Below, piece by piece: positions 1-64,000 of a stretch of 64,000 nt of DNA (position 1 is its first letter; each line of letters begins with the position of its first letter). The notes beneath the pieces are model-generated. The model was not told where the DNA came from, searched no databases, and was given only the letters and a program-made list of their open reading frames with translations. Position numbers and translations under genes: made by a program. Source of the stretch: Arthrobacter pullicola (GTDB lineage Bacteria; Actinomycetota; Actinomycetes; Actinomycetales; Micrococcaceae); contig NZ_JACSQC010000010.1 in the NCBI RefSeq assembly GCF_014836875.1, positions 1 through 64,000 on the forward strand. The letters run 5' to 3'.

Positions 1-61
1 ACCCGCAGCGCCGATGGTACTGCACCTGGGAGGGTGTGGGAGAGTAGGTCACCGCCGGACA
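1..61 (+). rRNA. rrf: 5S rRNA, 3' portion (5' end outside window)
   Basis: The first 61 bases match the 3' half of the complete 5S gene at 15756-15873, including the shared tail ending GGTCACCGCCGGAC. The two copies differ at four positions in two pairs. This is presumably the end of an rrn operon whose 16S and 23S genes lie to the left of the window; that part is inferred. A strong terminator follows. Confidence 0.9.
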
Positions 62-93
62 ATCATTCAAGACCAGGTCTCTTCCTGGTCCGT

Positions 94-130
94 GTTAGGC
101 CCCGCACGTTTGTGCGGGGCCTAACGTGTT
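94..130 (+). terminator. rho-independent terminator of the rrn operon
   Basis: A perfect 14-bp stem (GTTAGGCCCCGCAC at 94-107, complement at 112-125) with a 4-nt loop is followed by GTGTTTA. A smaller hairpin (GACCAGG/CCTGGTC, 71-90) precedes it. Its position right after 5S rRNA fits rrn transcription termination. Confidence 0.85.
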
Positions 131-210
131 TAACCCCCAGAACCCGTTCGGCGGGCAGGGCCGGCGTCGTGCTTATGAAGTTCCTCCCACCACGGCTGCC
201 CGGTTCATCC

Positions 211-263
211 GATGTGCAGATATGGCGGCCTCCGCGCAATTTTGGTCGCCAAACCTGCACTTC
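211..263. repeat. dispersed palindromic element, copy 1
   Basis: Two 20-nt arms (211-230 and 244-263) flank a 13-nt centre. The arms pair at 16 of 20 positions. Arm sequence, arm length and the 13-nt centre ending in TTTT match the perfect palindrome at 10442-10494, so these are two copies of one element. It lies between the convergent ends of the rrn operon and purU, and may also act as a transcript-end hairpin. Confidence 0.75.
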
Positions 264-300
264 GCACAGCGCAACCGGCTCTGCAGTGTCCTATGCGGCC

Positions 301-1278
301 CTACGTCAGGACGATGGTCCGATTACCCTGAAGGAAGACACGCCCTTCGCAGTGCCATCGAACTGCGTTGGAAAGCGCTTTGCGTTCCGTGTCTCGGCCA
401 GCGGCCACCAGGTCCTCAGGGCCGAAGGTATGGTCCACTTCCACGACCTGTTGGCTAATGATCGGACCCTCATCAAGCTCAGCATTCACGTAGTGGGCCG
501 TAGCCCCAACAGTCTTGACCCCGCGGACGTGGGCCTGATGGTACGGGCGGGCGCCTTTAAAGCTAGGTAGGAAAGAGTGGTGAATATTGATGGCACGGCC
601 GTCCAGACGGCGGGTGAGATCATCACTGAAGACCTGCATGTACCGGGCCAGCACCACGAGCTCGACGTCGAACCGGTCAATGATAGCCATCAAGTTCGCC
701 TCCGCCTCCGGTTTCGTTGCGGCCGTGACGGGCACATGAAAGAACGGAATCCCGTGCCACTCCACGATCCCCCTGTGGTCTGTATGGTTCGAGACCACAC
801 CAACAATTTCTATGGGCAGCTCGCCGATTCTGGCACGGAAAAGAAGGTCGTTGAGGCAGTGTTCGAACTTCGAAACCATGATCAGGACCCGGTGTTTCGT
901 GCCGTGTGCCCTCATTTGCCACTGCATCCCATAGGTCTCGGCGGCTGGTAGGAATGCGCCCTGCAGCTTGGCCAACTCCGCCGGTTCGCCGGCGGGCGCA
1001 CCTGCAGGCTCACCTACCGGCTCTTCCCTCACAGGGTCGACCGCGGCAAAATGGATCCGCATAAAGAAATGGCCATCGAGCCTGGAACCGAATTGCTTGC
1101 TGTCCAGGATGTCGCAGCCCTGGTCTAGGAGGAAGCCGGTCACCGCATGGACGATGCCCTGTGTTTCGGGACACGCGAGGGTTAGGACGTATTCGCTGGG
1201 GTTCGTGTCCATGGCCCCACTCCCGATGGCATTCACTGACAGGCCTCCGAGGGAGGTTTCGTTGTACTCGGTTTTCAT
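301..1278 (-). CDS. purU: formyltetrahydrofolate deformylase PurU
   Basis: Hydrolyses 10-formyl-THF to formate and THF in the cytoplasm. The product (325 aa) has an N-terminal ACT domain (about residues 28-75) and a C-terminal formyltransferase-like domain with the INIHHSFLPSFKGA motif and the downstream Asp of LDEGPI. The ATG at 1278 follows AGGAG at good spacing; an internal ATG at 1212 (MDTNPSEY) also has GGGAG and would give a length nearer to E. coli PurU. A low-complexity insert (EPVGEPAGAPAGEPA, about residues 86-100) separates the two domains. It is the last gene of the sox operon, 26 nt after soxG. In sarcosine-degrading actinobacteria PurU is the known partner of SoxBDAG and recycles the one-carbon load on THF. 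Confidence in family is high; in exact start, moderate. Confidence 0.93.
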   Translation of the reverse strand: MKTEYNETSLGGLSVNAIGSGAMDTNPSEYVLTLACPETQGIVHAVTGFLLDQGCDILDSKQFGSRLDGHFFMRIHFAAVDPVREEPVGEPAGAPAGEPAELAKLQGAFLPAAETYGMQWQMRAHGTKHRVLIMVSKFEHCLNDLLFRARIGELPIEIVGVVSNHTDHRGIVEWHGIPFFHVPVTAATKPEAEANLMAIIDRFDVELVVLARYMQVFSDDLTRRLDGRAINIHHSFLPSFKGARPYHQAHVRGVKTVGATAHYVNAELDEGPIISQQVVEVDHTFGPEDLVAAGRDTERKALSNAVRWHCEGRVFLQGNRTIVLT

Positions 1279-1304
1279 ATCTGCTCCTGTCTGAGGCGAC
1301 GTGC

Positions 1305-1937
1305 TCAGGGGACCTCGTCGGACGCGTACTCACGCATGGCGTCCAGGAGCCAGCGGCCCAGGAACTGTGAGAACGACGCCCGCGGAAGAATGCGGTAGGT
1401 TTCCTCGTCGGTCTTCCACAGAATGGCCGGAATGCCGCCAATCTCGGTCGACAGAGCTGTCCCGGTGTTGAAGACCCGGGAATGGAGGTCCAGGGAGCAC
1501 CCCTTTTCAAGAACGGATCGCGCCCGGCGGCCGGAGAGTTCGAACGTAGTTCGATTGGCGGACAGATCAACAACCTGCCCTGCGCCGGATCCGAGGGTAT
1601 CGATCAGTGCGCGGGGAAATTCGCCCCCCAGGCTGTCATGGGATTCCGGGGCTGCCACCAGGAGGAACTCTGCCGGTCCCAGCCAGAGGACGGAAGTGTC
1701 GCCGCTGGTTCGGACTATTCCGGATGCGGCGGGCAAGCCACCCGTGAAGGTGCCCAGATCCATCCCGGCAGCGGAGGCGGGATCGACCCGGATCCCCACC
1801 ATGGTCAGGAACGGCACTTCGCGCAGCTCCACGGTCCCGGCAACGGACCCGGCATCAAAAGCGGCAGACAGAAGGGCTGCGGGACTCTGCCGGAGGATTT
1901 GGATTTCGGCGGTGCTGAGTGCTGCTGTATCAGCCAT
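1305..1937 (-). CDS. soxG: sarcosine oxidase subunit gamma
   Basis: Gamma subunit (210 aa) of heterotetrameric sarcosine oxidase, a GcvT-like structural subunit that helps form the THF-accessible cavity. It is recognised by its place after soxA and by SoxG-like segments ([36 protein letters not shown]). The start overlaps the 3' end of soxA by 8 nt, which implies translational coupling within the soxBDAG-purU transcript. It has no cofactor motif of its own, as is usual for the family. Confidence 0.9.
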
Positions 1938-4857
1938 CTTTACGGGCTCCTTCTGGATCGAAAAGCACTGTCTCTGCCACGACTACGTCCAGCAGCTGAT
2001 CGCCGACGGCGGCGAGCAGGGTTTCGCCGAGCCGGTTTCGGCCGTTCTGGATCAGCGCCAGGGCGAACGAGCGCCCCAATGCCGCACTGTGATAGCTCGA
2101 GGTGACGAATCCCTGCATGGGAACCGGGCTCAGCGCTGGAATGATGCTGATGCCCTTCTCCACCAGCTGGGTGCCTTCGGGAAGGCGGATGGTTCCGTCC
2201 GCGGGGAGGATGCTGACCAAGTGTTTGCGGTCGGTGCGGCTGGCGTCCCGGCGCAGGTAGGAGCGTTTGCCGATGAAGTCCTTGACCTTGGACACGACCC
2301 ATTCCATGCCGGCATCCTGCGGAGTGACCGTGCCGTCGGTGTCCTGGCCGATGATCGGGTAGCCCTTTTCCGCCCGCAGCACGTGCATGGTTTCGGTGCC
2401 GTACGGGGTGATGTTGAATTCGGCGCCGGCTTCCGCCACGGCTTCCCAGACCGTGAGACCGTACCAGGACGGGACATTGATTTCGTACGCCAGTTCACCG
2501 GAGAAGGAGATCCGACAGATCCGCGCTTGGATCCCGGAGGTGAGAGCCGTTTCGCGGAAGGTCATAAAGGGGAACGCCTCGGCATCGAGGCCTCCGTCCG
2601 CGGCTAGGTCCGGGGCCAGCTTTGCGACGACGGCCCGGGCTTTCGGACCGACGACGGCGATGGTGGACCACTGCTCGGTGACGGAGGTGCAGTGCACATC
2701 CAGTTCCGGCCATTCGGTCTGCAACCATTCCTCCAGCCAGTCCAGGACGTTGGCTGCCCCGCCGGTGGTAGTGGTCATGAAGAAGCGGTCCTCGTCCAGG
2801 CGCAGGGTCACGCCGTCGTCGAAAATCATCCCATCGGGGGTGCACATGACGCCGTAGCGGGCCGATCCGGGGGCCAGTTTCTTGAATGCGTTGGTATATA
2901 CGCGGTTCAGGAATTCACCGGCGTCCTTACCCCGGATTTCGATTTTGCCCAGAGTGGTGGCGTCCATGAAACCGACCGAGTTTCGGACTGCGGCGCACTC
3001 CCGCAGGACGGCGGCGTCCATATCCTCCTGGTCCTGCGGGTAGAACCAGGGCCGTTTCCACTGCCCAACGTCCTCGAATAACGCGCCGTGGGCGTCGTGC
3101 CAGGGGTGGATGGAGGTAAGGCGGGCAGGGTCGAAAAGCTCTCCCCGCTGCCGTCCGGCCAGGGCAGCGAACGCCACGGGCGTGAATGGCGCACGATACG
3201 AGGTGGTGCCGATGTCACCGACATTCGTGTGTTTCAGGGCTGCGGCTATGACGCCGATCGCGTTCACACCGGAGGTTTTGCCTTGATCGTTCGCGGTGCT
3301 GATTGAGGTGTAGCGCTTGATGTGTTCAACGGAGCGCATGCCGGCGCCTGTGGCACGCAGGACGTCGGCCACGGACTGATCACGTTGAAAATCAACAAAG
3401 TGGTGATGCCAGTCTTCCGCGCTGCCCTGCTGGCCGGGGACCAGCCAGAGCTGCCGGGTTGGTGCAGCGGCCACGGGTTCTCCGGGCGCAACCGGTGCCA
3501 CATCGGATTCGAAACCCGCAGCGATGACCGCTGCGGCACCGGCGGAAATTCCCTCCTCCACGCAATCCGGAAGCCGAAAACTGCCGCGTCCCGCTCCGAT
3601 CACCTGCTGGTTGGGGACCACGCTGCTGGGCACAAACGCTGCCAGGCTCTCATCCCAGCGCAGCCTGCCTTGCCGCTGCGAGTGCAGATGCACCACGGGG
3701 GACCAGCCGCCGGAGACAGCCAGCAGGTCACAGGGCAGGTGTTCGACGTCGGCGGTGAGGTTTCCGCCGTCGTCGATGCCGCGGATGGAAACGCCGAGAA
3801 TCCCTTCCTCGCCGGAGGTTCCAGCTACGGTGCTGCCGGTCAACACCCGCGTTCCGGCCGCTGCTGCCGTGGCAGCGGTGTCACTAAGCTGTGGGCGGGC
3901 GTCCACGACTGCTTCGATGCTGATGCCGGCGGCGCGGAGGTCTGCGGCGAGCAGATAGGCGCTGTCGTTGGTGGTGGTGATGACGACTTTGGACCCGGCA
4001 GCCACGGCGTACCGGTTGAGATAGCTGCGCACCGCGGAGGCGAGCATGATCCCGGGCCGGTCGTTATTCTCGAAGACCAGTGGGCGTTCGTGGGCTCCCG
4101 GAGCGAGGATGACCTGGGCGGCGCGGATGTGCCAGATCCGCTGCCGGGACACACCGGGTGCCGCGGGCGCTGGGAGATGGTCCGTCCGGTTCTGCGCTGC
4201 GAGGACGTAGTTGGAGTCATAGGCGCCGAAGGCCGTGGTGCGGTTCAGCACGGTGCACTCCGCAGCGGAGATCAGTTCGGCTTCAACCGCGGCCACCCAT
4301 TCCAGGGCCGGCAGGCCCTCGATGGTATCTGCGAGGTCCGGATGCGGGGAACCGGACAAGAGCGAGCCGCCAAGCTCTGGCTGGTCGTCGATAAGAATGA
4401 CCCGGGCACCGGAGCGCACGGATTGCCGGGCCGCTGCCAGGCCGGCAGGTCCGCCGCCAACGATAAGGATGTCAGCATGAACGTATTTCTTGTCGTATTC
4501 GGTATGGTCCTCGTTCGGGTCCAATCGGCCCAGGCCGTTGAGAAGCTCGGCGTCGAGGCCATCCACCAGCGAGACAGCGGTCGCCGGGAGCATGGACTCC
4601 GCCACATGGCCCGGGAACCTGGCCGCGATTTTGATGAGGGCGTTGGGTTCCTCCACACCGGCGGACATAATGCCGCGCGGCCGGTCCTCGTAGAGGGAAT
4701 TGCCGGCACGCAGCCTCCCGTTGGCCAGCATGGCGGAGGCAAGGGTGTCCCCGGGGTGGCCTGTGTATTCCTGGCCGTCCACCGTGAAGCGCAAGGTCAC
4801 GCTGCGGTCGATGCGTCCTCCGCTGCTGAGGCGGGCGGATTGCCGTTGCACGCTCAC
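1930..4857 (-). CDS. soxA: sarcosine oxidase subunit alpha
   Basis: Large subunit (975 aa) of heterotetrameric sarcosine oxidase. It has an N-terminal ferredoxin-like fold ([12 protein letters not shown]), a dinucleotide-binding domain ([14 protein letters not shown] near residue 131) and a C-terminal aminomethyltransferase (GcvT)-type THF-binding domain. The enzyme oxidises sarcosine to glycine and H2O2 and passes the methyl group to THF as 5,10-methylene-THF. The start is the GTG at 4857, preceded by GGAAGGAG and overlapping the soxD stop as GTGA; the frame stays open upstream to 4989, but that part is shadow sequence inside soxD. It overlaps soxG at its 3' end. Confidence 0.96.
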
Positions 4858-5183
4858 TTGACTGCTCCTTCCGGGGAAACGGGGGTGGGGAGTATGGGGG
4901 CTGTCGGGCCCGCCGCGGGGCGGAGCTGACCCATCGGATAAACGGCCTGGATCTGGTAGGTGGAGGTGTCCCGGAGCATGTTGAACCACTGCCGGCAGCT
5001 GGTGCTGTGCAGCCAGCGCTCAGCGAACGCGCCTTGGGGGTTGTCACGGTAAAACAGATACTCGGCCCATTCCCGGTCGCTGAGTTCCTCCGGATTTTCG
5101 GGGTAGGCAACGTGGGCCTGTCCGCCATAGCGGAATTCGGTTTCGTCTCGGGGCCCGCAGTTTGGGCAGGGAATCAGGAGCAT
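4854..5183 (-). CDS. soxD: sarcosine oxidase subunit delta
   Basis: Small zinc-binding subunit (109 aa). Cys6, Cys9, His59 and Cys63 are all present (CPNC near the start, HSTSC later). These are the zinc ligands known from the structurally characterised heterotetrameric enzymes, which supports both the assignment and the chosen ATG. Stop and soxA start overlap as GTGA; soxB ends 14 nt upstream. Confidence 0.95.
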
Positions 5184-5197
5184 GTCCTTACCTCTTT

Positions 5198-6418
5198 CTA
5201 GTGGGCTACGGCAGCGGCGCCGTGTTCATCGATCAGGGCACCGGTTTCGAAGCGCTCGAGGGCAAACGGTTTGTTGAGCTCGTGGGGTACCCCGGTGGCG
5301 ATGGTGTGGGCGAACGTCAGGCCGGCTGCCGGAGTGCCCTTGAACCCGCCCGTGCCCCAGCCGCAGTTGACGTACATGTTCTCCACGGGAGCCGCCCCAA
5401 TGATGGGCGAGGCATCGAGGGTGGTGTCCACAATCCCGCCCCAGGTCCGCAGCACATGTGCCCGGGCAAAGATCGGAAAGAGTTCAACGGCGGCTGCCAT
5501 CTGCTGTTCGATCACGTGGAAGGAACCGCGCTGGCCGTAGCCGTTGTAGGAGTCCACCCCCGCTCCCATCACCAGTTCGCCCTTATGCGCCTGGGAAACG
5601 TAGACGTGGACGTGGTTGGACATGACCACCGTCGGGTGTACGGGCTCGTGGAGTTCGGAGACCAGCGCCTGCAGGGGGTGGGACTGGATGGGAAGCCGGA
5701 AACCCGCCATTTCCGCGAGCACCGAGCTGTGTCCGGCGGCGCACAGCCCGACCTTTTCGGTGTGGATGGTGCCCAGATTGGTCTTGACCCCGACGACGCG
5801 GTTTCCATCTTTCAGGAACCCGGTGACCTCGCAGTTCTGGATAATGTCCACGCCGAGCTCATCGCATTTCCTAGCGAACGCCCACGCGACGTGGTCGTGC
5901 TTGGCTATCCCTGCGCGCGGCTGGTAAGTGGCACCCATAACGGGATAGCGGATGTTGTCGCTGGTGTTCAGGATGGGGCAGAGTTCCTTGACCTGGCCGG
6001 GGTCCAGCCATTCGGCGTCGACGCCGTTGAGCCTATTGGCACCCACCCGGCGCATGCTCTCGCGGACATCGCCCAGCGTGTGGGCCAGGTTCATGACTCC
6101 ACGCTGGCTGAACAGGAAGTCGTACTCGAGTTCTTCGGGGAGGAGCTCCCACAGCTTCAGGGATCGCTCGTAGATCGCGGCGCTTTCGTCCCAGAGATAG
6201 TTGGAACGGATGATGGTGGTGTTGCGGGCCATGTTGCCGCCGGCCAGCCAGCCCTTTTCAAGAATGGCGATGTTGGTCATGCCGTGGTTCTTGGCGAGGT
6301 AGTAGGCCGTGGCGAGACCATGGCCGCCGCCGCCAACAATCACGGCGTCGTAGGAGGACTTGGGCTCAGGGTTGCGCCAGAGGAAATCCGGGTGCTCCGG
6401 AAGCTGTTCCGCGCTCAT
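5198..6418 (-). CDS. soxB: sarcosine oxidase subunit beta
   Basis: Flavin-binding catalytic beta subunit (406 aa) of the DAO family. It has a Rossmann motif at residues 29-42 ([14 protein letters not shown]) and the conserved [12 protein letters not shown] segment near residue 66. The chosen ATG (6418) follows TTGGAG at 7 nt and its A and T overlap the TGA of the 29-codon glyA remnant (ATGA). An in-frame ATG at 6544 would add 42 residues unlike SoxB and lacks a good ribosome-binding site. First gene of soxBDAG-purU; the promoter and operator lie at 6553-6610. Confidence 0.95.
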
Positions 6419-6504
6419 TTTGCTGCTCCAATCAATTCTGCCTCGGGCCTGCCCGGGTGACCGCCGGTGTACTTGTTCGTCAGGACGTAGCCCTGAGCTT
6501 CCAT
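6415..6504 (-). pseudogene. glyA (serine hydroxymethyltransferase) vestige / 29-aa leader ORF
   Basis: A 29-codon frame reads [19 protein letters not shown], then diverges and ends in a TGA that overlaps the soxB ATG. The first 19 residues match the PLP-enzyme SHMT signature (family form EAQGSVLTNKYAEGYPGR), which lies about 50 residues into intact GlyA. In characterised actinobacterial sarcosine operons glyA directly precedes soxB, so this looks like the residue of a deleted glyA. Everything from the YYGG motif onward is gone. Upstream, only a few codons (RSSPASD) separate it from a stop. No clear ribosome-binding site is visible. It could be inert, or translated as a leader coupled to soxB. 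Confidence 0.7.
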
Positions 6505-6552
6505 ATCGGAGGCCGGGGACGACCGTCAGGGCAGTCTCTTTCATTCAAGAAA

Positions 6553-6610
6553 CCTGATGCAACTGTGTTGCGCTGGCTGCAACTCTAAGCTCACGTTGCG
6601 AGTGCGTCAA
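6553..6610 (-). promoter_or_regulatory. soxB operon promoter with operator copy 1
   Basis: On the minus strand, TTGACG (6610-6605) and TAGAGT (6587-6582) are separated by 17 nt, a good sigma-70-type pair. The -10 abuts and overlaps a 31-bp element (6553-6583) that contains the inverted repeat TGCAACTGTGTTGCG and a further TGCAAC half-site. Another GTTGCG half-site lies at 6595-6600 in the spacer. A protein bound here would block polymerase. The predicted leader to soxB is about 155 nt and covers the glyA vestige. Confidence 0.7.
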
Positions 6611-6670
6611 TCACCCTTTGCCGAATTTGTAACGCACATGTTAATTCCATTTAAAGGGGTGATTTCGCTC

Positions 6671-6727
6671 TTGACTGTGGTCTGGGCCGCCCATAACCTG
6701 ATGCAACCGCGTTGCGTTCAATGCAAC
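6671..6727 (+). promoter_or_regulatory. transporter-creatinase promoter with operator copy 2
   Basis: TTGACT (6671-6676), a 17-nt spacer and TAACCT (6694-6699) form a strong promoter. A second copy of the 31-bp operator (6697-6727; TGCAACCGCGTTGCG plus a TGCAAC half-site) overlaps the -10 and the start region. It matches copy 1 at 25 of 31 positions and in the same orientation. The palindromic core is of the kind bound by IclR-family proteins, and an iclR-type gene closes this transcription unit. Confidence 0.75.
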
Positions 6728-6749
6728 CCCAAATTTCATTGGTGGACAT

Positions 6750-8099
6750 ATGAGTAACGAAGTAAATACGGCGGCTGCTGGTCCCGAAGCGGGAGGAAGC
6801 CCTGGCCCCAACAGCGGAACCCCGGTTGACAAGGAGACCCGCCGAAAGGTCCTGGCTGCAAGCTTCATCGGCAACTTCGTCGAGTGGTTTGATTACGCCG
6901 TCTACGGGTATCTGGCCGCAACCATCGCCGCAGTGTTCTTCCCGGAGTCCGACCCGCAAACCGGGCTGCTGCTGACCTTCGCGCTGTTTGCGATTTCGTT
7001 CCTCGTCCGTCCGATTGGAGGCTTCGTATGGGGCCACATCGGTGACCGGGTTGGTCGCCGGACCGCTCTCTCCCTGTCCATCCTGATCATGTCCGGCGCA
7101 ACGTTCTGCATCGCGCTTATTCCCAGTTACGACACCATTGGCATCGCGGCACCCCTCCTGCTGCTGGCATTCCGTGTACTCCAGGGATTCTCCGCGTCCG
7201 GTGAATATGCCGGAGCCTCAGCGTTCCTGGTGGAGTATGCACCCGCCAACCGGCGCGGTCTTTATGCGGCAGTGGTGCCCGCAAGTACGGCCACCGGACT
7301 CTTGCTCGGTTCACTGCTTGCCGGCGTGATGACCGCCCTGCTCAGCACCGAAGCCATGGAAAGCTGGGGGTGGCGCCTGCCCTTCCTTCTCGCCGCTCCG
7401 ATGGGGCTGATTGGACGCTACATCCGCACCAAACTGGAGGACACGCCGGTCTTCCGTGAACTCGCCGCGGAAGATCAAGCGGTCAAGGCTCCTGCCTTCA
7501 GCCTTTTCCGGACTCATTGGAGGCTCCTGGTCAAGGCCTCCGGGGCCGTGCTTCTCAATGCCGTGGGTTTTTACGTGATCCTGAGTTACATGCCGACGTA
7601 CTTGTCGACAGAACTGGGCCTCGGGGCCACCGAGTCCTTTATGGCAACCACTATCGCGTTGCTGACCTACATCGGCTTCATCTTCATCACCGGCATGCTC
7701 TCAGACCGCTACGGCCGCAAGAAGGTGCTGATGTCCGCGTCCGTCAGCTTCATCGTGCTGACAGTTCCGGCCTTCGCGCTGCTGGGGACCGGGGACTTCC
7801 TGATCATCGTCCTGGTCCAGATTCTGCTGGGCGCCATGCTCACGCTCAACGACGGTACACTCCCCAGTTTCCTCGCCGAAATGTTCCCCACCCGGGTCCG
7901 TTACAGCGGCTTTGCTGTCAGCTTCAATCTCTCCAACGCGATCTTTGGTGGAACAGCCCCCTTCATGGCGACCCTCCTGATTGCCTCCACGGGCAACGAC
8001 CTGGCGCCCGCCTGGTACCTTGCCGGTGCCGCCCTCGTGTCCCTCATCGCCGTCGCACTGTCCCGCGAAACGTGCAAGGAGTCCCTGCGCCATGAGTAG
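6750..8099 (+). CDS. MHS-family MFS transporter (probable creatine/sarcosine/betaine-type uptake)
   Basis: 449-aa twelve-helix permease of the metabolite:H+ symporter (MHS/ProP-like) group. A hydrophilic N-terminus (about 30 residues) is followed by the family signature FIGNFVEWFDYAVYGY, the loop motif RPIGG...GDRVGRR and FSASGEYAGASAFLVEY. MHS proteins import betaines, carnitine, citrate and related solutes. The substrate here is inferred as creatine, or sarcosine, from the creatinase gene immediately downstream and the divergent sarcosine oxidase operon. ATG 6750 has GGTGGA upstream. Confidence 0.85.
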   Translation: MSNEVNTAAAGPEAGGSPGPNSGTPVDKETRRKVLAASFIGNFVEWFDYAVYGYLAATIAAVFFPESDPQTGLLLTFALFAISFLVRPIGGFVWGHIGDRVGRRTALSLSILIMSGATFCIALIPSYDTIGIAAPLLLLAFRVLQGFSASGEYAGASAFLVEYAPANRRGLYAAVVPASTATGLLLGSLLAGVMTALLSTEAMESWGWRLPFLLAAPMGLIGRYIRTKLEDTPVFRELAAEDQAVKAPAFSLFRTHWRLLVKASGAVLLNAVGFYVILSYMPTYLSTELGLGATESFMATTIALLTYIGFIFITGMLSDRYGRKKVLMSASVSFIVLTVPAFALLGTGDFLIIVLVQILLGAMLTLNDGTLPSFLAEMFPTRVRYSGFAVSFNLSNAIFGGTAPFMATLLIASTGNDLAPAWYLAGAALVSLIAVALSRETCKESLRHE

Positions 8100-8176
8100 G
8101 CCGGCCACATTGAATTCTTCTTCAATTTTCCCCGAATTTCTCCGTCAAGGCAGCACGTCAGAAAGGCAATAACAAT

Positions 8177-9433
8177 ATGACCAGCGCGGCAATTCCCATG
8201 GCCACCTCTATCTCGGAATTGGAACGGCTGAAAATCCTCCACAACGGACAAAAGGAGAAGCTGACTTTCACGGATGCGGAATTCGAGCGCCGGCTTAGCG
8301 GTCTTCGGCGCATCATGGCGGAAAAGGAGCTCGACGCCGTCGTCCTGACCAGCTATCACTCCATCAAGTACTATTCCGACTTCCTCTTCACCTACTTCGG
8401 CCGCTCCTACGCCATGGTCGTCACCAGCGAGGACACCGTCACCATCACCGCGAACATCGACGCCGGAATGCCCTGGCGCCGCAGCTATGGCGACAACGTG
8501 GTCTACACCGACTGGCGCCGAGACAATTTCCTCTTTGCCCTCCAGGAAGCGCTGCGCACCCGCGGCATCAATCCCGGGCGGATCGGCGTCGAAGACGATG
8601 TCCTCGCGCTGGACAACCGCAACAAGATTCAGGCTGCGTTCGAATCGGCCACCCTTGTTGATATTGGACAGGCAGCTATGCGGCAGCGCATGATCAAGTC
8701 AGCCGAAGAGATCGCTGTGATTAAGCACGGCGCCCGGATCGGCGACTTGGGCGGCGAAGCCATCCGCAGCGCCATCACGGCCGGAATCACCGAATACGAA
8801 GTTGCCCTGGTCGGCACCGAGGCCATGGTCCACGAAATCGCCCGGACTTTCCCGGACTCCGAAATCAGGGATACCTGGGTCTGGTTCCAGTCCGGCATCA
8901 ACACCGACGGTGCCCACAACTGGGCTACAACCCGCAAAATCCGGGAACACGACATCCTGTCCCTGAACTGCTTTCCCATGATCTCCGGGTATTACACCGC
9001 ACTGGAGCGCACCCTCTTCTATGGAGAGCCGGACGAACGGTCCCTGGAGCTTTGGAACATCAATGTGGAAGTCCACAGGCGCGGCATCGAACTCATTAAG
9101 CCGGGCGCGGTATGCCGGGACATTGCCGCCGAGCTGAATGAAATCTATGTTGGGCACGGCCTGCTCGCAAACCGCACTTTTGGCTACGGACACTCCTTCG
9201 GAGTCCTCAGCCACTACTACGGACGGGAAGCGGGCCTGGAGCTCCGGGAGGACATAGATACGGTCCTGGAGCCGGGAATGGTGGTCTCCATGGAGCCCAT
9301 GATCACGGTTATGGATGGGCAGCCGGGCGCCGGCGGCTACCGGGAGCACGACATCCTGGTGGTGGGCGAGGACGGAGCGGAGAACATCACAAAGTTCCCC
9401 TTCGGCGCGGAACACAACATCGTGGGAGCCTGA
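8177..9433 (+). CDS. creatinase (creatine amidinohydrolase)
   Basis: Cleaves creatine to sarcosine and urea (EC 3.5.3.3) in the cytoplasm. The 418-aa product has the creatinase N-terminal domain (SYHSIKYYSDFLF, FGRSYAMVV) and the pita-bread C-terminal domain. His247, Glu277 and Glu373 each sit 15 residues after the known catalytic His232, Glu262 and Glu358 of Pseudomonas creatinase, a constant offset that argues against a generic Xaa-Pro peptidase. The N-terminus is about 15 residues longer than the Pseudomonas enzyme; an internal ATG (MATSISEL) exists. AGAAAGG precedes the start. Its product feeds the divergent sox operon. Confidence 0.94.
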   Translation: MTSAAIPMATSISELERLKILHNGQKEKLTFTDAEFERRLSGLRRIMAEKELDAVVLTSYHSIKYYSDFLFTYFGRSYAMVVTSEDTVTITANIDAGMPWRRSYGDNVVYTDWRRDNFLFALQEALRTRGINPGRIGVEDDVLALDNRNKIQAAFESATLVDIGQAAMRQRMIKSAEEIAVIKHGARIGDLGGEAIRSAITAGITEYEVALVGTEAMVHEIARTFPDSEIRDTWVWFQSGINTDGAHNWATTRKIREHDILSLNCFPMISGYYTALERTLFYGEPDERSLELWNINVEVHRRGIELIKPGAVCRDIAAELNEIYVGHGLLANRTFGYGHSFGVLSHYYGREAGLELREDIDTVLEPGMVVSMEPMITVMDGQPGAGGYREHDILVVGEDGAENITKFPFGAEHNIVGA

Positions 9434-9445
9434 CCACCGTTGTAT

Positions 9446-9494
9446 GCGGCGGGAGAGCGGCGCCACGGAGCAAGTGGCGCCGCTTTCCCGCCGC
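9446..9494. terminator. long hairpin between creatinase and iclR
   Basis: GCGGCGGGA (9446-9454) and an inner GCGGCGCCAC pair with GTGGCGCCGC and TCCCGCCGC around a 7-nt loop GGAGCAA. It follows the creatinase stop by 12 nt. There is no T-run, so it may be an attenuating or 3'-stabilising structure rather than a full terminator. Confidence 0.55.
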
Positions 9495-9502
9495 AGTACG
9501 GA

Positions 9503-10336
9503 ATGATGATGAACATCATGAGCGAAACTACCGAGATCAACCGAAGCGGTGACGCCAAGGGGACGTCCGTCATCGTCAACGCGATCGCCGTCCTCCGGAC
9601 CTTCACGGCCAGCGAGCCGCTGCTCGGAGTCACCGAGATAGCCAACCGGGTCGGGCTGCATAAAAGTACCGTTTCCCGGATTCTGGCCACTCTGGAGCAG
9701 GAACGCCTGGTGGAACGGGATGCGGAGACCCGGCGTTTCCGTCTCGGCCTCGGCCTGATCGCCGTCGCCGGTCCGCTGCTCGCCGAGCTCGAGGAACGGC
9801 GGGTGGCCTACCCGGTCTTGCAGGAGCTTACGGAACGGACCGGTGAAACCAGTGCCCTGATGGTTTGGAACGGTGCCGAATCCATGTGCGTGGAACAGAT
9901 ACCCAGCCACCAGCAGATCAAGCACACCACCCCACTTGGGGCTCGGTATAGGGACGCCATGAGCGCATCCGTCCAGGTCTTCCTTTCGGAGGCGCCCGCT
10001 GAACGCGTGCGTGAGCTGCTGCGCAGCGGCGCCATCACAGCCACGGGGGTGGACGATGCGAGCCTGGACGCCTACCAGATCAGGCTCGGCGACGTCGTCC
10101 CCCGGGGATGGGCGATCAACTACGGAGAATCGTCCCTGGACGAAGTTGGTGTGTCTGCCCCTGTTTATGACCACCGCGGTGCCGTGGTGGCTGCGGTCTT
10201 GATTCCGGCTCCACGGTTCAGGGTTTCCCCTGAACACCTGCAGGTCCTGGGGGAGGCCTGCGCGGCGGCTGCCCGCCAGGTGACAACGCGTTTGGGAGGT
10301 CGCCCGCCGAAGCGCGGGGAGCCGTCGCACCGCTAG
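9503..10336 (+). CDS. IclR-family transcriptional regulator
   Basis: About 277 aa. The N-terminal winged helix-turn-helix (LGVTEIANRVGLHKSTVSRIL) is followed by an IclR effector domain ending near RQVTTRLGGR. Three consecutive ATGs (9503, 9506, 9509) and another at 9518 (MSETTEIN) compete as start. The frame extends to 9440, but that part lies inside the hairpin and is unlikely to be translated. As the only regulator in the cluster it is the likely reader of the paired operators at 6553-6583 and 6697-6727. The ligand (creatine, sarcosine or other) and sign of control are unknown. Confidence 0.88.
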   Translation: MMMNIMSETTEINRSGDAKGTSVIVNAIAVLRTFTASEPLLGVTEIANRVGLHKSTVSRILATLEQERLVERDAETRRFRLGLGLIAVAGPLLAELEERRVAYPVLQELTERTGETSALMVWNGAESMCVEQIPSHQQIKHTTPLGARYRDAMSASVQVFLSEAPAERVRELLRSGAITATGVDDASLDAYQIRLGDVVPRGWAINYGESSLDEVGVSAPVYDHRGAVVAAVLIPAPRFRVSPEHLQVLGEACAAAARQVTTRLGGRPPKRGEPSHR

Positions 10337-10441
10337 GTGGGACAACTGCACCACCCGCCGCATCGTCGCGTCACCCGGCGCGCGCCCGTCTATGAGTTGA
10401 TGCCGGCGGTTACTCACCCGCCCGGCCCACGGCCGACCGCC

Positions 10442-10494
10442 GATGTGCAGGTATGGCGACCTCCAGACAGTTTTGGTCGCCATACCTGCACATC
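10442..10494. repeat. dispersed palindromic element, copy 2 (perfect 20-13-20)
   Basis: A perfect inverted repeat of 20-nt arms (10442-10461 and 10475-10494) with a 13-nt centre ending TTTT. Same architecture and closely related sequence as 211-263. It lies about 105 nt downstream of iclR, so copies bracket the creatine cluster. Confidence 0.9.
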
Positions 10495-10580
10495 CAGGGA
10501 GGGTGAAGGCGTTTGAAGCCGCCATATTTGCGCATCCAGTGAGCGCGAGGGCGTTTGAGGTCGCCGTACCGCCGGGACCA
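10475..10580. repeat. 42-bp-period degenerate tandem repeat
   Basis: The right arm of the palindrome begins a 42-nt unit (10475-10516) repeated at 10517-10558 and partly from 10559. Conserved blocks are (G/A)G(T/C)CGCCAT, GC(A/G)CATCCAG and AGGCGTTTGA/GGGCGTTTGA. There are no unique spacers and no cas genes. The region 10337-10689 contains no convincing gene. Confidence 0.7.
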
Positions 10581-10689
10581 CATGCACGGGAAGGCCATTC
10601 AGGTGCCGGACGCTGGAGTGCCGGCAGCGCCTGCCCTACCGTGAATGGTGAAGACACCCCCTCCGGACCGGATGTGGAAGGGCAATGCG

Positions 10690-12195
10690 ATGAGCGATGC
10701 GGCTGAGGTAAGCACCCGGGCAGGTGGGGTCCTGGCGGCCACCTGTATTTCCACGCTGGTGGTGAACGCGAACACGTCGGCGGTCAGCATCCTGCTTCCC
10801 GCAATCTCTGCGGACACCGGGACTTCAGTCACGACGCTGCAATGGGCGGTGACAGGCTATTCCCTCGTCGGAGCGGCAGTGATCGTCACGTCCGGCTCGC
10901 TGGGCGACGTTTTTGGCCGCCGCCGGATTTTCCAGCTCGGACTGCTGCTTTTCGTTCTGTCCTGCATCCTGATCGCGCTTGCCGGCTCCGGCGGAATGGT
11001 CATAGCCGGCCGCGTGATTCAGGGAGCGGCCGGTGCGACGATCCTGGCCTGCGGACTCAGCCTCCTCTCGGTTGCAAACACCGGCGACGCCCAGGTCCGG
11101 GCGGTATCCCTTTGGGGTGCTGCGGCAGCAGTGGGTGCCGCAGCTGGCCCATTGGTGGGCGGCGTGCTGGTCGACGCCACCGGATGGCAGGGGCTTTTCT
11201 GGATTGACGCCGGGATAGCGGTCCTGTGCATGATCCTGACAGCATTGACTGTTCGGGAATCGAGGGATCCAAACCGCCCGAAAACCATCGACTACGCGGG
11301 AACCGTGCTGATTGCCCTGGTGCTGACCCCGCTCATTCTCGGTGTGACCCAAAGCGGGGAGTGGGGCTGGCTCTCGCTCCCCACAATCGGATGCTTCGCG
11401 ATCTCGGTGGGAGCCGGCTTTGCCTTCATCGCCGTCGAGGGCCGGGTAGCGGTACCGCTCGTGGATCTCGCCCTCCTGCGAAACCGCGTCCTTGTCGGTT
11501 CGACCATTGCCATCCTGATCGGTGCGGGCACGATCAATGCCCTGATGTACCTCCTCAGCCTGTATTTCCAGGATCCGGCCACACTGGGACTCAGCCCGCT
11601 GGAGGCGGGCCTGGCTACCCTTCCGGCGACGGTCGGACTGGTGCTGGTGGCGCCGCTGGTGCCCCGGCTGGCGGCAAAGTTCGGTGGCCGGCAGACGATC
11701 GGGCTGGGCTTCGTCCTGACTACCGGCGGCTTTGTCATCGTGGCCCTGGTCAACGCGTCGTGGACCTATACCGCGTTTTTGCTGCCGTTGATCGCCATCG
11801 CGGTCGGCATGGGACTGTCCAACGGCCCCGCCTCGGCAGGGGCCACGGCGGCGGTGCCGGAAAACCAGGTCGGCGGAGCCTCAGGGATCTCCAACATGGC
11901 ACGGTACGTTGGTGCCGCGGTGGCCACAGCCCTGGCCGCCACCATCTACGGCAACGTGATCAGTGCCCAGACCGACGACGGCGCCCTGCCGGATGCGGCC
12001 CTGGCCTCCGGGCTTTCGGTGGCCTCGTGGGTGATGGCAATCTTCAGTTTTCTCGGCGTCCTCATGGCGTTCGTCATCGCCCGCCACCGTGCAGCGAAGG
12101 GAACGCTGGCTGATGCAGCAGCAGCGGCCGCAGCGCAGTCGTTCACGCTTCCTACCTCGGCGACACCCGGTCAGGACGCCCCGGAGAACGTGTAA
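10690..12195 (+). CDS. DHA2-type (14-TMS) MFS drug exporter
   Basis: 501-aa inner-membrane exporter of the EmrB/QacA group. Motif A (GSLGDVFGRRRIFQLG) lies in loop 2-3, the antiporter motif C region (AAAVGAAAGPLVGG) in helix 5, and about 14 hydrophobic segments follow through to residue 475. The start at 10690 has GGAAGGG 7 nt upstream; the frame extends to 10645 without support. Substrate unknown. It stands alone after the repeat region. Confidence 0.88.
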   Translation: MSDAAEVSTRAGGVLAATCISTLVVNANTSAVSILLPAISADTGTSVTTLQWAVTGYSLVGAAVIVTSGSLGDVFGRRRIFQLGLLLFVLSCILIALAGSGGMVIAGRVIQGAAGATILACGLSLLSVANTGDAQVRAVSLWGAAAAVGAAAGPLVGGVLVDATGWQGLFWIDAGIAVLCMILTALTVRESRDPNRPKTIDYAGTVLIALVLTPLILGVTQSGEWGWLSLPTIGCFAISVGAGFAFIAVEGRVAVPLVDLALLRNRVLVGSTIAILIGAGTINALMYLLSLYFQDPATLGLSPLEAGLATLPATVGLVLVAPLVPRLAAKFGGRQTIGLGFVLTTGGFVIVALVNASWTYTAFLLPLIAIAVGMGLSNGPASAGATAAVPENQVGGASGISNMARYVGAAVATALAATIYGNVISAQTDDGALPDAALASGLSVASWVMAIFSFLGVLMAFVIARHRAAKGTLADAAAAAAAQSFTLPTSATPGQDAPENV

Positions 12196-12367
12196 GCACC
12201 CGGCGCCCCGGCCCGGCGCCCGCGGCGAAGTTCCGGATTTCAGAGGCATTTCCGTCTCCGGGGTTGGCGCAGCGTAGATCGCCGGTTTCATACTTTGTTC
12301 ACCGCCTGATCATCTGACCCTCGTCGGAGGCCCCCATGATTGCTGCAGCGCTCCATCGGGAGGCGCC

Positions 12368-13822
12368 ATGAGCGCCGCCGACATTCCGGCAGACGGTGAG
12401 GCAGCCGTCCCCGCCGCACGAACCCGCGTGACTAATACGCAGTGGATCTCCTGGATCGCGCTGGCGATGATGACCACCAGCTCCGTGGCCAGTCTGCGGG
12501 CGGCGCCCACCATGGCCGTGTACGGCCTGGCTTGCGTCTTCCTCTATTTGCTTCCGGCCCTGGTGTTCCTGCTGCCCACGTCGCTGGTCTCCGCGGAGCT
12601 TGCCTCCGGCTGGACCGGCGGCATCTACAAATGGGTTTCCGAAGGCATCTCCAAGCCCATGGGCTTCCTGGCAGTCTGGTGCCAGTTCGCGATGACCATC
12701 TTTTACTACCCCAGCCTGCTGGGGTTCGTGGCCAGTACGCTCGCCTACGTCATCAATCCCCAGCTAGCCAGTAGCGGGGTGTGGACGGCCTGCGTAATTA
12801 TCGTGGTCTACTGGTCCGGCGTCTGGGTGTCCTCGCGCGGGACCAAGGGAGTCGCGGGCCTCGCCAGCGGCGGCCTGATCATCGGAACGCTGATCCCGGG
12901 CGTTGTGCTGGTGACCCTCGGCGTCGTTTTCCTGGGCCAGGGCAACGTATCGGCTGCGCCGATGACGGCGGAGAACCTCCTCCCGGCCTGGGCCGGGCTG
13001 TCCAGTCTTGTGCTCATCGTCAACAACTTCCTGTCCTATTCAGGGATGGAGATGAACGCAGTCCATGTGTCATCGCTGAAGAATCCCGCGAAGGAATACC
13101 CCAAAGCGATGTTCCTCGCCATGGGCCTGGTCCTGGCGATCTTCATCCTTCCCGCCCTCGCCATCAGTTGGATTGTGCCGGCGGAACAGCTTTCCCTCAC
13201 CGCCGGTGTGATGCAGGCGTTCGACGCCGTTTTCGCCAACTTTGGCTGGCAATGGCTGACCCCGATCGTCGGGATCATGCTGGTCACCGCCTCGCTCGGC
13301 GGCATGCTCACCTGGCTGGCGGGACCGTCCAAGGGGCTGCTGCTCATTTCCCGGCAGGAAGGGTACCTCCCCCCGTTCCTGCAGAAGCTCAACAAGAACG
13401 GTGTCCAGCAGAACATCCTGGTGGTCCAGGGAATCGTCACCACGGTGATCGGCCTGGCCTACGCGCTGCTGCCGAACGTCTCCAGCGCGTACTGGATCTT
13501 CTCGGTCATCACCACACAGGTGTACCTGATCATGTACCTGCTGATGTTCGTGGCCGCGGTCCGGCTCCGTCAGAAGCACCCGGACCACCCGCGGGGCTTC
13601 CGGGCGCCCATGCTGCTGGGCCTGTGCGGCGTTGGCTTTGCTGCCTCCCTGGCCGCCCTGCTGGTCGGCTTCGTTCCGCCGTCGCAGTTCGCGTCCGGCA
13701 ACCCCGGGATCTACGTCCTGATTGTCGGCGGCGGCGCGTTGGGCCTGGGGCTGCTGGTGCCGTTCCTGTTCTACCGGTTCCGTAAGCCCGCTTGGAAGCA
13801 GGAAGGGACGGTGGCCCCGTGA
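12368..13822 (+). CDS. APC-superfamily amino acid antiporter (glutamate:GABA-type)
   Basis: 484-aa permease with about 12 membrane helices. The glutamate:GABA antiporter-like features are TNTQWISWIALAMMTTSSVA in TM1, the ELASGWTGGIYKWVSEG segment and SYSGMEMNAVHVSSLKNPAKEYPKA. The start follows GGGAGG. The stop overlaps the next gene (GTGA). Substrate is inferred from family only. Confidence 0.82.
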   Translation: MSAADIPADGEAAVPAARTRVTNTQWISWIALAMMTTSSVASLRAAPTMAVYGLACVFLYLLPALVFLLPTSLVSAELASGWTGGIYKWVSEGISKPMGFLAVWCQFAMTIFYYPSLLGFVASTLAYVINPQLASSGVWTACVIIVVYWSGVWVSSRGTKGVAGLASGGLIIGTLIPGVVLVTLGVVFLGQGNVSAAPMTAENLLPAWAGLSSLVLIVNNFLSYSGMEMNAVHVSSLKNPAKEYPKAMFLAMGLVLAIFILPALAISWIVPAEQLSLTAGVMQAFDAVFANFGWQWLTPIVGIMLVTASLGGMLTWLAGPSKGLLLISRQEGYLPPFLQKLNKNGVQQNILVVQGIVTTVIGLAYALLPNVSSAYWIFSVITTQVYLIMYLLMFVAAVRLRQKHPDHPRGFRAPMLLGLCGVGFAASLAALLVGFVPPSQFASGNPGIYVLIVGGGALGLGLLVPFLFYRFRKPAWKQEGTVAP

Positions 13823-14265
13823 GCACGCCGGCAGAGCATGAACCCAAGCGGGAACGCACCTGGATCTACGTGGTTGCCTGTGTGCTCCTCGTCGGCCTGG
13901 CACTGTGGGCTGTCCTCGCCTTCAGCGCGGTCCGGAGCTCGAATCAGGCGGAAGAGAAGGCTGACCGGTTCATTACCCTCCTGGAGGCCGCCGGCGTCAG
14001 TGCCCCGAGCCAGGATCAGGTCGTGCGGGTACTGGGCGACGACGGCGGTGCGGCCTGTGCGAATCCGAACGCAGCGCTCAGCCGGGCAACCCTGAATTCG
14101 ATGCTGGCCAACGGGGCCACCGGTCCCGGTGCCCGTCCGGTTATCTCGGACAAGCGGGCGATTAAGGGACAGTTGCTCATCATTGAGGTCTACTGCCCGG
14201 ATGAACTGGACGATTTCAACGCCTCAATCGAAGACCTCAAGACCGACAGTGTGACGGGAAGCTGA
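13819..14265 (+). CDS. small membrane-anchored hypothetical protein
   Basis: 148 aa. A short charged N-terminus precedes one transmembrane helix (IYVVACVLLVGLALWAVLAF) and an extracytoplasmic domain with two cysteines (AACANP, EVYCPDELDDF). The GTG start overlaps the permease stop (GTGA), and the M20 peptidase gene starts 2 nt after its stop, so the three are probably one operon. No family recognised; it may be an accessory factor for the permease or peptidase. Confidence 0.7.
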   Translation: MSTPAEHEPKRERTWIYVVACVLLVGLALWAVLAFSAVRSSNQAEEKADRFITLLEAAGVSAPSQDQVVRVLGDDGGAACANPNAALSRATLNSMLANGATGPGARPVISDKRAIKGQLLIIEVYCPDELDDFNASIEDLKTDSVTGS

Positions 14266-14267
14266 TC

Positions 14268-15623
14268 ATGGATCTGCGAGAGCGTGTAGCCGGCCTTATG
14301 CCGCAGGCCCAGAAGGAACTCGCCGAACTGGTGGCCATGCGGTCCGTGGCGGACCCCCGGCAGTTCCCTCCGGAGGAATGTCAGCGTGCGGCGGAATGGG
14401 TCCGGGGAAAGTTCGCTGAGGTTGGCTTCACGGATGCCCGCCTGGAACCGACCCCGGATGGAAGCATGGTGGTCATCGGGTCCCGGCCCTGCTCGGATCC
14501 CGATGCCCCAACCGTGCTGCTCTACGCGCACTATGATGTCCAGCCGCCCTTGGACGACGCGGCCTGGCGGACACCGCCTTTTCAGCTGACCGAGGTGGAC
14601 GGCCGGTGGTACGGGCGTGGAGCGGCCGACTGCAAGGGCAACATCATCATGCACCTGGCAGCGCTCCGCGCCCTCGGCGGAGACCTGCCGGTGAACCTCA
14701 AACTGGTGGTGGAAGGTTCGGAGGAGCAGGGCACCGGGGGATTGGAGGCTTTCGTCGAGGCCCATCCGGACCTGCTGCGCGCTGACGCCATCCTGGTCTG
14801 CGACACCGGCAACGCCGCAGTGGGCCAGCCGGCGGCGACGGTGAGCCTGCGGGGCATGGTGAACGTTGTGGTCAGCGTGGAGGCCCTGGCTTCCGAAATT
14901 CACTCGGGGATGTTCGGCGGCCCGGCGCCCGACGCGCTCGCCGCCCTGGTGGCCATCCTGGCCACCCTCCGCGATGACCAGGGGAACACCACCATCACCG
15001 GCCTGGATGCCAGCCGCACCTGGTCCGGCGCGGAGTACCCGCCCGAGCAGTTCCGCTCCGACGCCGGAGTGTTGGAGGGAGTCTCACTGCTGGGGGATGG
15101 CACCGTCTCAGACATGCTGTGGGCGCGTCCCGCGGTGACGATCCTGGGCATCGACTGCCCGCCTGTAGTGGGCTCCTCGGCTGCCATTGTGCCGCGGGCA
15201 GCCGCCCGGCTGAACCTCCGGATCCCGCCCGGCGTTACCCCGGACGCTGCCCAATCAGCCTTCATCGGGCATCTGCAGGCCGCCGCGCCGTGGGGTGTGC
15301 ACGTCACGGTGGAGGTCGAAGCGGCCGGGTCTCCTTTCGAGGCGGCCACCGACGGTCCGGCCTATGCAGCCATGGCGGAAGCAGCCCAGGAGGCCTACAA
15401 CAAGCCGATGACGAGGCTGGGGCAGGGCGGCTCAATTCCGCTCTGCAACGTGTTCGAGCAGACCTACCCTGACGCGGAGATTATCCTGATCGGCGTCGAG
15501 GAACCGCTTGCCCTCATTCACGCCCCGAATGAAAGCGTGGATCCCCGGGAAATCGAATCAATGGCCCTCACCGAGTCCATCTTCCTTACCCGCTACGCCG
15601 CATCACGCCGCCGCCAGCCCTGA
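14268..15623 (+). CDS. M20-family metallodipeptidase
   Basis: 451-aa cytosolic zinc peptidase. The metal ligand and catalytic motifs are YAHYDVQP (His/Asp), GRGAADCKG (bridging Asp), the general-base pair SEEQG, and CDTG. A lid/dimerisation domain occupies the middle, and the last His ligand is in ALIHAPNES. Closest in style to the dipeptidase/carnosinase branch. It is the third gene of the permease operon, suggesting uptake and cleavage of small peptides or amino-acid derivatives. Confidence 0.88.
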   Translation: MDLRERVAGLMPQAQKELAELVAMRSVADPRQFPPEECQRAAEWVRGKFAEVGFTDARLEPTPDGSMVVIGSRPCSDPDAPTVLLYAHYDVQPPLDDAAWRTPPFQLTEVDGRWYGRGAADCKGNIIMHLAALRALGGDLPVNLKLVVEGSEEQGTGGLEAFVEAHPDLLRADAILVCDTGNAAVGQPAATVSLRGMVNVVVSVEALASEIHSGMFGGPAPDALAALVAILATLRDDQGNTTITGLDASRTWSGAEYPPEQFRSDAGVLEGVSLLGDGTVSDMLWARPAVTILGIDCPPVVGSSAAIVPRAAARLNLRIPPGVTPDAAQSAFIGHLQAAAPWGVHVTVEVEAAGSPFEAATDGPAYAAMAEAAQEAYNKPMTRLGQGGSIPLCNVFEQTYPDAEIILIGVEEPLALIHAPNESVDPREIESMALTESIFLTRYAASRRRQP

Positions 15624-15755
15624 CCCCGGTGGTCGCAGGCCCCTGAATCTTACGTTATGATTAATGAGCATCACCGCCGCAGGCAGGAACAGCTGAAAAG
15701 CTGCCAGGCCCGCGGTTAGTGACCCAAGATTTTCCCGTGAAAGCGTGGATCAAGG

Positions 15756-15873
15756 GTTACGGCGGTCATAGCGTGGGGGAAACGCCCGGTCCCATTCCGA
15801 ACCCGGAAGCTAAGACCCACTGCGCCGATGGTACTGCACTCGGGAGGGTGTGGGAGAGTAGGTCACCGCCGGA
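15756..15873 (+). rRNA. rrf: 5S rRNA (complete, not linked to 16S/23S)
   Basis: About 118 nt. The 5' strand GTTACGGCGGTCATAGCG pairs with the 3' tail (GGTCACCGCC); the CCCATTCCGAACCCGGAAGCTAAG loop region is intact. The preceding gene is a peptidase ending at 15623, so there is no 23S gene beside it. A TATGAT at 15656-15661 may be a -10 element. Followed by its own terminator. Confidence 0.93.
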
Positions 15874-15885
15874 CATTCTCTGGTG

Positions 15886-15925
15886 ATAAGGACTCGTACA
15901 AAGACGTACGGGTCCTTATCTGTTT
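15886..15925 (+). terminator. terminator of the orphan 5S gene
   Basis: ATAAGGAC(T)CGTAC and GTACG(G)GTCCTTAT form a 14-position stem around AAAGAC, followed by CTGTTT. The sequence is unrelated to the terminator of the first 5S copy. Confidence 0.8.
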
Positions 15926-15974
15926 AACCGCCTTTACCGTGGCCCGCCCGAGGACGCAGGTCCACACTGGCCCT

Positions 15975-16622
15975 GTGCCGGAGAAACAGAACCCTTTCAG
16001 GCGCCGGCTCGATTCCGGGCCGGACCTTGAGCGCACCGTGTTCTTCAGCGATGCGGTCTTCGCGATCGCCATGACGCTGCTTGCCGTGGACATCCGGGTT
16101 CCCCAGGTTCCCGCTGATCAGCTGGGCCAGGCCGTCCTGGAGCAGCGCCAGGAGTTCTTCGCCTATGCGCTGTCCTTCGCCGTCGCCGGCGCATATTGGC
16201 TCAGCCACCACCGGCTTTTCCGGCTGCTGAAGGGCTACACTGGCGGGCTTCAGCGGCTGAACCTGCTGCTGCTCTTCTTCGTGGCGCTGCTGGCCTATGC
16301 CACCGACATGCTGGCCCTGCACGATGACCAGCCCCTCGGCGTCGTAATTTATGCCGGAGCTCTGGGCCTGATTGGCACGGTGAACTGGCTGCTCTGGGTT
16401 TACTGCGGGCGGCGCGGCCTGTTCCGGGACGACGTCGATCCGCGGCTGCTGGCCTACGCCCGGGTCCGCGCGCCCATCACGCCGGCGGTGTTCCTGCTCT
16501 CGATCCCCATCGCGTTTCTCAGTCCAAGTGCGGCCGAGCTGTCCTGGCTGTCGATCCTGGTGATCAACCTTGCTGTGCGCGGCTGGGGTCGGGGACACCT
16601 GGCCGCGTCCGGGGGCGTGTGA
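15975..16622 (+). CDS. TMEM175-family (DUF1211) potassium-channel-like protein
   Basis: 215 aa from GTG 15975 (alternative GTG 15939). The first helix carries the hallmark FSDAVFAIAMTLLAVDI. SHHRLFR follows in the next segment, then four more hydrophobic helices. Bacterial TMEM175 proteins form potassium-selective channels from one six-helix repeat; this length fits. There is no clear ribosome-binding site, so a leaderless or weak start is possible. The frame runs back into the 5S gene and its terminator, which cannot be coding. Confidence 0.82.
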   Translation: MPEKQNPFRRRLDSGPDLERTVFFSDAVFAIAMTLLAVDIRVPQVPADQLGQAVLEQRQEFFAYALSFAVAGAYWLSHHRLFRLLKGYTGGLQRLNLLLLFFVALLAYATDMLALHDDQPLGVVIYAGALGLIGTVNWLLWVYCGRRGLFRDDVDPRLLAYARVRAPITPAVFLLSIPIAFLSPSAAELSWLSILVINLAVRGWGRGHLAASGGV

Positions 16623-16687
16623 GGTGCCGATTCGGTAATTGAGCCGGTATCCGGTAGTCTTGTATCTGCTCTTGACGAGCAAAGCCT

Positions 16688-16775
16688 GGAGGATTCGCCT
16701 AGCGGCCTATGGCGCACGCCTGGAACGCGTGTTGGGTTAACGCCCTCGGGGGTTCAAATCCCCCATCCTCCGCCA
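16688..16775 (+). tRNA. tRNA-Ser (GGA)
   Basis: 88 nt with the CCA end encoded. The acceptor stem GGAGGAT (16688-16694) pairs with ATCCTCC (16765-16771). The anticodon loop CTGGAAC gives anticodon GGA, the long variable arm is typical of class II tRNA-Ser, and the T loop is GGTTCAAATCC. Confidence 0.95.
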
Positions 16776-16793
16776 GATGAGAAATCATCAGGG

Positions 16794-16831
16794 AAATGCC
16801 CCGGTCCTCGGACCGGGGCATTTCTGTTTTT
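16794..16831 (+). terminator. terminator after tRNA-Ser
   Basis: AAATGCCCCGGTCC and its exact complement flank a TC loop, followed by CTGTTTTT. Ends just before the convergent ABC permease stop and is probably used in both directions. Confidence 0.9.
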
Positions 16832-16839
16832 CGGCGGAG

Positions 16840-19326
16840 TTAGGTCCGTTGCGCGGGACGCAGGGCAAACTGGGTGGCCGCCGCGATCGCACCGAGGCCA
16901 AGGACAGCAGCTGCGCCGATGAGCGCCAGGAACACCCCCGGTTGGATGGTTGGCAGCGGCTGCCCCGAGACGCTGAGCGCAATGCCCATCAGCGGCGGCA
17001 GGGCCAGGACCGTGCCCAGAATAATGGCGGGCACAACAAGCAGCACCGATTCCGCTCCCGTCATACGGCGGAGCTGGGCGTTGGTGGCACCCAGGGTGCG
17101 CAGCAGCTCCAGCTCCGGACGCCGTCGTGCCGTGGCCATGATCAGCGTGTTCGCAACCGAGACAGCCAGATAGCCCAGCAGGATCAGCATGGCGATGACG
17201 GAAACCCAGGACTGGGCGTTCCGTTCGCCGGCGCCGGCGGCGCCGAAGTCCTCCCGGTCCAGAACGGTCAGCCCCAGTCCGTGCAGGGCTGCCGCCACCG
17301 CTCCGGCATCGGCGCCCGGTTCCACCGTGAGCAGCAGATAGTCGTTCAGGCCGGAGGTAGTGTGCTGAAGCAGCGTCCCGTTATCCACAGCGACGTCGCC
17401 GAATCCCAGCCCGCGCTCATAGGTGGCGACGACGACGGCGGCCGCTTCCGTTCCGTCCCCGTAGGAGAACCGGAAGTCATCCCCCGGTTCCACGCCGGCT
17501 TCGTGGGCCAAAGCAGTGCTCAGGGCGACGGTTTCGGGCTCGGACAGCCGGTCCAGCGAGCCCTTCCGGACCGACAGGTCCAGCGCTCCGTCCAGGGTCC
17601 CGGCAGAGAGGCCCTGAACGGCGTAGGGCTGTACCTCGTCCTCCAACCCCAGGAAACGGGTAGTGGCCAGGACACTGGAGCGGGCCACCGGAGCTGCGGT
17701 TTCCACGCCGGACAGGGCAGCAACCCGGCCGGCCAGATCAGTGGAAATGCCGCCGGGCCCGCTGACCAGGTAATCGGCCACGACGCCGTCGCGGGACTGC
17801 TGTGCCGCCTCGGCTTCCACGGTGGTCGGCATAAAGAATTGCACCGATCCCAGCGCGATGGCCAGTGCCAGGGGAACCATTCCCGCGGCCAGCCGGCGGG
17901 GAAAAGCGGACGCGTTGGCGTCCGCGAGCACCAGCGGCGCCGAGGTGCTGCGGCGCAGGACCGGCCGGGCGAATCGGAGGACAGCCGTCACCAGCAGCGG
18001 GCCAAGGACCCCGGCACCGATGACCAGGAGCAGAATGCTTGAGCCTGCCGCGGCCAAGCCCCCGTTACCCGGCACAACCACCGGCAGGACGGCCGTCAGG
18101 GCGCCCGCGCCCAGGAGCGCCAAACCGGTAATGATCCGGACGCGGCCCAGCTGCGGTGCTTCGGTCACCGCCTCGCGTAACGCCGTCGTCGGGGCCGTGC
18201 GCACCGTTCCGCGGGCTGCGGTGAGTGAGGCACCCACCGCTGCACCAACGCTGATCAGGACGGCGGCCAGTGCGGGCAGCGGGCTGAAAGCCAGGTGGAA
18301 GTTCCCGGGGATAACACCGGCCCCGGCAAACTGGCCGCCCAGGAACCCTGCCAGCCACAAACCGGGTACCGCTCCCAGCACTGCCGCGGCGGCCGAGACC
18401 AGGAGGACTTCGCGGACCACCAGGCCCAGGGTCTGGTTGGCTCCGGCTCCGACCGCACGCAGCACCGCGAACTCGCGCCGGCGGGACAGGATGGACAGGG
18501 ACAGCGTTCCCGCGGTCACAAAGACGGCGGTCATCACGGCCACGCCGGCGAGTGAACTGCTGAGCAGCAGCAGCATGGACCGTGCTCCGGCTCCGCCAAG
18601 ATTTTCCACGTCCCCGCGCCGGTCACCGGTATAGCCGACGACGCCGGCCACGCTGGCCTCGATGTCGGCTGCCAGTTGGTCCGGGTTCACCCCGGGCCCG
18701 GCGATGACGCCCACGGTGGCAACCGTGTTGCCGTGCGGCCAGAGCGCGCCGGCGCCGGCGGTGGAGAGGAAGACCGCGGGATCTGCGGCCTCCCCTGTGG
18801 CCCCGGAGGCGGTCGCTGCAACGCCGGACACGGTGTATTCGGCCGGGACGCCGCCGTGGCTCAGGAGGATCCGATCGCCCGGTGCGGCCGCGAAGGACTC
18901 ATCCACCACCACATCCGAGACGCTGCGCGGCGGCGCACCGGACGTGAGGCTGTAAGGGGTCAGGGCCGCGGAGTCCCAGGCAGCGGCCGGGACGCTCCGG
19001 CCATCCGCTGCGGCCAGCGGAATGCTGATGCTGCCAATGGCGCGTTCCACCCCCGGCACGGCTGCGATGTCGGCCACCGCCGAAGCGGGCAGCAGGACCC
19101 GTTCCGTAAAGGGAACGGCAAGGTCTTCGGGCACCGGCAGCTCCTGGGGTGCACCCACAACGACGTCGGCGCCCTGCAGCCGCTGCGGGGCGGTGCCGCC
19201 GCGCAGCCCCGATTCGATGAGGACGCCCATGGCGGTGATCAGCGCGGCACACAGGAACACGGCCACGAACACTCCGGCGAATCCGCCGCGGTGGTGCCGG
19301 ATGGAGGCTTTGGCGAGGCTCAGCAT
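16840..19326 (-). CDS. FtsX/MacB-type ABC transporter permease
   Basis: 828 aa with two FtsX-like repeats. TM1 lies near the N-terminus (FAGVFVAVFLCAALITAMGV), a large extracytoplasmic domain follows, then grouped helices (about 265-400), a second pair near 430-480, another periplasmic domain and three C-terminal helices. The ATG at 19326 lies one base after the stop of the ATPase gene, whose 3' end supplies GGGGAG; the frame continues upstream to 19365 without support. Forms a transporter with the ATPase encoded just upstream. Such pairs often export or sense antimicrobial peptides or lipids. Confidence 0.87.
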   Translation of the reverse strand: MLSLAKASIRHHRGGFAGVFVAVFLCAALITAMGVLIESGLRGGTAPQRLQGADVVVGAPQELPVPEDLAVPFTERVLLPASAVADIAAVPGVERAIGSISIPLAAADGRSVPAAAWDSAALTPYSLTSGAPPRSVSDVVVDESFAAAPGDRILLSHGGVPAEYTVSGVAATASGATGEAADPAVFLSTAGAGALWPHGNTVATVGVIAGPGVNPDQLAADIEASVAGVVGYTGDRRGDVENLGGAGARSMLLLLSSSLAGVAVMTAVFVTAGTLSLSILSRRREFAVLRAVGAGANQTLGLVVREVLLVSAAAAVLGAVPGLWLAGFLGGQFAGAGVIPGNFHLAFSPLPALAAVLISVGAAVGASLTAARGTVRTAPTTALREAVTEAPQLGRVRIITGLALLGAGALTAVLPVVVPGNGGLAAAGSSILLLVIGAGVLGPLLVTAVLRFARPVLRRSTSAPLVLADANASAFPRRLAAGMVPLALAIALGSVQFFMPTTVEAEAAQQSRDGVVADYLVSGPGGISTDLAGRVAALSGVETAAPVARSSVLATTRFLGLEDEVQPYAVQGLSAGTLDGALDLSVRKGSLDRLSEPETVALSTALAHEAGVEPGDDFRFSYGDGTEAAAVVVATYERGLGFGDVAVDNGTLLQHTTSGLNDYLLLTVEPGADAGAVAAALHGLGLTVLDREDFGAAGAGERNAQSWVSVIAMLILLGYLAVSVANTLIMATARRRPELELLRTLGATNAQLRRMTGAESVLLVVPAIILGTVLALPPLMGIALSVSGQPLPTIQPGVFLALIGAAAVLGLGAIAAATQFALRPAQRT

Positions 19327-19327
19327 G

Positions 19328-20083
19328 TCAGCGCTCCCCGAGGTAGGCCATGCGGTCGGCGACATCGCGGGAACTCGCGTTGCCCAGGCTGCCGTCCAGC
19401 TGTCCGTCGGCCAGGAAGATCACGCTGTCCGCGTGGCTGGCAGCAATCGGATCGTGGGTCACCATCACCACGGTCTGGTTCAGGGCTGAGACGGTGTGCC
19501 GCAGCAGGTCCAGGACCTGGCGTGCGGTTCCGGAGTCCAGCGCACCGGTGGGTTCATCAGCGAAGACAACGTCGGGGCGGGTGATCAGTGCCCGGGCGAT
19601 GGCGGCCCGCTGCTGCTGCCCGCCGGAGAGCTCCTGCGGTTTTCGTTCGCCGAGCCCGGCCAGGCCGACAGCTTCCAGCACATAGTCCAGCCACCCGTGA
19701 TCCGTTTCCCGTCCGGCCAGCAGCAGCGGCAGGGTGGTGTTTGCTGCCACGGTCAGCTGCGGCAGCAGGTTGTAGGACTGGAACACAAAGCCCACGTGGT
19801 CGCGGCGGAACCGGGTCAGGGCGGTGCTGCGCAGACGGGAGATCTCGGTGTTTCCGAGCAGGACCTTGCCGCTGTCCGGGGAGTCCAGACCGGCAGCGCA
19901 CTGCAGCAGCGTGCTTTTCCCGGAGCCCGACGGGCCCATCACCGCGGTAAACGTGCCGGCCGGCACGGCCAGGGTCACGTCGCGAAGAGCAGGAACAGCG
20001 GTGCTGCCGGAGCGGTAGCTTTTCGAGATGCCCTGCAGCTGCAGGGCAGCGGAGCCGGGAAATTCAGCGGCATTCGAGTACAT
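19328..20083 (-). CDS. ABC transporter ATP-binding protein (MacB/LolD type)
   Basis: 251 aa with intact Walker A (GPSGSGKST), Q-loop (FVFQSYNLLPQ), signature (LSGGQQQR), Walker B (VVFADEPTGALD) and H-loop (VTHD). It is the first gene of a two-gene leftward operon with the FtsX permease. Divergent from the sensor kinase gene, with a shared control region (20084-20226) that carries an 18-bp palindrome. Confidence 0.93.
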   Translation of the reverse strand: MYSNAAEFPGSAALQLQGISKSYRSGSTAVPALRDVTLAVPAGTFTAVMGPSGSGKSTLLQCAAGLDSPDSGKVLLGNTEISRLRSTALTRFRRDHVGFVFQSYNLLPQLTVAANTTLPLLLAGRETDHGWLDYVLEAVGLAGLGERKPQELSGGQQQRAAIARALITRPDVVFADEPTGALDSGTARQVLDLLRHTVSALNQTVVMVTHDPIAASHADSVIFLADGQLDGSLGNASSRDVADRMAYLGER

Positions 20084-20174
20084 TGTTTTTCCTTAGAACG
20101 GAGCGGTGAAGATGCTTTCTTCGACGCTACGGATTCGGAAAAACGGACGACATACAGCCAATAACCCAATTCAA

Positions 20175-20192
20175 GGTATAGCTGGCTATACC
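20175..20192. promoter_or_regulatory. perfect 18-bp palindrome, likely response-regulator site
   Basis: GGTATAGC-TG-GCTATACC lies between the divergent ABC operon and the kinase gene. NarL-type regulators bind such palindromes as dimers, and the regulator encoded at 21609 is the natural candidate for controlling the transporter and possibly its own operon. Confidence 0.7.
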
Positions 20193-20226
20193 GACTGACG
20201 TTCCGGCGTCGGGCATAATTCAACGG

Positions 20227-21621
20227 GTGAGAGCCCCCAGCCGAACCAGCCTGGCAGCCCGTGCCCGGGATGCGGCGTTCCTCCTGCGTGAGGGCGGCTA
20301 CTGGGCGGCGTCGCTGGGCGTGCTGGTGGCCGGGCTCGCGCTGCTGCCGTTCCTGCCGCTGGGTGTGGGGTTATACGCAGTTCCGAAGCTGCTGGAAAGC
20401 GTGAACCTGCTGGCCGCGAAGGCGCAGGCCCGGTCTGCGACGTTCGCTTCCGCGGTGATTCCCTTTGACCGGCGCCGGCTCGCCGGCCGGTATTCCTTCA
20501 CGGAACTGGCCGCGCTGCTGAGCGCTCCCGAAACCAAGCGGGACCTCTCCTGGCTCCTTTTTCACACCGCCTTCGCGCTGCTGGCCGGCGCCGTTGCCCT
20601 GGTGCTGCCGCTGGGCGCCGTGCTGTATGTGGTGGCGTCCCCGCTGTGGCCGCTCTTTCCGCCCGAAACGCCGCTGGAAATGACCATTGCGATCACCAGC
20701 TGGAGCGATGCGGCCTTCACCATGGTCCTGGGCGTGGCCTACGGTGTGCTGGCCTGGTTCCTGCTGCCGTGGCTGGCGCGGCGGATCAGCGAGGGCACGC
20801 TCGGCATCCTCTCGCCCCGGAGGTATGCGGAGCTCTCCCGCCGGATCCAGGACCTCTCCGCCGCCCGCGCCAGTGCGCTCGCCGCCCACGCGGCTGAGCT
20901 GCGCCGGATCGAACGGGAACTGCACGACGGCGCGCAGAACCGTCTGGTGGGTGTTGTGATGATGCTTGGCCTCGCCCTGCGGGCAGCCGAAACCGACCCG
21001 GCCGCTGCGGTTCCGTTTATTGGCCGGGCGCAGGACGCGGCGTCCGAGGCCCTCGCCGGCCTGCGCGCCGCGGTCCATGATATTTATCCGCCGGTCCTGG
21101 ACGAGCTGGGCTTGGGCGGAGCCGCCTCGGCGCTGACCAGCAGGTCACCGGTTCCCTGTTCCCTCGACGTCGAGGGGCTGCAGCGGGCTCCCGCAGCGGT
21201 GGAGTCGGCCGCGTATTTTGTGCTCGCTGAAGCCCTGACGAATGCGGCCAAGCACTCCAACGCCTCCCGGATCGAGGTGGTTCTGCGGACCGAATCGACC
21301 CCGCGGGAGGATGTGCTGGTGATCGAGGTGGCGGACGACGGCCGCGGCGGGGCAGAGGTGCCTTCGCGGTCGTCCGCAGGCACCGCTGCCCGCGTTGGAT
21401 TCGACGCCGAATCCGACGCCGCTGGGAGCGCCACCGCTGCAGGCACCGATGCCGGCGCCGATGCCGGCGCCGGCACGGTCACGGCCGCCGTCGACGTCGG
21501 AACCGGCACCGGCCTGGCCGGAATCGCCCGGCGGGCCGCTGCATTCGGCGGCAGATTGATACTGGTGAGTCCGGCGGGCGGACCGACAAAGCTAAGGGTG
21601 GAACTGCCATGCGCCTTCTAA
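20227..21621 (+). CDS. NarL-type sensor histidine kinase (HisKA_3)
   Basis: 464 aa from a GTG start. Four to five membrane helices (sensor part, about 24-55 and 108-182) lead to the dimerisation motif ELHDGAQNRLVG with phospho-acceptor His233, then the N box (ALTNAAKH) and G boxes (DDGRGG, GTGLAGI). Between the two G boxes is a roughly 45-residue low-complexity insert rich in Gly, Ala, Asp and Thr (for example TDAGADAGAGT), unusual for the family. It overlaps the response regulator gene by 13 nt. Probably controls the divergent ABC transporter. Confidence 0.9.
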   Translation: MRAPSRTSLAARARDAAFLLREGGYWAASLGVLVAGLALLPFLPLGVGLYAVPKLLESVNLLAAKAQARSATFASAVIPFDRRRLAGRYSFTELAALLSAPETKRDLSWLLFHTAFALLAGAVALVLPLGAVLYVVASPLWPLFPPETPLEMTIAITSWSDAAFTMVLGVAYGVLAWFLLPWLARRISEGTLGILSPRRYAELSRRIQDLSAARASALAAHAAELRRIERELHDGAQNRLVGVVMMLGLALRAAETDPAAAVPFIGRAQDAASEALAGLRAAVHDIYPPVLDELGLGGAASALTSRSPVPCSLDVEGLQRAPAAVESAAYFVLAEALTNAAKHSNASRIEVVLRTESTPREDVLVIEVADDGRGGAEVPSRSSAGTAARVGFDAESDAAGSATAAGTDAGADAGAGTVTAAVDVGTGTGLAGIARRAAAFGGRLILVSPAGGPTKLRVELPCAF

Positions 21622-22253
21622 TCGCGGAGGATGATGCCTTGCTGCGGGCCGGCCTGGAGTTGCTGCTCAAGAGTGAGGGCTTTGAGGTGGCGGGCTCCTG
21701 GGATAACGCGGACGATCTCCTGGCCGCCTTCGAACCCGGCAGCGCGGACGCCGCGGTCCTCGACGTCCGAATGCCGCCCACCTTCACCAATGAAGGCCTG
21801 CGGGCCGCGCTGGAACTCCGCTCCCGGGTGCCTGATTTCCCGGTGCTGGTTCTCTCTGCCTATGTGGAGGACCGCTATGCCAGCCGGCTGCTGGCCTCCG
21901 GTGCCCAGGGTGTGGGGTACCTGCTGAAGGAGCGCGTGGGTAACGTCGGCGAGTTCGTGGACGGTCTGCGGCGCGTGGCGGCCGGCGGAACGGTCATGGA
22001 CCCGGAAGTCATCGCCCAGCTGTTCAGCCGCCGCGGAACCCAGGATCCCATCCGGTCGCTGACCCCGCGCGAGTTCGAGGTGCTGGGACTGGTCGCCGAG
22101 GGCCTGGGGAACACGGCGATCGCGACGTCGATTTCCGTGTCGGAAACCGCGGTCAGCAAACACATTGGCAACATTTTCATGAAGCTGGGGCTCGCGCCGT
22201 CGGACAGCGGACACCGCCGGGTCCTGGCAACACTGGCGTACCTGCGCTCCTAG
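21609..22253 (+). CDS. NarL/FixJ-family response regulator
   Basis: 214 aa. The receiver domain has acidic residues near the start (EDD) and phospho-acceptor Asp in AVLDVRMPP; LSAY and K of YLLKERVG complete the pocket. The C-terminal LuxR helix-turn-helix is LTPREFEVLGLVAEG...SETAVSKHIGNIFMKL. Cotranscribed with the overlapping kinase gene. Confidence 0.94.
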   Translation: MRLLIAEDDALLRAGLELLLKSEGFEVAGSWDNADDLLAAFEPGSADAAVLDVRMPPTFTNEGLRAALELRSRVPDFPVLVLSAYVEDRYASRLLASGAQGVGYLLKERVGNVGEFVDGLRRVAAGGTVMDPEVIAQLFSRRGTQDPIRSLTPREFEVLGLVAEGLGNTAIATSISVSETAVSKHIGNIFMKLGLAPSDSGHRRVLATLAYLRS

Positions 22254-22493
22254 CCTCCCTTCCCCCGCACTGTCCGCCGACCCTTCCCGGAAGCCAACGC
22301 GGAAGCGCAGACGTGTCCGGGCACCCTTGACGCACGCACCGCGCAGGATCAGGATTTACGGACCAAGGGGGTCCGTTGCGCACCGGCCGAATCCGGCCCT
22401 GGCAACGGCTCCGCGCGGCTTCCGGACCTCCCGGTCCGGACCGCAGCCCGAATCGAGACGCCGGCGCCGCGTACACGGTGCGGAAGGTTGCCC

Positions 22494-23318
22494 GTGGAAC
22501 ACGACGGCAAGATTGCCCTGATCACCGGAGCCTCGCGCGGCATTGGCCGCCGGATCGCGGAGCGGCTCGCGGCGCAGGGAGCGCAGGTGGTGGTTGGCTA
22601 CCGCAGGAACGCGGACCTCGCGAAGGAAACAGTCGCCGAGCTGCAGCGGCTCGGCGGCGGCGGGCTGGCGGTGCAGGCGGACATCGAAAACCCTGAGGAC
22701 ATCATCAAACTGTTCGACGCCGCCGCCGCCGAATACGGCCGGCTGGACTACTACGTCAACAACGCCGCCGCCGCCGCGTTCAAGAAGGTCGTTGACCTCA
22801 AGACCCACCACCTGGACCGGGCCTATGCCGTGAACGTCCGGCCCTTCGTCCTGGGCTCGCAGGAGGCGGTCAAACTGATGGACGACGGCGGCAGGATCGT
22901 CGCGCTGACTTCCTACGGCAGCGTCCGGGCCTTCCCCACCTACGCCGCACTGGGCTCCTACAAGGCCGCCGTCGAGTCCTTTGTCCGGTTTATGGCCGTG
23001 GAGTTCGCCGGGTACGGGATCAACGTCAATGCCGTCAACGGCGGCCTGATCGATTCCGATTCGCTGGAGTACTTCTACACCATGGACGGCATGGCACCGA
23101 TGGACAGCGTGATCTCGCGGATCCCGAAGCGCCGCCCGGGAACGGTGGATGAGATGGCCGCCGCCGTCGAATTCCTGCTCTCACCCGGCGCCGAGTACAT
23201 CACCGGGCAGTCGCTGGCCGTGGACGGGGGCCTGTCCGTGATTGCCCCGCCGTTCTTCAGCGAAACCACGGACCCGGTGGCCCTTCCCGACCGGCCGCAG
23301 CGGCGGCAGGATTCCTGA
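22494..23318 (+). CDS. FabL-like enoyl-ACP reductase (SDR)
   Basis: 274 aa from GTG 22494, 6 nt after GGAAGG. Rossmann motif TGASRGIG; active-site motif YAALGSYK, i.e. Tyr-X6-Lys. That spacing is the FabI/FabL signature rather than the Tyr-X3-Lys of ordinary SDRs. The context NVNAVNGGLIDSDSLEYF also resembles FabL. It would reduce trans-2-enoyl thioesters with NAD(P)H. First gene of a three-gene operon with an acyl-CoA synthetase and a ketosynthase. Confidence 0.8.
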   Translation: MEHDGKIALITGASRGIGRRIAERLAAQGAQVVVGYRRNADLAKETVAELQRLGGGGLAVQADIENPEDIIKLFDAAAAEYGRLDYYVNNAAAAAFKKVVDLKTHHLDRAYAVNVRPFVLGSQEAVKLMDDGGRIVALTSYGSVRAFPTYAALGSYKAAVESFVRFMAVEFAGYGINVNAVNGGLIDSDSLEYFYTMDGMAPMDSVISRIPKRRPGTVDEMAAAVEFLLSPGAEYITGQSLAVDGGLSVIAPPFFSETTDPVALPDRPQRRQDS

Positions 23319-23334
23319 GAAAGGATGAGCTGCA

Positions 23335-25053
23335 ATGCAGTACGACCCAGGGCGGTTCAAGGAATACTTCGAGCACCAGATGACCTACGCGGCCGGGTTC
23401 CGGCGCAACGTCGCGCGCTACCGGAACTCAGTGGCCCTGATCGATCCGCCCAGCGGCCGGACCTGGACCTACGCGGAACTGGGCGCCGACGTCGAGCGCT
23501 GCGCCGTGCTGCTGGCCGCCCGGGGTGTAGGACGCGGGGACCGGGTGATGTACCAGCTGTTCAACGGGCCCGAGTTCGCGCTGCTCTACCTGGCCACCCA
23601 GCGGCTTGGCGCTATCAGCGTGCCCGTGAACTACCGGCTCGCGCCCGGAGAGACCGCGCACATCCTGCGCGACAGTGAGCCTCGGGTGCTGATTGTCGAC
23701 GCCGAGTGCGCGGCCGCCGCTGCGCAGGCGCTGGAATCCGCGGATGTCCGCCCGGCGCTGCTGACGGTCGGGGCGGCGGAGGTCCCGGCCGGCTGGGAGG
23801 ACTTTGCCGAGGCCCTGGCGCAGGCTGCCGGCACCCCGCCGGACCTGCCGGCGGACTTCTCCATCTATGAGGAGACCACCCGGCTGTACACCTCCGGCAC
23901 CACCGGTATGCCCAAGGGAGTGGCGCTGCCGTCGATCGCCGAGGTGATGAGCGCGCACGACGTGATCATGCACTTCCCGCTGTCTCCCACCGACCGCACC
24001 CTGAACATGACGCCGTGGTTCCACCGCGGCGGACTGCACTCGGGCGGGCCCACCCCGGCCTTCTATATCGGGGCGGGCGTGGTGCCGCTGCGCAGCTTTT
24101 CCCCGGGAACGGTGCTGGACTGGGTGGGGGAGTACGGGCTGACCTTCCTGATCGGCGCCCCGACCACCCTGGAGATGATCGCCGCTGAGCAGGAGAAACA
24201 GCCGCGCGAGCTGGGCACGCTCAAGGGCATCGTGACCATGGGCGCACCGCTGGACCGGGCTGCAGCGCTGCGGTACCAGGAGCTGCTGACCCCGCGGATT
24301 TTCAATGGGTACGGCACCACCGAAGCCTTCTGGAACACGTTCCTGCGCCCGGAGGACCTGCCCGCCCGGGCCGGCACGGCGGGGAGGTCCTGCACGGATG
24401 ACGACGTCGCCGTCGTGAAGATCTTTCCGGACCGGCGGGGACGGCCGGAGGAACTGGCGGCGCAGGACGGCACAGAGGCCGGCGAGGTCATCATGCGCTC
24501 GCCGAAATCCGGGTACAGCTACGTCAACCTCCCAGCTGTGGAGGAGGAGAAGTTCCACGACGGCTGGCTCTATCCCGGGGACATGGCCACCTGGGACGAG
24601 GACGGGTTTGTCACCATCCTGGGCCGCAAGGACGACATGATCATTTCCGGTGGCGAGAACATCCACCCGGTGCAGGTGGAAGGGGTCCTCGCCGAGCATC
24701 CGGGCGTCCTGGATGCCGTGGCGGTGGGTCTCCCGGATGAGCACTGGGGCCAGCGGGTGGTGGCGTACGTGATCCGCAGCGGGGACGCTTCACCAGTCGA
24801 TGCCGGTGCCGCTGCCGACGATCTCGACGCGTTCTGCCTGGCCCACCCGGGCCTGGCGGATTTCAAGCGGCCGCGCGCCTACCGGTTTGTCGACGAGGTT
24901 CCGGTGACAGCCACCGGGAAGAAGATGCACTTCAGACTGGCCGAGACCGCGGCGGCGGACCTGGCGGCCGGGAACTTCACGGTTCCAGGCGCCGGCGCAG
25001 TGCCGGGGGCACAACGGACAGCGGCAGCAGAACCAACGGCGGCAGCGGAGTGA
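23335..25053 (+). CDS. acyl-CoA synthetase / AMP-binding ligase
   Basis: 572 aa. P-loop-like motif LYTSGTTGMPKGVALP, GYGTTEAFW (A5), the Asp of YPGDMATWDEDGF (A7), GRKDDMIISGGENIHP (A8) and C-terminal Lys in TATGKKMH (A10) are all intact, so it should be active. Activates a carboxylic acid as acyl-AMP and then as a thioester. The Ala/Thr-rich tail after residue 545 is probably disordered. It lies 16 nt after the FabL-like gene and 13 nt before the ketosynthase; substrate unknown. Confidence 0.88.
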   Translation: MQYDPGRFKEYFEHQMTYAAGFRRNVARYRNSVALIDPPSGRTWTYAELGADVERCAVLLAARGVGRGDRVMYQLFNGPEFALLYLATQRLGAISVPVNYRLAPGETAHILRDSEPRVLIVDAECAAAAAQALESADVRPALLTVGAAEVPAGWEDFAEALAQAAGTPPDLPADFSIYEETTRLYTSGTTGMPKGVALPSIAEVMSAHDVIMHFPLSPTDRTLNMTPWFHRGGLHSGGPTPAFYIGAGVVPLRSFSPGTVLDWVGEYGLTFLIGAPTTLEMIAAEQEKQPRELGTLKGIVTMGAPLDRAAALRYQELLTPRIFNGYGTTEAFWNTFLRPEDLPARAGTAGRSCTDDDVAVVKIFPDRRGRPEELAAQDGTEAGEVIMRSPKSGYSYVNLPAVEEEKFHDGWLYPGDMATWDEDGFVTILGRKDDMIISGGENIHPVQVEGVLAEHPGVLDAVAVGLPDEHWGQRVVAYVIRSGDASPVDAGAAADDLDAFCLAHPGLADFKRPRAYRFVDEVPVTATGKKMHFRLAETAAADLAAGNFTVPGAGAVPGAQRTAAAEPTAAAE

Positions 25054-25066
25054 AGGTGGCCTGGCA

Positions 25067-26302
25067 GTGAGCACCGAACGCGTAGTCATCACCGGGATGG
25101 GGGCGCAGACCCCGCTGGGCGGATCCTGGCCGCTGACCTGGGAGGCACTGAAACAGGGCAAAAGCGGGATCGACCGGATCACGGCGTTCGACGCGTCGGA
25201 CTTCCCCACCCGGATCGCCGGGGAAGTGAAGGGCTTCGACCCCGCGGCCTGGTTACCGGTCAAACGGATCAACCGATCCTCCCGGGCCTCGCAGCTGGCC
25301 GTCGCTGCGGCGCGGGAAGCGGTGTCCGACGCCGGATTGGGCCCCTCGCTGGAGGAGACGGACGCCGCCGTCGTGATTAACAGTGCCGTGTCCGGCTATC
25401 CGGAGATTCAGGACGCCACCACGTTGTTTGAAGCCAGCGGGATCCGGCCGATCAGTCCGAGTTTTGTGGCGTCGTCGCTGACCAACATGCCCGCCTGCGA
25501 GGTGGCGATCGACCTGGCAGTGCACGGTCCGGTCAACGCCAGCGCGCTCGCCTGCGCCAGCGGTACGCACGCCCTGCTCGAGGCGCGGCGGCTGCTGCTG
25601 GCGGGGGACGCCGACGTCGTGATTGCGGGTGGAACCGATGCCGCGATCACGTCGGTGATGTTCGCGGGCCTGACGGCGATGCGCGGGCTCTCGCGGAACA
25701 ATGACGTGCCGCAGGAGGCCAGCCGTCCGTTCGACGCCGACCGCGACGGTTTTGTGTTCGGCGAGGGCGCGGTGGTGTGCACGATGGAGACGCTTGCGCA
25801 TGCCCGGGCGCGCGGGGCGCGGGTGTATGCGGAGGTGCTGGGCGGGGCGATGACATCGGACGCGTTCCACATTGTGGCGCCGGAACCCAGCGGCACGTAC
25901 GCTGCCCGGGCGATTTCCCGGACGCTGGAGCAGTCCCGGCTGGATCCGGCGGACGTGGACCTGGTGTGTGCGCACGGAACCTCCACCAAGGCCAACGACC
26001 GCACGGAAACCATGGCCCTGCACACGGTCTTTGGCGCGCATGCCCCGGAGCTGGCGGTAACCGCACCGAAGTCGATGACCGGGCACCTGATCGGTGCCGC
26101 CGGAACGCTGGCGTCGCTGCTGTGCGCGATGTCGATTGTGGAGGGCGTGATTCCGCCGACCATCAACTACGCCACTCCGGACCCGGAGTGCGACCTGGAC
26201 TACGTGCCGAACACGGCCCGGGAGCAGGACGTGCGGTACGCCGTGACGAATGCGTTTGGCTTTGGCGGGCAGAACTGCGTGGTGGCGTTCGGCCGGGTGT
26301 AG
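25067..26302 (+). CDS. beta-ketoacyl-ACP synthase II-like (FabF family)
   Basis: 411 aa from GTG 25067. The KAS Cys-His-His triad is present: Cys163 in LACASGTHALLEA, His in VCAHGTSTKAND and His in KSMTGHLIGAAG. Condenses acyl and malonyl thioesters. With the reductase and ligase upstream it suggests a specialised acyl-chain pathway separate from housekeeping fatty-acid synthesis. No acyl carrier protein, ketoreductase or dehydratase is next to it. Confidence 0.9.
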   Translation: MSTERVVITGMGAQTPLGGSWPLTWEALKQGKSGIDRITAFDASDFPTRIAGEVKGFDPAAWLPVKRINRSSRASQLAVAAAREAVSDAGLGPSLEETDAAVVINSAVSGYPEIQDATTLFEASGIRPISPSFVASSLTNMPACEVAIDLAVHGPVNASALACASGTHALLEARRLLLAGDADVVIAGGTDAAITSVMFAGLTAMRGLSRNNDVPQEASRPFDADRDGFVFGEGAVVCTMETLAHARARGARVYAEVLGGAMTSDAFHIVAPEPSGTYAARAISRTLEQSRLDPADVDLVCAHGTSTKANDRTETMALHTVFGAHAPELAVTAPKSMTGHLIGAAGTLASLLCAMSIVEGVIPPTINYATPDPECDLDYVPNTAREQDVRYAVTNAFGFGGQNCVVAFGRV

Positions 26303-26311
26303 GCGGCTACG

Positions 26312-26417
26312 CCGTCTTGAAAAGGGGCGCGTCTTGACGGCCGCCTGTCCCTAAAGGCGCGCGTTCGTTAAAGGGCGAACGTCCCTTAAGGCGGCCCGTC
26401 TTGAAAAGGGGCGCGTC
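26312..26417. repeat. 22-bp direct repeat with intervening hairpins
   Basis: CCGTCTTGAAAAGGGGCGCG followed by TC occurs at 26312-26333 and 26396-26417. Between them is a small hairpin (GTTCG...CGAAC). The region lies between convergent gene ends. Confidence 0.8.
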
Positions 26418-26436
26418 CCTCAAAGGGGGCGCGCCC
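26409..26436. terminator. probable bidirectional terminator
   Basis: GGGCGCG(T)CCC and GGG(GG)CGCGCCC pair around TCAAA, between the ketosynthase stop (26302) and the stop of the leftward DsbA-like gene (26454). Confidence 0.6.
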
Positions 26437-26453
26437 TCAGTCCGCGGCCGGGG

Positions 26454-27125
26454 TCAGTTGGCGACGGCCTCGTCCAGCGGTTCCTGGAGCTCGGCGTAGT
26501 CCACCGAATTCAGCTGGAGCATCTGGCCGTCCAGGATCAGGGTGGGGGTGCCTTTGACCTGCAGGGCCTTGGCATCTGCCAGGTCCTTCGCCACGCGGGC
26601 CTTGATGGCCTCGGAGGAGTAGTCGGCGCGGAACTTCTCCACGTCCAGGCCCAGGTCTTCGGCGTACTGGGCGAAGATGTCATCCGGGTCGATCTCGGCG
26701 GCCCAGTCCTCCTGATGCTCAAAGATGGTTGCCGCCATGTCCTGCAGCGCGCCCTGCTCCGCGGCGGCTTCCACGGCCTGGGCAGCCGGCTCGGCGTTCA
26801 GGTGCTTGGACAACGGGTAGTTCCGCACAAGGATGCGGACCTCGTCCCCGTAGTCTTCCGCGGCCTGCTGGATCAATGCGTCCATCTTGGCGCAGTAGGG
26901 GCACTCGTAGTCGGTGAAGAGGACCAGGGTGGCCTTGGGATCTGCCGGGTTGGTGATCGCCCGGGCATCCGCCGGCGCCACGATGTCCAGCTGCTCCGCT
27001 GAAAAGGTGGGTGCTGCCGATGCCGTGGCGGTCGTTTCGGGTGCCGATTCCGGTGCCGCGCAGGAGGCGACACCGCCCAAGGCGAGTACTGAAGCGATAA
27101 CCAGGGAAGGGACAGTCCTGCGCAT
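26454..27125 (-). CDS. DsbA-like thiol oxidoreductase lipoprotein
   Basis: 223 aa. Signal peptide with lipobox VASC (Cys about residue 22), then an Ala/Thr/Pro linker and a thioredoxin-fold DsbA-type domain. The active-site motif is CPYC in FTDYECPYCAKMD, and the cis-Pro is in KGTPTLILDG. It should act outside the membrane in disulfide formation or isomerisation. Monocistronic; convergent with the ketosynthase operon. Confidence 0.9.
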   Translation of the reverse strand: MRRTVPSLVIASVLALGGVASCAAPESAPETTATASAAPTFSAEQLDIVAPADARAITNPADPKATLVLFTDYECPYCAKMDALIQQAAEDYGDEVRILVRNYPLSKHLNAEPAAQAVEAAAEQGALQDMAATIFEHQEDWAAEIDPDDIFAQYAEDLGLDVEKFRADYSSEAIKARVAKDLADAKALQVKGTPTLILDGQMLQLNSVDYAELQEPLDEAVAN

Positions 27126-27340
27126 AGTTCCTTTCTGTGAAGGGAAGGCTGCTGCTTAGCGGATTTATCTACAATTTTTCCACCGGATTCCGGGGGATCG
27201 GAAGCCCGTTTCCGTGTGATTTCGGTCAGGCGGGAGTGTGGCCGGGGCTACGGCTGGGTTCCCTGCTGCTTCGACTGCTGGACGCCCTGCTGCTGCTCCC
27301 GCCCGGCAGCCTCCTGCCCGGCAGTCTCTCGCCGGGAAGC

Positions 27341-28249
27341 CTAGCGCTGGGCGGCTTCCAACCGGGCGATGCGCTCGCGGGCGGACCGTTCGGAGGGACC
27401 CATGTTGCCGAGCCCGAACCGGATCACCCGCAGCACCAGTTTCACCGGGCCGTGCACCGGCAGCTTGAAGGGGCCGATCGTGGGCTCCTTCAGCCCCAGC
27501 AGTTCGCGGTGCCGCGGTTCCAGGGACGCGACGGCGCCGGCGAACAGGACGCGGTACCCGATCAGCTGGTTCTTCGGCAGCGGAGGGTGGCGAAGAAAAT
27601 GCACCACCTCTTCGACCGTGGGGCTGGAACGCAGCTCGGGATCGAAGGCAGCCATCTGCTTCCGCAGTCCGGCCAGGTCCCGGGGCGGGTTCTCGATCTG
27701 CATCAGTTCACCGGCGGTGGCCCACTCGGCCACGTACTGGTCCGGTCCGCCGGGAATGGGCCCGCCGAACTCCATGTGCGAGGTCAGGAAGGCGTCGGTG
27801 AAGGCGAGATGGACCCATCGGGCGAGCTCGGGATCGTTCGCTGAGTATGGCCGAACCGTGCCGGCGGCGTCTTCGTAGGTGCCCCGAACCCGTTCGTGCA
27901 GCCGCAGCACCCAGTTCGAGGCGCTGCGTGCCGCCGTCGTATCCCCGTAGGTGACGGTGAAGATCCAGCGGATGGTGCCGGCGAGCCGGCCGAGCGGGTC
28001 TTCTTTGTAATTGGAGTAGTCGCGCACTCCGGCCATCGCTCCCGGGTGCAGGGCCTGCAGCAGCAGGGCGCGGATCCCGGCGATGATCGTGGTCATGGAG
28101 CCATGGACCGCCCAGACGGCGGAGTCCGGGCCGTAGTAGCCGGGGTCGGTGCCGTTGGCGAGCTCGAGTTCCCATTCCGGGATGGTCTCGGAGTTGTTGC
28201 TGAACGTGCCGACGAGCTGCCGCCGCCAGGAAGAAAGAAGCTTGCCCAT
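27341..28249 (-). CDS. oxygenase MpaB-family (DUF2236) protein
   Basis: 302 aa. Family features are the N-terminal AVWAVHGSMTTIIAGIRALLLQALHPGAMAGV segment, the downstream Arg/Tyr-rich region and a conserved His (HMEFG). Family members are haem-dependent latex-clearing or mycophenolate-side-chain oxygenases, or uncharacterised; the substrate here is unknown. The start at ATG 28247-28249 (MGKLLSSW) is chosen because upstream sequence overlaps arsR and is not protein-like. The 215 nt after its stop carry short GCCCGGCAG-like repeats and no gene. Confidence 0.8.
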   Translation of the reverse strand: MGKLLSSWRRQLVGTFSNNSETIPEWELELANGTDPGYYGPDSAVWAVHGSMTTIIAGIRALLLQALHPGAMAGVRDYSNYKEDPLGRLAGTIRWIFTVTYGDTTAARSASNWVLRLHERVRGTYEDAAGTVRPYSANDPELARWVHLAFTDAFLTSHMEFGGPIPGGPDQYVAEWATAGELMQIENPPRDLAGLRKQMAAFDPELRSSPTVEEVVHFLRHPPLPKNQLIGYRVLFAGAVASLEPRHRELLGLKEPTIGPFKLPVHGPVKLVLRVIRFGLGNMGPSERSARERIARLEAAQR

Positions 28250-28322
28250 TTGTCCAGTATGGTCCCGGAGGCTGGAGGTGTCAGCACGGGGTTCGCCGGG
28301 CGGCGCCAGCCGACGGCGGCAC

Positions 28323-28673
28323 CTAGCGCGGGGAGAGAACAGCTGCGGCGCGCTCCAAGGCGCCAGGGACAATGGAGTAGTACGCCCAGACACCGCGCTT
28401 TTCACGGTGCAGGATCCCGGCGTCCACAAGGATCTTCAGGTGATGCGAGACGGTGGGCTGACCCAGGCCAACCGGTTCTGTCAGGTCGCAGACGCAGGCC
28501 TCCTTGTTGTCCTGGGCGGCAATCAGGGAGACCAGACGCAGCCGGGTCGGCTCTGCCACAGCTTTGAGTAACTGGGCAAAGCGCTGGGCCTCCTCTGCGC
28601 TGATGGCCTCCTGAGTCACTGGCGTGCAGCACACCTCGGCAACAGGAGCGGAAGCTGGCTGGAGGGTCTTCAT
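28323..28673 (-). CDS. arsR: arsenic-responsive ArsR repressor
   Basis: 116 aa winged-helix repressor. With the ATG at 28673 the adjacent cysteines fall at positions 15 and 16 (EVCCTP), the same numbering as the As(III)-binding Cys15-Cys16 pair of the Corynebacterium ArsR. Further cysteines are at 60 and 62 (CVCDL). HTH: LGQPTVSHHLKILVDAGI. A GTG 15 nt upstream is an alternative start. Divergent from acr3, with an operator between. Confidence 0.92.
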   Translation of the reverse strand: MKTLQPASAPVAEVCCTPVTQEAISAEEAQRFAQLLKAVAEPTRLRLVSLIAAQDNKEACVCDLTEPVGLGQPTVSHHLKILVDAGILHREKRGVWAYYSIVPGALERAAAVLSPR

Positions 28674-28691
28674 TCCTCCATTATGCACAGA

Positions 28692-28752
28692 TTGACATCC
28701 GTCGATGCCTGACGGAATACTCGGGAGGGACGGATATCGACATTGATCGATA
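28692..28752 (+). promoter_or_regulatory. acr3 promoter and ArsR operator
   Basis: TTGACA (28692-28697), an 18-nt spacer and AATACT (28716-28721), then the inverted repeat TATCGA-CATTGA-TCGATA (28735-28752) across the expected start site. ArsR proteins bind such repeats and release on arsenite. Confidence 0.72.
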
Positions 28753-28780
28753 CCTAATCGCAGATCACCGGAGGAGTTAA

Positions 28781-29893
28781 GTGAGCAATCCCGCTACGCC
28801 GGCGGAAGCTGGCCAGGTTCCGGCCAGGCTGTCGACCCTGGACCGGTTCCTGCCCGTCTGGATCCTTGCCGCGATGGGCGCGGGCCTGCTGCTGGGCCGG
28901 GTGGTGCCGGGCATCGGTCCCGCACTGGATTCGCTGAAGGTAGCCAACGTGTCGCTGCCCATCGCCGTCGGCCTGCTGGTGATGATGTATCCGGTGCTGG
29001 CCAAGGTCCGCTACAACGAGACCCGGGCAGTGGTGACGGACCGGAAGCTGATGATCACTTCCCTGGTGCTGAACTGGCTGGCCGCACCGGCGTTTATGTT
29101 CGCGCTCGCCTGGATCTTCCTCCCGGGCCTGCCCGAATACCGCACCGGGCTGATCATCGTGGGCCTGGCCCGCTGTATCGCGATGGTGATGATCTGGAAC
29201 GACCTCGCCTGTGGCGACCGGGAGGCTGCCGCCGTGCTGGTGGCCATCAACTCCGTCTTCCAGGTCCTGGCCTTCGGCGCACTGGGCTGGTTCTACCTGC
29301 AGGTCCTGCCGGGGTGGCTGGGACTGCAGACCACGAGCGTGGAGTTCTCCTTCTGGGCCATCACCAGCAGCGTCCTGATCTTCCTGGGCATCCCGCTGCT
29401 GGCTGGCTTCCTCACCCGCACCGTCGGGGAGAAAGCCCGGGGCCGCGACTGGTACGAGGGCACGTTCCTGCCCAAACTCGGCCCGTGGGCCCTGTACGGG
29501 CTGCTGTTCACGATCGTGCTGCTGTTCGCCCTCCAGGGGGATGAAATCACCTCCAACCCGCTCGACGTCGTGCGGATCGCGCTGCCGCTGCTGCTCTACT
29601 TCGTCGTGGTGTTCGGCATCGGCATGCTGCTGGGCAGGCTCCTGAACCTGGGTTACCCCCGCACCACCACGCTGGCGTTTACCGCGGCGGGCAACAACTT
29701 TGAACTGGCCATCGCTGTGGCCATCGGTACCTACGGGGTGACCTCCGGGCAGGCGCTGGCCGGCGTCGTTGGTCCGCTGATTGAAGTACCCGTCCTGGTG
29801 GCTCTCGTTTACGTTGCCCTCTGGGCGCGGAGGAAATACTGGCCCGCTGCCGAACCCGTCCTTACCTCCTCCACGGGAAAGACGAATCGATGA
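28781..29893 (+). CDS. acr3: Acr3 arsenite efflux permease
   Basis: 370 aa with ten hydrophobic helices. The family motif GLARCIAMVMIWNDLACGD includes the conserved Cys essential in Acr3, and FTAAGNNFELAIAVAIGTYG is typical of the C-terminal half. Extrudes As(OH)3. The GTG start follows GGAGGAG. The stop overlaps the arsC ATG (ATGA). Second resistance step after ArsC. Confidence 0.96.
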   Translation: MSNPATPAEAGQVPARLSTLDRFLPVWILAAMGAGLLLGRVVPGIGPALDSLKVANVSLPIAVGLLVMMYPVLAKVRYNETRAVVTDRKLMITSLVLNWLAAPAFMFALAWIFLPGLPEYRTGLIIVGLARCIAMVMIWNDLACGDREAAAVLVAINSVFQVLAFGALGWFYLQVLPGWLGLQTTSVEFSFWAITSSVLIFLGIPLLAGFLTRTVGEKARGRDWYEGTFLPKLGPWALYGLLFTIVLLFALQGDEITSNPLDVVRIALPLLLYFVVVFGIGMLLGRLLNLGYPRTTTLAFTAAGNNFELAIAVAIGTYGVTSGQALAGVVGPLIEVPVLVALVYVALWARRKYWPAAEPVLTSSTGKTNR

Positions 29894-30306
29894 GTTCAGG
29901 CACTGAAAAGCCCTCCGTCCTGTTCGTCTGCGTGCACAACGCCGGCCGGTCCCAGATGGCGGCTGCCTACCTGCGGGCCCTTGGCCAGGGGCGGATTGAG
30001 GTCCGCTCCGCGGGCTCCGCACCCGCAGACGCCGTCAACCCCGCCGCCGTGGCAGCCATGGCGGAGGACGGCATCGATATGTCCGCGGAGCTGCCAAAGG
30101 TGCTGACCGTCGAAGCAGTCCGGGAGTCCGACGTCGTGATCACCATGGGCTGCGGCGATGCCTGCCCCATCTTCCCCGGCAAACGCTACGAGGACTGGAA
30201 GCTTGAGGATCCCGCAGGCCAGGGGCTGGACGCCGTACGGCCCATCCGCGACGAGATCAAGGTCCGCACTCAGGCGCTCATCGCCGATCTGCTTCCGGCC
30301 GACTAA
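29890..30306 (+). CDS. arsC: arsenate reductase (LMW phosphatase type)
   Basis: 138 aa. The phosphatase loop CVHNAGRSQ sits near the N-terminus; the later cysteines are in MGCGDACPIFPGKRYEDW, and the Asp of EDPAG completes the site. Reduces As(V) to As(III), which Acr3 exports. In actinobacteria this class uses mycothiol or thioredoxin. Translationally coupled to acr3. Confidence 0.93.
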   Translation: MSSGTEKPSVLFVCVHNAGRSQMAAAYLRALGQGRIEVRSAGSAPADAVNPAAVAAMAEDGIDMSAELPKVLTVEAVRESDVVITMGCGDACPIFPGKRYEDWKLEDPAGQGLDAVRPIRDEIKVRTQALIADLLPAD

Positions 30307-30330
30307 TACCCAACCAAAGGAAACCTTTTT

Positions 30331-31779
30331 ATGTCTACCGACACCCCCGCTGAGCTTCCCGTCGCCGTGATTGGTGCCGGCCCCGTGGGCCTGGCCGCCG
30401 CGGCCGAGCTGCTGGAACGTGGCCTGACGCCGATCATCTTCGAATCCGGGCAGACGCCCGCGGCCGCCGTCGCTTCCTGGGGCCACATCCGGCTGTTCTC
30501 GCCGTGGCAGTACGACGTCGACGCCGCCGCCCGCCGCCTGCTCGCGTCCACCGGATGGCAGGAGCCTGACGGCGAGACGCTGCCTACCGGTGCCGAACTC
30601 CTGGAGCAGTACCTGCGGCCGCTGGCCGCCGTTCCGGCTATTGCCGCGGCGCTGCACACCTCCACCCGGGTCCTGTCCGTCAGCCGCGAAGGGCTGGACA
30701 AGACCCGCACTTCAGGGCGCGAGACGACGCCGTTCCTGGTCCGGGTGCGCAACGACGAGGGCACGGTCACCGATTACCGGGCCCGGGCAGTTATTGATGC
30801 TTCGGGTACCTGGTCCACACCGAACCCGCTGGGCCAGGCGGGGCTGCCTGCCGTTGGTGAAGTGGAGGCTTTCGAGGCCGGGCTGATCACCGGGCCGCTG
30901 CCTGATGTCACCGGGCGGGACCGGGACCGGTTCGCGGGCAAACACGTGCTGGTGGTGGGTGCCGGACACTCGGCAGCCAACACCCTGCTGGAACTGGGGG
31001 AACTTGCGGCGCAGGCCCGAGGCACCAGGATCAGCTGGGCCATCCGCAATGCTTCCCCGGCCGGGGTCTACGGCGGCGGTGACCTGGACGGCCTGCCTGC
31101 CCGCGGAGCACTGGGCAGCCGGCTGCGCACCCTGGTGGAGGAAGGGCGCATCGAACTGCACACCTCCTTCACCATCACCGGCTTCAAACCCTCGGACACC
31201 CTGGCCGTCATCGGCAGCACCCCGGCAGGGGAGCAGCAGCTGGACGTGGACCTGCTGGTCCCGGCCACCGGTTTCCGCCCGGACCTGGACATGCTGCGCG
31301 AAATCCGGCTGGACCTTGACCCGGCAGTGGAGGCACCGCGGGAACTCGGTCCGCTGATCGACCCCGAGTTCCACAGCTGCGGCACCGTGGCACCCCACGG
31401 CGCCAAAATGCTGTCCCACCCGGAGAAGGACTTCTACATTGTGGGCATGAAGTCCTATGGGCGGGCCCCCACGTTCCTGATGGCCACCGGCTATGAGCAG
31501 GTCCGCTCCATTGCCGCAGCCCTGGCCGGAGACCAGCAGGCCGCCAACGACGTGCAGCTGGTCCTGCCCGAAACGGGCGTCTGCTCCACCGATCTCGGCA
31601 GCAGCTGCGACGCGCCTGCTGCCGAAGGCCCAGCGGAGTCCTGCTGCGGGACCTCTGCGGCCCCTGAATCGGAGCCTGCGGCGTCGTCGTGCTGTGGAAC
31701 GGACACCGCACCGGAATCGCAGTTCCTGGGTATTCCTACCGGACTGGCCCACGGCCGTTCAGCGCAGCGGGGCAGTTAA
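30331..31779 (+). CDS. FAD-dependent oxidoreductase of arsenic operon with Cys-rich tail
   Basis: 482 aa flavoprotein. FAD motif GAGPVGLAAAAELLERG at the start; NADPH motif VVGAGHSAANTLLELG near residue 212, as in flavin monooxygenases of the ArsO type. The C-terminal 60 residues are a separate low-complexity tail with two SCCGT motifs (residues about 440 and 458) and CSTDLGSSC, which could bind As(III) or another thiophilic metal. It ends the acr3-arsC operon 24 nt after arsC. The stop codon TAA shares bases with the convergent gene's stop (TTAA). Confidence 0.82.
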   Translation: MSTDTPAELPVAVIGAGPVGLAAAAELLERGLTPIIFESGQTPAAAVASWGHIRLFSPWQYDVDAAARRLLASTGWQEPDGETLPTGAELLEQYLRPLAAVPAIAAALHTSTRVLSVSREGLDKTRTSGRETTPFLVRVRNDEGTVTDYRARAVIDASGTWSTPNPLGQAGLPAVGEVEAFEAGLITGPLPDVTGRDRDRFAGKHVLVVGAGHSAANTLLELGELAAQARGTRISWAIRNASPAGVYGGGDLDGLPARGALGSRLRTLVEEGRIELHTSFTITGFKPSDTLAVIGSTPAGEQQLDVDLLVPATGFRPDLDMLREIRLDLDPAVEAPRELGPLIDPEFHSCGTVAPHGAKMLSHPEKDFYIVGMKSYGRAPTFLMATGYEQVRSIAAALAGDQQAANDVQLVLPETGVCSTDLGSSCDAPAAEGPAESCCGTSAAPESEPAASSCCGTDTAPESQFLGIPTGLAHGRSAQRGS

Positions 31780-32327
31780 TTCTGCACTGTGGCAGCGGGA
31801 ACTGACTGTTCCAGCGCCGGGCCAGCGGGCACGGGGTCGCCTGCGGGCAGAAAGAATAGGGCACCCAACAGCGTGATGGTCAGCGACGCAGCGCTGATGA
31901 GGATAGGCAGCCAATCCACCGCACGACGGCGCGAGGACCCTCGCGGGAACGTCACCAACCCGGCAACCAGGGCTCCGAAAGCAAGCGGAACAGCCACAAA
32001 GGGCAGGATGAAGACCAGAATCAAGCTCAGGAACGCAGCCACCGTGGCGGCCACATTTCCCCACGTCGCAGTACGAGACTCCGGTTCCGCAGCGCTTCCA
32101 GAGGCTTCGCGGGCGATCCGCTCCACGGGTCCCAACTCGTGCAGGATTGTTCGGACTGCTTCTGGAGCATGTTGTCCGGCGTCCAGCGCGTCAATGATGT
32201 GTTCACGCACCGATGCGACGATTTCCTCCCGGTCCGCCGAATGGGCCAGCGCGTGCTCAAGGTCGGCGAGGTACGCAGCAACGAGCGGTGAATCGGGCAG
32301 CGGCTTCTTTATTGCATCGGCGTTCAC
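31776..32327 (-). CDS. HAAS/DUF1700-type membrane protein
   Basis: 183 aa. The N-terminal alpha-helical domain (VAAYLADLEHALA...EEIVASVREHIIDAL...VRTILHELGPVERIA) is typical of the PadR-associated HAAS domain. Three or four helices follow (FLSLILVFILPFVAVPLAFG, WLPILISAASLTITLLGALFF). The start overlaps the padR stop (ATGA). Such proteins usually partner PadR regulators in envelope-stress modules. Confidence 0.78.
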   Translation of the reverse strand: MNADAIKKPLPDSPLVAAYLADLEHALAHSADREEIVASVREHIIDALDAGQHAPEAVRTILHELGPVERIAREASGSAAEPESRTATWGNVAATVAAFLSLILVFILPFVAVPLAFGALVAGLVTFPRGSSRRRAVDWLPILISAASLTITLLGALFFLPAGDPVPAGPALEQSVPAATVQN

Positions 32328-32668
32328 TCTTCGGCCTCCTTTAAAGCTGAGGTGACTGCTGCGGTGAAGGGTCCCCAGGCATCCTGGAAGGACGCCAGGG
32401 CAGCCTCCCCCTGCTGGGTGAGTTTGTAATATCGCCGCGGCGGCCCCGAGGCGGATTCCTGCCAGGTGGTTTCGACCATTCCCTGTTTGCGAAGCCGGGC
32501 GAGGAGCGGATAGAGAGTTCCTTCGCTGGCGAATAAGGCCGGAAAACGGGAGAGATCCGTGGCCAGTTGCAGACCATAGGATGGCGCACGAAGCAGCTGC
32601 GCCATGACGCAGTATTCAAGTACGCCCTTGCGGAGCTGGACGAGAATGGCTTCCTGCTGGGTATCCAC
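32324..32668 (-). CDS. PadR-family transcriptional regulator
   Basis: 114 aa from GTG 32668 (MDTQQEAILVQLRKGVLEYCVM, typical family N-terminus; AGGG 8 nt upstream). Winged helix with SEGTLYPLLARLRKQGMVE and GPPRRYYKLTQQGE. An in-frame ATG at 32695 abuts a perfect inverted repeat and is less likely to be the start. Operon with the HAAS gene; probably autoregulated. Confidence 0.88.
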   Translation of the reverse strand: MDTQQEAILVQLRKGVLEYCVMAQLLRAPSYGLQLATDLSRFPALFASEGTLYPLLARLRKQGMVETTWQESASGPPRRYYKLTQQGEAALASFQDAWGPFTAAVTSALKEAEE

Positions 32669-32695
32669 ACGCCACACCCTAGCGGTATCTTGCAT

Positions 32696-32714
32696 CAATA
32701 GGTAGCCCCTATTG
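32696..32714. promoter_or_regulatory. inverted repeat, probable PadR operator
   Basis: CAATAGG-TAGCC-CCTATTG is a perfect 7-5-7 inverted repeat 28 nt upstream of the padR GTG start. Position and symmetry fit PadR autorepression. Confidence 0.6.
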
Positions 32715-32788
32715 ACGGGCGATTTCCGGCTGACGCTGCTGCGCACCAAGAAGCCCTCTGGGCTGGGGGAACCGTTGTGGGGAGTGGG

Positions 32789-33097
32789 TTACCCGCCCAC
32801 CGGATCGTGCTCCGCAATCTCGCGGAGGATCATGAGGTTGTTCCGGAGTGCTTCGTTGCCGGCCTCCGTGCTGGCGATCCACGTTCGCATCTGACGACCG
32901 TACTGGCGTTTTTCGATCGTGATGAATCCTGCGTCGTCGAGCCGGGTGAGGTTTTGGGAGAGGCTGGAATCTGAGAGATCGACGGCGTCCCGCAGGATGG
33001 AGAACTCGCACTCATCCACCGAGCCGAGATAGCACATGATCGAAAAGCGCACGGGGGAGTGGATCAGCGCGTTCAGCTCATGACGGGGGTGTCTCAT
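32789..33097 (-). CDS. winged-helix transcriptional regulator (ArsR/MarR-like)
   Basis: 102 aa single-domain DNA-binding protein: LIHSPVRFSIMCYLG, SILRDAVDLSDSSLSQNLTRLDDAGFITIEKRQYGRQMRTWIASTEAG. The recognition helix and wing are intact; there are no metal-binding cysteine pairs. It lies about 285 nt downstream of jetC on the same strand, where jetD would be expected, but it is not jetD. Role unknown. The interval 33098-33381 holds no gene. Confidence 0.82.
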   Translation of the reverse strand: MRHPRHELNALIHSPVRFSIMCYLGSVDECEFSILRDAVDLSDSSLSQNLTRLDDAGFITIEKRQYGRQMRTWIASTEAGNEALRNNLMILREIAEHDPVGG

Positions 33098-33324
33098 CGT
33101 GGCAGCGTCTGATCGGCAGGATGACGCGCAGCGGGGGAGTAGTTCTTGTTGGCGGAATCAATCACGCAAGCAGTTTACGGACCGTAAAGCACTTGTCTAG
33201 AAGTTTTTTCTGCAGAGAGTGTCCGGGTGCGTGCGGGTGCCGGGTGCGAGGTGCCCAGGTGCGGACGTGGACAGTGCCAAGCTACGGAGGGGTTGGCACC
33301 GTCGTTGAATGACGGGCATGGGCC

Positions 33325-33378
33325 GACGGGCCAGGGCGGGCGCCCGCCCGCCGGCGCCCGCCCGGGCCCGCCCCGCGA
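33325..33378 (-). other. G-run/palindromic GC tract after jetC
   Basis: Six runs of three or four cytosines on the plus strand (33344-33375), i.e. G-runs on the jetC coding strand separated by 1-7 nt. GGCGGGCGCCCGCC within it is self-complementary. It could fold as a hairpin terminator or as a G-quadruplex. Confidence 0.5.
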
Positions 33379-33381
33379 GCG

Positions 33382-36300
33382 TCAGCGCAGCAGAATATCC
33401 ACAGCCCGCGAGCCGCCAGACGACCCCACCGGAACCCGCTCCAGCGTGCCGGACCGGTTGGCGGCGTCGTCGCGCAGGATCTCCGTGACCGACCCCAGGA
33501 ACCGGGACAGATCCACCTTGTCCTCCGGGGCGGCGAGCAGCAGCTGGAAGCCGAACTCGTGCAGCGCGTTGATGGACGCCTCGGCGAAGGACAGGGACGA
33601 CTTCACGAACGCCTCATCCATCATCACGGTGCCGTAGGTGCTGAAGCCCTGAGACACAATGCCCAGCTGGTACGCCAGCGCCGACGCCATGATGAACGCG
33701 GTGAAACGCTGGCCCTCGCCGCCGGACATCAGCGACGCCTGCAGGTTGGTGAACGACTGCCCGTTCGCGAGCTTGTTGGTGCAGGTGATGGTCACGTGCG
33801 CGCGGACGTCAAGGACCTCGGCCCGCCAGCGGCGCTCCTGCGGATCCTTGAGCTTCTCCACCAGGCCCTCGAGCGCGGCGTAGCGGGCGTCCATGTCCGC
33901 CTTGTCTTGCCGCACACCCATCATCGGCAGCGCGTTCTTCAGTTCGGTGCGGAACTTGTGCGCGTCGTCCGGGACGGTGGTCTTGACCTCGATCTCCAGG
34001 TGGCTGTCCACGTGGTACGGCACGCGGCGCAGCACCGAGTTCAGCGGCAGCAGGCGCGAGGAGATGCTGCGGCGTTCCTCGTCGAGCAGCTGCAGCAGGT
34101 CGCTGAACCGCTCGTAGGTGCGGTTGTTGAAGTATTCGCGGAACTCCGACTCGTGCTGCGGCAGGCCCTCGGTGACAATGTCCTCGTACCGGTGCACGTA
34201 CTCCTCGGCCGAGTCCACGGACGTGCCGAAGTCCGAGCCCCACTTCTCGCTGTACGTCTCGAAGCTGCGTTCCAGCCGGGTGCGGGTTTCCAGCAGGGTC
34301 TTATCCAACCGGGCGGCGTCGGTGAGCAGGTTCCGCTCCACCTGCCCGGCGGCGTCGTTCAGGTGCACGACGTCGGTGATCTCACCGAAGGGGGCGAACA
34401 GCTCATCAAGCTGCGCGCGCAGGTCCTCCGCCAGGGCATCCGGGCCGCGGCCGGCCAGGGTGTCGCGGCGTTCAGTGGCGGCGGTCAGCTCGGCCTCGAG
34501 CCGGGCCAGGTCGCCCTTGAGCACACCGATCTTCTCGGTCGCGGCGGTCAGGTCCAGCTCCGCGGTGTCCAGTTCGAAGCGGATCTGCTCCAGGTCCGCG
34601 TTGGCGTCGCGGGCGGATTCCAGGCGCTCGACGGCGTCGGCGACGGCGGCGCGCTGCTCCCCGGCGGTGATCTCCTCGAACTCGCGGGTGTCGGCAGCGA
34701 CCTTGCGGACGGCGGCGAGCCGGCGGATCAGGTCGTCCTGCTCGGCGGCGTGCTTGCGGGAGACGACGTCGGCCTCTTCAAAGCTAGCGCGCAGGGCCAG
34801 CAGCTCCGCGGCCAGGGCAGCGATCTTGTCCTTGTTATCAAAGCCCAGGACGTTGTCCGAGGCCTTGGTATGCCTGTCGTCCTTCTCCGTGGTGGAGGAG
34901 TTGCGCTTCACGGCACCGCCGAGGCTGACGCCGCGGGATACCTTGGCCAGCTCGTCCGGGTTTTCGACGCACTCGAAGTCGTAGTGCGCGGTGATCTTGC
35001 GGGCCACCCAGTCGCCCATGGCGGAGTCGTAGGTGCTGAGCTTGGTGATCAGGTCACGGGGTCCCGGCTCGGACGGGCCGTCCACGGGAATGCTGACGTC
35101 GATGCAGCGCAGGAAGCCGCGGAGGTTGGTTTCGCTGAGGTAGCGGGTGACGGCGGCCATGTGTTCGCCGGGAACCAGCAGGGCGGTGGAGAGCGGGCGG
35201 AGCACACGTTCGGCGGCGGCACGCCACTGCGAGTGGTCGGCCGGAACGTCGATCAGTTCGCCGGCAAAGGGCATCTCGGCCTCGTCGATGCCGGTGGCTT
35301 CACAGATCCGGGCACGCTGTTCCAGGCTTTCCGGGCGGATGTTGCTGCGCCGGCGGCGGAAGGACGCGATCTCGGTTTCCAGCTTCGCGATGGAACCCTT
35401 CAGGGCCCACGCCTCGCCGTGCGCGTCGGAGCTGCGCTCGCGGGCGGCGTCGACGTCGGCGTTCAGGGTCTTGATCAGCTCATTGGCGCGGCTGCGGGCG
35501 GTGACCAGCCCGGCGGGGGAGAGGTCCGTGTCGATGCCGGCGGCGCGCAGGTCGGCGCGGAACGCGTTCTCCACGGTTTCACGGGAAACAAGCTGCGCCT
35601 GCGCGGCTGCGACCTCGCGTTCCAGGGTGGCGATCGCGCCGCCGCCCTCCTGCGTGTAGCGGGCAGTGAGCTCGGCGACCTGCTTCTTCAGCTTGGTGCG
35701 CTGTTTCTCGGCGGACTTCAGCGCTTCGCGGCCGGTGGTTGCAGCACCGGTGAGGCGGTCGACGTCGCGCTCGTGGCTGGCCAGCGCCAGGCGGCGGCGG
35801 TAGGCGGGCAGCCCGTCGGCGGTGAGGGCGCGGACGCGGTCCAGTTCGGCCTTGGTAGTGAGGAACAGGTGGTGCTGGTCAGGGACGTTGGCGAGTTGGT
35901 CGCGCTGCTGCCGGGCGCGTTCGAGCTGGCGGCGGATGCTGCGCAGGTGGCTGAAGTCCTCCACGGCCTCGTCCGCGGCGGTGAGGGTTTTGGGGGTGTC
36001 CAGGACGTTGGTGCGGAAGAAGTCGTTGACGGTTCCGCCCAGGCCCTTGCCGGTCTGCAGGATGCGCAGCAGGCCGAAGGCCTTCTCGTCCTCCACACCC
36101 AGGGCGGTGCGGTACCGCTCGGCGAAGAGTTTGTGCGAATCGAAGATCTGCGCGCCCGGGAGCAGGGATTCAAGGGCACCCTTGGTGAACCGGCCGCGCA
36201 TGCCGGTTTCGAGGGAGGGAATGTCCAGTGGACGGTTGTGCACGGCGTAGAACCGGCCGACGTGGTGTTCGGTGCCGGTCGCGGGCAGGTCCATGAGTAC

Positions 36301-36705
36301 GGAGAGGCTGGTGATCTGGCCCAGGCCGTTGTCGAAGGTGAGGCAGACGGCGGACCAGGTGGCGCCGGGGCGCTGGTAGGCGGTGCCGTCGCCGGCTTCC
36401 ATGCCCTGGGTGCCGAGCCGGCCGCGCATGTAGGAGAACGCGGTGCGCTTTTCCTCGGCTGCGGTGCCGCCGTTGTTCTGCGCGGCCTCGTTCATCTTGG
36501 GCCGGGCGTCCATGACCTGCAGCATCGCGTCGAAGATGGTGGACTTGCCGACGCCGGAGTCACCGGTGAGCAGCGTGCCGGCGCGGTCCACGTGGATGGT
36601 GTGCGCGCCGTCGAACGTTCCCCAGTTCACGATCTGGATCCGGGAGAGCCGGTTCTGGCCGGGGTTGATCAGGTCCCCCATGGGAAGGGTGGTTTCGATG
36701 CTCAT
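33382..36705 (-). CDS. Wadjet/Mks SMC-like ATPase JetC (MksB)
   Basis: 1107 aa SMC/MukB-like ATPase. Walker A GDSGVGKST at 48-56; long coiled-coil arms (about 300-480 and 620-900) around a hinge-like middle (about 490-600); signature SLMSGGEGQR at 991-1000; Walker B with TVMMDEAF near 1030. Translational overlap (ATGA) with jetB. In Wadjet/MksBEFG systems this subunit extrudes DNA loops and helps restrict plasmids. No JetD-type nuclease gene follows, so plasmid cleavage cannot be assumed. Intact and probably functional. Confidence 0.92.
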   Translation of the reverse strand: MSIETTLPMGDLINPGQNRLSRIQIVNWGTFDGAHTIHVDRAGTLLTGDSGVGKSTIFDAMLQVMDARPKMNEAAQNNGGTAAEEKRTAFSYMRGRLGTQGMEAGDGTAYQRPGATWSAVCLTFDNGLGQITSLSVLMDLPATGTEHHVGRFYAVHNRPLDIPSLETGMRGRFTKGALESLLPGAQIFDSHKLFAERYRTALGVEDEKAFGLLRILQTGKGLGGTVNDFFRTNVLDTPKTLTAADEAVEDFSHLRSIRRQLERARQQRDQLANVPDQHHLFLTTKAELDRVRALTADGLPAYRRRLALASHERDVDRLTGAATTGREALKSAEKQRTKLKKQVAELTARYTQEGGGAIATLEREVAAAQAQLVSRETVENAFRADLRAAGIDTDLSPAGLVTARSRANELIKTLNADVDAARERSSDAHGEAWALKGSIAKLETEIASFRRRRSNIRPESLEQRARICEATGIDEAEMPFAGELIDVPADHSQWRAAAERVLRPLSTALLVPGEHMAAVTRYLSETNLRGFLRCIDVSIPVDGPSEPGPRDLITKLSTYDSAMGDWVARKITAHYDFECVENPDELAKVSRGVSLGGAVKRNSSTTEKDDRHTKASDNVLGFDNKDKIAALAAELLALRASFEEADVVSRKHAAEQDDLIRRLAAVRKVAADTREFEEITAGEQRAAVADAVERLESARDANADLEQIRFELDTAELDLTAATEKIGVLKGDLARLEAELTAATERRDTLAGRGPDALAEDLRAQLDELFAPFGEITDVVHLNDAAGQVERNLLTDAARLDKTLLETRTRLERSFETYSEKWGSDFGTSVDSAEEYVHRYEDIVTEGLPQHESEFREYFNNRTYERFSDLLQLLDEERRSISSRLLPLNSVLRRVPYHVDSHLEIEVKTTVPDDAHKFRTELKNALPMMGVRQDKADMDARYAALEGLVEKLKDPQERRWRAEVLDVRAHVTITCTNKLANGQSFTNLQASLMSGGEGQRFTAFIMASALAYQLGIVSQGFSTYGTVMMDEAFVKSSLSFAEASINALHEFGFQLLLAAPEDKVDLSRFLGSVTEILRDDAANRSGTLERVPVGSSGGSRAVDILLR

Positions 36706-37469
36706 GCCGGCTCCTCGCCGTCGTTCAGTTCTGCCTCAACCGGGGCGTCCGCGGTTTCAGCGTTTTCAACCGTGTCCGGTTCGGCCGGGGCCTCGGTCAG
36801 CGAGTTCATGTAGGTGATGATGTCGCCGATGTGTTCGTACGGCAGGGCCAGCGGCAGTGCGTTGGAGATGACCCAGACGTCGTCCAGCTCGGTGGGCAGC
36901 AGTAGGCGGCGTTCGGTGACGAGCTTGCGGATGGCGGCGTCGGCCAGGTCTTCCACGCCCTTGGCGTCGTGCGCCTGCGGGTCCACGTACTGCTCGAGGA
37001 CGTCGATGATGTCCTGCCGGGCGATGGTGGCTTCGTTGCCGGTGCCCGAGTGGCGGTCCAGGACCAGGCGCATGCGCAGCAGCAGCAGGGTTTCCTCGCG
37101 CGTCATTTCGCGCTGGCGCTGCAGGGCAGTGGTGTGCGGTTCGGCCATTTCCACCGGGCGCAGCAGGGCAACTTTGTGGTCCTCGTCCACCACCAGCTCC
37201 AGGAACAGCTCGCTCAGCCGGACGCGCAGCTGCTCCTGGTTATCCACCACGGTGTTGTACACGTTGTCCGAGGAGTTGGCGTCCAGGTACGGGCCGCGCA
37301 GCAGCCGGATGAGGGCCTGGCGCAGCTTCAGCGGCAGGGTGCCGGTGTCGCCGGGGAACAGTTCCGGGCCGTCGATCAGGACGTCGCGGGCGGGCTGGGG
37401 GTATTCCTCTAGTTCGTCCTGCTCTTCCAGCTCATTGTCGAAGTCTTCTGCGGTGGGGGTTTCAGTCAT
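36702..37469 (-). CDS. Wadjet/Mks kleisin-associated subunit JetB (DUF4194, MksE)
   Basis: 255 aa, DUF4194-type KITE protein. Acidic disordered N- and C-termini flank a winged-helix core (LPLKLRQALIRLLRGPYLDA, EETLLLLRMRLVLDRH). Start overlaps jetA stop and stop overlaps jetC start (both ATGA), so the three are produced as one complex. Confidence 0.9.
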   Translation of the reverse strand: MTETPTAEDFDNELEEQDELEEYPQPARDVLIDGPELFPGDTGTLPLKLRQALIRLLRGPYLDANSSDNVYNTVVDNQEQLRVRLSELFLELVVDEDHKVALLRPVEMAEPHTTALQRQREMTREETLLLLRMRLVLDRHSGTGNEATIARQDIIDVLEQYVDPQAHDAKGVEDLADAAIRKLVTERRLLLPTELDDVWVISNALPLALPYEHIGDIITYMNSLTEAPAEPDTVENAETADAPVEAELNDGEEPA

Positions 37470-38935
37470 GACTGGCTTTCGGCGACGGTGAGGACGGGCA
37501 GCACTGCGGTGCGGGAACTGCCGTCGATCTGGAGGAACGGGATGGACTCGCTGGCTGCCGTCCTTGTTTCCGTGCCCCCTGCGGGGGCGGCGGGGGCGGC
37601 GGAGGCGAGGAGCGCGCGGATGCTGTTGAGGTGGCGGTGTTCGGCGGGCAGTTCGGCGAAGATCTCTGCGACGGTGGCGCGGCCGCGGCGGCTGCCGGCC
37701 CGGGTGATTGCGTCGCGCAGCACCCGGCGGTCGGCCTTGGGGGTGCGGGCGGCGCGGTGGATGTCCGCTTCGGTGAACGACGGCGGTGCGGGCAGCTTCC
37801 GCGGTGCGGCGTGCTCGGCGGGGTCGTAGGTGCGGACCATGCTGAGCGATTCGAACGCGGACGCGTAGAGCTTGGGTGCGGGGACGACGGCGGCGCGGCG
37901 GCGTCCGCGCGGTGCCTTGTGGATGGCGGTTTCAGCCGCGCGGATGAGTTTGCGCAGCTGGACGGATTCCCGGTATTCGTCGCTTTGGACGTAGGTGTGC
38001 AGGGATTCGGAGAGCCGGCCGTAGATCCGCTGGATTTCGGCGGCCTGTTCGCGCATGTCGCTTATCATCCGGTACAGGGCCTGCCGGTCGCCGGGGGACA
38101 TCGCGTCGGCGAAGTCGCGTTCCAGGACCTGCGCGATGGCGTGCCGGAAGCGTCCCTGCTGGTCGGCGTCGTTCAGGAAGGCGGTGAAGCCTTCGTAGGT
38201 GCGGCCTTCGCTGGTGCTGCGCAGGCGTTTGTCCGCTTCGAGGATTTCGCCCATGGTCAGGCCCTTGGAGGCCTGCGATTCGACCATTTCCTGGCGCAGG
38301 GTGTGCAGCATCTTCTCGAGGCCGTCGCGCATGCGCTTGAAGTCGGCGGGCAGCGCGGCAGCGAGGTCCAGGATGTCGCGGGCCGCTTCGACGGCGGTGT
38401 CGTCGTCCAGCGGCGGGGGAGCGTCGCCGGCGCGGAGGGACCGGATGAGGTCCTCGCGGCGGGCGATCTCTTCTTCGAGGACGGCGATGCGTGCTTCGGG
38501 GTCCGGGTTGGATTCGTGCGCCAGGGTTTCCACGCTGGAGAGCAGGGTATTCAGGCGGGAGGAGTTCAGGCTGGTGGTGTCGCCGGTGAAGCCGTCCAGG
38601 TAGGAGAGGAACCGGACGGCGGGTTCGGTGAGTTCGTAGACGAAGCGTCCGTCGGCGCGGGGGCGGGCCAGGAAGCGGCGGGCCACCCATTCATCGGCGT
38701 AGTTCTTGCCGGTCCAGTCCTCGCGCAGGCTCTGCCCGTTGAGCCTAAGCTGCTGCAGGAAGGAGTCGGTGAGGCTGTGGAATTCGTCCAGGGGGATACG
38801 CGGCCGGGTGCGCGTGAAGGCCTCGCGGAACAGGGCCAGGACCCAGGGGTTCGCGTTGGTGAGTTTCCAGCCGGGCGAGGCCTGTAGCCGCTGCAGCTCC
38901 GCCCAGCGGGCTACGGCGTTTTCTGTGAAGGACAT
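37466..38935 (-). CDS. Wadjet/Mks kleisin subunit JetA (DUF3375, MksF)
   Basis: 489 aa, DUF3375 family. Characteristic N-terminus WAELQRLQASPGWKLTNANPWVLALFREAF, helical middle (REDLIRSL, MRDGLEKMLHTLRQEM), a long helix around 270-310 and a C-terminal winged-helix-like part. It bridges the SMC heads as kleisin. First gene of the jetABC operon; the promoter should lie in 38936-39060. Confidence 0.92.
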   Translation of the reverse strand: MSFTENAVARWAELQRLQASPGWKLTNANPWVLALFREAFTRTRPRIPLDEFHSLTDSFLQQLRLNGQSLREDWTGKNYADEWVARRFLARPRADGRFVYELTEPAVRFLSYLDGFTGDTTSLNSSRLNTLLSSVETLAHESNPDPEARIAVLEEEIARREDLIRSLRAGDAPPPLDDDTAVEAARDILDLAAALPADFKRMRDGLEKMLHTLRQEMVESQASKGLTMGEILEADKRLRSTSEGRTYEGFTAFLNDADQQGRFRHAIAQVLERDFADAMSPGDRQALYRMISDMREQAAEIQRIYGRLSESLHTYVQSDEYRESVQLRKLIRAAETAIHKAPRGRRRAAVVPAPKLYASAFESLSMVRTYDPAEHAAPRKLPAPPSFTEADIHRAARTPKADRRVLRDAITRAGSRRGRATVAEIFAELPAEHRHLNSIRALLASAAPAAPAGGTETRTAASESIPFLQIDGSSRTAVLPVLTVAESQS

Positions 38936-39343
38936 GCTGCGCTTTCCGCCCGGAACGAAGGGGTAAAACGGGCCTGTCTGATTTTAGCTGAGCGGGGGAG
39001 GGTGTGAGGCGTGTGATGGGCGTGGGAGGGCACTGGGCTGAACCTTGAACGACTTACTTCTCACCACCGAGATCCTAGTTCGACCAGCTCCGCCGCCTTT
39101 GACTGCCGTTGGGCTTCTTCCATGGAACCGTTCAGGAGCACGAGTTTTCGTCGGCGGGTCTGGTGCCGGCGCAACCGTGCGAAGGGCTCGGATATGCCGC
39201 AAGCTCCAGCAGTAACAAGATCGGGGCTGCCTTGCTGGCGGATAAAGAGCGCGTCCGTCCGGCATCGAGAACGTAGGTGCTGTTTAGCAGGAACTACGAC
39301 GATTATCGCGCCTCAACTCTCGACTATGTATATGGCAAAACCT
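38936..39343. other. intergenic region, left flank of NACHT island
   Basis: 408 nt between jetA and the stop of the NACHT gene. The GC content drops visibly from about 39040 rightwards. The minus strand has an 83-codon open frame (39312-39061) without a start codon, which could be a gene remnant. No RNA gene, integrase or clear attachment repeat is seen. Confidence 0.5.
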
Positions 39344-42238
39344 TTAGGATCGAGAAGGTAGAGTCACGACCTCACGTAGCCGATCATCGACGAATTCTTG
39401 ACCGATGCCCTGGGAGACCTGAGACAAAAACCACCCGTAGGCAATTTCTTCTCCCTCAGGTAGCTTTAGGCATGCCTCGAGGACAACCTCGAATAACCTT
39501 TCAGACGCCAGGATGGGGGCGAGTGGATTGACATAATTTCGTGTCCAGAATTTTACGAATGTATATCCGAGACTCCCATTGTCCAGTTTTATAAAACGAG
39601 CCGATGTTTCATCTAATGCTCTCGATAGAACATTAACTTCTGACTCGCTCAGCCCGTCTAGCCGGAGATGAGGAGAAACAATATTTGTAAACCTATTCGT
39701 GGCTTCCTTAGAGAAGTTCAGGCGAGGACTCCTCCTTGGGCTGACTTCGTTATGGGAGGAGCTGTAGGAGGGTGGTGCATCGTCTGCGGATCTGGAAGGC
39801 GTCAGGGTAACCCTCGTTCTTGCGTACGCAGATATGCCACCCTGATGATGGCGAGACCAAAACGTCAGAATTTTCGATGCATAGTGGTGGCGTGGTCCAC
39901 CTGCGAGCAGGGCATTCTCGAACGTCCCGCGAATCTTTTGATAGACAACTTTATCCTTCAGGGACGCCTCATGCAAGATTGGAATAAGCTTATATGGGAA
40001 GCTTGGATTGTCTACGTACTCAGACACGCGCAGAATAAGTTTTCGGCGGAACCCAGGAGTTTCGGAAGCGAAGTTGTCTTCCAAAAGATCCGCCGCGAGA
40101 TCACTTCCAGACTTAACCCAACTTTGCTGTATCGATGCTTCATCCAAATCCAATACAAGATCTATGAGCTTGGACCGAAGATGGGAATAGTTATCAAAAA
40201 CTTGGCCGGCGGCAAATAGCCAAGTGTTTCGCCAATGCGCACTTTTAGCCAGGACCTCAAGGCGAGTTAGAACCTCTTGGGGGTCTCCGGATACAAGAAA
40301 ACGTGAAGCCATGTACTCTTGGAAACTGCGAAGTTCAAACCCCCATTCACCAGCCGAGGGCTCCACTAAAAGTATAAATCTATCGGTAGCAAGCTTTATA
40401 AGCTCTTTTGAGGTTCTCTCGGCGTCAGGGAGGTCGTAGGTCATGGTTTCGTGTAAGTGGTTCTTTGCCAAGGTTTGCAGCTCTGATCTTTTCAAGTGCG
40501 CATCGGCTTGTCCTGACTTCTCAGCATCAGTATGAAGTAATATGCCAGCAGCGTCATGTAGGGCGTCAATGCTTGAGCGGTGTTGGTTGACTTGTTTTCC
40601 AACATTTCCTAATTTATTGCTTTCCCGCATGAAGATTGTGCTGTAGAAATCTGCGAAAAGAGCATGGCGTGTCCTCGGCAGCCTAATTCGATCCTCTAGT
40701 AGTGAGGCCATGATGCTGACCTGAAGGGGGGTGCCCATCAACTTCGCGGTCATTTCGTCACGAGAGGCTTCCTTCAGCCGCGTATGGATATCATGCGCGA
40801 AAGTGGAATCAGAAGGATGGCGTGAGGAAACAAGCTGGAGCGCGTACCCCAGCGCTTGGTCAGTATTCAGTTCGACTAGTTCAAATTCGCGGGGCTCAAG
40901 CGTGCGCAAATCATTTTCATAGCCTTGTCGCCGCGTCGTAGCCAGTATGGATATATCGGAATTCTGTTCACTAGCGTCTAGAATGAACTCACTTATTTTC
41001 GAGAATAGCGTCTCTCTTGTCACTGTGTCGGCCACCTCGTCGAGGCCGTCCAGTACAAGCATCCACGGGAACTTTTTCAACCAAGCGTAAACGTGGTTTT
41101 TTTGCACATTTGTTGCCGGGGATCGCCTATTTATTTCATCTGTTATGTACCCAAGAAGCGAGTAGTCCTCGTTGCCCATTATGCGTTCACTATATTCGCT
41201 TAATCTTATGTATACGGGCCAGCGACGTAGTTTAGGTAGGGATATGCCGATTTTGGCAAGATGGTCTATGGTTTGCCGGAGTACCGTTTTGTGCTCATAG
41301 GGCAAGGATTCGGCCTGCTCGGCCAGAATTGCAGCTCTGTAGGCCTGACATAGCAATAGACCTACGGTCGACTTGCCTTGTCCTGGACCGCCTACTAGTA
41401 CGGTACTAAATCGAGAATTTGAAATATGCCGTGGCGAGTCGCCGAAATCGATCATGTTCCGAGCAAAGAATACTGGATCGCTGTCATCCGTCGCCCCGGT
41501 CCCTGCATCAAGTTCTCGCGACGGGAGGTCGATTCCTATGTCGTACAACAGTTCCTTGTTGGGTCCGTCTCCGGCCTTCGTGAGCCGGACTGTGCTCTGC
41601 GCAAGAAGCTCTTTAACAACAAAGCTCGTTAGAGTTTTTATAGGCTCAGCACGCTCGCTTGTATGAATCTCAAGCATAGCGCTTAGGAGATCCCCGGTGA
41701 GGACGAGACCTAAATAGGTTTGCCGTACGCCTGGATGATTGTCTAAAAGCCTTGATATGTGGGCAGCATGCCAAATCGCCCATCCGCGGAGGCCTAGCTT
41801 TTTCGCATGCGACTTCATTGCCGCTGTTACCCGATCAATTCCGCCTTTTTCCTGAACGGCCGAGAGTCTGACGTTGGTAATGAATAATAAATTGCGCGGT
41901 TTGGGCTTCCTGTCTTTATCTTCGCTCAACCAGGCATTGACTTCTTTTTGCATTGTTGTCAACAGCCAATTGACATCCTCTGCTCCGCCTTCGAGTCGGC
42001 TCTTATGTTTTGCTTGGACTACCGTGTATCCGGTCCAGTGGGACCCCTGAGCGTCATCCCAGTCTGTATCGGCGACCTCTATAATAGGGAGCGGCAGCTC
42101 TCCGTGATATGTCCACTCCCTACCACCATCTTTGCCTGCCCCGAACGTCTGTCCCCCAGGCCCGAAGTTGGCATTACACAATGCGACAGCCATGTCCTCG
42201 AACTCAGTGCTTCCCATTCGGACCAGATCATATTCCAT
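39344..42238 (-). CDS. restriction-endonuclease-like + NACHT NTPase (candidate anti-phage STAND protein)
   Basis: 964 aa. Residues 1-170 form a PD-(D/E)XK-like nuclease domain: EFEDM, the acidic GKDGGREW (D37, E41) and VVQAKHK (Q75, K77). Residues about 270-480 form a NACHT/STAND NTPase with Walker A GGPGQGKS (283-290), Walker B LVLDGLDEV (394-402) and a sensor-like ATTRR. The remaining 480 residues are helical (FRSFQEYMASRFL-type motif near residue 650) and probably sense a phage signal. The N-terminus MEYDLVRMGSTEFED fits related bacterial NACHT proteins, supporting this ATG. Codon and base use is clearly AT-richer than its neighbours, indicating acquisition. It lies next to jetABC in a region with gene scars. 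Function as abortive-infection nuclease is inference. Confidence 0.85.
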   Translation of the reverse strand: MEYDLVRMGSTEFEDMAVALCNANFGPGGQTFGAGKDGGREWTYHGELPLPIIEVADTDWDDAQGSHWTGYTVVQAKHKSRLEGGAEDVNWLLTTMQKEVNAWLSEDKDRKPKPRNLLFITNVRLSAVQEKGGIDRVTAAMKSHAKKLGLRGWAIWHAAHISRLLDNHPGVRQTYLGLVLTGDLLSAMLEIHTSERAEPIKTLTSFVVKELLAQSTVRLTKAGDGPNKELLYDIGIDLPSRELDAGTGATDDSDPVFFARNMIDFGDSPRHISNSRFSTVLVGGPGQGKSTVGLLLCQAYRAAILAEQAESLPYEHKTVLRQTIDHLAKIGISLPKLRRWPVYIRLSEYSERIMGNEDYSLLGYITDEINRRSPATNVQKNHVYAWLKKFPWMLVLDGLDEVADTVTRETLFSKISEFILDASEQNSDISILATTRRQGYENDLRTLEPREFELVELNTDQALGYALQLVSSRHPSDSTFAHDIHTRLKEASRDEMTAKLMGTPLQVSIMASLLEDRIRLPRTRHALFADFYSTIFMRESNKLGNVGKQVNQHRSSIDALHDAAGILLHTDAEKSGQADAHLKRSELQTLAKNHLHETMTYDLPDAERTSKELIKLATDRFILLVEPSAGEWGFELRSFQEYMASRFLVSGDPQEVLTRLEVLAKSAHWRNTWLFAAGQVFDNYSHLRSKLIDLVLDLDEASIQQSWVKSGSDLAADLLEDNFASETPGFRRKLILRVSEYVDNPSFPYKLIPILHEASLKDKVVYQKIRGTFENALLAGGPRHHYASKILTFWSRHHQGGISAYARTRVTLTPSRSADDAPPSYSSSHNEVSPRRSPRLNFSKEATNRFTNIVSPHLRLDGLSESEVNVLSRALDETSARFIKLDNGSLGYTFVKFWTRNYVNPLAPILASERLFEVVLEACLKLPEGEEIAYGWFLSQVSQGIGQEFVDDRLREVVTLPSRS

Positions 42239-42348
42239 GCACGCAGCATACCCTTACCAAGGCCGATTTGTGCTGCGGTTCTCAGCAGCCTCGTTTGGTG
42301 TTAGCAGCAATTCGACCTCATTTGAACGGTTCGTGGCCGCTGATTGCA

Positions 42349-42645
42349 GGTAGCGCCCTGGACCCGGAAATGATTGACGAAGTACTGCAGACCATGAAGT
42401 CCCTGGCCGCGTCGGGGCGGACCATGGTGGTGGTCACCCATGAGATAGAGTTCGCCCGCGAGGTCGCGGACCGCTGCGTGTTCATGGCCGATGGCCGCGT
42501 CATCGAAGACCGGCCCGCAGAGGCATTCTTCCGCAACCCGCAGACTGACCGGCTGCGCTCTTTCCTGGCCCGCTCAAAGCCAAGTAATGCCGGGATACTA
42601 AGAATGAGGGCGGCTGCTGCCAGCGACATTGCGCCAGCAGAATGA
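42349..42645 (+). pseudogene. truncated glnQ-type amino-acid ABC ATPase (C-terminal fragment)
   Basis: The frame reads GSALDPEMIDEVLQTMKSLA, then VVVTHEIEFAREVADRCVFM and FFRNPQTDRLRSFLAR, i.e. D-loop, H-loop and C-terminus of a polar-amino-acid ABC ATPase. Walker A, signature and Walker B are missing; homology begins right after the Walker B position, at about 42352. After FLAR (about 42585) the sequence changes to unrelated DNA, so both ends are joined to foreign sequence. No start codon or ribosome-binding site. A remnant, not expressed as a functional ATPase. Confidence 0.85.
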
Positions 42646-42734
42646 TGAATACCCGGTTCGATTTGTGGTGTATCACTAATCCTTTTTTCGTGGTCGAATG
42701 CCGGCTGATTCGCCGCAAAGTCAGCGGTGGACAT
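42587..42734 (-). pseudogene. truncated small membrane protein gene
   Basis: An ATG at 42734 overlaps the end of the preceding gene by 14 nt and encodes MSTADFAANQPAFDHEKRIS followed by an amphipathic stretch and one hydrophobic helix (AMSLAAAALILSIPALLGF). At about 42587 it runs into the antisense of the glnQ fragment, where the reading frame is meaningless (stop at 42318). It looks like the third gene of a small-membrane-protein operon cut by a rearrangement. Confidence 0.55.
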
Positions 42735-43044
42735 CGGTGGCAGTTTTCTCCCGTTGCAGCCCGTGCCATGCAAGAAGCGCGACGACGGCGAAGAAACCGC
42801 CGCGCATCCAGTCGAAGTGGTTGACCAGGTATCCGCCGGCAGCGACGAGCATAGCTGCGGTGGGCAGCCAAGGAATGTGCTTCCACCGCAGATTGGCGGC
42901 CAACCCAGCAATGAGGGCAACTAGCGCGCCGGTCACTGGAAACGAGCTTGTCTGATCATTGGGGAGACCGCCGACCGTGACGACGGCGGTGGCGAGCAGT
43001 ACTACCGCGAGAATGGGAAGAGCTGCGCGCAGAGCGGGCTTCAT
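42721..43044 (-). CDS. small integral membrane protein
   Basis: 107 aa with three to four hydrophobic segments (PILAVVLLATAVVTVGG, VTGALVALIAGLAA, AAMLVAAGGYLV, FFAVVALLAWHG). The ATG at 43044 has AGAGG upstream. The frame extends to a GTG at 43143 that overlaps the preceding stop, a less protein-like alternative. No family recognised; similar in layout to the gene upstream. Confidence 0.65.
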   Translation of the reverse strand: MKPALRAALPILAVVLLATAVVTVGGLPNDQTSSFPVTGALVALIAGLAANLRWKHIPWLPTAAMLVAAGGYLVNHFDWMRGGFFAVVALLAWHGLQREKTATDVHR

Positions 43045-43139
43045 TCTTGCCTCTTGGTCATGCGGGCTGTGTCCGGGCCGCCCTGGGTGCTTGAGGTGCG
43101 GAGCCCAAACGCCGCCTTCGGCGCACCAGCGGCCTTTGG

Positions 43140-43454
43140 TCACAGTGATGTTGACCAGAAAACCGGCGCTGTTGCAGCAATCACGAGGACCAGTAGGAGG
43201 ACAAGGTTCTTGCCCGGAAGCGAGTATTCGGAGTCAGCCGCCCAATTCCCCACATCCTGAAACACAATGACCAAGACGCCGGCGAGGCAGGCCAGGCCGC
43301 CCGTCAGCACTGCGAGGGGTGCAGGGTTCATGCCTGCGGCGGCCACAACGAGGACCCCGGCTGCGAGGAGGACAACGCAGCCCACCAGAACCGTCCTGAT
43401 GAACCTACTGATGGACCGGCGCGAAGAGTGGTCTGCGGTGCTCTGAAGCTTCAT
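43140..43454 (-). CDS. small integral membrane protein
   Basis: 104 aa. Charged N-terminus (MKLQSTADHSSRRSISRF), then three hydrophobic helices (VLVGCVVLLAAGVLVVAAAG, LAVLTGGLACLAGVLVIVF, LVLLLVLVIAATAPVFW). Alternative ATG at 43481. Probably cotranscribed with the next gene. Function unknown. Confidence 0.62.
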   Translation of the reverse strand: MKLQSTADHSSRRSISRFIRTVLVGCVVLLAAGVLVVAAAGMNPAPLAVLTGGLACLAGVLVIVFQDVGNWAADSEYSLPGKNLVLLLVLVIAATAPVFWSTSL

Positions 43455-43528
43455 GAGACGGAGCCTAACCGACGCTTCCAAGACCCATCAGAGCGTCAAC
43501 GCGTGTCCAGCAGATGTCCTGGGGCTCC

Positions 43529-44296
43529 CTAGAACAGCGGCCAGGGCACGGCAGGCATCCCGCCGCGCGGGCCAGGGAACACCGCCGTCGAACGCAGCCG
43601 GGCACAGCGTGTGGAAAGCGTTTCGATCTCCTCAGCGGTCAGCAGCTCCGCCAGCTGCTGGCCCAGCTCGCCGTCCAGCCCCGCGAGAACCCGGTCAATC
43701 CCGGCGAGTTCTTCCTCGCTAAGCTTCTCGCCGATCCAGCCCCACAGCACGGTCCGCAATTTGTGCTCGCTGTGAAACGTGAGCCCGTGGTCCACGCCGA
43801 ACCGGTGCCCGCCGGACATGGGGAGGATGTGGTCGCCCTTGCGGTCGGCGTTGTTGACGACGACGTCGAACACCGCCATCCGCCGCAGTGCCGCCGAGTC
43901 CTCATGAATGAGGGCGACGATCCGCCCGGCCGGATCCTCACCCTCCAAGACGAGCTTGAACCCCGACTCCGGCACCTCCTCCACAGCCACCAGATCCACC
44001 GCGGCCTGCTCCGGGTCGGTCTCCTGCCAGAGCTGCACCATGCCCTCGCCGAGCGGACCGTCCCGCAGCCAGGTGCGCGGCACGATGTTCCAGCCCAACG
44101 CCTCGGACACCAGATAGGCAGCAACTTCGCGGTGCGCCAGGCAGCCATCGGGGAAGTCCCACAAGGGTTTCTCCCCGGCTAGGGGTTTGTAGACGACCGC
44201 GGCGTCACCGATGCTGCCCAGGAATGTGGCGTTGGACGCCGTCGTAATCCGCCCCGTGAGCGTGAGTTCGTCGGTGAGCAGGTCCGGTGCCGGCAT
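43529..44296 (-). CDS. SCO1664-family kinase-fold protein
   Basis: 255 aa. The motifs VVYKPLAGEKPLWDFPDG, REVAAYLVSEALGW, VVNNADRKGDHIL and FGVDHGLTFHSE give it a PI3/4-kinase-like fold characteristic of the actinobacterial SCO1664 family. Overlaps the DUF3090 gene (TAATG). The trio with DUF3090 and an MSMEG_4193-type phosphatase is conserved in actinobacteria; biochemical role not established. Confidence 0.87.
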   Translation of the reverse strand: MPAPDLLTDELTLTGRITTASNATFLGSIGDAAVVYKPLAGEKPLWDFPDGCLAHREVAAYLVSEALGWNIVPRTWLRDGPLGEGMVQLWQETDPEQAAVDLVAVEEVPESGFKLVLEGEDPAGRIVALIHEDSAALRRMAVFDVVVNNADRKGDHILPMSGGHRFGVDHGLTFHSEHKLRTVLWGWIGEKLSEEELAGIDRVLAGLDGELGQQLAELLTAEEIETLSTRCARLRSTAVFPGPRGGMPAVPWPLF

Positions 44297-44850
44297 TAGT
44301 TTTCGGGAAGGGTGCAGGTGTGTCCGTCGGCGTCGATCGGCTGACCGCAGATCACGCAGATCGGACGGCCGGCGCCCACGATTTCCCGGGTGCGTTTCGC
44401 GAAGGCCCGCGCGGTGCCCACCGGCATCCGGACCCGCAGGACTTCGGCAGCATCGGCGTCGTCATCATCGTCGAGGAGTCCGTCGTCGTCCTCATCAACT
44501 TCCTCGAGGGGGTAGGCCTCGATGACGACCTGCGCCGTCGTCGGATCCCAGCCCAGGCTCATCACGCCGGCGCGGAACTGTTCCTCCACAGTGTCCAGAT
44601 CGTCGTTGTCGACCAGCTCCAGGGGAGTGTTCGCGGGCACGTGGAAGGGGTTGCCATCGATGGTCATCAGCTGGTCGAGGATCTCATCGATCTTCTCGGC
44701 GAGCTGGTCCGCCTGCAGCTTCTCCATGGCGATGCTGATGAGCTGCTTGCCTGCCCGCGCCTGCAGGTAGAACGTGCGCTGACCGGGGACGCCGACGGTG
44801 CCGACTACTACGCGGTCCGGCCAGTCGAAATCGTGAACGGTTGTAGGCAT
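44296..44850 (-). CDS. DUF3090 family protein
   Basis: 184 aa. Begins VHDFDWPDRVVVGTVGVPGQRTFYLQAR, which is typical of DUF3090. It ends in a zinc-knuckle-like pattern CVICGQPIDADGHTC. An acidic run (DEDDDGLLDDDDDADAAE) precedes it. Middle gene of the conserved three-gene operon. Confidence 0.9.
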   Translation of the reverse strand: MPTTVHDFDWPDRVVVGTVGVPGQRTFYLQARAGKQLISIAMEKLQADQLAEKIDEILDQLMTIDGNPFHVPANTPLELVDNDDLDTVEEQFRAGVMSLGWDPTTAQVVIEAYPLEEVDEDDDGLLDDDDDADAAEVLRVRMPVGTARAFAKRTREIVGAGRPICVICGQPIDADGHTCTLPEN

Positions 44851-44859
44851 AGGACTACT

Positions 44860-45567
44860 TTAGGCTCCTTGGACGCGCGGTGCTGCGTGGCCTGCGCCAC
44901 CACCGACCGGCGCATCCTGCGCTCCGTGGACGGCAGCCAGCCAGGAGAGGTCTCCGGCGTCGGTATTGGTGGCGTGCACGGTGGGCCGCCCCGGGCCGTA
45001 ACGCACGATCGACACGGACGCCGGCCCGACATCGATCCGCTGGAACAGATCCAGGTGCATGCCGAGCGCGTCGGCCAGGACTGACTTGATGATGTCCCCG
45101 TGGCTCACCGCCGCCCAGACGGCGCCCGGACCGTGCTCGGCTTCGAACGCGGCGTCATGCCGCCGGATCGCCGCCACCGCCCGGGCCTGCATCGCAGCCA
45201 TGGACTCACCACCGGGGAAAACGACGGCGGAGGGCTGGGTCTGCACGACCTTCCACAGATCCTCTTTCGCCAGGTCGGCGAGGGTTTGACCCTGCCACTG
45301 GCCGTAATCACATTCGGTGAGGTCGCCGTCGACCGGTGCGTGCGGAGTGCCCGGCTGGTGGTCGAGGATGAACTGCGCGGTCTGCCGGCAGCGCTCGAGC
45401 GGACTCGACACCACTCCGACCAGGGGCACGACGGCGAGCCGTTGCCCGGTTGCGTCCGCCTGGTTCCGGCCGACGTCGTCGAGGCTGACCCCGGGGGTCC
45501 GTCCGGCCAGCAGGCCCGAGGCATTCGCTGTGGTGCGGCCGTGCCGCACGAGGATTACTGTTGCCAT
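44860..45567 (-). CDS. histidine phosphatase (MSMEG_4193 family)
   Basis: 235 aa. Phosphoglycerate-mutase-like fold with RHG motif LVRHGRTTAN, SSPLERCRQTA, acidic GDLTECDYGQWQG and second catalytic His in AAVSHGDIIKSV. First gene of the trio with DUF3090 and SCO1664-type genes. Substrate unknown. Upstream 45568-45862 (295 nt) holds no clear gene. Confidence 0.92.
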   Translation of the reverse strand: MATVILVRHGRTTANASGLLAGRTPGVSLDDVGRNQADATGQRLAVVPLVGVVSSPLERCRQTAQFILDHQPGTPHAPVDGDLTECDYGQWQGQTLADLAKEDLWKVVQTQPSAVVFPGGESMAAMQARAVAAIRRHDAAFEAEHGPGAVWAAVSHGDIIKSVLADALGMHLDLFQRIDVGPASVSIVRYGPGRPTVHATNTDAGDLSWLAAVHGAQDAPVGGGAGHAAPRVQGA

Positions 45568-45862
45568 GCCCCCAGCGTAGTTCCCTGCCGCCCTAAGGCG
45601 GCGGCAAGGCGGGGGCAGCTGACACCGTGGGGTGAGGGGCCGGCGTCGTCCCCACTGAGAGGATCTCCGATCTCGAATCCGACATCAACGATGGCGAAGA
45701 CCGTCGGCGCGGTCGTGACGAGGAATCCCGCTAGAGGGGGCCGTGGGTGTGTGCCGTAGTGCGTAGCCCCGTTAGGTTCATTCATTGTGTGGTGTGACAC
45801 GGCGCACTTAAACTGTTGTCGGGCGGCCCGGTCCAGCCTGTACACCGTAAGGGGCGATCCAA

Positions 45863-46588
45863 ATGGCCGACTTTTTTACGGCTGAACCCGGCGAAACCGC
45901 GGCTCCCCTGCCGCCGGGGCCCATCCTGTGCACCGGGACCGCGGGAATGCGGCGCATTCACCGATTTTTCCTCTGGGCGTACGACGAGGCGCCCGGCCTG
46001 GTGCAGTCCACCGCGGCTGGAGATACCGTCCGCGCTGCGTACGTGGGGGAGGTGCTCGGAAACTTCGACGGTACCCTTCACATCCACCATGAGGGCGAAG
46101 ACCTGCTGATGTATCCGCAGCTGGCCGACCGGGCGCCGGCGTGCGCGCTGCATGTAGCCCAGATGCTGGAGCAGCACCGGAAGGTGACGGACCGGCTTGA
46201 GGGGATCGACCCGGTCCGGCGGCGCTGGATGCAGACGGCAGGCAAAGCGGTCAGTGAGGAACTCGCTGAACGCTACGAGGACCTGTCCACTCTGCTGAAA
46301 GTGCATCTGCGGCGCGAAGTCACTGAGGTAATGCCTGCTGTGGACAGGGTCCTGAACGAAAAGGAAATGAACGCGGTCGGCCAGCACGGGATCGACCAGC
46401 TCGACAAGAAATTCCTCGTGAGCTATCTCGGCATGGTGTTGGCCACGAATCCTCCGGAGGACCGGAAAGAACTCTTCAAGGAAATCCCTGCGCCGGTTCG
46501 TCTCGCCTACCGCGTCGTCGGGCGGCGAATGTACCGGCGGCAATATTCGACACTTTTTCCCGGGCGCGACATTCCAGCGACGCTTTAG
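45863..46588 (+). CDS. hemerythrin-domain protein
   Basis: 241 aa helical-bundle protein with hemerythrin HHE-type ligands: MRRIHRFFLW, LHIHHEGEDLLMYPQL, EQHRKVTD and VHLRREVTEVMPAV. Likely binds a di-iron centre for oxygen or NO sensing or defence. The C-terminal 70 residues are a basic extension (RLAYRVVGRRMYRRQY). AAGGGGCG precedes the ATG. Confidence 0.85.
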   Translation: MADFFTAEPGETAAPLPPGPILCTGTAGMRRIHRFFLWAYDEAPGLVQSTAAGDTVRAAYVGEVLGNFDGTLHIHHEGEDLLMYPQLADRAPACALHVAQMLEQHRKVTDRLEGIDPVRRRWMQTAGKAVSEELAERYEDLSTLLKVHLRREVTEVMPAVDRVLNEKEMNAVGQHGIDQLDKKFLVSYLGMVLATNPPEDRKELFKEIPAPVRLAYRVVGRRMYRRQYSTLFPGRDIPATL

Positions 46589-46647
46589 TCAGGTTGTCGG
46601 AAACCCCTCTGCGCCGTCGTCCGCCCGTGGACTCCCCGCGCCACCCA

Positions 46648-47985
46648 TCAGTCCGCGCTCACACGGTCCTCGCGTTTGCGCCGGGCCCGGGCTGCGAGGA
46701 ACAACAGGGATCCGACCGCTACGTAGGCGGCGGAACCGAGCCAGATGGGTCCGGTCTGCTGTGCCAGGAGCACGATGCTTGCAATGATCGCGAGGACCGG
46801 CACGAATCTGGGTGCCGAGAAGTGGTCGTGCTCCACTTTGTCCTTCTTGAGGACGAGGACGCTCACGTTGGCGGACAGGAACACCAGGAGCAGGAGCAGC
46901 ACGGTGGTTTCGGCCAGCGAGGCGACATTCCCGGTCAGGGTGAGGATGATCGTCAAGGCGGCAATGACCACGATGGAAACCCAGGGCGTGCGGCGGCCCG
47001 GCAGGACGCGGCTGAAGGCCCGGGGAAGCAGTTCCGCTTCTGCCAGTCCGTAGCCGACACGGCTGGCCATCACCATGAACAGCAGCGCCCCGTTGGCGAT
47101 GGCGATCAGGGCGATGAGACTGAACAGCCAGGGCGGGATGCCGACACCGCTGGCAGCAACGACGTCGAGCAGGGGTCCGGTGGAATCGGCCAGCTCAGCC
47201 GGCGGCAGGACGATGACCGCGCTGAGCGCGATGAGGAGATAAACCAGCCCTGCGGTGCCGATGGCGCCGAACAGGGCGCGGGGGTAGGCCTTAGACGGTT
47301 GACGCACTTCCTCGGCCATGTTCGCCGCCGCCTCGAAGCCAAGGAACGAGAAAAAGGCCACGATGGAGGCGGCAAAGGCACCTTCAAGGGGCGGTATGTC
47401 CGGCGCGAACTCGAGGAGCCGGGATGGCTCACCGTTGCCGGAGGTGAGCACGATGGCGCCGACGAAGATGACGATGGCGAGACCGGTTACTTCGATGATG
47501 GACGCGACGAGGTTAGCGGTGAGGGACTCCCGGACACCGCGCAGGTTGATGAGTGTCAGCGCGATGATGAACGCAACCGCTGCGGGGGCGGAGGGAACAT
47601 CGATGAGCGCGTTCAGGTAATCACCCGCGAAAGCGTTCGCAAGGGCGGCGGCCGTGGTGATGCCCGAGGCCATCATCAGGAATCCAACGAGGAAGGACAG
47701 ATAGGGGATGCCGAAGGCCCGGTCGACGTAGCGGGCTGCACCTCCGGCGTGCGGGTATTTGGTGATCAGCTCCGCGTAGGTCGCGGCGGTGAGCATCGCG
47801 ACGACCAACGCGATCAGCAGGGGCAGCCAGATGGCGCCACCAACATCGGCGGCCATGGTGCCCACCAGGGTGTAGATGCCGGCGCCGAGGGTGTCGCCCA
47901 CAATAAATGCGAACAGCAGCGGCGTGCCAATTGCCCGCTTCAACCCGGTTTGGGGTTTCGATGCCGTGCCGGGATCTTTTGTCAT
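46648..47985 (-). CDS. APC-family amino acid permease
   Basis: 445 aa with 12 hydrophobic helices. Consensus GDTLGAGIYTLVGTMAADVGG in TM1, AELITKYPHAGGAARYVDRAFG after TM2, and FFSFLGFEAAANMAEEVRQPSKAYPRAL in TM6-loop are hallmarks of cationic/neutral amino-acid APC carriers. Convergent with the hemerythrin gene. Substrate not predictable. Confidence 0.9.
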   Translation of the reverse strand: MTKDPGTASKPQTGLKRAIGTPLLFAFIVGDTLGAGIYTLVGTMAADVGGAIWLPLLIALVVAMLTAATYAELITKYPHAGGAARYVDRAFGIPYLSFLVGFLMMASGITTAAALANAFAGDYLNALIDVPSAPAAVAFIIALTLINLRGVRESLTANLVASIIEVTGLAIVIFVGAIVLTSGNGEPSRLLEFAPDIPPLEGAFAASIVAFFSFLGFEAAANMAEEVRQPSKAYPRALFGAIGTAGLVYLLIALSAVIVLPPAELADSTGPLLDVVAASGVGIPPWLFSLIALIAIANGALLFMVMASRVGYGLAEAELLPRAFSRVLPGRRTPWVSIVVIAALTIILTLTGNVASLAETTVLLLLLVFLSANVSVLVLKKDKVEHDHFSAPRFVPVLAIIASIVLLAQQTGPIWLGSAAYVAVGSLLFLAARARRKREDRVSAD

Positions 47986-48119
47986 TGGCCTATTGGAATT
48001 CGTTTCCCATTCCAGCGCAAGAGAACTTTTGGACTGGAGCTGTCCGAAGCGGCTAAGCCGACGACGGCGCTCCGGTTCCGCCTCTGGCCGCGGCGGTGCC
48101 TTCTGGCTAGGGTGAGCGG

Positions 48120-48470
48120 ATGGCAGCTCGACTCTCGCGTCTCCTGACAGCGACCACGGTAGTTCTCCTGGTGGCGCTTCTGGTGATCATGATTGTTGAC
48201 CGGTTGACGGCGGCGAACCTCGGCCCGTGGAGCAACGCGGTCATCTGGGCGCTCGCCGTCCTGATTCTGATTCGCCTAATAACCAGCGCTGGATCCTGGC
48301 GTTCGAAAATTGCGGGTCCGGTTTCCGGTGCAGTTTCCGTGCAATCACGAATGTTCGGCTTCACCCCAGGAAGCTCACCAATTGAGCATTCCAGCGGCCC
48401 GGCGTACACCATCTCAGCGATAGAAAATGATGAGAATTCTCTGCGCAGCCGGGATACGGACTCCCGTTAG
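48120..48470 (+). CDS. small membrane protein
   Basis: 116 aa. Two helices (TTVVLLVALLVIMIVDRL, AVIWALAVLILIRLI) and a polar C-terminal tail. AGGGTGAG precedes the ATG. Its 3' end overlaps the next gene by 44 nt in another frame. No family recognised. Confidence 0.55.
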   Translation: MAARLSRLLTATTVVLLVALLVIMIVDRLTAANLGPWSNAVIWALAVLILIRLITSAGSWRSKIAGPVSGAVSVQSRMFGFTPGSSPIEHSSGPAYTISAIENDENSLRSRDTDSR

Positions 48471-48927
48471 CCGGGCGTTGACGGCCAGCGTTGCCGCCGC
48501 CGTCGTCGTTATGGCTGCCCTGGCTGGCTGCGGCTCTATCTCGCGGGACGAGCCGCCATGCCTGCCTCCTGGGTTCTCGGCCAGTCCTGCCAGCGTCCGG
48601 ACTGGTGAGCAGGTCACCGTGTCGGCTTCTGACTCGGAGTGCAATCCGCGTTATGGGCAGGACGCCAGTATCAAGATCACCGTCACGGACTCCGCTGGCA
48701 ATCAGGTCATCGACACGACGGCTCCGATGAACGACGCCGGCGGCTTCACCTACACCTTCAACGTCCCCGCCAACACTGCAACGGGAGCCGGCTCCATCTC
48801 CGCTTATCCGCACGGCATCGACTGGTGCGATGACACCGGACGGAACAATCGGGCACGAGCCGAAACCCGTACCTTCACCCGCGTATCCTGCGTCATGCCG
48901 CAGGTGAGCCTCACGGTACTTCCCTAG
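48427..48927 (+). CDS. putative lipoprotein
   Basis: 166 aa. Signal peptide with hydrophobic core AAAVVVMAALAGC; lipobox LAGC. The mature part is beta-rich (VTVSASDSEC, IKITVTDSAGNQVID, FTYTFNVPA) like an Ig-like adhesion or binding domain, with paired cysteines. No known family. Overlaps the preceding small gene. Confidence 0.68.
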   Translation: MMRILCAAGIRTPVSRALTASVAAAVVVMAALAGCGSISRDEPPCLPPGFSASPASVRTGEQVTVSASDSECNPRYGQDASIKITVTDSAGNQVIDTTAPMNDAGGFTYTFNVPANTATGAGSISAYPHGIDWCDDTGRNNRARAETRTFTRVSCVMPQVSLTVLP

Positions 48928-48968
48928 GGCGGGTACGTGCTGGCCAGCTTCGGGCCGTCTGCCCGCTG

Positions 48969-49445
48969 CTAGGTAGCGGAAGCGGCAGCCACGCCGTCGC
49001 TGGGTCCATGCTCGACGAGGGGGCCTGACGTGCCGCTGATTCGGGTACCCTGCTCAGTCGTGGCGGCCATTACCAGCACACCAAACTCGAAGCCTGAATA
49101 CCTCGTTCGCTTAAACAGGCCGGCCTTCGGTTCAGCCTGTGCGCCGGGCCCGATTGCCGATACGAAGACATCGCTGCCCTCGTCACCACTGGCAGTGAAG
49201 GTCACCCGGCGCTCGAATATCTCCGACTCGAACCGGGCGCGTAGCTCAACGACGAACTCACCACCGACTTCCAGATTTAGGTGCAGAACACCGAAGTCGC
49301 CCAAGGCAACTTCGCCAGCGGGCTTAAGAGTCCCATCAGCCTCGCGGACCAAGACCGTCGCGCGGCCCTCCCGAACCTTGCCGTCTTTCACCCAGGAGAC
49401 ATCATCACGCGGATAACATCCCAACGTCACCTCGGCTACCTTCAC
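48969..49445 (-). CDS. hypothetical protein
   Basis: 158 aa, cytoplasmic, mostly beta-strand (ATVLVREADGTLKP, GVLHLNLEVGGEFVVELRARF, RRVTFTAS). No motif recognised. Stand-alone gene, convergent with the lipoprotein gene. The ATG follows GAAGGAGA-like sequence on the minus strand. Confidence 0.62.
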   Translation of the reverse strand: MKVAEVTLGCYPRDDVSWVKDGKVREGRATVLVREADGTLKPAGEVALGDFGVLHLNLEVGGEFVVELRARFESEIFERRVTFTASGDEGSDVFVSAIGPGAQAEPKAGLFKRTRYSGFEFGVLVMAATTEQGTRISGTSGPLVEHGPSDGVAAASAT

Positions 49446-49559
49446 AACGTTTCCTTCTCCTGTTTTCAGCTGTAGGGCATAACGTTACGACGGTATTCCA
49501 GGTGCGATCCAGCCAGGATGGCTGGCTAGGGAACCTTGATGATCGTTAGTCTCGGCCCC

Positions 49560-49985
49560 ATGAGCGTATTCCCTCAGGTGCTTCACACGGTTCTCGATAC
49601 TACTGATGTTCGGGGACTGGCGGAGTTCTACCGTCACTTGCTCGGACTCCAGTATCGGCCAGGAGATGAGCCCGCGGGTGAGGGAATGCCTGACGACGTC
49701 GATTGGCTCGTTCTCACTGATGCACAGGGCGGCCGCAAGCTTGCTTTTCAGCGGGTTGATCATTTGAAGCGGACGACTTGGCCGCTGCCTGATGTGCCGA
49801 TGCAGATGCACCTCGACTTAACAGTTCCTGACCGAGAGACACTCGAGCATCACCACTCCAGGGCGTTGGCGTTGGGGGCAGAGCTCCGCTTCGATCGTAC
49901 GGACGACCCGAACGAGCCGTTGTACGTTTACGCCGATCCGGCCGGTCATCCGTTCTGCATCTTCGTTGGGGCAGGCATTCCATGA
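49560..49985 (+). CDS. VOC-family glyoxalase/dioxygenase-like protein
   Basis: 141 aa. Vicinal-oxygen-chelate fold: VLHTVLDTTDVRGLAEFYRHLLGLQY with a metal-binding His near the start, PMQMHLDLTVPD in the second module and YVYADPAGHPFCIFVG at the end. Metal enzyme or binding protein of unknown substrate. Frame extends to 49536 without support. Confidence 0.85.
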   Translation: MSVFPQVLHTVLDTTDVRGLAEFYRHLLGLQYRPGDEPAGEGMPDDVDWLVLTDAQGGRKLAFQRVDHLKRTTWPLPDVPMQMHLDLTVPDRETLEHHHSRALALGAELRFDRTDDPNEPLYVYADPAGHPFCIFVGAGIP

Positions 49986-50006
49986 GGGTGGTCCCCGGAT
50001 GGCGGT

Positions 50007-50240
50007 TCAGCTGCCGGAAATGACCGTTGCACTTTGGATGACAGAACCCGGCAGTACCGCCTGGGCGCGAAGGATTTCGATCCCGAGCAACCTGCCGCCG
50101 GCGTCGAAGTCGAGAGTCAGTTCACCGTTTCCACCGGGCGTGACAATGGAGTGGATTTGCTCAGCCGATTGTCCGGGGAGGATCTGATCCGCCAGCTGGA
50201 TGTACGCGGCGTCCACGTCCGGGTCGTACGTAATCTTCAT
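50007..50240 (-). CDS. DUF2283 family protein
   Basis: 77 aa. Family consensus ITYDPDVDAAYIQLAD...LTLDFDAGGRLLGIEIL is plain. Small beta-rich protein of unknown role, found widely in bacteria. Confidence 0.9.
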   Translation of the reverse strand: MKITYDPDVDAAYIQLADQILPGQSAEQIHSIVTPGGNGELTLDFDAGGRLLGIEILRAQAVLPGSVIQSATVISGS

Positions 50241-50250
50241 GGCTGCCTAG

Positions 50251-50646
50251 CTAGTTTCTGGTCTCTGGGGTACCGTCGGCTGGACGCGTGAGGTCGGTAA
50301 GTTCCCCGGTATGGCGGGCGATACGTTCAAAGAGCGGCACCAGCAGTTCCGTGACTTCCTGCCCTAGGTTTGTCAGCGAGTATTCCACGTGCGGAGGCAT
50401 GGTGGGCCGCTGCTCCCGCAGGATGAAGCCGTCTGCAATCAGTGCCTGCAGGCACTGGGACAGCATCTTCTCGCTGACCCCGTCCAAGGCCCGCCGAAGC
50501 TCGTTCCACCTCAGCGTTCCCTCCGATAAGGCGAGCAGGATCAGCGTGCCCCACTTGTTCGTCACATGACCGAGAACAGCGCGGGTGGCGCAGTCGGCCG
50601 GGATCGACAGTGTGGAACGGTTCGGCTTTTCCGAGGCTTGAAGCAT
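50251..50646 (-). CDS. HxlR-family transcriptional regulator
   Basis: 131 aa winged helix: VTNKWGTLILLALSEGTLRWNELRRAL, VSEKMLSQCLQALIADGFILR and VEYSLTNLGQEV are family hallmarks. One Cys (PADCATRAVLG) near the N-terminus may serve redox or quinone sensing as in some members. Divergent from the SDR gene, with a near-palindromic operator between. Confidence 0.92.
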   Translation of the reverse strand: MLQASEKPNRSTLSIPADCATRAVLGHVTNKWGTLILLALSEGTLRWNELRRALDGVSEKMLSQCLQALIADGFILREQRPTMPPHVEYSLTNLGQEVTELLVPLFERIARHTGELTDLTRPADGTPETRN

Positions 50647-50655
50647 ACCCCCATC

Positions 50656-50677
50656 GTACTTACTAAATAGTGGGTAC
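50656..50677. promoter_or_regulatory. probable HxlR operator
   Basis: GTAC-TT-ACTA-AA-TAGT-GG-GTAC is a 22-bp inverted repeat, symmetrical except at TT/GG. It starts 9 nt upstream of the hxlR-type start and about 90 nt before the SDR. Matches the GTAC-ended operators typical of the family. Confidence 0.65.
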
Positions 50678-50764
50678 CTGACTTTTGGAATATTGGGGTT
50701 TTCCGCGCCCTTTTACCTAATGTGCCCACAGCAGTGAGCGTTTCACGTCCCTTGGAGAATAAAC

Positions 50765-51505
50765 ATGTCAGCCATTACCTCACCCGTCCTCGTCGTCTTC
50801 GGAGCCGGACCCGGACTTGGTGCCTCGGTAGCGCGCCGCTTCGGCCGGGAAGGTTTCCGGGTGGCCCTGGTAGGGCGGCGGCAGGAACCGCTTCAGGACT
50901 TCGCCGAAACGTTGAAGGCCGAAGGTATCGAAGCGGCACCCTTTACGGCCGACCTCTCCGATCCTGCGCGGATCCCCTCGCTGATTGCCGACATCCGTGA
51001 GCGGTTCGGCCGCATCGACGTCATTGAATACGGTCCGGCCAGCGCCGCCGACCAGGGGTTTGTCCCCGCCGCGGAGCTGGATACTGCAGACCTGGAAAAA
51101 TACCTGCGCCTCTTCCTGCTCACCCCTGTGGAAATCGTCCGTTCGGTCCTCCCCGAGCTCATCGAACGCGGCAATGGTGCCATCCTGGTAACCCATGGCT
51201 CGTCCTCGGCGACAGGAATTCCCTTCCTCAGTGGTGTCGGCCCGGCCATGGCGGCCATGCGTAACTACCTCTATTCCCTGAACGGAGAGCTTGAAGGAAC
51301 CGGGGTCTACGCAGGAACCCTCACCATCGGAGCGCTCATTACCAGCGGTGAGCCCTTCGCAGACCAGGGCTTCCCCGGGGATGCCGAGGCTGCAGCCACC
51401 TTCCCGACAGTCCACCCCGATACCCTCGCCGGCCTGTACTGGGACATGTATGTCCAGCGTGGTGCAGCAGAGCAGGCCTACCCGCAGCTGGCTGTCACAG
51501 CATGA
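50765..51505 (+). CDS. short-chain dehydrogenase/reductase
   Basis: 246 aa. The N-terminal motif is FGAGPGLGASVARRFG, and the central ILVTHGSSSA is present. The usual YxxxK is not clear: around MAAMRNYLYSLNGEL the expected Lys is missing, so catalysis may be altered. Probably the target of the divergent HxlR regulator, as in electrophile or quinone responses. Confidence 0.8.
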   Translation: MSAITSPVLVVFGAGPGLGASVARRFGREGFRVALVGRRQEPLQDFAETLKAEGIEAAPFTADLSDPARIPSLIADIRERFGRIDVIEYGPASAADQGFVPAAELDTADLEKYLRLFLLTPVEIVRSVLPELIERGNGAILVTHGSSSATGIPFLSGVGPAMAAMRNYLYSLNGELEGTGVYAGTLTIGALITSGEPFADQGFPGDAEAAATFPTVHPDTLAGLYWDMYVQRGAAEQAYPQLAVTA

Positions 51506-51524
51506 ACAGCAGGTAAGTGATCGG

Positions 51525-51556
51525 CCGGGTGGGGGCGGAAGCCGCCTCCCGCCCGG
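51525..51556 (+). terminator. GC-rich hairpin after SDR gene
   Basis: CCGGGTGGGGGCGG and CCGCCTCCCGCCCGG pair around AAG, 19 nt after the SDR stop. No T-run. The rest of 51557-51734 shows nothing else. Confidence 0.5.
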
Positions 51557-51734
51557 CGTCGCCGCCTCTGAAGGATGCAAAGCAGGCGCTCTGTATGAGG
51601 CAAGGGCCATCGTGTGCCCTCCTGCCCGCTGAGCTGCCCCGGCGTAGGGAAGGGTGAGCGGTTCGAGGGACGGTCGACGCAATGCTGCATGGAGTAGTAG
51701 GAATCCAGTTCAGCGGTTGTCGATGTCCTTGGAC

Positions 51735-52799
51735 TCAGGAGCTGACATCGACGGGTTGATCATCCTGGTCAAAGCCCTGAGGCTGTTGGTATCGCACGGC
51801 GAGAGCATCCTGCCTGAGGATGCGGAACATCTCCGTCATATCCGCAGCCATACCCGCATGCTGTGCAATGAGGTCAGCGCCGTCCCCCAGCGCTGCCCGA
51901 ACCGGTTCCAGCGCCGGCGCGGCCGGGTCAGCGGCGGCAGCGCACAGGAGTTTCAGCCGCTCCGGACCGGACGTGTAGCCGAGTTCGTAGAGCGTCCAGT
52001 GAAACAGGTGCATGAGGGCGCAATCGCGGTCGAAGCCATTGTGTGCAGGCATGGATTCTTCCTCCTCTGCCGTCAGGTCGAAGCCGCGGTGAAGGGCCAG
52101 ACCGAAGTCCGTGAAGAGTAACCTCCCGTCCCGGACGAGGATGTTGCCCGGGTGCACGTCAAAGTGCTGGAACCCCTGCGCGTTCATCCAAGCTGTGGCG
52201 TCCAGGAGCTGGCTGACAATGTTAGGGAAAATCATCGCTCCAGTGCCCTCGGCCAGACTCCTGCGTACCCAGGTGCCCAGAGTTTCGGGCACGTACTCGA
52301 GGAAGAACACCATGCTTTGGGAGGCGTCCTTCATGGCGCTGAGTTTGTGCTGGACCTGGGGCCAGTGTTCTCCCCACCGTCGGGCAGAGGCACCGCCGTG
52401 GAACTCGCTCAGGTCTGCCTCGCACTTCGAATCTATGACCCGCCAGCCGAGCAGGAGCGGAAAGAAATCCACCGCTCCTGCTCGAACCCATGCGGAGGTC
52501 AGCTGGTGTGCTGCCAGCTCCCGTCCGACCGCATGGGTGGGGCTGCCTATCCCGTAGTGCGAAACGAAGGGAAGCTCGAACCGGCTCGTGGTGGAGGCCG
52601 GGTCCGGTTCTTCGACCCTGGTCAGCGGGAGTTGTTTGATGAAGACGGGAGTTGCGCCAACGCGCGCTGTCTTTGTGGTGCCCCCAATGCCGATGCCTGC
52701 TTGATCAGCGCCATCAACAAGCGTCCTCACGCCGGCGTCGTCCAGCCCGCCGAGAACAAGCGAGAGGGCGCTGGCCTCACGTATCCGTACCGTCATCAC
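51735..52799 (-). CDS. protein-kinase-fold protein
   Basis: 354 aa. Kinase-like motifs: VFIKQLP (Lys), a catalytic loop FQHFDVHPGNILV (HxDxxxxN) and LLFTDFGLALH (DFG). All key residues are present, so it may phosphorylate a protein or small molecule. It lacks transmembrane or sensor domains and has no kinase neighbour. Resembles the actinobacterial lipopolysaccharide-kinase/RIO-like branch more than PknB. AGGG lies 7 nt before ATG. Confidence 0.75.
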   Translation of the reverse strand: MMTVRIREASALSLVLGGLDDAGVRTLVDGADQAGIGIGGTTKTARVGATPVFIKQLPLTRVEEPDPASTTSRFELPFVSHYGIGSPTHAVGRELAAHQLTSAWVRAGAVDFFPLLLGWRVIDSKCEADLSEFHGGASARRWGEHWPQVQHKLSAMKDASQSMVFFLEYVPETLGTWVRRSLAEGTGAMIFPNIVSQLLDATAWMNAQGFQHFDVHPGNILVRDGRLLFTDFGLALHRGFDLTAEEEESMPAHNGFDRDCALMHLFHWTLYELGYTSGPERLKLLCAAAADPAAPALEPVRAALGDGADLIAQHAGMAADMTEMFRILRQDALAVRYQQPQGFDQDDQPVDVSS

Positions 52800-52857
52800 T
52801 ACACCCTAGATGCCGGAACAAAACACTCCGCATGGTGGTGTCGTCCCCTCGCCCCCA

Positions 52858-53820
52858 TCAGTGTTCCTCGGACGTCGCGGCGGTGAGCCGTTCACCCCAG
52901 CCGCGCATGTACGTTACCGCTTCGGGCGGTCCGTGGACGGTGAAGCTGACGCCAATGGCAACCAGGCAGAACGCCGCCCATTCGAGCGAATCGGCAGCGA
53001 TCCGGACTTCGCACCGGCCGTCGTCGACCGGATCAACGACGCCGTAGTTCGCGACTTCCTGCCGCACCCGGTCAGCGGGCGCCTGGACGCTCGCGTGGAC
53101 CAGGTACTTCGCTGGCATGGACCCAATCTGACGGTGCACGTACTCCACCGGATCGGCCGCGGGCAGCACACGGGGGACAAAGGTGCTGCCGCTCCGGACG
53201 GGATTCTGGATGCGGTCGAGGCGAAAGGTGCGCCAGTCCGCACGGTCCTGATCCCAGGCAATCAGGTAGAGCCGCTGATCGACCGCGACGGTACGGTGCG
53301 GGTGGGCGGTCCGTTCTCCCGCCCGGCCATTGCGGGGTTGGTACCGGAAGGTCAGTACCTCGTGATCGCGGCAGGCCAGGGCGACGGTTGTCAGGCAGGC
53401 GACGTCAGCGATGCCGTTTCGTGGGCCATTCGCGCGGGGGCCGGCAACGCTGCGCAGGCTGTCGATACGACGGCGGATGCGCGCGGGGAGCACCTGGACC
53501 ACCTTCGCCATCGCGCTCACCGCGGCGTCGCCCGACGGGGTGTAGGCTCCCGAAGCCACCTCTCGAAGTCCCAGCACCACAGCGGCAGCTTCCTCCTCGC
53601 TGAGCACCAAAGGGGGCAGCGACGCCCCGGAGCTGAGCTGGTAACCGCCGCCCGTGCCCCGCGTGCTCGTGATGGGGTAGCCGAGGTCCTGAAGACCGTC
53701 GACGTCGCGCCGCAGGGTGCGTTGGCTTACGCCGAGCCGGCGCGCCAGTTCGTCACCTGGCCAGTGACGCCGGTTCTGCAGCAGGCCAAGCAACTCAAGG
53801 GCACGGAGGCTGGTTGACAT
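52858..53820 (-). CDS. WYL-domain HTH transcriptional regulator (YafY type)
   Basis: 320 aa. DeoR-like HTH (LARRLGVSQRTLRRDVDGLQDLGYPI) followed by a WYL domain (HEVLTFRYQPRNG, VDQRLYLIAWDQDRADWRTFRLDRI) and a C-terminal WCX part. Divergent from the drug-exporter genes, which it probably controls. Confidence 0.93.
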   Translation of the reverse strand: MSTSLRALELLGLLQNRRHWPGDELARRLGVSQRTLRRDVDGLQDLGYPITSTRGTGGGYQLSSGASLPPLVLSEEEAAAVVLGLREVASGAYTPSGDAAVSAMAKVVQVLPARIRRRIDSLRSVAGPRANGPRNGIADVACLTTVALACRDHEVLTFRYQPRNGRAGERTAHPHRTVAVDQRLYLIAWDQDRADWRTFRLDRIQNPVRSGSTFVPRVLPAADPVEYVHRQIGSMPAKYLVHASVQAPADRVRQEVANYGVVDPVDDGRCEVRIAADSLEWAAFCLVAIGVSFTVHGPPEAVTYMRGWGERLTAATSEEH

Positions 53821-53914
53821 GCTGCAAGGCTAATTCACCTTGCGGACATATGTTGGCCACAAGCCCTGCCACGATGGGAAGCACCACTCAGCCGCGGGAA
53901 GGGAACAGGTAACC

Positions 53915-54928
53915 ATGATGATCGAGACCAACAATCTTTCACGCAGCTTCCGAGCACCGGACGGCGAGGAGGTCATTGCTGTGCGGAGCATCGATCTCTG
54001 CATCGCCCCAGGCGAGACCGTGGCTGTGCTCGGGCCCAACGGAGCCGGCAAGAGCACCCTGATGCGGATGCTTTCCACCCTCCTGCCACCCACGTCAGGG
54101 TCTGCGAAGGTGGCAGGGTTCGACGTCGTGACGCAGAGTTCCATGGTCCGGGAACGCATCGGTTACGTCGGCCAAGGCAACGGTGCCGGACACACACAGC
54201 GCGCCATCGACGAGGTCGTCACGCAGGGGCGGATCTACGGGCTCGGTCGAGCCGCGGCCCGGCAGCGGGCGGGGGAGCTGCTTGCGGTTCTTGGGCTGGA
54301 GCAGCTCGCCAAACGCAAAACACAGGCGATGAGCGGCGGGCAGCGGCGGCGGCTCGATCTCGCGATCGGCCTGGTCAACAGGCCCCCGTTGCTTTTCCTG
54401 GACGAACCGACCACAGGTCTGGACCCGCAGAACCGCAGCAGTCTGTGGGATCACATCCTCAAGGTGCGGCAGGAAGCGCACATGACGGTCCTGTTCAGTA
54501 CCCACTATCTGGAGGAAGCCGATCAGGCTGCAGACCGCATCATCGTGGTCGATCACGGCCGCGTCATAGCCGACGGCCCGCCCGGCGTGCTCAAAGCAAA
54601 CCACGTTGGCGAGAGAGTCACGCTGGATGTTCCGAGCACCGCGGCCGCTGAACGCCTGCGGCTGCTGCTGGCGCAGATGCGCGGAGTCCGCAGCGTCGGC
54701 GCCAGCGGTTGCACCGTGACCGCACAGGTCGACGACGGCCGCAGCGCCATTGCGGCGGCAATCCGCCTGGCCCAGCGGCACAGCATCGACGTGGTTGCAG
54801 CAGATGCCCGGTTCCCCACCCTCAACGATGTATTTCTCGAGCTCACCGGTCGAAGCCTGCGCGACGCCGGAGAGGGGTCCCCGGAAGCCGTCCAGACGAG
54901 CGGCCAGCCGCTGGAGTACACGCAATGA
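53915..54928 (+). CDS. DrrA-type daunorubicin-resistance ABC ATPase
   Basis: 337 aa. Walker A GPNGAGKST, signature MSGGQRRRLDLAIG, Walker B LLFLDEPTTGLDPQNR, H-loop STHY; the C-terminal DrrA extension (about 225-310) ends with PTLNDVFLELTGRSL. The ATG at 53915 is chosen because upstream frame sequence is not protein-like. The stop overlaps the permease start (ATGA). Confidence 0.93.
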   Translation: MMIETNNLSRSFRAPDGEEVIAVRSIDLCIAPGETVAVLGPNGAGKSTLMRMLSTLLPPTSGSAKVAGFDVVTQSSMVRERIGYVGQGNGAGHTQRAIDEVVTQGRIYGLGRAAARQRAGELLAVLGLEQLAKRKTQAMSGGQRRRLDLAIGLVNRPPLLFLDEPTTGLDPQNRSSLWDHILKVRQEAHMTVLFSTHYLEEADQAADRIIVVDHGRVIADGPPGVLKANHVGERVTLDVPSTAAAERLRLLLAQMRGVRSVGASGCTVTAQVDDGRSAIAAAIRLAQRHSIDVVAADARFPTLNDVFLELTGRSLRDAGEGSPEAVQTSGQPLEYTQ

Positions 54929-55710
54929 CGACAGCCTCCGCATCAATCATCCGCCGCCGCAGCACCCTCGGCGACAGCATCATTGTCATGGGACGCGAGC
55001 TGCGGCCGGTGATCAGCGACCCGTTCTCCCTTGCCGCCGGGATGGTTCAGCCGCTGTTCTTCCTGGTGCTGTTCGGCCCGCTCATTGCAGCAGGCGCACC
55101 CCCAGCCGATGGCTCAACCTGGAACTGGTTTGTCCCGGGCATCCTCGTGATGACCGCCTTGTTCGGGACTGCAGGCACCGGTTCGAACCTGCAGTTCGAC
55201 CTTCAGAACGGCTCCCACGAGCGGCTGCTCGTCACGCCGCTGTCACGGTCCTCGCTCTTCATCGGGCGCGCGCTCAAGGAGTTTGTGCCCCTGGTGGCTC
55301 AGGCCGCCGTCGTGATCCTGGTGATGATCCCGTTCGGCTTCCGGCCTGATCCAGCCGGGAGCCTGCTGGGGCTGGTCCTGCTCGGCATCCTGGGGATTGG
55401 CATCGGATCGCTTAGTTATGCCCTGGCGATCGCCGTCCGGCATCAGGACTGGGTGTTCTGGACCGTGCACCAAACGGTGTTGTTCCCACTCATGATCCTC
55501 TCCGGAATGCTCCTGCCTTTGGAAAACGGTCCGGGCTGGATGCGAGTCCTCTCCGGGTTCAATCCCCTAACGCACGTCGTCAACGCTGAACGGGACCTCT
55601 TCGCCGGCCAGTTCAGCACCGACGTCGGGCTCGGATTTCTCGCTTCAATAATCGCCGCCGCCCTGGGGCTGTTCCTGGGGCTCCGCGCCCTTCGAACCAG
55701 CACCAGCTAA
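54925..55710 (+). CDS. DrrB-type ABC-2 permease
   Basis: 261 aa with six helices. The ABC-2 loop motif GSHERLLVTPLSRSSLFIGRALKE and the C-terminal LSGMLLPLENGPGWMRVLSGFNPLTHVVNAERDL are typical of DrrB/NodJ proteins. Pairs with the ATPase as an exporter of drugs or lipids. Confidence 0.92.
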   Translation: MTTASASIIRRRSTLGDSIIVMGRELRPVISDPFSLAAGMVQPLFFLVLFGPLIAAGAPPADGSTWNWFVPGILVMTALFGTAGTGSNLQFDLQNGSHERLLVTPLSRSSLFIGRALKEFVPLVAQAAVVILVMIPFGFRPDPAGSLLGLVLLGILGIGIGSLSYALAIAVRHQDWVFWTVHQTVLFPLMILSGMLLPLENGPGWMRVLSGFNPLTHVVNAERDLFAGQFSTDVGLGFLASIIAAALGLFLGLRALRTSTS

Positions 55711-55733
55711 CCGCCACCGAAAGGACTAACCTC

Positions 55734-56558
55734 ATGCGTATTCTCGTCACCGGAGCCACGGGCCACGTTGGACGGCACCTCGTCGCTCAGCTTCACGAGG
55801 CGGGCCATGCCGTCCGCGCGCTCACCCGGAACCCCGCCAAAGCCGGCCTGCCAAACGGAGTCGAGGTGGTAGCCGGAGACCTCACCGACCCCACCAGCCT
55901 TGAAGCGGCCTTCGAGGGCATGGACGCCGTCCATCTGATCACCTTCGGCGGCGACGAACTGGAGGACCTCGCCAACGGGACGGATATCGTCGAACTCACT
56001 GCGCGCTCCGGTATTCGCCGGGCCACGGTCCTCGGTGGCTGGGCAGCCACCAGCATCGAGGAAGCCCTGGCCGTCAGTTCCATCAGCTGGACCATCGTGC
56101 AGCCGGCAGAGTTCATGGGCAACGCGCTGGAATTCGTTCCGGAGGTGCGTGCCACCCGCACGGTTTCCATGCTTGCCAACTATCCCAGCGCCGTCGTGCA
56201 CGAAGCCGACATTGCCAGCGTCGCTGCCACAGCGCTCACCACGGAGGGGCACGCAGGGAAGGCTTATCCGCTGACCGGCCCGGAGGCTCTCACCCCTGCC
56301 GAGCGGACGTTGCTGCTCGCCGACGCAGCCGGGGAACCGATCGAGTTCGTGCAGCTAAGCGTGGAGGCTGAGCGTGAGCGGCTTCGTGGTTACGGCTACG
56401 ACGAGGACTACGTCGAGTTCGGCATTCAGCTGGCCACCAATCCTCCCCAGGCTGCCAACACCGTCCTGTCCACCATCGAGGAGGTTACCGGACGCCCTCC
56501 GCGGACCTTTGCCCAGTGGGCAAAGGAGCACGCGCATCAGTTCCGAGGCCTGGCCTGA
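55734..56558 (+). CDS. NmrA-like NAD(P)-binding protein
   Basis: 274 aa. Atypical SDR with ILVTGATGHVGRHLVAQL at the N-terminus, TIVQPAEFMGN in the middle and a substrate-binding C-terminus. Close to NmrA/NAD(P)H:quinone reductase type (QOR2, azoreductase-like). Follows the DrrAB-like genes by 23 nt and is probably in the same WYL-controlled transcript. Confidence 0.87.
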   Translation: MRILVTGATGHVGRHLVAQLHEAGHAVRALTRNPAKAGLPNGVEVVAGDLTDPTSLEAAFEGMDAVHLITFGGDELEDLANGTDIVELTARSGIRRATVLGGWAATSIEEALAVSSISWTIVQPAEFMGNALEFVPEVRATRTVSMLANYPSAVVHEADIASVAATALTTEGHAGKAYPLTGPEALTPAERTLLLADAAGEPIEFVQLSVEAERERLRGYGYDEDYVEFGIQLATNPPQAANTVLSTIEEVTGRPPRTFAQWAKEHAHQFRGLA

Positions 56559-56610
56559 TAGTCAGCGCATATACCCGCCTGCGGACCCGGCACGGCGGTA
56601 CGCTCCTGGC

Positions 56611-57120
56611 ATGACCACCCCATCAGAAGGCCGCCGGATCACCGTCCGGATGTTTCCGGACTACGCCGGGACCGTGCTGTGGCTCGGTGAACCGGTGGGC
56701 TATGAGCGCACGGGACTGACACCGGAACTCATCCGCGCTCTCCAGTCCTGGGAAGAGTCCTACTACGAATCCCTGGCCCCCGGCCTCGACTGGATGTCTG
56801 TGGACGCTGCCCACCGGTTTACGGCCGAGGGCAACCGGCTGGCGGGGCTCGTGGCGGACGAGCTCGGCGAAAGGTACGACGTCGCGTTCACCTCCTACGA
56901 AGACGGCGCGCCGGCCGGGATCTTCCACTCGCCCGGCCCAGCTGGCAACGCGAAGGCAGCCGCAGCGTTCGACGCCTTGTCCGCCGCACTTCACGCGAAA
57001 CTGAATGATGAGGATCGCGGCCAGGACCCGGCGCGGCAAGGGGAGGCTACGGGGTGGTATGCGTGGTCTCCGCTGTCAGACACCTCGTTCGGTCCCCGGC
57101 CGCAGGAGGACGGCCAGTAG
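56611..57120 (+). CDS. hypothetical protein
   Basis: 169 aa soluble protein with pattern ITVRMFPDYAGTVLWLGEPVGYER, LTPELIRALQSWEESYYESL, and LVADELGERYDVAF. No known motif, though actinobacterial homologues of this layout are common. Lies 52 nt after the NmrA-like gene, possibly the same unit. Confidence 0.7.
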   Translation: MTTPSEGRRITVRMFPDYAGTVLWLGEPVGYERTGLTPELIRALQSWEESYYESLAPGLDWMSVDAAHRFTAEGNRLAGLVADELGERYDVAFTSYEDGAPAGIFHSPGPAGNAKAAAAFDALSAALHAKLNDEDRGQDPARQGEATGWYAWSPLSDTSFGPRPQEDGQ

Positions 57121-57156
57121 CCGGAAGCCGGAGTTCGCCGGTTCAAGCAGTGGGAT

Positions 57157-57429
57157 TCAGCCAGATTCCCTGGCCATCACCGGCTCTTCGCTTACTTCGG
57201 CGGAACGGATCACCAGGGATGCGGTGATCAGCGCGGCGGAAACCAGCACACACGGCACCAGCAGGACCAGGTAGACCAGTGACACGAGCACGGCCGCCGG
57301 TGCTGTTGCCCAGACCTCGGGAAGCAGCAGGAAGTTGCTGCTGTCCCCAACGCCGAAGTTCCGGTTAATGAAGGGTCCCAAAGCGATCAGGACGACGGCG
57401 GCAAGACCCAGCCGCGTCCCAAACCTCAT
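57157..57429 (-). CDS. small membrane protein
   Basis: 90 aa from ATG 57429 (alternative 57489). Two long hydrophobic helices (LGLAAVVLIALGPFI and AAVLVSLVYLVLLVPCVLVSAALITASLVI). Function unknown. Convergent with the previous gene. Confidence 0.6.
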   Translation of the reverse strand: MRFGTRLGLAAVVLIALGPFINRNFGVGDSSNFLLLPEVWATAPAAVLVSLVYLVLLVPCVLVSAALITASLVIRSAEVSEEPVMARESG

Positions 57430-57689
57430 GGATGATCTGGCTAAAGCCGGCCCGGACATCGCGCTCCCAAGGGTTGGACGGAGAAGCATTCCTGAACTGC
57501 GTGGCCCTGAGTATGGTCTAAACCCGCAGCGGTATCAAGGCTCCGCGATCCGCCGATTAGCCGGCTGCTATGGAACTACACCTCGCTTTGTGCTCCACTA
57601 TCTTCACGGCCCGAGCGATGTGATGATCGTGAAGCCCACCCCCTCGGACCGCCGGTTTGGAACTCCGGCCCGATCCGAAGGAGACGACA

Positions 57690-58535
57690 ATGTGTCGGTG
57701 GCTAGCATATTCCGGTTCCCCCGTCCGCTTGGATGACCTGCTCTACAAGCCCACCAATTCCCTCGTGATGCAGAGCAAACACTCGAAACTGGGTGCCGAG
57801 ACCACTAACGGGGACGGGTTCGGCGTCGGCTGGTACGGCACTGGACCAACGCCCGGGCTCTTCCGCAGCACCGAGCCCGCCTGGCACGACCGCAACCTGC
57901 GGGAGCTCGCGGCCCAGGCCTCCGCGGGCCGGGTCTTCGCGCACATCCGCGCCACCACCGGCACCGCCATCCAGCAGACCAACTGCCATCCGTTCCGCTA
58001 CGGCCAGTGGCTCTGGATGCATAACGGGGTGCTCGGAGACTTTCTCAAAGTGAAGCGGGATTTGGCCCTGGCGGTCGACCCCAGCCTCTATCCCCTCATC
58101 GAAGGTTCAACGGACTCCGAGATGTTCTTCTATCTCGCGCTGACCTTCGGGCTGGAGGAGGATCCCCGCGCAGCGGTCGCGGAGGCCGTGGCCTACATCG
58201 AGGACACCGGGCTGCGGCACGGCGTCCAACATCCCGTGCAGATGACGGTTGCAACCACCGACGGCGACACGACCTGGGCCTTCCGCTACTCCAGCAAGGG
58301 AAACGCCCGATCGCTCTTCATCAGCAGCGACGTTGCGACCCTTCAGGCCCAGTACCCGGACCATGAACTGCTCAGCGGACTCTCGGAGGACGCGCGGCTG
58401 GTGGTCTCCGAGCCGCTGGGAGATCTCTATGGTGCGTGGCAGGAAGTGCCGGAAGCGACGTGCGTTGTTGTGCACGGCGGTGAGCAGGCGCTGTACCCGT
58501 TTGTGCCCGCGTCTCCGCTCCCCGAAGCAGTCTGA
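57690..58535 (+). CDS. class II glutamine amidotransferase (YafJ-like)
   Basis: 281 aa. Starts MCRWLAYSGSP, leaving Cys2 as the N-terminal nucleophile after Met removal. Other Ntn glutaminase motifs are NGDGFGVGWYG, RVFAHIRATTG and CHPFRYGQWLWMHNGVLGDF. Hydrolyses a gamma-glutamyl amide; the acceptor is unknown. Translation further upstream (57657) would bury the nucleophile, which fixes the start. Confidence 0.9.
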   Translation: MCRWLAYSGSPVRLDDLLYKPTNSLVMQSKHSKLGAETTNGDGFGVGWYGTGPTPGLFRSTEPAWHDRNLRELAAQASAGRVFAHIRATTGTAIQQTNCHPFRYGQWLWMHNGVLGDFLKVKRDLALAVDPSLYPLIEGSTDSEMFFYLALTFGLEEDPRAAVAEAVAYIEDTGLRHGVQHPVQMTVATTDGDTTWAFRYSSKGNARSLFISSDVATLQAQYPDHELLSGLSEDARLVVSEPLGDLYGAWQEVPEATCVVVHGGEQALYPFVPASPLPEAV

Positions 58536-58566
58536 GCCGGCGGCGCGCAGTGATGGAAGCGCCCAG

Positions 58567-59361
58567 CTACTCCGTCAGGTGAATCCCCAGATCAGTCCGG
58601 CCGGGCAGGATGTCCGCGCGCAGGGCGCGGGTGCCGCGGTAGTCGCCGTCGCGCAGGCTGCGGAAACGCCGGGGTGTCTCCGATTCCAGTGTATCCAGCC
58701 GCTCCCGCAGCCGTTTGATCTCCTGCTCAGCCCGGGCTGGGTCCAGAGTGTCGGCGTCGTACACCACGTGCAGAGCCAGGGTCTCGATGCCCGTGTACCA
58801 GAGCACCCCGTGGGTGATTGGGAAGAGCAGGGTGTCGAGGTCCCCGCTGATGCCCCGCGGGCCGATCGAACGTTCGTCTTCCCCGGCGGTGACGATGATG
58901 AGCGCGCGGCGCCCGGCCAGCCCGCCGTCGCCGTAGCGCCGCGGGATATCCAGCTCCGGGTCCAGGTCGCCGTAGGCGAACCGGTCGGTGAGTACGCGGT
59001 CGAACCAGCCCTTCAGGATCGCCGGGGGACCGTACCACCAGAGCGGAAACTGCAGGATCAGCAGCTCGGCCGCCGCGAGTTTGGCTTGCTCGGCCTGCAC
59101 CTCGGGCGGCAGCTGGCCGGCGGCATAGGATTCCCCGGCCTGCTGGGCGAGATTTCCGGGCACACCGGCCAGCTCGCCGAGGTCGCTGTCACCCAGGACA
59201 GGGTTGAAGTCCTGGGCATACAGGTCGGACGTCGCCATGCCGTAGCGGGTGGACAGCGCCTCAACGCCCTCACGGAAAAGCCGCCCGTTGAGGGACTCGG
59301 CACGGGGATGAGCGGTAACCCAGAGGGCGCGGCCCGGCGTCGGCGGATGCGAAATCGGCAT
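58567..59361 (-). CDS. NAD(P)H-dependent oxidoreductase (MdaB/NQO-like flavodoxin fold)
   Basis: 264 aa. WVTAHPRAESLNGRLFREG at the N-terminus, LLILQFPLWWYGPPAILKGWFDRVLTDRFAYG in the middle and ALIIVTAGEDE are typical FMN/FAD quinone reductases of the NQO/MdaB type. The ATG at 59361 has GGAGG upstream. A two-electron quinone reductase role is inferred. Confidence 0.88.
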   Translation of the reverse strand: MPISHPPTPGRALWVTAHPRAESLNGRLFREGVEALSTRYGMATSDLYAQDFNPVLGDSDLGELAGVPGNLAQQAGESYAAGQLPPEVQAEQAKLAAAELLILQFPLWWYGPPAILKGWFDRVLTDRFAYGDLDPELDIPRRYGDGGLAGRRALIIVTAGEDERSIGPRGISGDLDTLLFPITHGVLWYTGIETLALHVVYDADTLDPARAEQEIKRLRERLDTLESETPRRFRSLRDGDYRGTRALRADILPGRTDLGIHLTE

Positions 59362-59395
59362 GTCAATCCTCCTGGGTGGAGCCGTTGCCGCCGGG

Positions 59396-59878
59396 TCAGG
59401 CAGCGGCCCCGTAGGGCGCGCACCGCTCCTCAAGTTCCGTGACAGCGGCGGTCCAGGTGTCGGTGTTGAAGGTCCAGGCCCGGCCGGGCTTTTCGGCCTG
59501 CATAATGACGTTTCCAGTGGCGGAAGACAGCTCTCGCAGCAGCGGGCCAAGGTCTGCAGGGGCATCCTTGGCGATGGCAAGGACTTCCTCGTGGAGCGGG
59601 CGCGCGTCCTCCGCGCTCATCTCGACGCCGCTTGTTCCGTCGCCGATCCGGAGCACGGACATCACCTGGTGGAGGGGTCCCTGGCCGTCCGTGCCAAGGA
59701 GTTTGAGGCAGGCCTGCTCTTCGGTATCTTCGACCGCGGCTTCGGTTGAAGGCTCGGCAGGGACCGAGCTGGGAGGCGGCGACGGCTGAGCTTCCGCCTC
59801 CGCGTTGGCTGCGCTGCAGCCGGTCACGAGCAGCAAAGCTAAGACAGTAAGGACAGGAATAGCAGCTGTTTTTCTCAT
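59396..59878 (-). CDS. putative lipoprotein
   Basis: 160 aa. Signal peptide and lipobox VTGC at about residue 21, a Pro/Ser/Glu linker, then a mature domain with two cysteines (EEQACLKLLG, EERCAPYG). The ATG 59878 begins MRKTAAIPVLTVLALLLV. No family recognised. Confidence 0.75.
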   Translation of the reverse strand: MRKTAAIPVLTVLALLLVTGCSAANAEAEAQPSPPPSSVPAEPSTEAAVEDTEEQACLKLLGTDGQGPLHQVMSVLRIGDGTSGVEMSAEDARPLHEEVLAIAKDAPADLGPLLRELSSATGNVIMQAEKPGRAWTFNTDTWTAAVTELEERCAPYGAAA

Positions 59879-60086
59879 GGTTCCCCCGGGAATCGTCGGC
59901 AGTCGTCGCACCTTAGCACGCGGGTGCCCGGCAGGGTCTTCCGGAATAACAATGGCGTGTAGAGGCCCGAGACGGATATGCCGGCTGGCCTCGATAAACA
60001 CTCTCAAAAGACGCGGCGAAATGGCACGGGGGATAAGCGGTAACCGTCGTACGATACGGGAACATAAAACCAGCGAATGAGGCCCA

Positions 60087-60839
60087 ATGCCCTGTGAAGG
60101 CTGCACCACCGCTCCAAAACTCGATTTCGAATTCAGCATGGCGTTCCAGCCGATATACGACGCCGGTGCCCGCCGGGTCTGGGGTTATGAGGCGCTGGTT
60201 CGCGGCGTGGCCGGCGAGGGAGCCTATGAGGTCCTGGCAAAGGTTTCACCGGAACAGCGGTACCGGTTCGACCAGGACTGCCGGGTCAAGGCCATCGAAC
60301 TGGCCTCGCGGCTTTTCCCCGCGGGGGAGGAACTGATGCTCTCGATCAACTTCATGCCGAAAGCTGTGTACGAACCTGCTGCCTGCCTCCGCGCGACCCT
60401 GCAGGCGGCCCGGCAATTCAGTTTTCCAATGTCCTCCATCATGTTCGAATTTACCGAGAATGAGGAGGTTGCGGATCCCGCGCATCTCACGAACATCATC
60501 ACGGAATACCGCAAACACGGTTTCACCACGGCACTTGATGACTTTGGCGCCGGGCACGCGGGGCTGGGCCTGCTGGCCGACTTCCAGCCGGACCTGATCA
60601 AAATCGATATGAAACTCATCCGCGGTATCGACACCAGTCCGGCCCGCCGGGCCGTCGTGGCGGGAATTGTCGCCATCGCGAAGGAACTCGGCATCACCCT
60701 GCTGGCAGAGGGCATCGAGACCGAAGCGGAATTCCGGGTCCTTGAGGCAGCAGGCATCCGCCTGTTCCAGGGCTACTGGTTCGCGAAACCAGCCTTCGAG
60801 GAGCTCCCACCGGTGCGTGCTGCGCAACTGGCTGGCTGA
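60087..60839 (+). CDS. EAL-domain c-di-GMP phosphodiesterase
   Basis: 250 aa, a lone EAL domain. Motifs are complete: FQPIYD, YEALVRG (E35-A36-L37), INFMP, FEFTENE, ALDDFGAGHAGLG, IKIDMKLIRG, LLAEGIET and QGYWFAKP. It is therefore probably an active c-di-GMP hydrolase. No sensor or GGDEF domain; CEGC near the N-terminus may bind a metal. Divergent from the lipoprotein gene. Confidence 0.93.
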   Translation: MPCEGCTTAPKLDFEFSMAFQPIYDAGARRVWGYEALVRGVAGEGAYEVLAKVSPEQRYRFDQDCRVKAIELASRLFPAGEELMLSINFMPKAVYEPAACLRATLQAARQFSFPMSSIMFEFTENEEVADPAHLTNIITEYRKHGFTTALDDFGAGHAGLGLLADFQPDLIKIDMKLIRGIDTSPARRAVVAGIVAIAKELGITLLAEGIETEAEFRVLEAAGIRLFQGYWFAKPAFEELPPVRAAQLAG

Positions 60840-60851
60840 GGGCGGGCACAG

Positions 60852-60896
60852 AACGACGGCGGGGCGCCCCGGGGAGGGAAGCGCACCGCCGTCGTT
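60852..60896. terminator. bidirectional terminator
   Basis: AACGACGGCGG and CCGCCGTCGTT, with an inner GCGC pairing, form a long hairpin between the convergent EAL and SDR gene ends. Confidence 0.75.
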
Positions 60897-60925
60897 ATCT
60901 GCCTGCAAGAACGCAGAGGTGCTGT

Positions 60926-61714
60926 TTAGGAGAAGTTGATGCCGCCGTCGATCAGCACCGTCTGGCCGGTCATATGGTCCGAATCCGGTCCGGAGAGGAA
61001 GGACACCAGTTTGGCGACGTCCTCCGGCTCTGACACCCTGCCCGCCAGGATGTTGTCCACCTGGGCCTGCAGGGCGCTGCCGCGCGGGGTGCCATCCCGT
61101 TCCGTGAGCCGCTCATCGATCAGGTCCCACATGGCGGTGCCCACAACGCCGGGAGCGTAGGCGTTAACCGTGATGTTGTACTTGGCGAACTCCATTGCCG
61201 CCGCCTGGGTCAGGCCGCGGACGGCCCACTTGGTGGCCGAGTAGGACGCCAGCACCGGGAACGGCCGGAACGCCACGATCGACGCGGCGGCAATGATCTT
61301 CCCGCCGGTGCCCTGGGCAATGAACTGCCGCGCAGCCGCCTGGTAGCAGTAGTAGACACCCTTGATATTCACGTCCAGCATCCGGTCCAGGGCGTCCGGC
61401 TTTACATCCAGGATCTCGTCCACCTGTGCGATGCCGGCGTTGGCGATCAGGACGCTCAGGTTCCCCAGCGCGTTGGTGCCCTCGGCGACCATCCGGGTTA
61501 CGTCGTCGGGATCTGCCACGTCCCCGGTGACCCCGACGGCGCGGCGGCCGCGGGACTCGACGGCGGCAACGACGTCGTCAATGTTCGATTTAGCGCCCGG
61601 AACGTCGGCGACGATGATGTCCAGGCCGTCGTCGGCGAGCCGTTCCGCGATGGCCCGGCCGATGCCGCGGCCTGCTCCGGTGATCAGGGCAACGCGGTTT
61701 TCATTTTCTGACAT
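60926..61714 (-). CDS. acetoin (diacetyl) reductase-like SDR
   Basis: 262 aa classical SDR: TGAGRGIG, NAGI, catalytic SYSATKWAV (Tyr-X3-Lys), PGVVGTAMWDLID. The EFAKYNITVNAYAPGVVGT context matches acetoin/butanediol dehydrogenases. In this operon it may act on acetol or propanediol rather than acetoin (inference). Last gene, 41 nt after the alcohol dehydrogenase. Confidence 0.88.
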   Translation of the reverse strand: MSENENRVALITGAGRGIGRAIAERLADDGLDIIVADVPGAKSNIDDVVAAVESRGRRAVGVTGDVADPDDVTRMVAEGTNALGNLSVLIANAGIAQVDEILDVKPDALDRMLDVNIKGVYYCYQAAARQFIAQGTGGKIIAAASIVAFRPFPVLASYSATKWAVRGLTQAAAMEFAKYNITVNAYAPGVVGTAMWDLIDERLTERDGTPRGSALQAQVDNILAGRVSEPEDVAKLVSFLSGPDSDHMTGQTVLIDGGINFS

Positions 61715-61755
61715 GGGATTCTCCTCTTACTGGATGGGTTTCGGTGGAACGCGGG

Positions 61756-62790
61756 TCAGGGGATGAGGATGGCGCGGCCGCGGACCTTCCCGGCGTCGAG
61801 GTCGCTGATGGCCTGCTGGAAGTTCTCCAGCGGATACTTCTGTGTGTGCAGGGTGACGGCGCCGCGGGCGGTGAGCGCCATGAGGTCCTGCAGATCGTTG
61901 TAACTGCCCACCAGGTTGCCGATGATGTTGATTTCGGCGGAGACCAGGTCGATGGTCGGCACGTTGATGTTCTCGCCGTAGCCGACCACGTAATAGTCAC
62001 CGCCCTGCCGGGTCATGGCGATGCCCTCCGACGTCGCCCCGCCTTCGCCGACGAAGTCGATGACGGCTTCGGCGCCGTTACCCCCGGTGAGGTCCAGGAC
62101 CTGCTGGACCTGGCTGCCGTCGGCGGGGACACCGATGTCCGCGCCGATGGTTTTCGCCAGCTCCAGCGCCTCCGGATTCCGGTCGACGACGACGATCCGG
62201 GCCGGCGTGAGTGCCTTGAGCACCTGGATGCCGATGTGCCCCAGCCCGCCGGCGCCGATCACCACGCACGTGTCCCGCGGGGTCAGCCGCCGGGCTGCCT
62301 TTGCGGCGGCGTGGTAAGCGGTGAGGCCCGCGTCGGCCAGGGCAGCGACGTCGGCCGGTTCCAGCGAATCGTCGATCTTCACCACGGAACGGGCCGAGGT
62401 GAGCAGGTAGTCGGCGTAGCCGCCGTTGGTGTCGATGCCCGGGAACTTGTTGTTCTCGCAGTGCACGTCGTCCCCGGAGCGGCAGGCGCGGCAGAGCCCA
62501 CAGGTCACCAGCGGATGCAGGATGACTTTGTCGCCCACCCGCACATGGGTGACCGCGCTGCCGACGGCGTGGACCCATCCGGCGTTCTCATGGCCGATCG
62601 TGTAGGGCAGTTTCACCTGCGATTTTTCCGCCCACTGCCCCTCGAGGATGTGCAGATCGGTGCGGCAGACACCGGCCCCGCCGATCCGGACAATGACGTC
62701 CAGCGGACCGGTGATTTCCGGCATGGGAACTTCTGCCATTTTCAGGCCCTGGTCGTAGCCGACAACCTGGACAGCTCGCATGGTGTTCAC
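61756..62790 (-). CDS. zinc-dependent alcohol dehydrogenase
   Basis: 344 aa MDR enzyme. Catalytic zinc ligands in GVCRTDLH and GHENAGWV; structural zinc cysteines in CGLCRACRSGDDVHC; NAD motif GAGGLGHIGIQ. Fits secondary-alcohol dehydrogenases of propane/2-propanol operons. Start overlaps the DUF59 gene (ATGA). Confidence 0.94.
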   Translation of the reverse strand: MNTMRAVQVVGYDQGLKMAEVPMPEITGPLDVIVRIGGAGVCRTDLHILEGQWAEKSQVKLPYTIGHENAGWVHAVGSAVTHVRVGDKVILHPLVTCGLCRACRSGDDVHCENNKFPGIDTNGGYADYLLTSARSVVKIDDSLEPADVAALADAGLTAYHAAAKAARRLTPRDTCVVIGAGGLGHIGIQVLKALTPARIVVVDRNPEALELAKTIGADIGVPADGSQVQQVLDLTGGNGAEAVIDFVGEGGATSEGIAMTRQGGDYYVVGYGENINVPTIDLVSAEINIIGNLVGSYNDLQDLMALTARGAVTLHTQKYPLENFQQAISDLDAGKVRGRAILIP

Positions 62791-63602
62791 GCGTTCTCCT
62801 TAACAGTGATGGGAAGCAGGGTGTGCCGGTCGCCGGGTTCGGCACCTTCCGGGCGTTCGTTCTGGTCCGCCCCGGAACCGGCATAGCGGGTGCGCAGCAG
62901 GCCCCGGCAGAAGTGCGCGTTGCCGTCGATCGAGATGCGGGTGGACCGCGCCCGGCGCAGCGCCATCGGCACCTCGTCGGGTGGGTAGGGGAGCCCGCGG
63001 TGGTCAACGAGTACCCGGGCTCCCGGTTCCAGCGGCAGTCCGAGCGCTTCGCGCCGGCGGAGCAGTGCTGCCTTGGTGTGCCCCGGCGGGAGGTCCGCAA
63101 GCCGGATGCGTCCGACGTCGGCCTCCGCCAGCCCCCGGTCTGCCCGCAGCAGCTCGGTAAGGCTGCGTTCCATGGCGGCCGTGTGCGCCTTCCGGCGGAA
63201 CGTCCACCGCAGCTCATCGAGGCTGTCCTCCGCCTCGTGTCCGAAGGTGCCCCGGTAACCGGCGTCCGCGGCGAGCCCGGCGTTGATCAGCCCGGAATCG
63301 TGGTGGTCATCGAGCTCGACGACCACAACCGCCACCCCTTCCAGTGCCGCGACGGCGTCCTTGCTGTCCGACGCCATGAGGTACGCAAAGTTCGGTGAGC
63401 AGAACGACGTCGGCAGGCGCAGGTGCACCGTTACTGCCGCTCCCGCAGTGCCGGGGGAAACGTCAATGGACCGGACAAAACCCAAATCGGTGATGGGTTC
63501 ATCGAGTTCGGGATCCTGGACCGCGCTCAGTGCCAGCCGGATATCCTCTGCGGCGAGGAGGCTGGCGCGGGGTGCGGGCCGGGTCTGGACGTCCGTCATC
63601 AC
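62787..63602 (-). CDS. DUF59/MIP18-family metal-sulfur assembly protein
   Basis: 271 aa. Residues 20-80 form the DUF59 core (VQDPELDEPITDLGFVRSIDV, LPTSFCSPNF with the conserved Cys). The rest is a longer C-terminal extension typical of the version found in propane monooxygenase operons, where it is thought to help mature the di-iron oxygenase. Overlaps both neighbours by 4 nt. Confidence 0.87.
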   Translation of the reverse strand: MMTDVQTRPAPRASLLAAEDIRLALSAVQDPELDEPITDLGFVRSIDVSPGTAGAAVTVHLRLPTSFCSPNFAYLMASDSKDAVAALEGVAVVVVELDDHHDSGLINAGLAADAGYRGTFGHEAEDSLDELRWTFRRKAHTAAMERSLTELLRADRGLAEADVGRIRLADLPPGHTKAALLRRREALGLPLEPGARVLVDHRGLPYPPDEVPMALRRARSTRISIDGNAHFCRGLLRTRYAGSGADQNERPEGAEPGDRHTLLPITVKENA

Positions 63603-64000
63603 ACGGCCCCCAGGTCTGCCCGTTCCGGCTGCCGCGGTCCAGTTTCCGTTTCCGGTGCGTCGGGGATCCGCAGTGCCTCCGGCACCGGAATGTCATACAT
63701 CTTCGCCGCGTTCAGGCCGAGGATCTTTTTCTTCTGCTCGATGGTCAGCGGCGCGTACTCGGTCATGTCTTCGGGGATCTGGAAATCGACGAAGGACTCG
63801 ATCAGCCAGCGCGGGGTCCAGAGCGCATAGTCGCTGGAGAACTGGATGCGGTCCTCGCCGATCCAGTAGATGAGTTCCCCGATGATCTGCGCGAAGTAGC
63901 GCGGGCGGGTGTGCATAAACGGCATGGCGACGGCGAGCCCGCCGTGGACGTTGGGTTCCTGCGTGGCGATCCAGCAGAAGTCCTCCAGCCGGGGCAGTCC
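63599..64000 (-). CDS. amidohydrolase-fold protein, C-terminal part (continues beyond window)
   Basis: The frame is open to the window edge (63926-64000 continues in frame as LPRLEDFCWIATQEPNVHGG). YFAQIIGELIYWIGEDRIQFSSDYALW and LGLNAAKMYDI are typical of the amidohydrolase-2 family (final Asp ligand in SSDY). In propane/2-propanol oxygenase operons such a gene lies between the monooxygenase genes and DUF59-adh and is required for active oxygenase. The internal ATG at 63925 is not the start. Confidence 0.88.
   Translation of the reverse strand, partial: GLPRLEDFCWIATQEPNVHGGLAVAMPFMHTRPRYFAQIIGELIYWIGEDRIQFSSDYALWTPRWLIESFVDFQIPEDMTEYAPLTIEQKKKILGLNAAKMYDIPVPEALRIPDAPETETGPRQPERADLGAV

Follow-up and report, generated by a model that had tools for sequence, protein, structure and literature searches.

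A single gene of the soil bacterium Arthrobacter pullicola encodes a predicted nuclease-NACHT (STAND/NLR-like) protein that very probably serves as a stand-alone STAND defence against phages, and possibly also against plasmids. The gene lies in the 64-kb stretch of DNA analysed here (hereafter the window), where an open reading frame on the minus strand (39344-42238) begins with ATG and runs for 964 aa with no internal stop codons, so that the one large gene proposed in a first-pass annotation of this DNA is intact and real. Its composition is foreign-looking. As that annotation had remarked, it is AT-richer than the genes around it: GC is 0.50 versus 0.65 for the window, and GC3 is 0.51 versus 0.66-0.91 in the other retained window ORFs of at least 200 aa, a set whose retention is itself biased toward high GC3. 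The gene, its predicted parts and its surroundings are as follows.

33382-36705, minus strand: jetC, mksB-like condensin ATPase (PADLOC JetC1)
36702-37469, minus strand: jetB, mksE-like (PADLOC JetB1)
37466-38935, minus strand: jetA, mksF-like, core gene anchoring the hotspot on the left (PADLOC JetA1, E 1.1e-229; 29/29 genomes)
39002-42351, no strand: cargo segment (limits of relatives' identity, left and right)
39344-42238, minus strand: nuclease-NACHT (STAND/NLR-like) gene, 964 aa (ORF, motif conservation, predicted fold)
39347-39958, minus strand: C-terminal segment (residues 761-964), candidate sensor that evolves fast (lowest identity in 25/26 pairs; no Pfam match)
39959-40813, minus strand: residues 476-760, helical region of the predicted NACHT module, HD1/winged-helix/HD2-like (model; NLRC4, NOD2 and NLRP3 alignments)
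40814-41428, minus strand: residues 271-475, NACHT nucleotide-binding domain with Walker A (283-291), Walker B (394-402) and R436 (conservation, model, PDB fold matches)
41699-42238, minus strand: residues 1-180, predicted PD-(D/E)XK (Mrr/Avs4-like) nuclease domain with D37 and Q75-x-K77 (motif conservation; model pLDDT 91.0; VIA-align to Avs4, Z 11.8)
42352-42580, plus strand: scar, final ~76 codons of a gene for an ABC-transporter-type ATPase (frame open in G023, G022, G005 and G025)
43529-44296, minus strand: core gene of 255 aa, right anchor, with weak PI3/PI4-kinase likeness (29/29 genomes; Pfam 24.5 bits, cut-off 27.1)
44296-44850, minus strand: DUF3090 gene behind the right anchor (Pfam)

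The N-terminal 180 residues are predicted, from their key residues and modelled fold, to form a PD-(D/E)XK nuclease. The nuclease motif was absent from the scan patterns that gathered the family members; D37 is kept in all 66 aligned members having a residue there, K77 in 68/68 and Q75 in 67/68. A separate alignment of the nuclease domain leaves out L096, L098, L099 and L104, the last with stop codons. Foldseek by itself found nothing significant for the model of this domain in the PDB (best E 0.06). The match to a nuclease fold comes from VIA-align, a second aligner that re-scores candidates supplied by Foldseek, in whose lists the absence of a family does not exclude that family. Here the nuclease end of Avs4 (8dgf_B, residues 3-191) ranked first among 998 chains aligned (153 residues, 2.8 Å), and restriction enzymes occupied the next rows. 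A comparison of PDB sequences with the nuclease profile gave no significant match and one chance-level hit. The nuclease-like N-terminus that the first-pass annotation had placed in residues 1-170 therefore agrees with both the VIA-align fold match and the invariance of D37 and K77.

The predicted fold of residues ~196-760 resembles that of NACHT modules in animal NLRs. When the full-length model was compared with the PDB, NLRP3, NOD2 and NLRC4 were the top matches, their chains aligning from about residue 196 to residues 724-813 of the model; for NLRC4 the alignment comprises 489 residues at 5.3 Å (Z 17.4, model range 196-813). Walker A (GGPGQGKST) and Walker B (~394-402) both lie where an intact NACHT NTPase had been proposed, and their key residues are identical in 82/82 aligned members, an invariance that arises partly by construction because 71 of the 82 came via scan patterns that include both Walker stretches. 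In calling these 82 members, nine of 80 scan loci were left out as partial, frameshifted or shorter than 800 aa (L022, L028, L054, L056, L073, L083, L084 and L094) or as a presumed duplicate of L003 (L034), and the plasmid locus L010 was kept out of the alignment. The window protein scores 16.2 bits against Pfam NACHT, under the cut-off of 26.7, which we read as a weak model because the fold matches NLR NACHT; in set A2, 38 of 46 members match Pfam NACHT at E ≤0.01 (best 3.1e-08).

The extent of this module bears on the sensor. About 480 residues had been set aside as an unassigned C-terminal sensor, an assignment that we reject because residues 476-760 are predicted to form the helical/winged-helix part of an NLR-type NACHT module reaching ~760; the candidate sensor is thereby reduced to ~200 residues (761-964). 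Mean identity across 26 homologue pairs is 60, 58, 63 and 56% in the four upstream blocks and 33% in the tail, with identity scaled to the first partner's segment length and gaps counted against it, and the tail is the least conserved block in every pair but one (L009-L024). The pairs are non-overlapping and were chosen from 125 with core identity of at least 42%; in one pair L062 (1,121 aa) is the shorter partner. Pfam returned no match in the C-terminal segment of the window protein. Lowest conservation is as expected of a sensor, and could in part reflect relaxed constraint. A tripartite effector-NTPase-sensor layout, with a presumed sensing role for the tail, fits the models and the domain-wise conservation, and so compact and fast-evolving a tail should be tractable for learning what such receptors sense.

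Gene content marks the slot beside jetA as a defence-gene hotspot. On the left, identity to six close relatives ends at 38999-39002, ~65 bp upstream of jetA (the nuclease-NACHT gene itself ends 408 bp from the jetA start); on the right, similarity to four relatives resumes at 42352. The gene scar noted nearby in the first-pass annotation proves to be a remnant: 42352-42580 shares 88-95% identity with the 3' end of a 337-343-aa open frame in 4/4 matching relatives, a gene named as an ABC-transporter-type ATPase on its motifs. Elsewhere in the genus the slot holds other cargo, from which 66 ORFs in 26 genomes were hand-picked (GC ≤0.60, about 220 aa or longer, within ~9 kb of jetA; not every qualifying ORF, and with some hotspot intervals covered up to 20 kb); G001 yielded no such ORF beside jetA, and G021 has a nuclease-NACHT there. 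Twenty of the 66, mostly the largest, were scanned singly, and 14 match PADLOC models at ≤1e-15, versus 0/10 control ORFs at the same strength, the controls being the 10 longest retained window ORFs outside jetA-C and the nuclease-NACHT gene, and hence from one genome. The matches include components of Gabija, Lamassu, Hachiman and AbiU; three are to PDC models, which we take to be candidate systems, and another concerns a possibly generic kinase. A joint scan of all 66 ORFs hit 404 PADLOC families at 1e-5, a count of families and not of matching ORFs. A second, distantly related nuclease-NACHT adjoins jetA in the congener G021. With six of the 20 scanned proteins having no strong PADLOC match, the condensin-side slot offers a practical address for further defence genes in the genus.

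The neighbouring jetABC genes tell a different story from the one first proposed, in which they formed an acquired defence operon. All three genes are present and matched as Wadjet type I, but jetA is found in 29/29 genomes of the genus and is thus core, and a search with the JetD_C domain (PF09983; JetD is the Wadjet nuclease) found it in 0/29 of these genomes, the A. pullicola genome included, with the C. glutamicum control positive. Because JetD_C was found in none of the 29, jetABC is not a complete Wadjet system, and its reading as a complete plasmid-defence operon was rejected. The defence setting claimed earlier thus stands on the cargo of the slot and not on jetABC, which is core and JetD-less; adjacency to jetABC should not by itself be taken as evidence of a defence island.

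The core, JetD-less state of jetABC, together with a cargo boundary so close to jetA, would fit a partnership in which the condensin is a partner or guarded target of exchangeable effectors in the slot. We regard this as extremely unlikely, however, because systems matched by several of the cargo genes work independently elsewhere, cargo occurs in both orientations, jetA is near only L034 (the G021 locus) among the family loci compared, many of them short-flanked, and the G006 member lies ~460 kb from its jetA. An extended form, in which core JetABC and exchangeable effectors make up one genus-wide unit and the hypervariable ~200-residue tail gives a new bacterial NLR subfamily its specificity, is also highly improbable; were it true, the cargo might guard the condensin, or the condensin deliver DNA to the cargo nuclease.

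A lone phage-defence gene is the reading we favour, and its most likely form is an abortive-infection STAND nuclease, that is, self-sacrifice defence. In the resting cell, the protein would be a closed, nucleotide-bound monomer. Upon infection, the ~200-residue C-terminal segment would sense a phage product, directly or via a host factor, whereupon the NACHT module would swap nucleotide and oligomerise, bringing the N-terminal PD-(D/E)XK domains together; the assembled nucleases would cut DNA, and cell death or arrest would end phage production. Oligomerisation, DNA cleavage and the abortive outcome are proposed by analogy with bNACHT25/32 and Avs proteins. As described in one report, bNACHT25, accession WP_001702659.1, and bNACHT32, both of clade 6, carry an N-terminal PD-(D/E)XK DNase, a central NACHT and a C-terminal sensing part in one protein and depend on the PD-(D/E)XK active site to protect against phages, with DNA being degraded upon infection (PMC12169576). 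The likeness is one of described layout, the clade 6 N-terminus being matched here as a predicted fold with its residues. NCH1, the C-terminal domain of clade 6, was not among the Pfam matches of the window protein, a negative that counts only if the searched library includes NCH1; the look-up also covered the 46 A2 members (long ones trimmed to the core) and 31 long members, two overlapping sets.

Other relatives are alike in part. Avs4 shares STAND logic and has the closest nuclease-domain fold in VIA-align re-scoring, but its chain is 1,534 residues long versus 964 here, where the C-terminus is short, and NLRs are better matches to the whole model than Avs proteins are (Avs3 at rank 36). 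PADLOC-DB should include Avs models, and with E up to 1 the window protein drew only weak PDC-S73 and PtuA matches and no Avs, leaving it unlabelled. Animal NLRs (NLRC4, NOD2 and NLRP3), which the full model matches best in the PDB, share the NBD-HD1-WHD-HD2 arrangement but carry a CARD or PYD effector in place of the predicted nuclease, and Pfam found no leucine-rich repeat in the window protein. The nuclease-armed NACHT design is already known, and the window gene most likely joins it as a further member, suggesting that nuclease-armed NLR relatives form a broad family. Our literature search found no experiment on any member of the window protein's own family.

Activated NACHT-nucleases can be toxic, as illustrated by the growth inhibition that bNACHT32 causes together with its activator (PMC12169576), and the nuclease-NACHT is a lone gene, both of which would suit an element that is selfish or of the addiction type, a defence gene that is broken, or a cell-death regulator with no anti-invader role. 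The intact catalytic and Walker residues, the diversified C-terminus and the repeated occupation of defence slots make this very unlikely.

The distribution of the family is patchy: it occurs in 3/29 genomes of the genus, that of A. pullicola counted, and in 3/59 of a wider kinship sample, all three within the genus. A housekeeping gene is thereby rejected in favour of the accessory distribution that had been anticipated. Relatives extend across Actinomycetota, Pseudomonadota, Bacillota and Cyanobacteria and, more distantly, Bacteroidota and others. They are carried by 35 plasmid records, some near replication or recombination genes, and by 11 IMG/VR contigs; a second viral-contig scan returned only two loci, both on contigs already counted, and a search of 50,697 phage records found no member. 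The closest homologue found is divergent to a neighbouring Mrr_cat-nSTAND3 gene and has a reverse-transcriptase gene ~7 kb off; another adjoins an AbiEii gene. In E. coli a member, WP_096949132.1, is flanked by a portal gene (partial) and by the gene for the replication endonuclease in a P2-like prophage. This is the gpA-gpQ slot, the P2 prophage defence hotspot described in PMC9122126; the same source reports STAND proteins with an Mrr_cat or BpuSI_N nuclease at the P4 hotspot, and this member resembles such P2/P4 STAND-nuclease cargo.

The plasmid-borne relatives and the Wadjet type of the neighbouring condensin could instead indicate a mainly anti-plasmid or anti-mobile-element role, in which the protein cuts incoming or competing replicons to the benefit of the plasmids or islands that carry it. 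Plasmids carry anti-phage genes too, however, and the location of the E. coli member in a prophage anti-phage hotspot and the PADLOC defence matches of the other cargo in the chromosomal slot render this role rather unlikely as the main one.

A single-protein scan of genome contigs gave 22 stretches and no relative, a single-protein search of PDB sequences gave none, and neither did a near search of E. coli using the Klebsiella member. When the whole-family profile was run against the PDB, P-loop proteins made up most of the matches, and NLRC4 appeared at E 7.5e-04. Among 119 genomes around Lelliottia, 89 had profile rows at E 0.001, and only the starting genome had a full-length one; G169 matched in the nuclease part, G109 and G117 in a C-terminal part of the profile, and the rest were mostly short P-loop matches. 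A BFVD fold search yielded seven matches at E ≤0.001, the first being a protein with an NLR-like name from a phage genome.

The gene reads as the first-pass annotation had described it, with an uninterrupted frame and Walker motifs at the positions given there:

39344-42238, minus strand, nuclease-NACHT gene (964 codons, ATG start, no internal stops)

Its GC content is 0.50 versus 0.65 for the whole window, and its GC3 is 0.51 versus 0.66-0.91 for the other window ORFs of at least 200 aa that were kept, a set whose selection is itself biased to high GC3. Nuclease-NACHT is a kind of protein already known; this one is given no label by PADLOC, and Pfam returns NACHT only, below threshold.

Both jetA (37466-38935, minus strand) and a 255-aa gene (43529-44296, minus strand) are present in 29/29 sampled genomes of the genus, on the same contig at a computed spacing of 4.6-29.8 kb in 23 of the 29; in the remaining six, an intact 255-aa gene lies more than 300 kb away or on a different contig. 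Identity of jetA is 96-98% in seven relatives. At the jetA end it stops at 38999-39002 in the six relatives compared there, and similarity resumes at 42352 in four relatives, within their 337-343-aa ABC-type ATPase frame. We therefore read the window gene as sharp-edged 3.35-kb cargo at a site that holds other content in relatives.

Sixty-six AT-rich ORFs near jetA were picked from 26 genomes, and 20 were scanned one by one with PADLOC. At 1e-15 or better, 14/20 cargo proteins match (as proteins, not as whole systems), against 0/10 in a control set made up of the ten longest ORFs retained from other parts of the window.

PADLOC matches of cargo proteins in the jetA-side slot (G-numbers are sampled genomes)
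G005, G014: Lamassu LmuB
G022: AbiU
G008: DitA
G020: PD-Lambda-2_B
G027: PD-T4-6/mad6-like kinase (may be generic)
G011: AriA-like
G026: Hachiman HamB
G004: Gabija GajA and a second GajA/AriA-like protein
G013: PD-Lambda-1
G025: PDC-S06
G002, G012: PDC-M68B

The PDC models we take to denote candidate systems. The six scanned proteins without a match at 1e-15 come from G024, G007, G018, G019, G003 and G016, and such unmatched slot cargo provides candidates for unknown defence genes. In the extracted loci, the AT-rich cargo without a PADLOC match at 1e-15 lies at L132:2850-3992, L138:7109-8509, L143:4994-6991, L151:2778-3905, L154:1761-3131 and L157:2799-4538. In G021, a different nuclease-NACHT of the long class, 34% identical to the window protein, immediately adjoins jetA. 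We found no description of this Arthrobacter slot in the open-licence literature searched, including passages of PMC10482375.

Partial copies of the right-anchor region around the 255-aa gene (window 43520-44860) occur among the cargo in 16/28 other genomes (hotspot intervals L135, L136, L138, L140, L141, L143-L146, L148, L150, L153, L157-L159 and L161); those in G022 and G020 are matches of 32-43 bp only. A 572-aa gene of GC 0.69-0.70 repeatedly adjoins the slot in several congeners (L143-L148, L150, L153, L139); a scan of one copy, L148:5810-7528, identified it as a thiamine-pyrophosphate enzyme.

The neighbouring jetABC genes had been taken for a defence operon, a reading that is not supported. 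JetD_C was detected in 0/29 genomes of the genus (a C. glutamicum control was positive), and the JetD-less condensin (window 33382-38935) seems conserved across the genus, with jetA core to 29/29. In such systems the nuclease is MksG/JetD (PMC10123090), and a P. aeruginosa MksBEF has an assumed role in chromosome organisation (PMC7083940), so jetABC is better read, on gene content, as a putative core condensin than as a defence operon.

At least 120 relatives emerged from a profile scan of genome contigs, and the best 80 of 120 were retained; further relatives lie on 35 plasmid records and 11 IMG/VR contigs, and none was found among the phage records searched. Record titles of the best 80 include Actinomycetota, Pseudomonadota, Bacillota, Cyanobacteria, Bacteroidota, Chloroflexi, Acidobacteria and Spirochaetia. 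The family alignment (n = 82) comprised the window protein, 10 first-hit proteins and 71 of the best 80 (nine were dropped). All 82 share identical main Walker residues, partly because the scan patterns sought them. Unlike these residues, the nuclease motif was absent from the patterns; D37 is found in 66/66 and K77 in 68/68 aligned members having a residue at that site. The N-terminus is unaligned in some members, which might be truncated sequences or have different effectors. Pfam Mrr_cat recognised the nuclease domain in 1/46 members (E 2.8e-04).

An AlphaFold2 model of the window protein built with 46 sequences (mean pLDDT 86.7, pTM 0.74) gave NLRP3, NOD2 and NLRC4 as top Foldseek matches in the PDB (E 4e-10 to 3e-09). 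VIA-align superposed the full model on NOD2 (Z 20.8, 393 residues, 10.9 Å) and NLRC4 (Z 17.4, 489 residues, 5.3 Å, model residues 196-813). When the N-terminal domain was modelled by itself (pLDDT 91.0, pTM 0.87), Foldseek yielded no significant match (best E 0.06); VIA-align placed the N-terminus of Avs4 at the top (Z 11.8, 2.8 Å, 153 residues), followed by AF1548, a record titled protein of unknown function (Z 8.9), and the restriction enzymes AspBHI (8.2), MspJI (7.9) and FokI (7.7). Taken together, these second-aligner matches, the invariant D and the Q-x-K motif support a predicted nuclease fold whose active site is intact; the domain is thus a putative nuclease.

The candidate sensor lies in the most divergent part of the protein. 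Identity to the nearest relative is 71% in the nuclease, 57% in the NBD, 64% in HD1-WHD, 46% in HD2 and 31% in residues 761-964. Across 26 non-overlapping family pairs, mean identity along the protein is 60, 58, 63 and 56%, then 33% in the C-terminal part, which is lowest in 25 of them. Pfam found no family in the C-terminus of the window protein; in relatives, the matches beyond NTPase models were Mrr_cat, DUF4240, DUF7639 and SnoaL_4, each in one scanned member.

Protection by bNACHT25/32 needs the PD-(D/E)XK active site, and DNA is degraded on infection (PMC12169576); once a phage packaging protein or another phage protein is sensed, the nucleases of Avs1-Avs4 cut the genomes of both host and phage (PMC12931631). 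The window protein shares the domain layout of bNACHT25/32, and its modelled nuclease most resembles that of Avs4. By analogy, it would follow the same logic, with sensing of infection leading its nuclease to cut DNA. It might bind its trigger directly, as is reported for Avs proteins, or rely on host-mediated sensing, as is reported with DnaJ for bNACHT25.

Several relatives lie in defence settings. A member occurs in 3/5,426 E. coli genomes, at 73.6% DNA identity across 62% of the Lelliottia gene. In E. coli H2 it is flanked by a partial portal gene and by the replication endonuclease of a prophage that is P2-like by its annotation, a position that is the P2 gpA-gpQ hotspot described in PMC9122126; a second strain has the same endonuclease side, the opposite side being the record end. 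The Pseudarthrobacter homologue and an Mrr_cat-nSTAND3 gene are divergently oriented neighbours, with a reverse-transcriptase gene about 7 kb off, and an AbiEii gene adjoins the G006 homologue.

In the NTPase-core tree, the window protein falls within one clade of 24 proteins of 882-995 aa (support 0.937). By our count, 43 of the 58 proteins outside it are about 1,195-1,370 aa long; the sole short nuclease-bearing protein there, L053, is truncated by a contig end. The closest full-length relative among the matches listed is from Pseudarthrobacter enclensis (52-53% identity). Four related NACHT proteins (L058, L063, L065, L070; 1,499-1,613 aa, start set near the match), which show no nuclease in the alignment, bear a C-terminal AAA_21/ABC-type ATPase and so combine two NTPase modules in one chain. 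A 426-aa open frame at L169 (G169:C1:1851770-1852243) matches the family profile in its nuclease part only (E 3.7e-11) and is possibly a nuclease domain without NACHT.
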